Assembly: GCF_032362555.1 (NCBI RefSeq)
Contig: NC_083508.1
Coordinates: 11,747,001 to 11,811,000, forward strand
Source of the DNA: Amyelois transitella
Taxonomy: Eukaryota > Arthropoda > Insecta > Lepidoptera > Pyralidae
Length of the DNA: 64,000 bases
Direction of reading: 5' to 3'
A model generated the notes under the pieces. That model ran no database searches and was not told where the DNA came from. It saw only the letters and a list, made by a program, of their open reading frames with translations. The position numbers and the translations under genes are program-made. Positions 1 to 64,000 of this stretch are shown in pieces (within the stretch, counting starts at the first letter, position 1; the number at the start of each line of letters is the position of its first letter).

Positions 1-165
1 TCTACGCTGGGATCTCAGCAGGATTTCGAACTTTATCACCAATGTTGTCATGTCACTCACTGTTCATCGTTCGAGCTTAGCCTGTTATACGGTATGGTAA
101 CAGAGACACTTTTAATCACTGTAGATCAAATTCAAATTGTTAACAAACATTTTATTCTTCAACAG

Positions 166-3100
166 CGCGAGCACAAAGAGAAATGCTCAGCACACGAGCG
201 TTTAAAACGCGAGCACGCGTCTCTCGAGCGCGAACTGCACAGCGCTCGGGACGCCGTGCGCGCGCGCGAGCTCGCCGCGCAGCACGCGGGCTTCGCGTTC
301 GTGGACGCGGAGGGCGGCGGGGGAGCGGGGGGCGGTGCGGGGGGAGCGGGGGACGGGGGGCCCGCGCTCGCGCTCGTCTCGCACCAATCCGAGCAGCTGC
401 TCAATGACGCGGGGGAGGGGACGCTTGGTGAGCGTTTCGTGTGGTTATATAATTGGCTTTTTAATTGTCTTTACTGCCTTCATTAGGAATGTTTTGTTCC
501 AGTTCTGATTGAATTTTATACATATTATGTTAATCATTTAAATTACAGTCACTGCTTCTGAACACTGTTTACGCTATATTAAAATAAATGATGAACCATT
601 TCAATACTAAAATATATCGAGGTTTAGATATCTACATGCTTTGCTAGCTTAACTTGTGACGGACTTGATTAGATTTGATTAACAAGGTTATTGTTGCTTT
701 GAACCTGTTATTTTTTATTATCAAAATAATACGGATAAAACCGCGATGTGAAATCATGTTGTACAACAACTTATTATTTTGATGTTTTAGCTATAAACTC
801 ATTTATATCAACCTTAGAAATTGTATCATTATTTAAAGAAAATTTATAATTCCAGACGTGCGGTTGCAAAAGTTACTAAGTTCGAAGCAATCCCTGGAGT
901 CTGAAGTGCGCAAACTGAAACTGCAACTCAACGAGGAGCGCGCGGCGAGACAAAATGGCGTCGCCAATCACCACGACGCGGAATATGAAAACGAAAGTGA
1001 GTATTTTGTACACGTTGACTATGGAAATTGGCTAGTAAAACGAGTAATACAGTTTTAATAACATGATCGTACATGGCTATAAATATTATAGCTAGTTTTG
1101 GCTTTGTAAGTAAAAGTATCATAAATTTTATGGGCTATCTTGTTGTCGAAGAAATTAAAAAGTTTAAAAAGAAAATGCAATTATAAAAACATTCCAAATT
1201 TAAAATAAACATAGATTTGAAATTTAAATTCAAAGCATTTATTTAAATTTGAAAATGGAACTTATCTTGAAACTGAACTTGAAATGAACGATAGTTGCTT
1301 TTTGTTTGTGAAGCGATGTATCCTATCTATTTATGGCGGAATTCTTTATTATGTACATAATTTATGTTTGACTTTTATATGATGTGTGTTTGTGGACGGA
1401 GTATGAGTGTTACAATACCGGATAAAGTGCTTTTTGGTGTTATCCTTAAAAGTCCTAAATAGAACGTCTAAGTACTTACAGTTATTAATACTCGACTTGA
1501 TTTTGACGAGATTGTTTAAACAGGAAGTCTACCTTTTGTAGCTTAAACCAGGCTTAAACAAGTTTAAAATATACTGACTGCTTTTAAAAAAGAATAGGAT
1601 AGCCCCATTTCATCACCATGGATGTCGTAAGGTGACTAAGAGATGAACTTATAAACTTGTGATTCTTCTTTGAGGCGGGCTAGCGACCTCATCATTAAGC
1701 CAAACAGTTGAACGTGGCCTATCAGTCATACCAAGACTGTTCTACCCCGCAAGGGATATAAAGACGTGATTATATGTATGTATGTTTGACTGTGCCAACA
1801 GTGGAGACGCTCCGTAAATGCGTGTCGGAGGCGAAGGCGCGGGCGGCGCGCGCGGAGGCCGAGGCGGCGCTGCAGGCCGCCGGCGCCGCGCGGCTCGAGG
1901 CGCAGCTGGCGCGGCTGCGGGCCCGGCAGGACCACCAGGACGAGCACGAGGAGCAGCTCAAGCAGGAGCGCCGCAAGCTGCAGAGAGAGGTGAGGGGACA
2001 CCTACTGCAGCATTACCTTCTCCTCGAGGCGCAGCTGGCGCGGCTGCGGGCCCGCCAGGACCACCAGGACGAGCACGAGGAGCAGCTCAAGCAGGAGCGC
2101 CGCAAGCTGCAGAGAGAGGTGAGGGGACACCTACTGCAGCATTACCTTCTCCTCGAGGCGCAGCTGGCGCGGCTGCGGGCCCGCCAGGACCACCAGGACG
2201 AGCACGAGGAGCAGCTCAAGCAGGAGCGCCGCAAGCTGCAGAGAGAGGTGAGGGGACACCTACTGCAGCATTACCTTCTCCTCGAGGCGCAGCTGGCGCG
2301 GCTGCGGGCCCGCCAGGACCACCAGGACGAGCACGAGGAGCAGCTCAAGCAGGAGCGCCGCAAGCTGCAGAGAGAGGTGAGGGGACACCTACTGCAGCAT
2401 TACCTTCTCCTCGAGGCGCAGCTGGCGCGGCTGCGGGCCCGGCAGGACCACCAGGACGAGCACGAGGAGCAGCTCAAGCAGGAGCGCCGCAAGCTGCAGA
2501 GAGAGGTGAGGGGACACCTACTGCAGCATTACCTTCTCCTCGAGGCGCAGCTGGCGCGGCTGCGGGCCCGCCAGGACCACCAGGACGAGCACGAGGAGCA
2601 GCTCAAGCAGGAGCGCCGCAAGCTGCAGAGAGAGGTGAGGGGACACCTACTGCAGCATTACCTTCTCCTCGAGGCGCAGCTGGCGCGGCTGCGGGCCCGC
2701 CAGGACCACCAGGACGAGCACGAGGAGCAGCTCAAGCAGGAGCGCCGCAAGCTGCAGAGAGAGGTGAGGGGACACCTACTGCAGCATTACCTTCTCCTCG
2801 AGGCGCAGCTGGCGCGGCTGCGGGCCCGGCAGGACCACCAGGACGAGCACGAGGAGCAGCTCAAGCAGGAGCGCCGCAAGCTGCAGAGAGAGGTGAGGGG
2901 ACACCTACTGCAGCATTACCTTCTCCTCGAGGCGCAGCTGGCGCGGCTGCGGGCCCGCCAGGACCACCAGGACGAGCACGAGGAGCAGCTCAAGCAGGAG
3001 CGCCGCAAGCTGCAGAGAGAGGTGAGGGGACACCTACTGCAGCATTACCTTCTCCTCGAGGCGCAGCTGGCGCGGCTGCGGGCCCGCCAGGACCACCAGG

Positions 3101-6100
3101 ACGAGCACGAGGAGCAGCTCAAGCAGGAGCGCCGCAAGCTGCAGAGAGAGGTGAGGGGACACCTACTGCAGCATTACCTTCTCCTCGAGGCGCAGCTGGC
3201 GCGGCTGCGGGCCCGCCAGGACCACCAGGACGAGCACGAGGAGCAGCTCAAGCAGGAGCGCCGCAAGCTGCAGAGAGAGGTGAGGGGACACCTACTGCAG
3301 CATTACCTTCTCCTCGAGGCGCAGCTGGCGCGGCTGCGGGCCCGCCAGGACCACCAGGACGAGCACGAGGAGCAGCTCAAGCAGGAGCGCCGCAAGCTGC
3401 AGAGAGAGGTGAGGGGACACCTACTGCAGCATTACCTTCTCCTCGAGGCGCAGCTGGCGCGGCTGCGGGCCCGCCAGGACCACCAGGACGAGCACGAGGA
3501 GCAGCTCAAGCAGGAGCGCCGCAAGCTGCAGAGAGAGGTGAGGGGACACCTACTGCAGCATTACCTTCTCCTCGAGGCGCAGCTGGCGCGGCTGCGGGCC
3601 CGCCAGGACCACCAGGACGAGCACGAGGAGCAGCTCAAGCAGGAGCGCCGCAAGCTGCAGAGAGAGGTGAGGGGACACCTACTGCAGCATTACCTTCTCC
3701 TCGAGGCGCAGCTGGCGCGGCTGCGGGCCCGCCAGGACCACCAGGACGAGCACGAGGAGCAGCTCAAGCAGGAGCGCCGCAAGCTGCAGAGAGAGGTGAG
3801 GGGACACCTACTGCAGCATTACCTTCTCCTCGAGGCGCAGCTGGCGCGGCTGCGGGCCCGCCAGGACCACCAGGACGAGCACGAGGAGCAGCTCAAGCAG
3901 GAGCGCCGCAAGCTGCAGAGAGAGGTGAGGGGACACCTACTGCAGCATTACCTTCTCCTCGAGGCGCAGCTGGCGCGGCTGCGGGCCCGCCAGGACCACC
4001 AGGACGAGCACGAGGAGCAGCTCAAGCAGGAGCGCCGCAAGCTGCAGAGAGAGGTGAGGGGACACCTACTGCAGCATTACCTTCTCCTCGAGGCGCAGCT
4101 GGCGCGGCTGCGGGCCCGCCAGGACCACCAGGACGAGCACGAGGAGCAGCTCAAGCAGGAGCGCCGCAAGCTGCAGAGAGAGGTGAGGGGACACCTACTG
4201 CAGCATTACCTTCTCCTCGAGGCGCAGCTGGCGCGGCTGCGGGCCCGCCAGGACCACCAGGACGAGCACGAGGAGCAGCTCAAGCAGGAGCGCCGCAAGC
4301 TGCAGAGAGAGGTGAGGGGACACCTACTGCAGCATTACCTTCTCCTCGAGGCGCAGCTGGCGCGGCTGCGGGCCCGCCAGGACCACCAGGACGAGCACGA
4401 GGAGCAGCTCAAGCAGGAGCGCCGCAAGCTGCAGAGAGAGGTGAGGGGACACCTACTGCAGCATTACCTTCTCCTCGAGGCGCAGCTGGCGCGGCTGCGG
4501 GCCCGCCAGGACCACCAGGACGAGCACGAGGAGCAGCTCAAGCAGGAGCGCCGCAAGCTGCAGAGAGAGGTGAGGGGACACCTACTGCAGCATTACCTTC
4601 TCCTCGAGGCGCAGCTGGCGCGGCTGCGGGCCCGCCAGGACCACCAGGACGAGCACGAGGAGCAGCTCAAGCAGGAGCGCCGCAAGCTGCAGAGAGAGGT
4701 GAGGGGACACCTACTGCAGCATTACCTTCTCCTCGAGGCGCAGCTGGCGCGGCTGCGGGCCCGCCAGGACCACCAGGACGAGCACGAGGAGCAGCTCAAG
4801 CAGGAGCGCCGCAAGCTGCAGAGAGAGGTGAGGGGACACCTACTGCAGCATTACCTTCTCCTCGAGGCGCAGCTGGCGCGGCTGCGGGCCCGCCAGGACC
4901 ACCAGGACGAGCACGAGGAGCAGCTCAAGCAGGAGCGCCGCAAGCTGCAGAGAGAGGTGAGGGGACACCTACTGCAGCATTACCTTCTCCTCGAGGCGCA
5001 GCTGGCGCGGCTGCGGGCCCGCCAGGACCACCAGGACGAGCACGAGGAGCAGCTCAAGCAGGAGCGCCGCAAGCTGCAGAGAGAGGTGAGGGGACACCTA
5101 CTGCAGCATTACCTTCTCCTCGAGGCGCAGCTGGCGCGGCTGCGGGCCCGCCAGGACCACCAGGACGAGCACGAGGAGCAGCTCAAGCAGGAGCGCCGCA
5201 AGCTGCAGAGAGAGGTGAGGGGACACCTACTGCAGCATTACCTTCTCCTCGAGGCGCAGCTGGCGCGGCTGCGGGCCCGCCAGGACCACCAGGACGAGCA
5301 CGAGGAGCAGCTCAAGCAGGAGCGCCGCAAGCTGCAGAGAGAGGTGAGGGGACACCTACTGCAGCATTACCTTCTCCTCGAGGCGCAGCTGGCGCGGCTG
5401 CGGGCCCGCCAGGACCACCAGGACGAGCACGAGGAGCAGCTCAAGCAGGAGCGCCGCAAGCTGCAGAGAGAGGTGAGGGGACACCTACTGCAGCATTACC
5501 TTCTCCTCGAGGCGCAGCTGGCGCGGCTGCGGGCCCGCCAGGACCACCAGGACGAGCACGAGGAGCAGCTCAAGCAGGAGCGCCGCAAGCTGCAGAGAGA
5601 GGTGAGGGGACACCTACTGCAGCATTACCTTCTCCTCGAGGCGCAGCTGGCGCGGCTGCGGGCCCGCCAGGACCACCAGGACGAGCACGAGGAGCAGCTC
5701 AAGCAGGAGCGCCGCAAGCTGCAGAGAGAGGTGAGGGGACACCTACTGCAGCATTACCTTCTCCTCGAGGCGCAGCTGGCGCGGCTGCGGGCCCGCCAGG
5801 ACCACCAGGACGAGCACGAGGAGCAGCTCAAGCAGGAGCGCCGCAAGCTGCAGAGAGAGGTGAGGGGACACCTACTGCAGCATTACCTTCTCCTCGAGGC
5901 GCAGCTGGCGCGGCTGCGGGCCCGCCAGGACCACCAGGACGAGCACGAGGAGCAGCTCAAGCAGGAGCGCCGCAAGCTGCAGAGAGAGGTGAGGGGACAC
6001 CTACTGCAGCATTACCTTCTCCTCGAGGCGCAGCTGGCGCGGCTGCGGGCCCGCCAGGACCACCAGGACGAGCACGAGGAGCAGCTCAAGCAGGAGCGCC

Positions 6101-7340
6101 GCAAGCTGCAGAGAGAGGTGAGGGGACCTCCTCTGTATTAGTCCAGTGTGGCAGAAATCCGAGATAGGACCGTCAGAATAAACATAAAGAGCAGCTGAAA
6201 CAACAGTGAACTATCCCAAGGTTCCTTAAAGGTTGCGGAGGTCAGGCAGTTTTCATTGTGATTTTTGTTTACACTTTTTCCTATATTGTGGAACAATAGT
6301 GAAGTAAAAAACAATCATGGTGCAACATTTCATAGTGCATGATAATTATCCAAAGCATCATGTCATCATTAAATACGAGTAGATATTTTAATTTCCTAGT
6401 CCTAGTATATTTTTATTTTGTGATGTATTTTCAGGAAGTTGTTGACTTCTGGGCCGAAATCAATAATGGCGACAGTTAACGGTACAGTGAGCTCGCCCCG
6501 AGTGGACCCACCCACCGTTTTGTGTCTCTAATTCTAGATATAAAGGCCCATATTTAAAGGCTAGATTAGTTCAAGAATACTACACAACTCTTCCTAATTA
6601 ACTTAAAGAATATTGAAATAAATGACATACTTAACAAATGAAAGTTTTTAACAGTACATCGTTTTTATTATCTCGTTTCATACTTCTTCGAGAAAAGTTG
6701 AGTATTCTTGGCTGAATGTATCCTTAAAATAATTCAATAATAATTTGTACGACCTTATTTTTTTTGCAGTCTGTATAACGTTTGCGTTAAACCTATAATC
6801 ATATAAAATCGGATGTAAATAATAAAACCGTTAACATGTACAGAACTTTAAAGTAAACCACAATTTTAATTTATAAAGAAATATCCAACCCTGTTATAGA
6901 TTTTCGCTATAATAACATATTACGCCGAATTTACACAAGCAATTTATGGCCAAATGTATATTTACTGCGGAATTTGCTTTGCCTCCTTAACTTAACCAAA
7001 ACAATAACAGACAATTTAGTGAAATTAGTATTAACAGAAAATGTCAAGTTTTGCCATTTTGTTTACCTACATTGTTTGGCTATGTCCAATTCCCGATCAG
7101 ATTTCTTGTTATACTTCCTTTTGTCCTACCAATTTTACCAATACTACGATTTTATTCCCATTTTTACGACCTTAACTGCTTTTACTGAACCATCGTTCAC
7201 AAAAATAATACTAACGTTACATTTTCCAGGCGAGGGAGGCTCTGAATCGTGTCGAAGAGTTGGAGACGGAGAACAGCCACTTGACCAAGAGGCTGGACAA
7301 GTTGAAGAACGCCAAATCCGCGCTGCTGAAGGACCTGTGA
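166..7340 (+). CDS. LRRFIP2: LRRFIP1/2-type coiled-coil protein, 3' part of gene
   Basis: Inferred exons are 166-427, 856-996, 1802-1989 and 7230-7340 (TGA stop); the gene starts upstream of the window. Joined phases agree: T-L-D-V across the first junction, QRE|AREALNRVEELE across the last. The protein is a charged coiled coil. It carries the family's conserved blocks: AGEGTLDVRLQKLL, RKLKLQLNEE, EEQLKQERRKLQRE and NSHLTKRLDKLKNAKSALL, which I recognise as close to the C-terminus of vertebrate LRRFIP2. Vertebrate members bind Flightless-I and act in Toll/Wnt-related signalling; that role is family knowledge, not visible here. A Gly/Ala-rich insert (about 305-360) sits between the blocks. The third exon is the founder of the 129-bp array, so splicing could use the first donor (after 1989), the last (after 6117) or any between. 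All keep frame because the unit is 43 codons. Confidence 0.85.
1585..1784 (+). mobile_element. Short LINE-partner element (SINE-like) in LRRFIP intron
   Basis: Matches the family seen repeatedly in the window: head with 'aagaataggat' and 'ccatggatgtcgtaa', middle 'ttaagccaaac', then 'gaacgtggcctatcag', and tail 'ctaccccgcaagggatata' followed by (TATG)n. The tail stops about 17 bp before the acceptor of the next exon (AG at 1800-1801), so the branch point and pyrimidine tract of that exon probably lie in element sequence. Confidence 0.8.
1894..6127 (+). repeat. 129-bp tandem array, 33 copies, made of exon end plus splice donor plus intron start
   Basis: Copies begin at 1894 and every 129 bp after that up to 6022; the last is incomplete and diverges at about 6128. 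Each unit holds 96 nt of LRRFIP exon, a strong donor (AGAGAG|GTGAGG) and 33 nt of former intron. The unit encodes 43 residues with no stop, so an open frame runs from 1774 to 6141. A second, Gly/Ala/Pro-rich frame is also open from 1818 to 6167. Copies are nearly identical; the variant I can see is a synonymous CGG/CGC Arg codon at unit position 33, with CGG in copies 1, 5 and 8 only. Copies 9-33 look uniform. This is a coding minisatellite; whether the extra copies reach the mRNA cannot be told from DNA. Confidence 0.95.
6128..7229 (+). other. Rest of LRRFIP last intron
   Basis: AT-rich intron between the end of the array and the last exon. Apart from the sequence 6183-6209, which reads HKEQLKQQ and then a stop and resembles the exon motif HEEQLKQE, I see nothing here. 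Confidence 0.6.
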
Positions 7341-8370
7341 CATAATTGAGCGGATTACACAACCCTAAAGGCGGTCACCGCTTTCCTTGAACAGCTAAGG
7401 GCCCCGGTTGCCATGGTAACCATGTATATAGCCGAAGATCCCAGCAGCTATTTAGTGGTTTTTGACTATATCATCTTTCGAAATGTTAATCCCGATCGCT
7501 ACATGGAATTCGACAAAAACAGATACATGTGCACCAGTATCTATAAAGATCATGCTTCTTTGTGGGCTTTTCTATATGTATTTGAATTAGGATCTCTTGC
7601 GGGAATTGAAAGTGATATTTGTGATCAAGGACGCTGGTCGTCACGGAGATATAACATTCGTTGGTTTGTTGCGGACGGAACATGGTAAATGCTTAGTTAG
7701 CTGTTCACATTATTTTAAGTAAAAAAAAATGCAAAACTTGAAACGTTAACAAAAATGACTTCTCCTGTCTTGGATCTTTTTATGTTTATGTACACGTAAA
7801 TTTTGTTTATTTATATCGATAATTAACCAATAGTTCACAAAGTTTTCCTTTTGAATTTTATTTGCATTTTATGGTCAATGACATTTTAATAACAGCCAGA
7901 GAAGTTGTAATTTTTCTGTAATGAACTTTTAAATAACAATTTTAACCACCTAGAGCATTTTTCTAACGGCTTTTATGTGGCATTACTTTATATTTATTCT
8001 AATGATCGAATTATGATTTTAAATGTATAACAAATTTGATAATGCGTTCTTAAAATGGGACAGTATTTTTTTTTTATAATAGACGTGTTGTGAGTCGATG
8101 TATATCGCGGTGATTAATGATTGTGACGTGAGATTGTATGGTTAGAGTTTGTATGTATAGTCTAAGAGCTAGTGCACATAAAAATTAGCTTATCGCTTTA
8201 AGTTATTTTTTGTAGCGATTGAATAGCGAAACATCTTTTGCGCGTAATCTTATTCTTACGTGCGCCAGCTCTGTTTGTAAATCGAGATGAAATAATCTTG
8301 TAAAATATCTAATGATAATGTGTATAATTTAAAATAATAATAATAAAATAATTTATTTGTTATATAATAA
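7341..8370 (+). other. Probable 3' UTR of the LRRFIP gene
   Basis: AT-rich sequence directly after the TGA at 7338-7340. A canonical AATAAA lies at 8342-8347 with further AT-rich candidates just after. Open frames here (for example 7413-7688) have no codon or domain character and are taken as chance. Confidence 0.5.
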
Positions 8371-10396
8371 ATAGATTCATGTTCTTATTTTTCTATAAAG
8401 AATTTATTTAGCTTGCCGATTACGTATTTTATTCTTTCATGTAATATTGTTTTAAAATAATGTCGAATATAATTTGATAATGATTTTCGGACTTGCCAAT
8501 GGTATCACAAATTTTTATTTATACTATGTTAACGTACGCTGCACCATATTCACATGAAACTTAACTTTGTAGTGGTAACAGTGCTAGCATGTATTTAAAA
8601 AAATAAGGGGCACTAAATTAAGTACCCCGCTTTTATAATTACATATTATGATCATTCTAAACTTAATAAGTATTGTAGATGCTTGTAACAGCTAATTGCT
8701 CAAAATTTTAACCAGTTGTGATATATATTGGGAATTTAAACGTCCATCATGTTTGTCAACTTATAGCAGGTGGTAATGCAACTATTATATGTTGGATCGT
8801 GTCGCCTAAACGATGATATTCTTATATTGCAGCTGCTTGTGTAATGCGGAAGGGTTAGGTACATACGTACTTATCATCGCGTTACGAATTTTATTATTAT
8901 AGAGATAAATTCATTAAATACTTTAATTTTAATAAAAAATAAATTTAGTAAAGAAAGCATGAAACCATATGTGGTATATTTTGAAGTAACTGCCTAAATA
9001 ACTTAATTTTTGCAATTAACCCCCGCATTTTATTTTATTTTTTTTGTATTTTGTAACATATGAGATTATTTGTCGTTCTGTAAAGTTACCACATTATTCT
9101 CTCCTTATTGTATAATACAGTTATTGTCACAGACACCACTTCCATATAAATAGTTAATATAATTTGTGCATTATTATAATAAAAATATAAAGTGGATTTG
9201 AACCCTGTAAGTATTACATATCAAACTTATCTAAGATAGGATAAAACACTTACTTGTCATCAAATCCATAAAATAGTGTTTGATTTTCTTTTTAGATACC
9301 GAATGTTCCAGCCACTGACTTAATATATGAAGAGATATACCTTTTTACGTTCAGCTGTTATCTCCGAAGTATGAAATGTAATACTTAGAGCCTCCTTGTT
9401 TAATGGTCGAAGTGAGACATCGTGTAATATAGTCGTTGTAAGTCAGGCTCACGTAACAGTGCCATCGCGCACCAAATGATAGTATACAGTAGCGAGTAGT
9501 GAACAAGTAGAAAAGTGTGTTATATACGGGAGTTTACACACGTCAATATCCAAATTATCCACCTTAGGGTTGCCATTTAATTGGGAGGAATCTATAAAAT
9601 TACGAGCACTAATTAATTCTAACAAACTTGTTAAGTCCCATTTAAAATGAACTTAGGCAATCCTTTGCGTTTTATATGATTAACTCATTGTAATGATCGT
9701 CTATATATGCTGTAGATAGTGTTAGTCAATTCTGTCTATTGGCTGTGTTTGAAGGCTCTTATTCTCAAGCATTCTCATTTCGGATGTCAAGCTGAATATG
9801 GCACTTAGTAAGTGAAATAGTGTTTGATTTAGCTTGAACCTTTGCGAATGGGAGCCTTGTGGCCAAACGCCACCGTCTTGATACGTGGTAAGTCAAGAGT
9901 AAGGGTAGTTAGAAATATCATTTTGTAAGTATGATGTATGTATTTGGTGCTGCATTACTAATTTATTGTTTTTTTTTTAACTAGAACGACCACTTTTATA
10001 AAGCGAAACAGACTTAATGTATACATTTGGATATTTTGAATAAATTTCGCTCCAAAAGTGTAGTTTTATTTTAGTAAATGAACATACAATTTTAGTAAAT
10101 AGTACATGCACATCCAGTTGCCTGAATGTGCATGTTTCCTCTAGATGTTTTTTCTCATCGTAAGAGCGTCGGTTAGTATTAAAACTAATGTACATAATTT
10201 TGAAAATAGTCATTGCTACATCTGCCAAATCGGTGTGAAGATTTGTGTGTATATAGTCTTGAGAATATTTGATTGCCTTTAAGAAAATTGATGCGCTTTT
10301 TATGTATGTTTTTAAGGTTCAAAATTATTTCAAGCAGAAGAGTGTGCGCCTGTGTCATTCCCAACCTGAAGCCCTTAAGTGTGTACAAACATATTT

Positions 10397-10480
10397 CACG
10401 TCTTTATCCCTAATGGGGTAGACAGAGCCCAGTCTCGAAAACTCAGCTAGATGACTTATGAGACGATTTGGTTAGTGACA
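10397..10480 (-). mobile_element. Short LINE-partner element, tail fragment
   Basis: Reads on the minus strand as the family tail: 'cacgtctttatccctaatgg', then 'ggtagacagagcc', is the reverse complement of the usual ending. Diverged and truncated. Confidence 0.6.
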
Positions 10481-10524
10481 CTAGTGCCGTAGAACTAAAT
10501 TTTAACTTAATGGGACTAGTATGT

Positions 10525-10650
10525 ACATATAATTACGTCTACTTTCCTTCCGGGATAGACAGAACCAATAGTTTTGAAAAGACAGCTGTTGGTACGGCTT
10601 AATGATGGAATTTAGATTCAAATTGTGACAGGTTGCTAGCCCATCGAATC
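10525..10650 (-). mobile_element. Short LINE-partner element, partial copy
   Basis: Minus-strand copy with 'ttccgggatagacagaacca', 'cggcttaatgatggaattta' and 'gacaggttgctagcccatcg', all diagnostic of the family. It lacks a recognisable head. Confidence 0.7.
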
Positions 10651-12093
10651 ATCACCAACAAATGGAAAAGGTATAACATCGAAGCGGGTTAAAGAAAATT
10701 AACGAGAACATTCTATCAAATTTATTAGGTCTATGGTTTAGGAGTGGAAAACTATGGACGAAATATTTACAAAAGTATTTTTAACTACCTAATAAATGTC
10801 CATTCCAAACTTAATCTACAAAATTAACCTTAGGACCTTTCATTAACACAGGTTAATTTTAAAGCAGCAATTAAAGTGCACATGGTCACACTTTTAACTT
10901 TGGATAGAGCTGGTTGAATCGTCGTAAAATCGAAATCTTAGCCCCGACATAATTTTTTCCTGGAAACTAGAATATAGTCTGACATTCCCGTTAATTATCG
11001 ATTTCATAATTCGTTCATTCCAGTCCCCTTACTATAGGTATTTCTGATTTTCAAGGTCTCAACTGATAAACATCAACAAATATCTGCATTAAAAAATTAC
11101 CTGTACCCACCAAAATAAGGAATACTAAAAGTTCGTTGTAAGTAAAGAAAATAGCAGAGAAGCATTATTGTTTGATTGACTATTATTTTCAATAATTTTG
11201 TCCTTTGGTTGCCTTCTATTAAATCCAAAAGATATGTAAATGTTATGTATTTGAGATTGGTTAGTTTATGCTATGGTTTTGCAAATCTAATAAGTCGGTA
11301 TTGGCTTGTGTGACATAAATCATTAAAGAAAGAATGGACATTTGCATTGAATCCAGATTTGGTATATTGAAATCAATACTACATAATCACAAAAAACTAC
11401 TATTTATAAAGGAAATAGATCTGAACATGACAATGCAATTATACTGAAATCTAGAATACCTTAGTTCTTCCCACCTTCAAGATCTAAAAATCATAGTGCT
11501 GAACATTTTAACAAAAAAGATTCAACATTCTCCTTACATCATATAGAATATTACTTATAATCTATTTCTTAAGGTATTTAAAAGAAAGTAAACAAAAAGT
11601 TTTGGTGGTTTTTTTGTATACCTTGTCTTAAATTCATAGAAAACAAATGTGTATGTTAACATTAAATGAATGGTATCAAGCCCAAAGAGAAAGAGTGGAT
11701 AAATCAAATTTTTAGAGCACAAGAAGAACAAGAAAATGCAGAAGTAAATTTAACAAATTAAATAACCATGTGCAAGTTACAGTATTTTTCAAAGAAAAAA
11801 ATTTAAGCCTTACCTATAAAATATTATTTTAAGTTAGAAGTTAACCTGAAAGGCAGATGTAGTGACAGAAAAAGTAACAAGAAAAGGTGCATAATTTGTC
11901 TATCACATGGATCTGGTTACCTAAGATAAGATTCTAATCCACACTTGCAGCTTTCAACTCCCACTCTTGCTAAACAATATACAGATAATGGTGGTGAGGA
12001 ACTCCACTAAGGAAGTATTGAAAATTCCCATGGAAGCAAAGTTTTGTTTCTCTTCAGGCCCAATTCTCACTTAACCTAAAGTTTTACAACGAC

Positions 12094-13307
12094 TCAAGAT
12101 ACAGGATGCTGGCTCGGTGTGAGACCACCATGCTCCGGGCTGTGTTTCTGTTTTTTCCGTTTCTTCTCCTTTTTCCTCTTCTTGCGCTCCTTGTCGTCGT
12201 CGTGCCGCTTCTGCTTTTTATGTTTCTTCTCATATGTGTCAGGGTTTGATGAGTCTGAAACGGATAAGATAGATATTTCCACATTTATTAAGACTAGAAA
12301 ATAAAGATCAATACAAAAGCAGTACAACTGGTATGAAGGCTGGCAAAGATTTGTTGCTCATTAGCCTCAGAGACACTAAAGGGCCTCTTGTAAGATGTTT
12401 AGCATAAGTGTGAGAATTCTCTCTCATCTCAGTGTATTCCCGGTTGCACCACATTCACTGAAATGTGTTAGGGTCTGGGGTCCCGCTTCAGACTTTTCTC
12501 TCTCCACTTGGTCTGGTTTTTGGGGTCCTTGAATTTCAGTGCATTGGCTTACATGCCCTTTCAGCCTAACCAGAATTATGTGTTCACAGACCAAGCCCAA
12601 CAACTCATGCCACTTTACATGTTGTAAAATATATTTTTTAAGCTAAAGACTTAATATTTCATACAAAAATCTTACCTTGTAATGGAGTGTCTTGCCCAGG
12701 AGGAGCTCCATCTTTGTGTTTGTGTTTCTTATGTTTACTCTTATGTCTCTTTGGTGGGGTTGCGCTAACATAGCGGTACTGTTCCGGCAGAGGCCCTGGG
12801 TGCAAGCGGAATCCTGCCAACTGTGCACTTGTCAATGGCAAGATCTCTTTGCCGCCAATAGGTCTTTTAGCTATCACCGAAGCTAAAGTACTGTTGTCCT
12901 CTTGTCCTGGCCCATCTAATATGCCCGGTAGGTTCGGAAGGAAAGATGACAGTGACTCCTTCAGTTTTTTCCCATTAAATTTACTGTAAGAGTGTTCCAG
13001 CCCATAGTAAGACATCAAGTTCGTGGCCCCTGTGAGCTCACATTCAGCTGAAAGAAATACAATTTTGTGTCAAACAACAAGTCTAACAGCCTCATTTAAA
13101 CAAAAATACCATGAATCTGTATTTACCTGGAGGTTCTTTCATTAAGTAGAATGGTCCACTGTGCACTATAGAAGGGTTTTTACCCAACGATATGGTAGTC
13201 TTGAGGGTTCCAGACGAGTCCTGCCGAGAAACGACTGGTGACCTCGCTCCTCTTGGCGAGGACTTTGGTGAATATGGTTCTACTTTCCTAAACTGATCAG
13301 ACATCAT
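12094..13307 (-). CDS. MED19: Mediator of RNA polymerase II transcription subunit 19
   Basis: Three minus-strand exons: 13307-13127, 13047-12676 and 12254-12094, phases 1, 1 and stop, giving 237 aa (human about 244). Recognisable MED19 features in order: N-terminal Ser/Pro segment and GPFYLMKEPP; ELTGATNLMSYYGLEHSY; FLPNLPG; LAGFRLHPGPLPEQYR; then a Lys/His/Arg-rich tail ending KHSPEHGG. MED19 sits in the Mediator head/middle region and links transcription factors to RNA polymerase II in the nucleus. Either of two adjacent ATG codons (13305-13307, 13302-13304) can start. A 5'-UTR intron is likely: acceptor near 13327 and donor near 13527 on the minus strand. The gene is divergent from the zinc-finger gene at 14510. 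Confidence 0.93.
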
Positions 13308-14509
13308 CTTGCATCAGCATTTCTACACTAATAAACACAAAATAAAGAAATTTTGCTAAATAAAAAATCTTAAAAAATAAAATTACACCCTTCCCTCTTG
13401 ACAACACTGCATCTAACTAGGCTGGGTTGCAAGATTCAAAAAAATAAAACATTATTTCTATTCTCTATGCTTTGTCTATAAACCATAAATAAATAGCCTA
13501 CTCGAGATTTGCAATCTACTCACTTACCTAAGCAACTTGTCACAGCGACTTGTAAATCCATTTCTCCTTTCTCTGATCTGACAAAGCGATTATCGAAACA
13601 CAAAATTTTATTTTGATAATCCCTTCTTTTTACAAATAGCTTGACCAACTTTGTTACATTTAAGATCATTAATAAGGCATACTTTTTATGTTTTCTCTTT
13701 TTTAATTCTTCATATTTGTGCAAAGATAGAAAGAGAGATAAAACATATTATTATACTATCGGCTTCAACATATTGCAGAAGTCATTAGCTGTTGCAAAAA
13801 AATACATATCGTTTTTCTAAGTACACACATAATGTTAAAGCTTATTTGTAATTACATATATTTGATAATTGGTTTTAAATTAGCAATTAGTTAATCATTT
13901 GTTATTAGTATAAGTAGGTCATTAGAAATTAAACAAAAAGATGGCTCTCTTCTAGGCCTAGGTCATATTCATATTGTGGTCTTACTAAGATGTGTGTGTG
14001 CTTTCATTTTATAAAAAAAGTAAAAATTTAAAACTAATAATTTAGTTAGTCTATGGTTCATGAATTAGCTTCTCGTAACGTGCTGCTAGTTTTCTTTCTA
14101 ATTTGTTTGGAAATAAACAATTAAAAGTGATTAATTATAATTCTGTGTAATATTTTGTGCATTGTAAAAGGAGGAAAATGATTATTGACAGTTATAAATG
14201 TAGTGCCAAGCTGGAACGACGCTTTTGATATCACCGTTCTTCGCTCAGCGAAGTGACGCCATTTTACGGGAATGATCAGCCCGCGGCTGCCTCATAATAC
14301 GCCTGATGTGAGGATTGCTCTTACTAAACGGATGCATGGAAACAAATCTTTCTTGCTGTACTCGTACTGGACGTACGATTTCAGAGGTAAACATAACTGC
14401 CAATAGGATTGAAATATTTGCAACTCGAATTCAGTTTCCATTTCCTATAAAATAGAATGTCTTTTGTTTCCCTATTGCTAAAAGCACGTGTTATTTTTTT
14501 CAGAAAATT
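13308..14509. promoter_or_regulatory. Shared divergent promoter region of MED19 and the C2H2/PHD gene
   Basis: Two housekeeping-type genes start head to head here. On the plus strand a probable 5'-UTR exon ends at 14386 (TTTCAGAG|GTAAAC) and the coding exon starts at 14504 (TTTTTTCAG|AAAATTATG). The GC-richer block at about 14210-14300, including 'acgccattttacggg', is the likely plus-strand core promoter. The remainder is AT-rich with no other gene seen. Confidence 0.5.
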
Positions 14510-14523
14510 ATGGAAGATGGTAA
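14272..14523 (+). other. Possible upstream ORF overlapping the start of the C2H2/PHD gene
   Basis: If transcription starts upstream of 14272, an ATG there opens a 44-codon frame. It runs to the donor at 14386, continues from 14504 and stops at 14521-14523, that is 14 nt inside the main coding region in another frame. It depends on the inferred 5'-UTR splice and on an unknown transcription start. Confidence 0.25.
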
Positions 14524-17500
14524 TTTTTACAATACGAAAGACGAAAAGACCGCCACGGCATTATTGGCAAATCTGTATAGTGAACGGGCCGCGAAATTGA
14601 CTACAAATGGGCACGATAAAAGAGACGAAAGCCCGAAACCTTCTTATGACGCTTATAACCACCACAAGCCTGTGCTTCCGACCGTTGACGACGCCAAAGA
14701 CGACAGTTTAAAAAAACGTATCAATCCACTAAGAATACATCTTGGAAAGAGGCCATTTGTAGATAATTCTCCACCATATTATAGTTCTGTAAAGAAAAGG
14801 AAACTATTACCATCAAAACCCAATAATGATAATAGACCACAAGCAAATGCATTTCACAGAGTGCCCAAGCTTATCCCAAAACGGGATCGCATCCAGTTTC
14901 ATAATGTTTCATCACAGGTGGGCAGCACCACTATTGACAGTGAAAAGGACAAACCTACACCCCGTCTGGTGCCTAAAAGCCAATTACATCAGTTTAAAAA
15001 GGGTAAAGTTGAAAAAGGAGCCCAGTTGAAGGAATACGCCCAGAGTTTGGGTTTACAACCAATGGTTAAATTCAAATGCCGGAAATGTTGTTCTATCTCA
15101 TTCAAAACATTGGCAATGTTAAAAGAGCATCAGTTAGTTTGCCGAGCACAGGTTAAGGAGCCTACCATGAGTCCTGAGGCTGCTCCGGCCACCGAAAGCA
15201 ATCCTGGAGGGCAATCTAGAGTTACTCGCAAGCTTTATTTATGTTCAGCTTGTGGCACCTATTATGAAAATTGGAATCTCTTTCTTCATATGCGAGAAGT
15301 GCACAATAGACATATTTGCTTGTTTTGCCTCGGAATGTTTTCAAAAGCAGAAAAGTTGGCATCACACCTAACAAATAAACATAATGTGCAGGAGTTCAAC
15401 TATGACAGCAAGGATGAGTTTTTCAATGTTTATAATGGGACACTGTATTTGATGTGTTGTATTTGTGATGAGATATGTAGTGAGCAAGATGATTTTTACA
15501 ATCACGACTGTAATAATGTAAAGCCCAAACCTGTGCCTGTTCTTGTAAGTAAGAAATCAAACAGTGCAAAGATGAAAAATTGTAATGAAATATTATCAAA
15601 TGGTCCACAAACAATAACAAAAGAAGCTATGAAATCACACGATAAATATGCTGAAATGAAACATGAGACAGTTGCGTCTCAGTCACAGCCAGTATTACCA
15701 GATTCGATGGATATTGAGCCAGCCCACAGTGATGCAAGTATCAGTTCTGATAGCTCAGCAGCTCGGGAAGTCACAAGTTCAGTAGATTGTGTCAAAGAGC
15801 CAAATAGTTTCACTCGCCACCCAAGCCCAATCCATAGGAGTGATTTTAGTCCAAGCAGTAATAGGCAACAATTACCAAATGGTGATGAAAGTTTAGAACA
15901 ATCTGATGATAGTAATTCCCCCATTCCTGAAGAATCAAATCAATATTCTAAATATGAAATTTTGTCCAAGCCAGAAGAAGCTTCATGCACTCCAGTTGAA
16001 AAAGAGGGTGGCATTAAATTAAAATTAAGTTTGAACAAAGCAAATTCACCTGTAATAATAAATTCCACTGTGGACCCTACAGTAGGGCAACAGAAAGCCA
16101 ATAAACCACCTTCAAGAGTTAGACGGCCTCCAAAGAGGTATGAAAAAGAAAAAGTTACACAACCTGCTGTACAACCAAAGCCCCCATCAATAAAAATGAC
16201 TATATGTGACAAAGCTGATAATTCATTTGTCAAGACCACAATATATGAAAATGATAATGAGACTACAAAAAATGTACTAAATAACAATTTCGAAACTCTT
16301 CCAAAGATACAACAAACTGAACAGAAACAAGAGAATGTTATTAAAACTACAATATATGATAATAAGCTAGAAGAAGACATAAACACTTTGAACAGGGTAC
16401 CTAAATTAACAGTAAGAGTTCCAAAGGAACTACTGGATAAGGACTCCTCTAGTGACTATTCTTCAGATAGTGATGTGAGTGACAAGCTGACTGTTGATGA
16501 AAACTCCACAGTGAATGTGTCTGAGAGTTACAAAGTTGATCCTGTGGAACAAGAAATACCAGTAACAAATGTTCCTGAACCTGAGCAACCTGCACCTTTC
16601 AACTCTGTCACACATGACAATGGCTCTGCTGCAGAAGAGGCAAAGCCAGTGGTATTAGAAGACAAACTGGAAATGAAAATGGAACCTAATATTGAAAATG
16701 AGGAAATAGATGTTATGACTGAAACTAAGACGGAGGAACCAGAAATTCCAGTGACAGAATTGGCTCTAGATAGACCTTTGGACAAATATCCACTAAAAGA
16801 TCTTTTAAAAGTATTTGTGGCTTCTACAGCTTTCAATTGTATTTACTGTAATTATGTGCGTAAAATTGCTGTGAATTGTGAACAACTTGCCTTACATATG
16901 GTTGCTCAGCATAGATTTTCCGCCACTGTGGATAGCATAACAGCTGAAGAACTTATGCCTGAAACTATCACAGCAAAGTTGAAGACAGGGGCTCCAGAAC
17001 TAAGATCAATGTTTATAAACTTGAACTCTTATGACAGTGAGGAGAAGAATGAAAATGTACAACATGATAACATATTTGAATGTTTTCAGTGTTATTTTAA
17101 AACTGCTGTTCATAAAGATCTCTATTTACATAATCGAAAAATGCATCAAAAAACAATATTGTTATGCGTTATGTGTAAATCCAATTTCTATAGTTATAGT
17201 GAACTTTTGTGTCATTTATGCCCTGGAACTTATGATTCTGAGTATGAAGTAAAGTTTAGGTGTTATTTGTGCAGTGTAGACTCTATACCATCATCGTTTA
17301 GGTTAATGGTACACCTTAGAAAGATCCACCACACTTGTGATGTATGTTTAGAATTTTGCCAAAGCCAAGTTCGGTTGTCTAATCACGTGTGGAAACATAA
17401 ACTGCACCATTTATGCTATCGTTGTGGTATAGCCTACAGGAATAAGAGAGATATAACCAATCACTTATTTTGGAAACATGGAACTGAAAGTGTACTGTGT

Positions 17501-19762
17501 AAGAGATGTCTTCAGAAAAAATGGCCACATGTATATCACTTCTGCACTCCACCAGCAGTATTTGTTTGTGAAGATTGCAGTTTACAGTTTACTAAGGCAG
17601 TGTATTTGAAAGTTCATAAAAGGTTGCATTCAAATGAATTTCCTCATATTTGTACTGAAGAAGGATGTACTGAAAAGTTTGTCTCTAAGAAACTCCTCTT
17701 GAAACATGTTGATAACCATAGAAAGAAACTTATTTGTGAAGACTTGAGTGAAGAGAAACAACTACCAAAAGATGGATCAGAGACATCTAAGGCACCTATT
17801 CCTGTTATAGATTTGATTGATGATAACCCAAAACAAGAATCCGGTCCTTCCCAAGAAAAAGCAGATGCTGGCACTGAGCAACTATCTAAGAAAGCTAAGA
17901 AAAAGAAAATGAAAGAAAAGGATGCCTTACTATTAGATGTGAATCTTCCAGCTTTAGATCTGTCAGAGAGTGATAGTAGTGATGAGTCTGACAGCGGGGA
18001 ATCAAAAGTAAAGAAAGAAGAAACAATTAATGACATAGCTGCTGATGAAAAAGAAGAAATCATAAAAGATCTGAAAGAAGATAAACCTGATATTGATAGA
18101 CCTCTTACCCCTCAAGCTGAAGAGAAAACGGCCACTGTTGAAGATGAAAAACCTGATGAGAAACAAGTCCTTGAAATTTGGGACAACTTTAAGAAATATC
18201 AAGCCAAGGTAGAGAAAAAAGAAAAAACTCCTCCATTGGTTGTTATAAGGAAACATGTCTGTGAGTCTGATCATGATTATTGCCTTATACCGACAGACTG
18301 GAATGGCGATGAAGATTCATTTAGTCTTGACAAAAAGAAAAATAAGAAGTCTCCTAAAAAAAGGCATGGTGACCTGTCATCTTCAAGTAGTAGTAGTAGT
18401 GACAGTGATTCAAGTTGTTCTTGTGGATCCAATTGTAGCTGCTCATCTAGTAGTGGCTCCTCTTCTTCCAGCTCTTCAGACTCTGACTCCTCTGATGATT
18501 CAAGTAATGAGAAGAAAAAGAAAAAAATGAAAAAGACATTATCTAGTAGAAGATTGAGCAATGGTTCTAATGTTGATGTAATGGGCATGTCTGAGACGCC
18601 TATATTAATTCCTGAAAAGGTAGAGCCTCCTATAGCTGAGACTGATTTGGAAACCGAAGAAAGTGAAACTGATGAGGAGTTTTATGATGAAAATCCACAG
18701 AGAATTGCAAACAAATTGCATGCTGAAAAACGGAACCAATTAATGCTTCTAGCATCTGTGGCCCCATCAGATGGCGGCTCTATGTCCGGTGACGCAAGTC
18801 GTTGTACCACGCCAGTGAAACAGGAAGAAAATGAACTACCAAAAGCAGAAATGACAGAAGAAAAAGATAAATCTGATGTAAAAGAGAAAACATCAAGTAG
18901 CAAAAAGAAAAGCAAGAAGAAAAAGAAGTCAAAGAGTTCCAAAAAACATGCACCTATAAAAATTAACATTCCTAAAGAAGTTATACCTAAATCTGAAATA
19001 GAAACACCTCAACAACCCTTAGTTCCAAATAAAATTATGATATCATTACAATCAAACACTGTACAATTACCAGAGCTGCCATCTACTCCAATCATGCCCA
19101 GCAATACCAGTACTCCAGTAGCCACCTCCGAAAATAAGCGAGCGTCAAAACGGCGAAGGGTTCCAAATAAATTTTATGGATATTCTAGCGATGAAGAAGC
19201 CCCGTCGACTCCGAGTTTAGCAGCATTGAAGCCACAGCAGCCACCAAAATTAGAATGGAGAAAGGAGGATCTGCCATCTCCAGTGACGCACAAAGCTAAG
19301 AAAGAGATCCCATCCACTGTGATGCCTCAGAGAATGTATAATTACACTGAACCCATTAGATTGACTACTCCCATTGTGGATCCAGAACCGCCGCGCATCT
19401 TAATGAACACAGAGTCATCAAGTGATTCTGATTCAAGCACCGAGGGCAATTTGGAGATTTGTCAGCCTCGCAGTATGTTCAATAGTACGCCGATCCCACC
19501 GCCCACCTATCTCAACTCGGGCACTTCGAGTTTACCCTATCCATTCCAAAGGCCCGCCGCGCGCCAAGCGCGTGAGGGCGAAAGTGTTTACTGCTACTGC
19601 CGCTGTCCATACGATGAGGTATCGGAAATGATCGCGTGCGACGCCGAGGGCTGCCCCATCGAATGGTTCCATTTCGAGTGTGTAGGTATCATGGTACCGC
19701 CCAAAGGCAAGTGGTACTGCCCAGAATGTAGGAAAAATCAAAGTTTCTCAGGTTACAGATAA
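14510..19762 (+). CDS. MESR4: C2H2 zinc-finger and PHD-finger nuclear protein, probably MESR4
   Basis: Single uninterrupted coding exon, 1750 aa. A first group of C2H2-type fingers lies at about residues 185-340. A long acidic/Ser-rich linker follows, then a second, larger cluster at about 770-1070 with FNCIYC, FECFQC, FRCYLC, CDVC, CYRC, CEDC and HICTEEGC modules. Next come Lys- and Ser-rich low-complexity tracts (about 1130-1500). An ING-like PHD finger occupies about 1693-1742 (CYCRCPYDEVSEMIACD, then CPIEWFHFEC, then WYCPEC), the type that reads methylated histone H3 tails. Many C2H2 fingers plus one C-terminal PHD match Drosophila MESR4, a nuclear regulator found as a Ras-pathway suppressor. 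I name it on this architecture alone; row/POGZ-like proteins are the alternative. Start: first ATG after the 5'-UTR acceptor. Confidence 0.7.
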   Translation: MEDGNFYNTKDEKTATALLANLYSERAAKLTTNGHDKRDESPKPSYDAYNHHKPVLPTVDDAKDDSLKKRINPLRIHLGKRPFVDNSPPYYSSVKKRKLLPSKPNNDNRPQANAFHRVPKLIPKRDRIQFHNVSSQVGSTTIDSEKDKPTPRLVPKSQLHQFKKGKVEKGAQLKEYAQSLGLQPMVKFKCRKCCSISFKTLAMLKEHQLVCRAQVKEPTMSPEAAPATESNPGGQSRVTRKLYLCSACGTYYENWNLFLHMREVHNRHICLFCLGMFSKAEKLASHLTNKHNVQEFNYDSKDEFFNVYNGTLYLMCCICDEICSEQDDFYNHDCNNVKPKPVPVLVSKKSNSAKMKNCNEILSNGPQTITKEAMKSHDKYAEMKHETVASQSQPVLPDSMDIEPAHSDASISSDSSAAREVTSSVDCVKEPNSFTRHPSPIHRSDFSPSSNRQQLPNGDESLEQSDDSNSPIPEESNQYSKYEILSKPEEASCTPVEKEGGIKLKLSLNKANSPVIINSTVDPTVGQQKANKPPSRVRRPPKRYEKEKVTQPAVQPKPPSIKMTICDKADNSFVKTTIYENDNETTKNVLNNNFETLPKIQQTEQKQENVIKTTIYDNKLEEDINTLNRVPKLTVRVPKELLDKDSSSDYSSDSDVSDKLTVDENSTVNVSESYKVDPVEQEIPVTNVPEPEQPAPFNSVTHDNGSAAEEAKPVVLEDKLEMKMEPNIENEEIDVMTETKTEEPEIPVTELALDRPLDKYPLKDLLKVFVASTAFNCIYCNYVRKIAVNCEQLALHMVAQHRFSATVDSITAEELMPETITAKLKTGAPELRSMFINLNSYDSEEKNENVQHDNIFECFQCYFKTAVHKDLYLHNRKMHQKTILLCVMCKSNFYSYSELLCHLCPGTYDSEYEVKFRCYLCSVDSIPSSFRLMVHLRKIHHTCDVCLEFCQSQVRLSNHVWKHKLHHLCYRCGIAYRNKRDITNHLFWKHGTESVLCKRCLQKKWPHVYHFCTPPAVFVCEDCSLQFTKAVYLKVHKRLHSNEFPHICTEEGCTEKFVSKKLLLKHVDNHRKKLICEDLSEEKQLPKDGSETSKAPIPVIDLIDDNPKQESGPSQEKADAGTEQLSKKAKKKKMKEKDALLLDVNLPALDLSESDSSDESDSGESKVKKEETINDIAADEKEEIIKDLKEDKPDIDRPLTPQAEEKTATVEDEKPDEKQVLEIWDNFKKYQAKVEKKEKTPPLVVIRKHVCESDHDYCLIPTDWNGDEDSFSLDKKKNKKSPKKRHGDLSSSSSSSSDSDSSCSCGSNCSCSSSSGSSSSSSSDSDSSDDSSNEKKKKKMKKTLSSRRLSNGSNVDVMGMSETPILIPEKVEPPIAETDLETEESETDEEFYDENPQRIANKLHAEKRNQLMLLASVAPSDGGSMSGDASRCTTPVKQEENELPKAEMTEEKDKSDVKEKTSSSKKKSKKKKKSKSSKKHAPIKINIPKEVIPKSEIETPQQPLVPNKIMISLQSNTVQLPELPSTPIMPSNTSTPVATSENKRASKRRRVPNKFYGYSSDEEAPSTPSLAALKPQQPPKLEWRKEDLPSPVTHKAKKEIPSTVMPQRMYNYTEPIRLTTPIVDPEPPRILMNTESSSDSDSSTEGNLEICQPRSMFNSTPIPPPTYLNSGTSSLPYPFQRPAARQAREGESVYCYCRCPYDEVSEMIACDAEGCPIEWFHFECVGIMVPPKGKWYCPECRKNQSFSGYR

Positions 19763-20224
19763 GATAATACAAATTGTATATACATCTTTCTTTACTGTTA
19801 TACTCTGTATATAACTTATTGATTGTAGATAGTTTAGCTTTACCTGTATATCTTTGTAGGTAGTTTGTGTAAGATTTAGGTTATTAGGTCTGAAAAAATG
19901 TATCATTGTTATAAAAAGTACATGTTATGCTTCTACCGGCTGTGCGGCCAATTCTGTAACCTGGCAACTTGTTACTGGCATTAAACTTCTACAGCAAAAC
20001 GGAAATATAAATCCGATTTTTGATACCAACTCTGTATTTTTATTTTTAACGGCAATTTAACCTCTGATTCCACTCGATAGTAGTCCGAACTTAGCATCAA
20101 TTCAGACGCTAAGGGCGTATCCCCGTTAGTGTTCATTATGTTTCGACGATCGAGATAAATGAAATGGGGCGCCGGAAATAACAAACACCTGGGAGGCGAC
20201 CATAAAACAGCAGGAGAGACTGTA

Positions 20225-20390
20225 AAGCACTAGATTAATCGCCGTTTTCTTCAAAATTTGCACCCCCTATTTCATCCCCTTGAGAATATCTGTTCCGAAT
20301 TTCGTTCAGATCCGTTCGGTAGATTTTGCGTGATGCGCGTATAAACATACAGACAGACAAAAATTCTAAAAAAAAATGTTTTGGCTTCTA
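20225..20390 (+). repeat. Dispersed repeat fragment
   Basis: Carries 'aatttcgttcagatccgttc' and 'acatacagacagacaaaaat', phrases typical of dispersed insect repeats of uncertain class. No ends could be defined. Confidence 0.4.
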
Positions 20391-21262
20391 TTGACCCTAA
20401 AAAGATCCCTTAAATTTTTTTTCTTTAATATGTTCAATGTACAGACAAAGTTCAGTTACAGTTTTATTATATGTATGGATAGATGTAAGTAAAAGAGTGC
20501 TACCTATGTTTTGCCCTGCCCTTTGTATTACATTTATCACTTTAAATCATCTGTGATCAATGTCATCCATGAGTCATTGATTATGAAGTTTTAATTGTTC
20601 AAAGTCGAATATTTATATCAATAATTTAGCTATACAAAAATCAATGAATTGAGCGCGTATTTTGCAGTACCTACGCGCATTCCATATCTTGGCCATGGAT
20701 TATTCCAATCTTTGCCTACACAAAGATCAATGTAACAAGTTCGGTAAATATAATAAAATTGCTTACTTAGGTTATAGGAAAATTCGTCAGGTTTTCAGCA
20801 AAACGTAGAAACTCTGGACTCTTTAGTATTATCATAGCATACGATTTTATGCCATACGGAATGTAGATAATATAGAAATGTCGAAAAGAGCCGCGCACCG
20901 GTAAATTCGCGAGAAACTGCAGTTATCTTCCACGTCTGGTAAAATATTTTATTCATATCTTCCATAGTCAGCTCACAAAAATTGGGATTTATATGCTAAA
21001 ATTCTTGAGTACTTACTAGCCACGACTGCTCTTAAAGATCATGAAGAGAATACATATAAACACTTGGCGCAAATATAAATTTATGGACTCTACGGCCCAT
21101 AACCCACAACAATGATGAGTCATCCGCCGCTGTCACCATAAAGTGAAACAGGCTAGCGAGTAGATAACTTATTTATTTAATACTTGAGGGTAGGCAACAA
21201 AGTAATGTAAAAGCTACCGTCTAACAGTAATATTAAATAGGTAGGTATACTACAAAAACAAT

Positions 21263-21514
21263 GGCGCCCTGTGGCTTCCGGCACTTTAGAATAGAACCAA
21301 TCCTCATCTTTCCCATGGATGGTCGTAACAGGAGGTTAAGAGAAAGGCTTATAAATTTGGAATTCTTCTTGTAGATGATAGGCTAGCAACCTGCCATTTG
21401 AATTTCAATTCCATCAAAAAGCAATACAGCTGAACGCGGCCTTTCAGACTTTCAGGACTGTTGGCTTTGTCTGCTACGCAAGGAATGTAGACGTGACTGT
21501 GTGTATGTATGGTG
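21263..21514 (+). mobile_element. Short LINE-partner element, near full length
   Basis: Head 'ccctgtggcttccggcac', then 'cccatggatggtcgtaac', 'ggctagcaacctgcc', 'gctgaacgcggcc' and 'aggactgttggctttgtctg', ending in 'gtagacgtgactgtgtgtat'. Diverged, so an older insertion than the LINE copies. Confidence 0.8.
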
Positions 21515-24079
21515 AGTCAACGGGGTCTACCAACTAAATTCACCTAGGTTAGGTAATTTAGCTGGTAGTAAAAATATTTTATTTTCAGGCAACGATCTCA
21601 ATCGGTCTACTGTGGATAGTCAGGCAGTTTCAGGAGAAATGGGCAAGTACACACCACGAGAAGGTATGTATATGATCTAGATGATTACAGCATTTCAGCA
21701 ATACCCCAGTTAGATTGACGAGAGAAGCAAGAATTCTAAATGAATAATATTGACCAAAATTAAACTATTACATGTTTCCAAAACTCTGTATTGGACCATC
21801 TAAACATGTTTTTCATAGAACAAAGTTTTATCATGACTAACGCAATCAATTAATCAAACTGCGAGTAACTTAATCGCTACTTACCACTTTAGCGCAAGGT
21901 TAAAACTTTGCTATTTGTACCTAAGTGTTGTGGCAAATAATGAGATAAGATTTTTTAATAATGAAGTGACTTTTTATTTATTAATAAAAAATCTTATCCC
22001 TTAAATGAGGACACAAGATTAAAAAAATGCTTTATTTCATTTAAAAAAAGTTAAAACTTAATAAATGCCATCGTTATTTCAATATGTGCCGTATAAATCT
22101 CAGTGTGACATTCACCAAGGCAACTCAGTGCCATCGTACTGCAAGAATTTTCCAGAATCTTCTTCGCCGAGTTTCTCAATGGTGGCGAATATCCCGGCGA
22201 TACTCGTTTCGACGTCCAGGGGTGCGTTCTTGCCGCCCATGTCCGTCTTCACCCACCCTGGGTGCATGGAGGCCACCAAGATGTTGTCCTTCTTGAGGTC
22301 AATGCTCATTGATTTTGTTGCCGCGTTTAGGGCCGCCTATAAATTAAAATGAGGTAGATTTCAGTTGATAGTGCTAGGCTATGACTAGTGACCTGTACCG
22401 GCTCCACACAGGTAGCATTTATAGATATATCCTCAGAACACTATTTCAAACAAGAACATAGTCCGTTCACAACTTCCCGAGATGAGCGCATACATACAGA
22501 CGTAGAAACTAGGGGGACTTTATAATATGTGGTTGATTAATGATAGGGCTTACAAGCTTTTTGCAGGTCCGTTAATGAGATATGGTACACATAAATTTAA
22601 GCGTAATTTTTTTTCGGAGTTCATCCCTTTGAAATCTACATCGCATGTACACCTACATACTTACAAACGGAATTTGTTGTCCGGTTTGGACTGAGTAGTT
22701 AGGTTTTGGAGTCCAGTTGGTACCTACTTTTATTGCGGACTCGCGGGCCTTTGCTTTCTCTCTACCACTAGATTCAGCAACAAACAATAGTTACACGTAA
22801 GTTGAGCTGTCACCTTAGAGCAGCGGTACGGGTAGAAGCCGCCCTGGTCGTTCTGGGCGATGGAGCCGAGTACGGAGCTCATGTTGACCACGAGCGCCCG
22901 CTGCGCACCCACCGGCTTGTCGCTGTTGCTCTCCGCCGCTTGTTTTAGCAGCGGCAACAAACTCTAAAAAATACTGGCAATTTAAAAGTTGAATATTATA
23001 GTACTTAGTGGGAATTAATGTATGTACCTATGTACCTACCTACAAAGGTACGCGCTAAAATACCAGAGTGAGTGACTTTTTATGTTAGAGTATACTCGTA
23101 GATCCTACTTAATTATTTAAGCCTTTTATACAATTGAAAATAAAAATGTTGTAACATGAGTTTTAATTATTTTTTTTTTAAAGAAAAAAAATATTTTTCC
23201 ATCTTTTTCAGCAGATGCTCAGTTATGTTAGTTCGTGTTGAGAAATAGTACCTACTCATTTGTCTATAAATAAAACATAAAAGTAGATATCTTTATTTCT
23301 TTAACATATGTACCTACCTTACTTCGTTCCCGTTTATAAAGGATGCTGATTCCAATCCTTTCATTATGATGATTTCATAATAAAACTCATCTCTCTCATC
23401 ATCTAGCGTACGTATTTTTAACCGACTTCAAATAAAGAGGAGGGACTTTTTTTATCTTATTCTTGGTGTTAACTTCGATCCTAGTTCGGACATATTTTCT
23501 ACCTTGGTGAGCATGATGGGAGCGACAGTGTTGACGGTGAGGTTCTCCAGCAGTTGCTCAGCCTTCACCAAGGGTAATTTGGTGAACTTGGTGGTGACAC
23601 CAGCGTTATTCATCAACAGGTTCAATCCATCAGACCCGACAACTTTGCCGATTTGGGATGAGACATCATTGAAACTCTCAAGATTTTTTACATCTGCAAA
23701 AACTTTTTTGGATTAGCCAGGCAATATAGTAGCCATCTATCCTAACGTCGTAAAGTGCAATACATTCGTAAAAAAGACTTAGTTACTTGCCTAATTGTAA
23801 GATGTGAAGATGTTTGTTCTGTTGGGCCAATTGATTTAGTTCCTGAAAAAATATCATAAAACCTTCAAACTCATTCACGGATGTTTATGGGTACAGTCAA
23901 CTGCATAATCAAGTTGCTCAAATTCAACGCGATGTAGTCTTTGTTATTACGCCATTACACAGAGTTCCGTGCATAGGTACTTGACATACGGTTCACCGTA
24001 CGTATTGCACAATATTTGCAATCTTTGTGAAGCCCAGAAAGTACATATCATGACACCACTTTTCTTAGGTTGGTTAAGA

Positions 24080-24150
24080 GGATGACGTCAGCTGTGTCGC
24101 CTGTCAAATCCAGCCGTCACGTCACGTCACTCGCTGCGTCAGCAGGGCAA
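24080..24150. promoter_or_regulatory. CRE-like and antioxidant-response-like motifs upstream of the cytosolic TrxR exon
   Basis: TGACGTCA (a perfect CRE/ATF palindrome) is at 24083-24090. The minus strand of 24133-24141 reads TGACGCAGC, fitting the TGACnnnGC antioxidant response core bound by CncC/Maf in insects. Repeated 'gtcacgtcac' lies between. The sites are about 200-260 bp upstream of the cytosolic start codon. Function is inferred. Confidence 0.4.
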
Positions 24151-24342
24151 GCAAAATATAGATACCCGTCTCGTTCACACTCCTACTAGATTCCAATACA
24201 AAAACGAGCTAGTTTTGTGTGAACGCCAGTAGTTGCTCACAACGCGAGTCTTTTGTACCGTTTCGTGTATAAATTTAAGTGTAATTTACTTATAAAAGTG
24301 TTGATTATTTCTCTGTGATAAATAACAAGTGATTACAGAAAT

Positions 24343-37248
<12,906 letters not shown>

Positions 37249-37428
37249 AGCGGTAAAAACCACACGGCGTTCCGTGCAAAGATGGCGAGCGAAGCCGGGG
37301 GAGGTTGTAGGTATAGGTCCGTAATTAAGCGTGGAATGAAAATGAGCAACAACATTGTATTTACTGAATATTTGTCTTTAGTTTCAGTTCTATTCTTATT
37401 TTTTTTTCTTGATGTACATACAAATATA

Positions 37429-37434
37429 AATAAA
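37429..37434 (+). terminator. Candidate poly(A) signal of thioredoxin reductase
   Basis: AATAAA about 180 bp after the TAG stop at 37246-37248, followed by an A-rich stretch. Confidence 0.5.
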
Positions 37435-37633
37435 TTAAAAAAAAACAATGGTAAAATCACTCACTTTCATGGAAATGTGGTTTACGAAAGAAATCTGAAT
37501 ATTAAATGACATTTGGAGGTTATTTCGCCATTCAAATTTTTCAGATAAATGGTTATAAAGTAGTGCAATTAAATTACTTATTTTATGTCACCCACTCGGT
37601 AAGAAAAAATCCTACGATTTTAGTATTGCCGAA

Positions 37634-37766
37634 TTATCGATAATTTGAATATTGATAGTTTTAATCGAAAAAAGCCATAGTGATCTTACCCGTGATGACT
37701 ATTAGCTTATCGATTGAATTGCTTAAATGTAACACGTACTATCGATAGTTTTGATTGTATCGATAC
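37634..37766. promoter_or_regulatory. Cluster of DRE-like TATCGATA motifs
   Basis: Perfect TATCGATA palindromes occur at 37635-37642, 37740-37747 and 37758-37765, with a partial TTATCGAT at about 37707. In Drosophila this motif is bound by DREF and overlaps the CGATA motif of the insulator protein BEAF-32. No gene start is evident nearby. Confidence 0.45.
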
Positions 37767-38224
37767 TTCTTTCGAGACCTGTCAAAAGTTAGGCACACGC
37801 AAAAAAGCAAGCGAATGTTTATTTTTAAAATTATTTGAATCTACCCTCAAACCTGTTCTTAATTATTGCGGACCTTATAATGTGTAGGGGAGGGCTAACC
37901 ATCTGACAGTGTTCGAGTAACTTCACGCTTATGTTTTTAATACCTCGTATGTATATATGTATGTTGCAACAATGTTGATTTCCAAATGTAATTGACCAGT
38001 TTTCAACGTCCAACTTTTTATTCTGAACACGTTCGCATAATAATAAGCAATATATGTATGATCGTGTTCAATGTAAACTTGCATTTTTAAAGCGTTAATG
38101 TTACTCAAGTGTGTCGTCGAAACTATTATATTATTGTTTTCTATTATTCTATTTATTGTCTGTTTGTGTTCGTTGCACGGGACGTGTACACCGTAGTATT
38201 TTGTCTAAACCAAAACCGGGAACA

Positions 38225-38600
38225 AATGCATGTCAAATGTCTTTTTATGAGAAAGGCTAATAAACTTCTAGATTCTTCTTGTAGGCGATCGGCTAGCAAC
38301 CTTTCACTATTGTGTTGTATACAATCACGTCTAAATCTCATGCGGGGTAGACAGAGCTAACAGTCTTGAAAAGACTGAGAGGCCACGTTTAGCAGTTTGG
38401 CTTAATGATAGAATTCAATTTTAAATAGTAACAGGTTGCTAGCTCATCGCCTAAAAGAATAATCACAATTCAACCTGTCACTATTTGAATCTCAATTCCA
38501 TATTAAGCTGAACAGCTGAATGTGGCCTATCAGTCCTTTCAAGACTTCTTACTGTCTATCCCGCAAGAGATATAAGACGTGATTATATGTATGTATGCAT
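38225..38600. mobile_element. Rearranged cluster of short LINE-partner elements (+ / - / +)
   Basis: About 38225-38310 reads as a plus-strand head/middle ('ttgtaggcgatcggctagca'), 38325-38465 as a minus-strand copy ('gcggggtagacagagctaac' to 'ggttgctagctcatcgccta'), and 38470-38600 as a plus-strand tail with (TATG)n. An inverted insertion into a pre-existing copy would explain it. Confidence 0.75.
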
Positions 38601-40398
38601 CTAATTACGTTGCACAACTTCAAAAGGACTATAACCAAATGTATTATTGTTGATATATGTTATTCGTGTTTAGGCGTAGATCACACTGTTAACATAAACC
38701 GCACTTTAATTTTTCCAAAAGTTAATGTCATATTGACATTTTGTAATGCCGTCCTTGTCTTGCCGATACGATGCATGAGGGACAGCAATATGAAGTGATC
38801 GTATGAAGTTTTTTTTATTTAACTTGTCTTTCACTTTGTAAATTCTTTACTTAAAGCGCAATTTCATTGAATAAGGGGCGTCAGCAAAATTAACTTTTTG
38901 TGATGAGTTTTTTTGAAATTTATTGTTAAATATTTTGTAACATGAATGTGATACGTGATTGGTCTGTGATTTCTAAATTAAGTTAATTTTGTTGGCGCTA
39001 AAAATATTACGTACTTCCAATATCGTCTATTCCTAATTGTAGAACGCATCTTGGTTGTAGAAACCGACTCACGGTTGTTGAGTACTCATATATTATGTTC
39101 ACATGACAATGAGTACCAACAAGTTCTTTAATTTTAATATTATTTAGTGACGTTCGAAATGTCCCATAATAATGAATAAAAAAATAATTTGAATATAAAG
39201 AGAATCGCTACTTATTCAGTGAAATTGTAGTGAGTTAGCATTTACTTTCAGTGTTCCTTTTTTTCAGTTTGTTCTAAAAATCGAGGCTGTAGAAATATAT
39301 AGAAACGTTAAATGATTTGGTGCTAGACAGTCCACATTTTGTTTTTAATTAAAGAACTATTCAAAAGAAATGTATTAAAATTGTTGTCTCAAAAATTATA
39401 AGCGATCAAATTGTATATGTTGTTGAATTCCTGAACGATATTAGGTAGATTACGTTATTTATTAGTAAACCAACTGCCACATCATAAACCTATATCTGTC
39501 TCTGTCATGTCCGTATATTGCCATCCTGCATATTTTATAATGTTGAACTTTAAGTATTTATTTGCAGTTAAGTTAAGGTTTTGCATCGAATCTAATCAAC
39601 AAGTAATTATATTTTCTTTTTTATTTTATTTCATAAAAAATCCATAAAGAACAACGCACTTTTAGTTTATCTTTACAGTGGGCAACACTGATGTACGAGT
39701 CATAGATATAGATTTATGTTCGCGGTTTTTTTGGCCGTAGTATTATGATACCAGTGTTTTTATTTCTTTTAAAGGAAAGTTTAGGTTCGTAGGTGTACAT
39801 TCCGAACGCACTGAACAAAAACAGTTTTTGGTCACCTTATTTTTATGTGATTTTCAACTTAATAAAGTGATATATTTTTAACGAAATCATCCTTTTATTT
39901 TCATAACTTTTAAGATCTTTTCTTAAACGCCTTACTTTTAGTGATCATATTTTCTCTACAACATAGACTTGCGATCCCGTTGTGTCTAAAACAAATCGTC
40001 CATCCGTTCGAAAACGAATCTTAATGGATTTGCAATAAAGCACACGATCCTTCAATATAAACTGCTCATTGTAAATGGTCATAATTATGGCAAAGTTTAG
40101 TATAAAATATAGTTTATTTTTATTTTGGTCTCTGTCAATTTAGTATAAAGTTGATCGAATTCTATAGCTACATGATATTATTTACAAGTTTGTGCAGAAA
40201 AAAATACATGGATTAAATGAACAGTTCTAAAAATTTTAAAGTCTATAAAATAAAGCTTGTTCTCTCTGACAGATGTCAAATGCATATATGGTCTTTCTCT
40301 CTCGCACCCACGTCATACTTATCGTTCCATCCTGCCGTCACAAAGATCGAACTATATTTATGGAATATGAAAAGTAGACTTTTTCATGGCTCTAGTGT

Positions 40399-43300
40399 CT
40401 ATGGCTCCTCGTTTTCGATGTATCGGTCCATGTCTGGCGTGTGCTCGCACGGGAACCAAACCTGTGCAGTCGGCAGCGGGTAGTACTCGTGCGCAGCCAC
40501 CAGCAAGTTGTCGAACCGCCAGAAACGAGGCCCGCGGAAGAAGTACGTGTCTGAAATTAACGGTTCCTAAGAGCTATGGTTTGACCCGCCTAAATTAAAT
40601 GACATTGCAAAATTTTTTTTTTAATTATTACCGTGGGAATTCGGGCAATGCACATACAGGGTGACATTTAAAACAACTGCATCCTTTTAAACATAGACTA
40701 TACCCATGCTTCTGAGCTGTTTGAGCCTATTTTTATTTAAATTAAACGTCATCATTTTCATTTAAAAAAACCCTTATAAACTACGTCACACGCTTTATTA
40801 AAGACCAATATACTACAAAAAGAAATTAAAATTAAACATGTAAATAAATGTCTGAAAAATAAATTATTTTTCTAGTATCAAGATCAAGTAAAGTACAGAG
40901 TTGTCGAGATCGCTCAGCTGAATGAATTGTGTCGTTGACCTCTGAATCTTACGCGTCGCTTTTCCGCCGGCCGGGGTGATATTACGTATTTAGGATCGTG
41001 GATTTTGATACTTTTATTTTTTTTCGTACTTTCTGAAATATGAACCGATATTTTTCTTTTAACGTTTTTAAATATCCTTTAGATGCACTTAACAGTTAAA
41101 TTTATGCAGTTGAATTAAAAGTCACCCTGTATTTAAGTGCTGCGTGACTCCCCTACACACAGCAAGATGAATAATTTGTGGCATAGCATGGAAAGAGTTT
41201 TATATCACTACATAGTTTAAATTTTTAAAACAAAGTCGCTTCTTGCGTCTGTCTGTTATATCTTTAAAATTACTCGACGGATTTTGATGCCTTATTTTAT
41301 TTTAAATAGAAGAGGAAGATTTATATGTATAAATGCCGCCCCCAGCCGGGTCGTTAGTAAACTATAACTAAGATAAAAGTCGTAACGAGCAAAGAAATAC
41401 GTTTCTTTCTCCAGTTTCTCTTAAAGACCATCTCACCTCCCCTCCAGACCATGGCCGCGTCCACTGGGTACGGCAGCTGTCGCCACGCTGACATGTCTTT
41501 CGGGTATCCCTTGTCCATTTTACCGAGGTCTTCGTCATATCTGTTAAGACAGGCAGCAAGAAAAGAACTTTCTATTAACACATAAATATTACATATAATC
41601 AACCAATTTACCTAAGTTGAGCTAGTCTGGTCACCGATCATCATCTAAAAGACGAAAGTTCCCGGCACCAATACAAAAAAAGAATAGGACCACTCCATCT
41701 CTTTCCCATGGATGTCGTAAAAGGCGACTAAGGGATAGGCTAAGGAAACTTGGGAATCTTTTTCAGGCAATGGGTTAGCAACCTGTCACTATTTGAATCT
41801 CAATTCTATCATTAAGCCAAATAGCTGAACGTGGCCATTTAGACTTTTCAAGACTGTTGGCTCTGTCTACCCCGCAAGGGATATAGACGTGACCATATGT
41901 ATGTATGTAAATAAAGTAAGACATTATATGGTGTACTACGTCATTATAATATCGGTGATCATATCAACCCAGGTGATCATATTGTGATTGTGGTGACCGT
42001 GTAGTGGAATAATTAGATTTTTGGCGGATCTTACAAGCCTATTTTCAATCATGGAAAAGGCATATATGTATTTAAAAATCTTTTAGGAAATCGGTTAACA
42101 ACCTAAGTCACTATCTCTGAATTATTTTTGCATCCATTAAGTTGGTCAACCACTTCACTACATAGTATAAAACAAAGTCGCTATTTTAGTCTGTTTGTCT
42201 GTATGCTTAAATCTTTAAAATTACGCAACGGATTTTGATGCGGTTTTTTGTAACAGGTAGAGTGATTCAAGAGGAAGGTTTTTACATATAATAACATTTA
42301 TAATTTTGCACCCGTGCGAAGCCGGGGCGGGTAGTAAGGCATAAAGACGTGACAATGTGAACACATACCGCCAGAACCTCTCGTACTGTATGAGATACGT
42401 CTTGTTGTTGTAATTAGACATGAACACGGTGCTCAGTTCGTGCACACGCGACGGCATCCCGTAGTCGGAGAGGCGGCCGCGTCTCACGAAACGAAATCTG
42501 TCATCGAACTCCCAGTAACGTCTTCCTGGAGAACATTAAAAAAATATATTTTTGTGACTCATCAACATTCTTGCGTTTTTCCCTGGGGTGCACCCTCAGA
42601 GGAGAGGAGGGGGTGGGGCCCAAAACACCCTGTATTGGGTCCGGTAATTGTTCATGGATCATCGACTCGCATGATTACTGCGCAAGGAAAATAGCATACA
42701 TTTTCATGGAAAAAGGTTATGCCTAACGTTATTTACATAACTAAGCAGATATACAAGGAGAGTGTTGAGGGAAAGGTCGGAGTGGGAAGACCTAGACGAA
42801 CGTATTTTGATCAAATTAAGGACGTCCTGGTAAAGGGTCAGGTCAAGAGTACCCGAAACCGCCGAGCTTGCATGAAAAGAGTTATGAATGTGGATGAAGC
42901 GAAGGAGGTATGCAGAGATTGTGGCAAGTGGAAAGAGGTAGTCTCTGCCTACCCCTCCGGGAAAGAGGCGTGATTTATGTATGTATGTATGTATATTTAC
43001 ATGTGCGATTAAACTTTATCGTACCCAAAATGAACTCCTGTGTATTTGAAAACTTGACATAGGTACCTATATTTGAAAAACTGGAACAGAGCGACTAAAT
43101 TTACTAGCTCGTCTTGTGAATTTTTAAGAATAAAGGCGAGTATTATTCTACCTACAAAATTCTTAGAACAGTGCATCTAAAATTGTGTACCTGCTCAATT
43201 TTAGCCGAGGAATAATCGGTTTTAGGTACAGTTTTTCAATTAAACATTTTTTCTTTTCACACATATTTATTCAATGTGGTACCTACTTACCTGAGAAAAT

Positions 43301-46300
43301 GGCGATATTTCCGTTCCGTTTCTCGTAGATCGTCCTGATGGAGTTGACATGCGCCGGCAGACCCCTGAATATCTCGTGGAACCTTTTAGGGTACCCGACC
43401 TCAATTTCTTTCCTGTCATGAAGCACCCACACCCACTGAAATTTTAATATAAGAAAATGTTATCATATCAATTGAATAAATGTAGTGTTGATTAAAAATT
43501 ACAAAAATGTAAACCTCCCTAGTATGCAGAGATCGTGGCAAGTGGAAAGATGTAGTCTCTGCCTATTTCCGGGAAAGAGGCGTGATGTTATGTATGTATG
43601 TATGTAAACCTCCCTTTAATTACTTGTGTTACTAACCTATGCTCGATTCAATATAAGAAAAAAAGTATAAATATATTAGTTCTGTGCACAAATGTTCTGG
43701 GATTAATTAAAAATATATTTTTTTTTTTCGACTTTGATTGTCTAACACATCTATGAGAAGACTTATTAAGCTGGATAGCCTAATGGTAGAATTTGATAGA
43801 TGTTACTAGCCCATGGCATTGAATAGGACTCCCAAGGAAAAGCATTATTGTCATTGGTAAGGGCAAATAAAATTCCTCACCTCTTCTTCAAACACCCAGA
43901 TCTTCCCCTGTATGACCTGGATAGTCTGGTAGTTAGTGAAGCAGAGGTCTGGTATCTCGTTCTCACTCTCCTCTTCGTCCATAACGCTGTCTCTTTCTGC
44001 CTCTCGGTCTGCTAGCGTGAACTTAGGCGCAAATGGCGGGGCTGTGTGGGCTTCAATCACTTCAGGCATTGGCTCCACATCTTTCACTGAAATCAAAATA
44101 AATAAAATACCTAATAAATAAATATATACGGGACGTCCGTCATGCTTAGGGAGTATAAGTGAGACGCTCGTCCGCGCAATTGGTCTGATGCACAATAATT
44201 CTTTATATGTAAAAAATTACTTGCCGCGTGGTTATAGCTCGGCACCAATAAAAAAAATGGACCACTCCTTCTCTTTCCCACGGATTTCATAAAAGGCGAT
44301 TAAGGGATAGGCTTATAAACTTGGGACTTTTAGACGATGTGCTAGCAACCTGTCACTATTTGAGTCTCAATTCTATCATCAAGACAAAAACTGAACGTGG
44401 CCTATCAGTCTTTTCAAGACTGTTGGCTCTGTCTACCCCGCAAGGGATATAGACGTGACTATATGTATGTATGCATGTAAAAAAATAACTTACTATACAG
44501 CTCGCGCATGCCCATAATATCGTCCCAATGCAATTTCTCCACTGGGGTCTTATAATACGGATACATTACAGACTCTTCAACGTCCGAGTGGCACATTCCC
44601 AACGCGTGGCCCACTTCGTGCACCGCCACGGCGAAGAAGTCGGTGATGTCGTTGTTGGCCAGCTCCTCCTTGTCGGGGTCGTCGCCCCAGAGCTCGTCAT
44701 CGTCGAAGTGCAGGCTCCCGGAAGGTGGGGGGAACGCGTGGGCCACCACGTGACCTAGCCCGTCAAAAGGAAACCTACGTTAGAAAGAGATCACTGTAGT
44801 TTCGAGTTGGTAGGTCGAGTAATGGTCGAAGGTCTGAGTTTTGCCTTTAGGTAACTACCTATTCAAATTTGCAAAAAGATTTCGGTAATAATAAAAAAAA
44901 CCATGCGTCATTTAAGTAGATGAAATAGCTCGCGTCCATTCACTTTCCACCCGGAACTTCAGCATAAAGAATATCCAGAATTTTTTGGATTACAAGCGTA
45001 CTAAGTTATGAGAAAAAGCTGTTAAGGTACTTTTGTTAAGAATCAATAGAAGTTATTTACCCGTCTCCATGCTCCTCCCTGCCAAAAGAGACCTTGATGT
45101 CGGCCTGGCTGCTGCGGTCGACCCTGGTGAAGGAGAGACCCCCATGCGGCGCCCAGATGGCCAGGCTCGCTTCCATCTGCTTCTCCACCCGGGACTTGGG
45201 AAGGGTTGAGGCTCCGTTAATAACACTGGAATATTGTTGTAAGGTATAGTTTTGGTGAAAGAAAATGCCTAAGGGTTTTCTTGCCTTAAAAGAATACAGC
45301 AGGGAAAGAAAGCAAAAAAAAGGGGAAGTACTCTCTGACTACACCTTCAGCAAATAAGCGTAATTTATTTATGTTTGAAAGTCATAGGTATTTATTGCAG
45401 CTATAGTCTTATTTGTGGGGTATTAACACAGGTCTCAAAAAGAACTCATCACTTCATATCAACCTTGCAGGTTTAAGAACAATAAAAAGTTTCTAAACTT
45501 GACAAATGATGAGTTCTTTTAGTTTAGTGTTCTACATCTACACTATATAATAATATTATAAAGAGGAAAACTTTGTGTGTTTGGTTGTAATGAATAGGCT
45601 CAAAAACTTCTGGACCGATTTTAAAAATTCTTTCACCATCCGAAAGCTACATTATCCACGAGTAACATAGACTATATTTTATTTTGGAAAAAAATAGGGT
45701 TCCGTAATAATATATAAAAATAATTGGCAAAACAGCGTTTGCCGGGTCAGCTAGTCGTAGCATATAAACAAAATCTTATTGTTCCGCCACGTCCGCTTAT
45801 CAGTCCCTCAGAAGAATGACACTAACAACTAAAAAAAATCAGGACATCTTACTTCCATGTGATGTTCCTCTTCGGCCATCCCTCGTAGATCACGTATCTC
45901 TTATTTCTGCTTGACTTATTATCAATGTCTTTAACTCCGCAACGCTTTCTCTTGAAAAGCTGTAGGTAACGTAATTATTGAGGTAAGTTTGGTATTATGA
46001 CGCAACTGGTAGGTGTTAAACGATATTGGGAAGGTGATAAAAATCTAAACAAAGATGGCTAGCCTTTAGAAAAAATTCAATAGAGAAGAATCAGCCATGC
46101 ATCAGTATAGTAAGTCTCCGACGACGCATCGCTATTTGTAAATTGTTTTTATGTTCAACAGATAGACACAATAAAGGGAAGCTTTGTCGAAGAAGAATCA
46201 CTTTAACATCAAAAGGATTTAAGCCTAATAGCTTAAGTTTTGGTAACTTAAGCTATTAGGCTTAAATCCTTTTCCTGCTTGCAAAAATTATAACCTTCCT

Positions 46301-47073
46301 AGTTTGGGAATCCAAGGAGCCGGTCTGCGGCAGACCAGCGAAGGCCTGCATCTTCCGCAGAGCTTCCGAGATAGAGTCCGCTGTGTACGTGGCGTCTCCG
46401 GAGTAATCCACATCGAGCTGGTCATCCATGTACCCATATTTCTTTAGGAAGGCTATCTGAAAAGTCAGGGAGATGTTTGTGAGTATTATTAGGTACAGGC
46501 GTCGCCATCGCGTAGTGGAAATAATTGAGGAGGTAACTGACACGATCTACCTACCTTCCTATAATATAGCTGCTAGCGCTTCGTTCTAAGTTTTTTTTTT
46601 CCTATATATATATACGTTGAACATGTACGATGTCAGGTGAGTTCTATAGTCACATTTGTCGTCAAGGAATTTGAACAGCTCCTCGAGTGACTGCCTTACT
46701 GTGTAGAAACGGATCACCCTCGTTCTAAGTTTATACACTTTTTCTTTGATTGATGACCAATTAAAGCAAAGTTCCGAAAAAAAATTGGTTCTATAAACTG
46801 TCCACAAGTCGCTTAAAAGTTTGAAGTACCATTGCATCTTTCATGAATTTTGAAATTTTTGGATGTACTTAAATCTTTAAAGGATATTTTTCTTTTAACC
46901 TTATATTTCCCCACTATAAATGCTCCACATTACTTATAATAGGAAAAAATCGGACATGACGACTTACTGACCTCTTCTCGCGTTGGCGAATCATGCTCCA
47001 AATAAATAGTCCTGCACTTCACATAACTTACGGCCAGAAACACCAGGCACCACAAATATTTACCACAGCACAT
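40399..47073 (-). CDS. Mmp1: Secreted matrix metalloproteinase (MMP1-like)
   Basis: Ten minus-strand exons: 47073-46972, 46456-46295, 45959-45853, 45225-45061, 44774-44494, 44086-43881, 43435-43291, 42525-42369, 41540-41437 and 40550-40399 (TAG), 526 aa. Order: signal peptide (MCCGKYLWCLVFLAVSYVKC), propeptide with peptidoglycan-binding-like fold, cysteine switch RCGVKD (Cys95), furin-type site RNKR (106-109), catalytic domain with zinc motif HEVGHALGMCH (His231, Glu232, His235, His241) and Met-turn Met249, acidic hinge, then a hemopexin domain bounded by Cys321 and Cys511, which should pair. It degrades extracellular matrix after furin activation. No C-terminal hydrophobic tail, so secreted rather than GPI-anchored; this and the furin site favour the Mmp1 type, but I did not separate MMP1 from MMP3. 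Exon 3 could start 9 nt later at a second AG in frame. Confidence 0.92.
40657..41129. mobile_element. MITE with terminal inverted repeats in MMP intron 9
   Basis: Termini CAGGGTGACATTTAAAACAA and, on the other strand, CAGGGTGACTTTTAATTCAA; the inverted match extends through CTGCAT. Flanked by TA on both sides, consistent with a TA target duplication. 473 bp, no transposase. Confidence 0.75.
41204..41356 (+). mobile_element. Helitron-like element, second family, diverged copy
   Basis: 'tcactacatagtttaaattt' start, 'actcgacggattttgatgcc' middle and 'gccgggtcgttagt' end. Same family as 42150-42335 and 62847-63030. Confidence 0.6.
41656..41913 (+). mobile_element. Short LINE-partner element, near full length
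   Basis: Head 'gttcccggcaccaatac' with 'gaataggaccactccatctc', body 'aatgggttagcaacctgtca' and 'gctgaacgtggcc', tail 'ctaccccgcaagggatatag' and (TATG)n. One of the best copies in the window; lies in MMP intron 8. Confidence 0.85.
42150..42335 (+). mobile_element. Helitron-like element, second family
   Basis: Starts 'cacttcactacatagtataa', contains 'acgcaacggattttgatgcg' and ends 'cgtgcgaagccggggcgggt' then AGT. Nearly identical to the reverse complement of 62847-63030. Confidence 0.7.
42741..42994 (+). mobile_element. 5'-truncated RTE LINE 3' end in MMP intron 7
   Basis: Matches the LINE from about 60720 to its end with only a few differences (for example GTTGAGG for GTGGAGG, GATTGTGG for GATCGTGG), then (TATG)n. 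Flanked by 'atttacat' on both sides, a possible short target duplication. Confidence 0.9.
43521..43603 (+). mobile_element. Very short RTE LINE 3' end with 12-bp target duplication
   Basis: Holds only the last about 80 bp of the LINE ('gtatgcagagatcgtggcaa' to the TATG tail). GTAAACCTCCCT precedes (43509-43520) and follows (43604-43615) it, so the insertion is well defined. Confidence 0.9.
44104..44190 (-). mobile_element. Fragment of the tRNA-derived SINE body
   Basis: 'aataaataaatatatacggg' matches the tail end of the SINE at 35523-35766; the tRNA-like head is missing. Confidence 0.4.
44221..44478 (+). mobile_element. Short LINE-partner element in MMP intron 5
   Basis: Head 'tgccgcgtggttatagctcg', middle 'gctagcaacctgtcactatt', tail 'gtctaccccgcaagggatat', then (TATG)n. 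The tail ends about 15 bp before the donor side of exon 5 (44494). Confidence 0.85.
45539..45754 (+). mobile_element. Helitron-like element in MMP intron 3
   Basis: Starts near 'tatataataatattataaag' and ends 'gtttgccgggtcagctagt', the same end structure as the copy at 34703-34963. Confidence 0.65.
46211..46273. repeat. 29-bp perfect inverted repeat with 5-nt spacer next to MMP exon 2
   Basis: Arms 46211-46239 and 46245-46273 are exact reverse complements; spacer TTGGT. It lies 21 bp inside the intron from the exon 2 donor (46295). Confidence 0.93.
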
Positions 47074-47590
47074 GGCACCGGACGAACAAACAAAGAAATG
47101 AATACGAGAACTAAAGATATCAGCGTCTGTATATGAGTACACATATGACCTTTGGCTTTTGATAAGAAGTGTAGTGCGCTTTTTGTAGTAGGTACATGTG
47201 TTGATGCCCTTTTATGCAAATCTGAGTCATTGAATTCCCGGTAGAAGCTGTAGTTAACCCTCTTCTTAAAAATGAGTGGTACGTAGTAAGAGCATAAATT
47301 AACCATTTAAATATCTGTTGCTGAGATGGTTCTTACATTTCTCAGCAGTTTTCTGGGCTGAGACATATTTTTATGATACTCACGTTATTTATAAGTAGTC
47401 AGGCGGAGAACGGGAAGAGTTGTCGGTGTACCGCGTAGGTGTAGGTACCTTATGTATCTTATTAAAAACTAAGGTAAACCTCTTATGAAGTAGGTATATA
47501 CTTTTTTGTTTTCAACTTCAAAAAGACATCGATTGTCGAAATTATTACAATCACTTTCTTTTTACACCTTGAAGTAGTATTTTGTGTAAA
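47074..47590. promoter_or_regulatory. Divergent promoter region of MMP and CFAP251
   Basis: 517 bp between the two start codons, pointing away from each other. AT-rich; no clear TATA box or known motif cluster seen. Confidence 0.45.
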
Positions 47591-50500
47591 ATGCAACGCA
47601 AGCCGACGTCGGAGTTCCACTCGCTGCCCAACATGCGCACGGGCAGCGCGACCAGCCCACTCGATATACATCGGCTGCTCAGTCTGTCTCTGTCGCAGAT
47701 CAGGAAAAATGCAGAAAACACTGTGTACCATCACAAACCTTCTCCCTTTGTAAGTATATATTATATATGGTATATCTATAGCATTTTGTCCTAATCTCAA
47801 CTCGTACTATTAATATTTTTTTTTTCGTCCCGGATTCATTCGGGTAGTTCTCATTCGGCATTCTATCTATTGTCACACATATATAGTGTTTATAAAAAAC
47901 AATTAAAAAGGGTTTTTGATCGCGCTGCAATCTGTTTGTTTGTTTGTAATATCTATTGCATAGAAATTTACACAGTTACAAGAAAATAGTACATAGTTAT
48001 AAAAGAAACAAATCTGCTTACAATATACGTACAAACGTCCACAAATAGGTACTGTTGGCAAAATAAGTTTGTCTGTCATCAACAGCAGCTGCTACTTCTA
48101 CAATATATTCCAGAACATTCGCTGGATCCACGGGTACAACTCTAAGGTGGACGTGATCAATCTGAACAACAAAGGCAGCACGATCCTGTTCTACGCTGCC
48201 AACAATTGCGGGGTTTTGTACAACTGGACCACCAACCAGATGCGGATACTGCAGGGACATGTAGTTATTCATTTATTTTCAAGGGAATTGGCGTTTTTAA
48301 GAACCATAAAATGTATTGATTTCCTAAGTCTAATAAGGCTCTCATAAGGCTGACGGTTTACTAGCTCCACTACGTTTTGTATTTGAGTGACGATCGTGAA
48401 GACCTCTAAGTTTTGTACTCATAATGATGTATACTAGACAGGTCATGGCTCACAGGGTCATAGCTGGACCCCGAGCTGCTCTCCAGGATAGAAGCTCTGG
48501 TAACTTAGTAAACGCCAGGGGTATGATGATATTATTTTTTTGGTGTAATCTGCTTATAGAAGTTGGCAATCATTAACCCTGCCACCAGCCTTAATGAAAT
48601 TATGACATTGAATCGAAGCAATAACCTAAACATTCCAGAGACACATGGTAACGTGCATCGCAGTTGACGGCCCGGGCCGATGGCTGGTGACGGCTGACAG
48701 CGGCCCTGGCAACATCATCATCATCTGGGACAGCACCGACTACTTCCCGCAGAAAACCCTGTTCAGCCCACATGGAAACACCAAGCTGAGCAAAGTGGCT
48801 TTGAGCGCCGATGCCAAGTATTTGCTGACCTTAGGATATAAGGACAAGGCGTGTTTGTACTGGTGGATCTGGTCGTTTGGACTCGATGAACCTCATGGTC
48901 TGTTCTGCCATCTCTTTACTTCTAGATTTTTTCAGTATTGTAAGAAAAGACGGTAACTAGGTACATTAATACTGAGGCGAAAAGAGTTTGTGTTTGTTTT
49001 TAGAGCAGTTTTTTTTAATATCGGGCTTTTTATCGGTAGCGAAGCCAATGAATCTCGGTCTTCGCGTTTCCCTTGGGAAATGCACGCAACTACAAAAAAA
49101 GCCCGATGTAAATGGATAGGAATTTTTTCCTTTTTTATGTATTTTTTTATTTTTCAGCGAAAGCAGAAATAGATTTGCCTCGAGAAGCGGTGATCACCAT
49201 GGATTTTAACCCGCAACTAAGTGAACAATTTCTGTTATTGACTAAAAATGATATATGGATTGGGGTTTCCGGCGTAAGTCTCATCTGTATACATACATTC
49301 CTATGGTATCGTTGATGTCCCTCGCAAACTGACATCGCCTCATATCCAATTTATCGAACATCCACTAGTCGATATTTAATTAATTTTGGTATGGAATGGC
49401 GACATGGGTCTTATCTTGGGATTCCGGTAAAAACTCCGAACGATAACAGCTGTAGTAACGTGAATTTCTTTCATATAATTATACTCGTATCTTCGTTACA
49501 GAAAGTGTTTGTTATCGAAAGAGGTGTTCTCAAAGAGACTGATTATTACCAATTGAAAATACGGAAAGTAGACCGACCTCCCAGCTCGGAGGCCGGGAAG
49601 CTCACCTGCTTCACCTTCGTGAAGGATACTTCGCAAATATTGGTAGCGACCAGCAGGGGGTACGTCCTCATCTATGGGTACAGCATAGAGTTTCAAGAGC
49701 AGTCGCAGCCGTCCAGCCATGATAATTTGAAATTCGTGAAGTTGTTCAAATTGGAGAAGTGCAGGATTAACGTTATCAAAAGCATCGATGGGTAAGTTTT
49801 TTAAATTATTGTTTCAGTAGTATTTTTAGACAAATCTAATCTACTTTTAGAGGATTAACGTTATCAAAAGCATCGATGGGTAAGTTTTTTAAATTATTGT
49901 TTCAGTAGTATTTTTAGACAAATCTAATCTACTTTTAGAGGATATGTTTCAGCGACATTTTCAGGCAAACATCTTATGCCTACATCCATATGCCTACAAT
50001 GAATTTACTCGAGAATAACAAACACATACTTAGTAAATATTCGAAAAGATCCATAAAATAATATGTATCAAATTCTAATTGATAAGAACTTCTACTAGCT
50101 CTCTACCTACATTAACTTCTAGTCCACAATGAGAAACATGTGGTGATAACCCAATTCATAATCCAACCCAGTCATTAATTCACACTAAAACTCAGCGACA
50201 AAAAAGTGAAATCGTTGGACCTTGGAAATTCCAGTACAATTTCAGACTTATAGCGACTGGTAACAATGGCGGGGAGATCCACTTCTACGACCAGCAGCTG
50301 AAGCTGCTGTACTGGGTGCACGGCTTTCAGCCTGATTGCGTCAAAAACCTCAGCTTCAACATCTCGCCGAGGAGCTACAGGATCTTTGATCCTAAGTGTT
50401 AGTAGCAATTTGTTAAGAAACTTTCGATACAAGACTGACTCTTTCGAGGGTTCCTATTGGTGCAAAGAATTAACTATTATGTGAACATTATACTTTTGTT

Positions 50501-53500
50501 TAAAAGTAAGAAGTAAAAAAAATTTGAAAATTGGGAACAGACAGTTTCTTGAAAATTAAAGATTCTATATAATTATGTTAACGTCATCTTGCATGATACG
50601 TACCTACGACACACGAAAATATATAATTTAGATTCAGCTTACATTCCTGTACCTATAAATAATACAAGCAGACTAAATGACCCAATGATGATGTCAAAGT
50701 TTCTCAAGACACAAACTTGCAGGTGGCAAACTATGTCCATGCTGGGATAAAGTGGTGATGGAGAAGGACCTGGAGACAGGGTTGGTGAAACAGAAGCTGC
50801 TCAAACAGAAGTTGCCTGCAGACGCCACTACTGGAGGGAAACCTGTCGTCATCAGAGACTTCATAGTCTGTTAGTATATATTTTGAATATTGTGCCGTGT
50901 AGTTCTCGACAATTTTATAGAATAGGACCACTACATCTCTTTCTCATGGATGTTGTAAAATACGACTAATGGAAAAAGCTTGTGCAGCGTTACCATGATC
51001 CAATATGGTAAGGTTCCTCAACAAAAGTGGCGAGTTCAGAATGGAGTTGCTTTGTTCAAAAACCTTTTTAATACTACGACTAACTAAATTACCCGGTGCT
51101 ATGCCCTACTCACATTACCGGCGCGGCGGCCGCTTCCACGGCGGCTTCGGCTCGGCCACTGTCCACGGAGCGGCCAGCGGGGTGACCCGTTAGCCTTCAC
51201 TTCTATCCGCTAGGGAAGGGCGCGCCTGAAACCTTTGTCCAAAAACCTGCCATAACCAATCCAGCATCATGGTCAAAAAGGGCACCGGAGACTTTTAGAG
51301 AGGTGAGGATGTAACATTATGTCAGGAAGAAGAAAATATTGTTTTTGATTTCTGATTAGATCTGAACTTAATCATACGAAATTTCCTTCTAGGTACAAAG
51401 AATGAAGGAGTCGCATTTGCGGATTTTCTTGTAGAGAAATTGCATACTGTATTAGATAACAAACCGGCATACGCTTTGGCTCTCTCGGTCCACCCTGAAA
51501 AGTAAGATATAAAATATATTCACCTGGAACAGATAGTGAAGAATACTACGACTTGACGTCGGCGGTGAAGATATAAGCGAACCCTATAAAGTACCCGAAA
51601 CCGCCGAGCTTGCATAAAGAGAGTTATGAATGTGGATGAAGCGAAAGAAGTATGCAGAGATCGTGGCAAGTGGAAAGAGGTAGTCTCTGCCTACCCCTAC
51701 GGGAAAGAGGCGTGATTTTATGTATGTATGTAGCTATAAATGCGAATGCCGAAAACCAGATAAAGTTGAGAGAGGGATGTTGGAAAGACAGGCCCAGAAT
51801 AGAAGCATAACAGCAATGAAAGATAAAAGAGAGAGAAACATACATACATAAAATCACGTCATTTTCACTTCTTTCGCTTCATCCACATTCATAGCTCTCT
51901 TCATGCAAGATCGGCGGTTTCGGTTACTCTTGACCTGACCTCTTTTTCCAGAGAAAACTATACTCCATTTTATATGATGCAACTTGATTGAAGAAATGCC
52001 AAGCAATTTCTTCATTGGTGACTCCGACGTGATTGATGGATAGAATAAAAGTAGATCTTCCTCAATTTCTTTGGCCACCACTACACTACACTATATACTA
52101 ATGAAGTTTATCTTAATCCCAAGGCCATTCGTCTCGCTAGGATACCACGACGGCAACGTGGAGCTGTTGAACTTCGTACAACACGCGGTATTCGCGCGGC
52201 TGAACCTGCGGGAGTTCTACAAGATTGTGATCCCTCCGAAAGATGACTCCATCAATGGGAACTACGAGATCACCGTGCCGGAGATTAGTGTCACTTGTCT
52301 CAAGTTCTCGCCTACAGGTGTTGTATCAAATAAACATACATACATATGGTCACGTCTATATCCCTTGCGGGGTAGACAGAGCCAACAGTCTTGAAAAGAC
52401 TGAATGGCCACGTTCAGTTCATTTGGCTTAATGATAGAATTGAGATTCAAAAAGCGACAGGTTGCTAGCCCATCGCCTAAAAATGGGAACGCCGGGAACC
52501 ACACGGCACTGCCTGTATCAAATATCCAAACGGCAAATATAACTTTACAAGAAAGTGTCTACAAATCATATGTATCTTTTCTTCTTCTGGAGTGTGCCCC
52601 CGCTGCAACCCCTTTGGAATGGTGCATTCTGACCACGTGGAAATTCATGAATGATGCTGACAGAGTTGACAGACAGATTCGACTGTCACTAACAAGAGAA
52701 GGATACGATATCTGTCAACGAGTATATTTCAATCCATATTTTTCAGGCCTCCACCTTGCTTGCGGCTTGAACACTGGTGAGCTGATCTTCCTGGACCCCA
52801 CAACTTTAAACATCCTCACTAAAACTCCTTTCCGGGACACAAAGTATGCCATTCAGCAGATCACTTACAGCTGCGACTCGTTGACTATGGCCCTAGCTGT
52901 AAGAAAATAGTTTTGTGATAAAAGTAGCTCTAAATACTCGTAGAATCCTTGTAAAGTTTTAATTTTTTCTCTCAATGTTGGATACACCATGTTGTCACTT
53001 TTTGAAGTCAAACAATAATTAGCTATCCTTTTCAAAGAGCAAGCCTTCTGTTATTCACAAATCCACTCGGAAGGTTATCTTATACCTTTTGTGCTTGATC
53101 TCATTTCATGCATGCCACATGAAGAAGATTACGAACTGCAAATAGATGAGCCAAGAATTGCAAATGCATAAGTTAGACACCATTAACAGTGTTTGTTTTT
53201 CAGGACGAAGGTAAAACTGTTTGCGTTTACAAATACGATTGCGACAGTTACCGCTGGTATTTCGTTGGGAAACATCGAGCTCATTACAAAAACGTGAACA
53301 CCATAAACTTCTTGCCGTTCAAGAACGAGGGCGATGAGTATAAGCTCATATCTTTGGGCGCTGATAGAATTATGGTGGAATATGATATTGCTAAAAGTAG
53401 TGACGAGTATTTGGAGATATACAGTTTGGACAGAATGGATCAGACCGCTGTGCCTCTGGGGGCGATCCCGTGGCCGAACCCGCCGGATTTGGACCCAGAG

Positions 53501-56500
53501 ATTTGTCGCACGGATTTGCAACTGATGCTTGTTGCCAATGATGAGGTAAGTTTTTAATATAAGTAGGATCAACAAAGTGATAACTAATTCTAAGCAGAAA
53601 CGAATTTTAATGTAGGATCAGGAAAGAGAAGACTCTCATTCGTCTGACTTTTGCCCTGGTTGCGTCCCCTTTTGCATTTTACAAAGTGATCATATTGGAT
53701 AATGATTACCGGATGCCTGGTTGTTCATGATTCCTCTCTTCTCAGAATGCTTCTTGTCATGAAAGCATCGATGAGAATTAAACCTATGGATATAAATAAT
53801 TTCCAAGTTATTGATTCGAATTCGGCATCTCTTGCCTACGACTCTAATAATCGAACTCATACAATCCAAGAAACTATTGAGTGATTCACAAAATTAGAAA
53901 ATAATTAATCGTGACCTCAAATTCCAGTACAAGTACAAGGTCCTGAACGCGAATACGACGATGACGATGGCCACTGTCTTAGGACCACGCTACGACAGTC
54001 CTGTGAGACGGTTACAGCTCATATCGAGGGTGGAGAAAGACGAGAATACACAAGCAGAAACCAATCTGCAGTACTTGATCTTTGCTACTAAGAACGTCAT
54101 TGGTCTGCAGAAGATGCCGCTAGATGGCAACCCTTGGAAGCATGTGGGACTGCTCGGACATCCAGTAAAGGTAAGTTTTTTTTGGGGTTCCACGTTGGGC
54201 GCCATATAAGAGACAGTGTAGTGAGCTTTCTATTGGTTGCTAGTCTTGATATCCCCAGTGGCGCGCATTCGCAACTTTCGCCTTATGGCTACGGTTTACT
54301 ATAAACGTCATTAAATCTTTAAGCTAAGGCTTTGTAGATAGACTGGTAGACATAGGCTCTTAGTGGTATATTGACATCTAGTTATAAGACGACCAAAGGA
54401 TTCTGATAAAAGCTTACCTTAAAAACTTTTCTAGGTAATTGAAATGTGTTTTCGAGAAGACAGTGGTACCTTATTCACCATAGGAAGTAGAGACAGCACA
54501 ATGTGTCAATGGTCAGCTAATTACAGGTACCAATGAATGTTCTTTTACGGTGTTGTGTATGAATGTGGATTAGTTAACAGACAACATTTTAGCGGACAAA
54601 GTTGCAGGAAATACCTAGTGTAACCTAAAAATCAATGCAAAACTCAAACTCAAAATTATCGGCATCCATAAAGTAAAAAGCATAAAGCGCCAAATAAAGA
54701 TTTTTCTTTCTTAATTTAAGTCCGTCAAACGGTAGTTTTAAAAAGATATAATATGGTGTCTTTTATCACAGATAGCAAAGGTGAGGCTTTATGGACATAA
54801 AGCCAATTCTGTCTAAATCATATTTTCTTCCGTCAAACTCTCACTTTCTGAAGACAGTATTTTATTTCCCCAGATCCGTAGAATCAACCACAAAGCTTGG
54901 CGGCGGTGACCTAGACCCATATTACTGCTTGGTCGAGAACGGTCGGCCAGGGTGGCTGTTCCAGGAGATTCGGGACCTCTTCTACTACATCCAGATAGTC
55001 TGCCAGGGGACGTTTTCCCCGGCAATGAGACGGGTGAAGGACTATATCCCGATTGACTCACTGCCTGACCTGATGAGGGCGTTGGGCTTCTTCCCCTCGG
55101 AGTATGAGGTGATAAACAATAATTAAAACGACGAAGGATATCTTTCTACGAATTGGCGCTTAAATACAAGATCCGACTTGACTCCGACAGAGACTAGGTA
55201 CACATAAAGCCTGGCGGAAGATAAATTTGTAGGAGTAGTTTTATTTATTGCTAACCTTATACTGTCTGTCCGCCTGTACCCATCTCATAAACTTCAACTC
55301 AATTATTCACCACGCACAAATTATGATTAAAAACTATTAACAGTTAACCACATAAAATAACACAGAACTCTCATCGTTCTGAGCATTCCATCAGGTGGAA
55401 AATCTCTTAGTCGAAGCGAAATTCAAGACATATTTGAAACAAGCATGCACCGAGTTGGATTTTGAGGAGTTCGTCAAACTGTACCTGAACCACCGGCCGG
55501 CCTTCGAGATCAGCTATAACAAAGTGATGGCCGCGTTCCGTCACTTCGCCACTTACCGCAAGGAGAACTACGTCATGCGCCGGGACGACTTCTTGAAGAT
55601 GCTCAAAAATAATGGTTAGGTACTTGGTTATTTCCTTTCGTGCAACCTGTTACCTACCTGTATCTGAATTACAATGCCAAACGTGACTAGTGGCTCTAAC
55701 AGATAATACAAAAATCCGTATTTATGTATGTTGTGAGCTCTAATCTGTTTATGCTGTGGTGCCGGCAGAATTAGAATAGCACCACCCTATACCTTTCCGT
55801 GGGTATCGTAAGAGGCGATTTAGGGATTAAGCGGGAGGAGGGCAGCTAGGCCTCCCACGCGGATAGAACAACATAGTCCAGAATCAATTGATACTGCGGT
55901 CACAAACCTGCCTGCCCAGTCAGGTGATTATGGGTAAAAACCCCCCATTTCTAGGGAGGTCTTAGTACAGCAGACTTATGGGCTGTTAAGGTAATCTGTT
56001 TATCCCGTTAAAAAATAAAGGCGCTATTATGGTTTGTCAAACTTTATCTGAACTATCAGCAATCGACATCAGCCAGGCGCTGTTGGCATTGGCCCCGTTT
56101 CGTACATCGCCACCTACCACAAGGAAAAAATCGTCTACGTAGATATGCTCAAAAGATATAGCAATGCGTTTCTCGCTCAGTAGAGTATAGAACGAATCAC
56201 TCACAAGAAACACTAATAACTTATCGCATTATTTTAATTAGGTATGTAGCATCAGTTTTTTTAGAAAATATTTGTCACTAAGGAAATTATGTTCTACCCG
56301 CAACAGCATATAAACAAAAGCATGCAATAAAGGATAACCTTTACGTCATTTAATTAGAAAATTCTCGTATAGTCAAGCTACTAATGTTAAAAGCTTACCA
56401 ATAATCTGAATTTTGATGTTAACAGGTGAGAAGTTTTCTCAGGAACTGTCGTGGTATCTGCTGTCGATACTGAGCGGGCAGAATTTCGACGACCGAGCGG

Positions 56501-57269
56501 CCATGAGCGAAGAGGATTTCTCATTTCTACCTAAGGTTGGGTCCAAACACAAAGAATTTATGCGTACGCAGTTAAGCTCTTACTGTGAATATGAAAACTT
56601 CGTGCATTGCATACGCAGTTGCGCTTTTACTATTTTTGTTTAGATGCGTGGGGATATTTTGCTAGGTCGTCATCCTGGCTTTTCTAGCTGCACTCTCTGG
56701 GGAGGACTTTAGGTCTACCTATGACCAAATAATCCACACAATAGATGTGGTGAGACCTCTTTAACCTGACCTCAGAGAAACTTAGAATTAGGAATAATAC
56801 TACTAATAGTAAGTACTGGTGAACGTCTGATTTGTAATTGTGACACCGCAACGTTTTTATCTTTCATTTTATTTGACAGTTGCACAGACAATTCGTTATT
56901 CCGTGCCACGCAAGAAGATGACACATAATTCCCATACAACTTTCATAAGAGTTTATAGTACAACGTGGCATTCCTAATAAGTCCTTATCATAGTACTGCG
57001 GTTTCTATAGGGAAAGCTGACAATTTGGGATCAATGTTACCTGAATGTGCTTTTGTCACTACGATTTCCCTCAACGACGTTCGCTTGATCACTTTTGAAA
57101 AGTTGTTAAACTTGTTCCAATATTGCAGGAAATCACATTCAGCTACCTGCTGACCCACATAATGGGCCTGCAGGACGTCGACGAGCTGTCAGACCAGCTG
57201 TCCTCCTGCATGGAGTCCGGAGTCAGCTACTCCCACACGGGTTCCTCTACATCAGAAGAAAGGATCTAA
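47591..57269 (+). CDS. CFAP251: Cilia- and flagella-associated protein 251 (WDR66)
   Basis: Seventeen exons: 47591-47749, 48114-48260, 48639-48897, 49158-49273, 49502-49791, 50246-50397, 50723-50869, 51393-51501, 52124-52317, 52747-52898, 53204-53545, 53928-54170, 54435-54526, 54874-55108, 55395-55614, 56426-56535 and 57129-57269 (TAA). Every phase closes: 1035 aa (human about 1150). WD-type repeats fill most of residues 54-800; WIHGYNSKVDV, CGVLYNWTTNQMRILQGH and CIAVDGPGRWLVTADSGPG align with the start of the WDR66 propeller. The last 250 residues are a helical EF-hand-like region (IPIDSLPDLMRALGFFPSE; MRRDDFLKMLKNNG). CFAP251 belongs to the calmodulin- and spoke-associated complex at radial spoke 3 of motile axonemes; in a moth this means sperm flagella. 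The exon 3 donor (CATG|GTCTGT) is weak. Introns hold several transposons and one 88-bp duplication. Confidence 0.92.
49763..49938 (+). repeat. Exact 88-bp tandem duplication across the exon 5 donor of CFAP251
   Basis: 49763-49850 and 49851-49938 appear identical. Each holds the last 29 nt of exon 5, the donor GG|GTAAGT and intron sequence ending 'ctacttttag'. The second copy therefore looks like a 29-nt mini-exon with its own acceptor and donor. Confidence 0.93.
50886..50985 (+). mobile_element. LINE/short-element head fragment in CFAP251 intron 7
   Basis: 'ttgtgccgtgtagttctcga', 'agaataggaccactacatct' and 'ctcatggatgttgtaaaata' match the shared head; no tail follows. Confidence 0.65.
51040..51315 (-). 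repeat. GC-rich dispersed repeat fragment
   Basis: GC-rich block in an AT-rich intron. Its minus strand reads 'catcctcacctctcta' then 'gaccatgatgctggattggt', resembling 62093-62150 on the plus strand. A moth dispersed repeat of uncertain class; the open frame on the plus strand has no protein character. Confidence 0.45.
51588..51732 (+). mobile_element. 5'-truncated RTE LINE 3' end in CFAP251 intron 8
   Basis: Matches the last about 140 bp of the LINE from 'gtacccgaaaccgccgagct', with small changes (GCATAAAGAG for GTATGAAGAG, CCCCTACGGG for CCCCTCCGGG), then TATG repeats. Confidence 0.88.
51841..51945 (-). mobile_element. RTE LINE 3' end, inverted, internally deleted
   Basis: Minus-strand copy beginning with the TATG tail ('catacatacataaaatcacg'), then jumping to 'cacttctttcgcttcatcca' and continuing to 'cggttactcttgacctgacc'. 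About 60 bp near the 3' end are missing. With 51588-51732 it forms an inverted pair 110 bp apart. Confidence 0.8.
52333..52508 (-). mobile_element. Short LINE-partner element in CFAP251 intron 9
   Basis: Starts 15 bp after the exon 9 donor with the reversed tail 'catacatacatatggtcacg', then 'ttgcggggtagacagagcca', 'cttaatgatagaattgagat', 'ggttgctagcccatcgccta' and the reversed head 'gggaaccacacggcac'. Confidence 0.88.
55755..56010 (+). repeat. Dispersed repeat related to the LINE head
   Basis: 'tgtggtgccggcagaattag', then 'ggtatcgtaagaggcgattt', shares wording with the LINE head but continues into a different body ('cctgcctgcccagtcaggtg', 'ttatgggtaaaaacccccca'). Probably the 5' end of another related retroelement family. 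Confidence 0.5.
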
Positions 57270-57551
57270 TGAATTGGTCTATCATTTATTACGTTTTATA
57301 TCTTAATTAAAATAATTTACAAATTACAATTCATATTTCATTGGGATTTGATTCGCCAGTTACTATAAACAGAAGACATTTTCTAGTGTATTCAAAGTTA
57401 CAAAAATCATAAGCTTCCTTTTTGTTTCGCCGTTGTCGGGTAATAACGGGTCTTTACTTAGCAGTTCCCAGATTTCGTTTGTAGCTACAAATGTGTAGAT
57501 TTTAACTTTAATGAACTTTTTATCACGATTCACGTAAAATATTTTACCACT
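57270..57551 (+). other. 3' flank of CFAP251 up to the LINE
   Basis: AT-rich, with no canonical AATAAA identified. The last 11 bases (57541-57551, ATTTTACCACT) are the 5' copy of the LINE target-site duplication. Confidence 0.5.
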
Positions 57552-60500
57552 GTGCCGTGTGGTTCCCGGCACCATTACAAAAGAATAGGACCACTCCATC
57601 TCTTTCCCACGGATGTCGTAAGAGCCGACTAAGGGATAGACTTGGGATTCCTCTTTAATGTAAATCCCTGCCAATCTAAGGTCTGCCGCGCCGATGGATG
57701 CATGGCTAGGGGCGAGCCTAGTCTCGAGCGTGCCACTTCCGCCATGGGGTTGGGCGACCCCCAGGTAATGGCTAGCCTTACCCTGGCATGCGGGGCTCTG
57801 CTGGGGCGGACAAAATTTTTCCCTAGCGTCTCGTGGGAATCGCATGGATGCAAATCTTTTGAAAGAGCACCTAGATGGCGGCGATGGTGTCCGCACCCCA
57901 TCACGTCTCGTTCCCGGCGGGAGCGGTATGCGGTCTGCTGAAAGCCGCTTTGCGACGATGAATGTAAGAGGAGGAATGAAGGATAAGATTGAGGAAGTAT
58001 GCCAGATGATGGATGAAAGACGTTTGGATGTGTTGTGCGTGAATGAAACGAAGCGGAAAGGATGCGACGCGACGCAGCACGGCCCTTACACGGCGTATTG
58101 GTCTGGAATTTCCAGTACCAGCCGAGGCTGTCAAGGGGTCGGTCTAATTCTTTCTGCACGAATGGCTGAGTGCGTGAATGAGTATGAGTGTGTCAGCCCT
58201 CGTCTTCTATGGATTAGGCTGAAAGTTGGAATCACTCGGATCTTCGTTCTAGGTGTTTATGCACCTTGGGATGTGGGTTCGAGGGGTACAACATCAGCAA
58301 AAAGCGAAAACGAGGAGTTCTGGAATAGTGTAAGAGAAGTATTGAAAGTTACCAAGCCAAATGAGAAGATTATTATGTTAGGTGATTTTAATGGATGGGT
58401 GGGTGTAAAGCGTGATGGATATGAAAAGGTGCTTGGTGCGTTTGGTGACGAAAAGGTGAATGATAATGGAAGAAGTGTATTAGAAATTTGTCTAGAGTGG
58501 GATCTTTTTGTGTCGAACTCAATGTTTCAACATAAAGAGATCCACACCTACACAAGAGTGGAAGGTATTTTAAAAAGTATGATAGACTTTGTGATTGTAG
58601 ATGAAAGATTGAAGAACAAAGTGCTGGATACCCGTGCATATCGCGGTGCTGGCATTGACTCGGACCATTTACTGGTGATATCCCGGATAAGGGGTATCTT
58701 CAATCGCTGGCGGCACAGGGTAAGGGAGCAAACCAGCGCTTTGGAAAGAGTAAAAGTAGAAAATTTGCAAGATATGGATGTAGGTAAGAAGTATATTAAT
58801 AGACTGAAGGATGAATTTGAAGATTTAGAGGAAATGAGCGATATTGAAGATGGATGGAAGGAATTTAAAGAAAGAATTGTGAAAGTAGCTGTTGAAGTGT
58901 GTGGTGTAAGTAGAAGAAGGAAAGGAAAAAATCACAAAAATGCGTGGATGAGTAAAGATGTGCAAGAACTTGTGCGATTAAAGAAGAAAGCATGGCTGGA
59001 TTTGTTAGCAGCAAAAGCTAACTTAAGAATGCAAGAGGTTATAGATGAAGATGTGAATGAAGCACGTAAGGAATATAAGAAAATGAAAGATTTGGTTAAG
59101 AAAGCTGTGATTAGAAAGAAAGAAGAGTATAAAGAGGATTTTGATAAAAGGCTATCAGAAGACTTTCAGTCAAATCTGAAAGTATTCTGGAAATCCGTAA
59201 GGTCAGCCCGAGGAAATACTATAACCAGAGAGCTGACTAGGATCAGATGCCAGGATGGTAGCGTTGTGAAAGGAGAAGAATGTGTACTAAAGATATGGAA
59301 GGACTATTTTGAAAGTTTATTTGAAAAAAAGGAAGGAAATAAGAAAGATTTCTGCTATAGCGAAGAAAAAGAGAATGAGATGGAAGGCGAAATTGAAATG
59401 TTCGAAATTGTGGAAGCACTTAAGAGTATGAAAGCGGGAAAGGCTGCTGGGTGTGATAGAGTGTCGGTCGAGATGCTTAAAGCAGGAAAAGGCGTAGTAG
59501 CTAGTCAGTTGTACTGCCTTTTCAATTTGTGTTGGAGAAGCGGCCGAGTACCAAAAGATTGGTGTAAGGCTGTTATCGTGCCACTTTACAAAGGAAAAGG
59601 GTCACAGCTGGACTGCAAAAATTATCGTGGTATAAGCCTGCTTAGCGTCGTCGGCAAATTGTATGCTAAGGTATTGATTAATAGAGTCAGGAATGAAACT
59701 GATGACAAAATATGGGATGCTCAAGCGGGATTTCGAAAGGGAATGGGATGTACTGATCAGGTCTTTTCCTTGCGGTGCATAGCCGAAAAGTTTTTGGCCA
59801 AGAGTCAAAAAGTCTATTGCACATTCGTAGATCTGGAAAAGGCCTATGACAGAGTTGAGAGGAATGAATTGTGGTCAGCACTTTCTATGCATGGGGTGAG
59901 CAGTCTCTTAATACGAGCACTGAAATCCTTATATGAGGATTCGAGTGCTTGTGTCAGGATAAACGGAGCGCACACTGAGTGGTTTAAGATTGAGAAAGGC
60001 GTTAGGCAAGGATGTGTTGCGTCACCGTGGCTGTTCAACCTATTTATGGATAGCTGTTTGACAGATTTGAAAGAGTCTAAAAGTGGATTAAGGATGAATG
60101 AGTTACTCGTCAAATGTCTGCTCTATGCCGACGATCAGGTTATACTGGCGTCATCAGCGGAGGAGTTACAGGAGATGGTAAACTGTATGCATGAAGCTTT
60201 AAAAGAGAAAGGAATGAAAGTGAACGTAAGTAAAACTAAAACACTGGTTTTTGAAATGGAGAAAGAAATGACAGCATGTAATATTTTGATTGGAGGAGAA
60301 AAAGTGGAGCAAGTGAAAGAGTTTGTATATCTAGGATCAAAGTTTACATCAGATGGCAAGTATGATAGTGATATTGAAAGGAGAGTGAACGCGGGGAACA
60401 TGGTGAATGGAGCTTTGCATGCCTTTATGAGCAGTCAGAAACTATCCAAAAAGGCTCGACTGGCTGTGCACAGGGGCGTGTTGGTCCCGACATTAATGTA

Positions 60501-60978
60501 TGGGAGTGAAAGTTGGGTATGGCAAAAGAAGCATGAAAGCAGAATAAATGCAGTGGAAATGAGAGCGTTAAGGAGTATGATGGGTGTGAAATTGAGTGAC
60601 AGGATAAGGAACAGCGTGATAAGGGAATGTTGTGATGTGAAAGAAGATGTAGTTACAGGAATAGAAAAGGGTATGTTAAGATGGTTCGGTCATGTGGAGA
60701 GGATGAATGAAAGCAGGTTGACTAAGCAGATATACAAGGAGAGTGTGGAGGGAAAGGTCGGAGTGGGAAGACCTAGACGAACGTATCTTGATCAAATTAA
60801 GGACGTCCTGGTAAAGGGTCAGGTCAAAAGTACCCGAAACCGCCGAGCTTGTATGAAGAGAGTTATGAATGTGGACGAAGCGAAAGAAGTATGCAGAGAT
60901 CGTGGCAAGTGGAAAGAGGTAGTCTCTGCCTACCCCTCCGGGAAAGAGGCGTGATTTTATGTATGTATGTATGTATGT
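57552..60978 (+). mobile_element. Full-length RTE-type non-LTR retrotransposon with target-site duplication
   Basis: Begins GTGCCGTGTGGTTCCCGGCA and ends 'gaggcgtgattttatgtatg' with (TATG)n. Flanked by ATTTTACCACT at 57541-57551 and 60979-60989. 3427 bp, one intact reading frame (57844-60954), 292-bp 5' leader. Tandem-repeat tail instead of poly(A), single ORF with AP-endonuclease then reverse transcriptase, and short length all fit the RTE clade. At least five truncated 3' ends of the same family are in this window, one identical to this copy over its whole length. Confidence 0.92.
57844..60954 (+). CDS. RTE retrotransposon polyprotein: AP-like endonuclease and reverse transcriptase
   Basis: 1036 aa without stop or frameshift. 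The endonuclease domain occupies about residues 35-290, with the expected catalytic positions Asn40 (MNVRGG), Glu68 (NETK), GDFN (180-183) and SDH (273-275). The reverse transcriptase spans roughly 540-830, with NYRGISLL, QAGFRKGMG, FVDLEKAYDRV, GVRQGC and the active-site YADD (761-764). After it come the LGSKFTSDGKYDSDI block and a basic C-terminal domain (RWFGHVERMNESRL, GVGRPRRTY). Replication by target-primed reverse transcription is family knowledge. Start: first ATG of the frame; internal ATG codons at about residues 31 and 38 are possible alternatives, but the latter would cut into the endonuclease. Confidence 0.95.
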   Translation: MDANLLKEHLDGGDGVRTPSRLVPGGSGMRSAESRFATMNVRGGMKDKIEEVCQMMDERRLDVLCVNETKRKGCDATQHGPYTAYWSGISSTSRGCQGVGLILSARMAECVNEYECVSPRLLWIRLKVGITRIFVLGVYAPWDVGSRGTTSAKSENEEFWNSVREVLKVTKPNEKIIMLGDFNGWVGVKRDGYEKVLGAFGDEKVNDNGRSVLEICLEWDLFVSNSMFQHKEIHTYTRVEGILKSMIDFVIVDERLKNKVLDTRAYRGAGIDSDHLLVISRIRGIFNRWRHRVREQTSALERVKVENLQDMDVGKKYINRLKDEFEDLEEMSDIEDGWKEFKERIVKVAVEVCGVSRRRKGKNHKNAWMSKDVQELVRLKKKAWLDLLAAKANLRMQEVIDEDVNEARKEYKKMKDLVKKAVIRKKEEYKEDFDKRLSEDFQSNLKVFWKSVRSARGNTITRELTRIRCQDGSVVKGEECVLKIWKDYFESLFEKKEGNKKDFCYSEEKENEMEGEIEMFEIVEALKSMKAGKAAGCDRVSVEMLKAGKGVVASQLYCLFNLCWRSGRVPKDWCKAVIVPLYKGKGSQLDCKNYRGISLLSVVGKLYAKVLINRVRNETDDKIWDAQAGFRKGMGCTDQVFSLRCIAEKFLAKSQKVYCTFVDLEKAYDRVERNELWSALSMHGVSSLLIRALKSLYEDSSACVRINGAHTEWFKIEKGVRQGCVASPWLFNLFMDSCLTDLKESKSGLRMNELLVKCLLYADDQVILASSAEELQEMVNCMHEALKEKGMKVNVSKTKTLVFEMEKEMTACNILIGGEKVEQVKEFVYLGSKFTSDGKYDSDIERRVNAGNMVNGALHAFMSSQKLSKKARLAVHRGVLVPTLMYGSESWVWQKKHESRINAVEMRALRSMMGVKLSDRIRNSVIRECCDVKEDVVTGIEKGMLRWFGHVERMNESRLTKQIYKESVEGKVGVGRPRRTYLDQIKDVLVKGQVKSTRNRRACMKRVMNVDEAKEVCRDRGKWKEVVSAYPSGKEA

Positions 60979-61424
60979 ATTTTACCACTTCTGATTTAGT
61001 GTTGGCGTGGTAGTGTCAAGCAACTACAAACGAAAGTTCTAGAAATTTTTGTAAGGACCCAATTAAACTCTCCAAATAATACTATCATAATCATTTTAAA
61101 TATTCAGTTAAATATATTATGAGCACAATTAATTTTTTAACAAGATGTAGTTAATTATTTTTTAAGTAAAATTAATAATTCTAGGATTTATTAAAGCAAA
61201 CATAGACAAATAAAAAGAAGTAATTTGAGTTAAAAAAAATAAAAAGCATATTTTGTTTAACATACGACTGCTAATTAAAATCGTTACAAACTCTATTGTT
61301 AACAAATACATATACAATAATCAAACTGCAAAAATGGATGTATGTCTGTCTGTCCTACAATAATTAAATTCTACTGAGCAATAACTATACTCTATATATA
61401 AATAAATGTATATGGTTAGCGTCG

Positions 61425-61612
61425 AAGTAGGTTCAGGACTTACAAGTTACTAACTCAACGATACTATATTTTATAATAAATACTTATAGATAAACATCCA
61501 AGACCCAGGTAATCAGAAAGATCCGTTTCTCATCATGACCTGACCGGGCTTCGATTCCGTGACCTCCGGTTTAACAGACAAGCACACTACCGGTGCGTCA
61601 CAGAGCCCGTCA
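61425..61612 (-). mobile_element. tRNA-derived SINE, diverged copy
   Basis: Same family as 35523-35766: 'taaacatccaagacccaggt', 'tcatcatgacctgaccgggc' and 'acctccggtttaacagacaa' align along the length. Box A and box B both carry substitutions. Confidence 0.8.
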
Positions 61613-61914
61613 AAATAACATCTATATAATTTTATAAAACACTCATCTATGTTATTTTACACTTTACTATGTCGCTCGTAAAATATTACAAAAACACGTC
61701 GCAATACTGATGGCAATCAAGAATTGGCAATATGTACCAAATATTATACCACCGTAATAAGCACTGCGGGCAGTCTATTTTCATGCAGTTTAGCAAATCG
61801 CCTTGTTAATAAGCAATTATATTTTAGGCCCCAAAAATAGGCTCCTGATTGGTTCTATAGAGACTAACTTTGTCAATAGGTCTCCTGCCTCCATATTCAC
61901 GAAAGTTGACCAGG

Positions 61915-61967
61915 CATATTGCCTACCCCTCCGGGAAAGAGGCGTGATTTTATGTATTTATGTATTG
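61915..61967 (+). mobile_element. Minimal RTE LINE 3' end with target duplication
   Basis: Only 'gcctacccctccgggaaaga' and the (TATG)n-like tail remain. The flanks TGACCAGGCATAT and TGACAAGGCATAT form a 13-bp duplication with one difference. Confidence 0.75.
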
Positions 61968-62029
61968 ACAAGGCATATCCTACGTTACTAACTCATTATG
62001 ATATTACCAATGTTCGTGAATTGACCCTG

Positions 62030-62165
62030 GTGAATCCAGAATCTCTGAGTGTAATCCAACTGGACCAATCATCCTTGTGGCGTAAGCCGGTTGCATCCTC
62101 ACCTCTCTGGAGAGGAGCCCGGGGTATGCTTATGACCTTGTTCCTAGGTAAGTCAGGCTTCTACA
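62030..62165 (+). repeat. Dispersed repeat shared with 51040-51315
   Basis: 'gttgcatcctcacctctctg', followed by 'gagcccggggtatgcttatg', resembles the minus strand at 51260-51315. Class unknown. Confidence 0.45.
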
Positions 62166-62846
62166 ATGCCATTTAAAATATTTTAATTATATCATGAAAG
62201 CAACATCACAATCTATTCATCATTAAAACATCTATAAGCATTAAAACTATTTGTATGGTAAGTCACAATGCTTAATTAATGTATCATATATACAATTGAA
62301 CTTAATTTAATCATTATAAATGCTGGTATCGTCAACCTTTTTAAATAATAAAATTATTATTTTAATTTGTGCTAAGTCTACCAACTCATATTTAAATCTC
62401 TATTGCTACCTTATCTCACTTTTTATTGGGGGTCAGCCTACTTTGCACTATCACTTACTATCTCACTTCAACTAGCTAAAACTCAATCCCCTTGTTTGTA
62501 CATACATAACTATTAAAAAAATAAATTTTATACATTCACAATTTAAAGACAATTCCTTGTTAATGAATGAATGAATAAAATTAAATCTTCCATAAACTCT
62601 GTCACTGAATTAGCAAAATAGAATTTTAGTAGATTATAAGTAGCATTGGCGTGGGCCCGGAAGACTTGCGGCCGAGTTCAACTGGAAAAATGGTATACCC
62701 ATACCATAGTTTTTAGGAAGAGGGTGATATATCTGTTTACCAGTTTTGGAACACATCCATTTCCCAAAAAACTTGCACATTTTCACATCTTGCATTGTAT
62801 TCTGCTTTCTCATATACCTACACATGTATCCAAATTTATGATATAC

Positions 62847-63030
62847 TAGCGACCCGCCCCGGCTTCGCAAGGGTGCAAAATTCGGAAAAAAATATACATA
62901 AAAACCTTCCTCTTGAATCACTCTACCTGTTACAAAAAACCGCATCAAAATCCGTTGCGTAATTTTAAAGATTTAAGCATACAGACAAACAGACTAAAAT
63001 AGCTACTTCGTTTTATACTATGTAGTGAAG
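62847..63030 (-). mobile_element. Helitron-like element, second family
   Basis: Reads 'tactagcgacccgccccggc' at its left end, i.e. the reversed GGGCGGGTCGCTAGTA end, and 'atactatgtagtgaagt' at the right, the reversed start. Very similar to 42150-42335 in opposite orientation. Confidence 0.75.
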
Positions 63031-63696
63031 TCTGCCTTTGTACCTGTGTTTTTTTTCTGTTTTTCTTTTTCTTATGGTGCAATAAAGAGTCTATCTGTCA
63101 ATCTTTTTATTATTACACTAGCAGCTTAATGCTGATGCTTGTATATCACTGCACTTGTGTTTTGTAATGTTTATCCATTCGATTTTAAAAATTGTTTACT
63201 ACTGTTGGTACACTTGGAGCATTTATCAGTCTCCAGTAATTATTCTTTAATATTTATTAATAGTAAAGAGCCTTATTAAGTTTTAAAATAGATGGGGTTA
63301 GTGTAGAAGGGACTGCTACAACACTGGCTACAGTCTTCATAGATTTAAGATCAAAAGAAAATGCTCCAGTGTAGTTCATCCCTCGTTACTTCTACACTTG
63401 TGCTTTGACAGTAGTTGTATCTGAATAATAAGTAATGTTTCTCTTTAACAAGTGATACCAGTGCTGAGAAAGAAAGCAACTAAAATTATTTATAAGTGGC
63501 ATTTCAGTCATAGCAGCTTCATAGACAGAGTTTATGTTAATAACAAAATCACATTGAATGCATCAAACATAAATGCTTACAAATGTTACATAGATGTTCA
63601 CAACACAACACTCAGTTCATTGAGGTCTTTGATCGGATAGTTTGAGTCCGCACTGATCGACACCGTAGCTTAGATGTCTCTCTTGCGGAGCCTTAC

Positions 63697-63824
63697 TCAG
63701 TCGGTTTTTAACCGTTTCGCCGGGGTTGTGGTGCCGCTGCTCTGCGAGTTGGAGTCCTCGGAGAAGTTCATGTGTGTTGATGAGAATTCGGTGGGGCCCT
63801 GCGAGTCACTCACTGTTGAAAAGC
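63697..63824 (-). CDS. Last coding exon of an unidentified gene
   Basis: Minus strand: acceptor ATTTTCAG|GCTTTTCAAC at 63824 and stop TGA at 63697-63699. In the frame (x)GC TTT TCA ACA GTG it encodes a Ser/Thr-rich, acidic C-terminus containing FSSTHMNFSEDSNSQSSG and the basic end TPAKRLKTD. The frame is open and GC-richer than its surroundings, which supports a real exon. PAKRLK looks like a nuclear localisation signal. I do not recognise the protein; the rest lies beyond the window. Confidence 0.55.
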
Positions 63825-63930
63825 CTGAAAATAGTAAATAGCTATTTAGAATTACCGTCTTTTCTTATAAGCATAGGTGGTCTGATATCTGGAAACACAT
63901 AAAACTTTTAGGTTCTATTGTACTTATAGA

Positions 63931-64000
63931 ACTGCTGAGCGTGGCCTATCAGTCTTTTCAAGACTGTTGGCTCTGTCTACCCTGCAAGGGATATAGAAGG
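63931..64000 (+). mobile_element. Short LINE-partner element, partial at window edge
   Basis: 'gctgagcgtggcctatcagt', 'caagactgttggctctgtct' and 'accctgcaagggatatagaa' are the 3' half of the family; it continues past the window. Confidence 0.8.

Follow-up and report, generated by a model that had tools for sequence, protein, structure and literature searches.

A splice-donor minisatellite of 33 copies in the LRRFIP gene of Amyelois transitella

The window analysed here, a stretch of 64,000 nucleotides from Amyelois transitella (GCF_032362555.1, NC_083508.1, positions 11,747,001 to 11,811,000), opens with four exons of an LRRFIP gene on the + strand, and three further exons of this gene were modelled upstream of the window. 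Exon A (166..427) ends at the donor TTG|GTGAGC at 428, and exon B (856..996), placed by its profile match and site scores, ends at AAA|GTGAGT at 997. Exon C (1802..1989) measures 188 nt up to its first donor, and the last coding exon, D (7230..7340), placed by translation and site scores, includes the stop codon (7338-7340). Joined exons A to D match PF09738 at E 7.8e-20, and the hand-joined exons of the gene match it at E 6.3e-75 (252.7 bits, cut-off 28.2) over positions 1-297 of the 300 in the profile, which bears out the earlier note in naming the gene LRRFIP. The upstream coiled coil matched that of human LRRFIP1 (PDB 4H22) in a phmmer search at E 2e-14 over query residues 3-84. Since the Pfam match ends 5' of the repeat described below, the family assignment rests on the upstream exons; the exon C/D junction is presumably conserved with vertebrate LRRFIP2. 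A search of the genome with the family profile gave eight matches, the best four of which are exons of this gene (three of the four above the cut-off), while the remaining four, on other contigs, fall short of the cut-off with weak E values of 0.07 to 0.17. No second LRRFIP gene was thus detected in the genome, so that the normal product of this locus is presumably needed, and it is the first donor of exon C that leaves this product without an insert.

Across the end of exon C lies a tandem array (1894..6127, + strand) that Tandem Repeats Finder (TRF) describes as having a period of 129, 32.8 copies and a 99% match. A copy-by-copy script resolves it into 32 full copies of 129 bp followed by a last copy of 106 bp (6022-6127). 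Each full unit consists of an exon tail (the final 96 nt of exon C), the 10 nt GTGAGGGGAC and a 23-nt linker, ACCTACTGCAGCATTACCTTCTC, which is present only between copies and first occurs at 2000..2022. The sole variable site among the full copies is unit position 33, which is C or G, with G confined to copies 1, 5 and 8, and copies 9-32 are letter-identical. In this way GTGAGGGGAC recurs as 33 identical donors (GAG|GTGAGG) at an exact spacing of 129 from 1990 to 6118, beginning with donor 1 (1990..1999), presumed to be ancestral and mainly used, and ending with donor 33 (6118..6127). The rest of the intron (6128..7229) follows before exon D. A genome search with positions 1860-2120 (327 Mb, only the best candidates being scored) returned 32 matches, every one inside the array. 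Such an array is not a matter of chance, because only one other with a period of at least 40 and at least 5 copies was found in 292 kb of the genome, among the arrays listed. The locus is therefore a splice-donor minisatellite, with 33 equally strong donors before one acceptor, and the place, unit, donor number, single acceptor and near identity claimed by the earlier note, with the CGG variant in copies 1, 5 and 8 only, are confirmed.

The anatomy of the last copy suggests how the array could have begun. The last copy and the right flank have only GTGAGGGGAC in common. Alignment of the linker with the right flank was no better than with shuffled sequence (29% of shuffles reach the score), it had no local match above shuffles in the 1.9 kb before and 10 kb after the array, and its homology to the unit or to the following intron was likewise not above shuffles. 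Genome-wide, with up to 3 mismatches, it occurs 32 times, always in the array. The earlier note had counted 33 nt of intron in the unit; 10 of these are demonstrably intron, but the other 23 match neither flank. Because the terminal copy stops exactly where the linker would start and the linker is absent from both flanks, the linker looks like filler from the first duplication. The simplest account would thus be that 106 bp, made up of the final 96 nt of exon C plus the 10 nt that open the intron, were duplicated in tandem with a 23-nt filler between the two copies, and that the resulting 129-bp unit then expanded, which would explain the 106-bp length of the last copy; alternatively, a deletion may later have trimmed the right end of the array. 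A transposon was rejected as the source of unit or linker, since the linker is confined to the array and a genome search with the downstream flank (6125-6540) returned a single match. A SINE-like stretch (1590-1801) extends to exon C. SINE-driven amplification was also rejected, as BLAST matches to this element are common (23 in the 102 kb formed by the window and 38 kb upstream, 57 in 190 kb elsewhere) and its nearness to exon C accordingly means little.

Judging by the identity of the copies, growth to 33 copies through unequal exchange or iterative replication would be recent, or the copies would have been homogenised. Without homogenisation, the lack of any change in 25 copies (9-33) would place the expansion within roughly 3e5 generations, a figure that uses an assumed mutation rate of 2.9e-9 and counts copies 9-33 as full though the last has 106 bp. 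The near uniformity of the array is thus in keeping with the very recent expansion proposed in the earlier note, but an array that is homogenised rather than young would look the same.

The boundary of exon C at GAG|GTGAGG is in phase 0, and the unit translates in the coding frame into 43 stop-free codons (LEAQLARLRARQDHQDEHEEQLKQERRKLQREVRGHLLQHYLL). The C and D part of the protein comes to 98, 141, 184 and 1474 aa from donors 1, 2, 3 and 33, respectively, in all four cases without a stop before the usual stop codon; the gain from donor 33 is 1376 residues, or 32 x 43. The frame logic of the earlier note thus stands for the four translated donors, and for the other donors the frame is deduced from the period. 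Read-through beyond the last copy reaches a TAG at 6139. These properties raise the prospect of a coding minisatellite in use, in which late donors, the last included, would be used substantially and would add up to 32 extra units of 43 residues, with lengths varying among transcripts and individuals. In its favour, identical donors have equal strength, the frame stays open from the four translated donors, and the unit is mostly charged and helix-like by eye. Use of donor 33 would, however, swell exon C from 188 to 4316 nt. Furthermore, 43 residues do not divide into whole heptads, and the mean heptad moment, a crude measure, is lower for the array of 43-mers (0.43) than for the normal tail (0.85). 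By chance, an array would keep the frame and lack stops with a probability of about 1/3 x 0.60 = 0.2, the open fraction of 0.60 being obtained by swapping the linker for random pieces of LRRFIP's own introns, so that selection is not needed to explain this state; among the five long-period arrays in the 102-kb region, two have periods divisible by three, which matches chance. We saw no indication of the extra coding sequence being in use, a possibility that the earlier note had entertained, and we regard substantial use of late donors as unlikely. The sole variable site is synonymous (CGC and CGG both encode Arg) and is uninformative on this point. Pfam matches obtained on reading through the array, among them antibiotic monooxygenase and CTD11, were dismissed as artefacts of repeat composition, six of the seven being without a stretch that passes independently. 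A phmmer search with a 233-aa tail gave 43 weak matches (best E 0.044), mostly Gly-rich linkers and none of them LRRFIP.

The array could also be spliced within itself, through an acceptor formed by linker and exon or through a dual AG|GT site, giving modules of 84 nt (28 aa, four heptads) or 129 nt, always in phase 0. A possible 84-nt mini-exon of this type would lie at 2035..2118 in copy 2 (+ strand) and recur in all later copies. The candidate acceptor CCTTCTCCTCGAGGCGCAG|CTGG, formed by linker and exon, scores 3.32 with an assumed matrix, in the top 2.76% of AGs when array copies are included, which is above five of the seven LRRFIP acceptors (n2, A, B, C and D) and below n1 (3.34) and n3 (5.65). 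But an AG within the exon of copy 2, at 2059, scores 2.94, so that the matrix, which is permissive on GC-rich sequence, does not discriminate. Each unit also holds one AGGT, and UBC isoforms differ by whole units via AGGT sites (PMC10809524); here the AGGT site makes a poor acceptor (-8.79, with 75% of 6095 AGs scoring as well or better). Moreover, splicing between adjacent copies would leave an intron of 45 nt, whereas the six modelled LRRFIP introns are longer, the smallest at about 283 nt. Splicing of this kind is, in our judgement, very improbable.

Arrays of a similar nature occur in neighbouring genes. The 102-kb region holds five arrays with a period of at least 70, including that of LRRFIP (129 x 32.8), and anatomy straddling a donor was checked by in-frame joining for the LRRFIP and reductase arrays. 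In the latter (224 bp x 2.7, 94% identity), an exon is duplicated in tandem with its donor. This exon (33665-33915) belongs to a pyridine nucleotide-disulphide reductase (PF07992 at 5.9e-7, over the cut-off, and PF02852 at 0.0032, below it), which we take to be thioredoxin reductase. The same score (7.87) is obtained for its two donors, at 33916 and 34140, but donor 1 joins the next exon in frame and donor 2 leads to an immediate stop, so that donor 1 must be used if the gene works. That only the first of two donors can serve here speaks against substantial use of late donors in LRRFIP, and this sister case makes it most likely that LRRFIP, too, mainly uses donor 1, with a minor in-frame ladder. 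In a GIT-like gene (GIT_SHD, 1.6e-5), an array of 122 x 8.3 is 100% identical and another of 72 x 4.0 adjoins the next exon. The donor candidates are weak (2.7 in the 122-bp unit, 0.69 and 2.02 in the 72-bp unit), and with an assumed acceptor only donors 2, 5 and 8 of 8 join in frame, not donor 1; either the gene model is wrong or use of the first donor is not general. The fifth array (88 x 2.1) comprises an exon end and a 59-nt intron on a reading of its sequence. For comparison, 19 loci of 10 kb at round contig positions on other contigs contained one array of period at least 70 (75 x 1.9) among the best 40 of 55. Close direct-repeat clusters in self-BLAST numbered 13 in the 102-kb region versus 21 in 190 kb, so that duplications overall are hardly denser in this region; clusters whose closest pair is at least 93% identical numbered 8 versus 1, at a threshold chosen post hoc and confounded with gene density.

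The same arrays bear on whether the array is an artefact, the assembly having multiplied a true locus of one or a few copies by way of a repeat loop. Copies 9-32 are without a single difference, and the 122-bp array of the neighbouring gene is also uniform over its 8.3 copies, as such a loop might produce. On the other hand, the variants in copies 1, 5 and 8 are unlike a simple loop, ordinary long reads, if used, would span 4.2 kb, no N was present in the 302 kb examined, and the reductase array is diverged, unlike the product of a loop. The assembly has 33 contigs; of 20 that were sized, 19 measure 4.7 to 13.9 Mb and one, 15 kb long, is of mitochondrial size and was excluded from the comparison loci. 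An artefact of this kind seems to us improbable, slightly more so than substantial use of late donors.

The donors themselves are strong. With an assumed donor matrix, the array donor scores 7.24, versus 3.68 to 6.58 for five modelled upstream LRRFIP donors, and lies in the top 0.74% of 5846 GTs on the + strand of the 102-kb region; site percentiles, however, count every repeat of the array, whose donors make up 33 of the approximately 43 GTs in this top fraction. Donor strength does not separate the copies from one another. In duplicated-donor constructs, intron-proximal donors often win, which would favour late copies.

Taking these observations together, our preferred explanation, to which we assign a probability of about 0.6, is that donor 1, which closes an exon of normal size, would serve most transcripts, and the array would be removed with a 5.2-kb intron to give normal LRRFIP. 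From time to time a later donor (2, 3 and onwards) would be chosen instead, for which human IFI6 offers a precedent, and would yield a minor ladder of coiled-coil lengths; these donors keep the frame because the unit consists of 43 stop-free codons and the intron is in phase 0. The array would then be a tolerated passenger and not a selected device for setting protein length. Counted against this reading were the 33 identical strong donors, among which intron-proximal ones might win, the uninterrupted reading frame that the array maintains for 4.2 kb, and the in-frame joins of the GIT-like gene, which exclude its donor 1. The suggestion in the earlier note that the array might be a spliced-out curiosity is favoured, rather than settled, by the reductase gene, in which only donor 1 of two keeps the protein.

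Arrays of this general kind are already known. In human IFI6, the repeat unit has 12 nt, is donor-like only and is present in about 26 copies, and its three mRNA species correspond to the first three of these repeats. This splice-donor minisatellite of IFI6 (G1P3, 6-16) was reportedly described by Turri, Cuin and Porter in NAR in 1995. Splicing between the second and third exons is reported to yield three mRNA species, for which downstream repeat units act as donors (PMC4526556). In both genes a minisatellite provides several splice donors, and in LRRFIP all 33 copies, from the exon end onwards, carry the identical donor (7.24) before one acceptor. They differ in that the LRRFIP unit has 129 nt, of which 96 nt are coding exon, in 33 copies, versus 12 nt for IFI6, and in that downstream donors are reported to be used in IFI6, whereas in LRRFIP such use is a prediction.

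A second comparison is with UBC and VCX3A, in which dual-specific AG|GT splice sites are arrayed in tandem (PMC10809524). They likewise have head-to-tail units of a length divisible by 3 with AGGT in the unit, and the number of units in UBC mRNA varies by splicing. There, however, AG|GT also acts as an acceptor and UBC units are whole protein domains, whereas in LRRFIP each unit has its AGGT but the acceptor side of that site is poor (-8.79) and the unit contains an exon-intron boundary. Tandem duplication has also been linked to intron gain (Rogers). In potato RdRp, a tandem duplication across an exon-intron boundary copied the splice signals (PMC4974935), and in fission yeast a 24-bp exonic segment is present in multiple tandem copies with cryptic splice sites (PMC4974935, PMC3629103), given as AGGT by the former and AGGC by the latter. 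By contrast, the LRRFIP array only adds donors to an existing intron and has a far higher copy number. As for the family, shrimp LRRFIP2 is reported to have seven variants, distinguished by their 5' ends and by the absence of segments, while no differences were found among their 3' sequences (PMC3585381); this pattern gives no hint of a length device conserved at the position of the array. Our literature searches, which included LRRFIP tandem repeats in Lepidoptera, did not turn up a description of an LRRFIP array; those on VNTRs and splice sites returned nothing, and IFI6 surfaced separately. What is new, then, is the size of the array and its captured coding exon.

In its most far-reaching form, the array could be a splice-tunable coiled-coil ruler, in which LRRFIP would carry 0 to 32 extra segments of 43 residues (or of 28 residues, four heptads), set by the winning donor and by a copy number that changes fast between individuals, as part of a wider burst of amplification at exon-intron borders; we consider this a long shot. 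Whichever donor prevails, 33 identical donors in near-identical contexts before one acceptor form a natural experiment on donor choice, in which position alone can decide. The locus also illustrates that an exon end can be amplified together with its donor without breaking the gene, because the unit preserves the reading frame and donor 1 remains available. Finally, the similar arrays in neighbouring genes hint that exon-intron borders may favour tandem amplification in this lineage.

The reductase exon (33665-33915) lies with its donor in a tandem duplication at 33665-34339 (224 bp x 2.7 copies, 94%), in which the third copy is without a donor and use of the second donor is predicted, by joining, to truncate the protein. 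A 70-bp direct repeat is also present at 33446-33515 and 33611-33680 (95.7% identity, offset 165), and because its second copy takes in the start of the reductase exon, this exon is duplicated at both of its edges. Elsewhere in the window, a 63-bp direct repeat occurs at 36026-36434 (100% identity, offset 346), and an 88-bp duplication at 49763-49943 (100%) is bounded by AGGAT; as read from the sequence, the latter would carry an exon end and a 59-nt intron together with its donor and acceptor.

At the LRRFIP gene, a SINE-like stretch (1590-1801), which gave 80 BLAST matches in 292 kb with itself counted, reaches the acceptor of exon C. Within exon A, a stretch at about 300-366 is low-complexity and Gly-rich.

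Upstream of the window, the minus-strand GIT-like gene holds a 122-bp array (G000:C4:11712441-11713457 in contig positions; 3441-4457 of stretch L013) of 8.3 copies, 100% identical, whose unit comprises the end of an SHD exon and a weak donor-like stub. With the acceptor assumed, only donors 2, 5 and 8 of the eight would join in frame. Immediately behind the next exon of this gene lies a 72-bp array (G000:C4:11711843-11712131; L013 2843-3131; 4 copies, 98%), the unit of which amounts to 24 codons, in frame and open.
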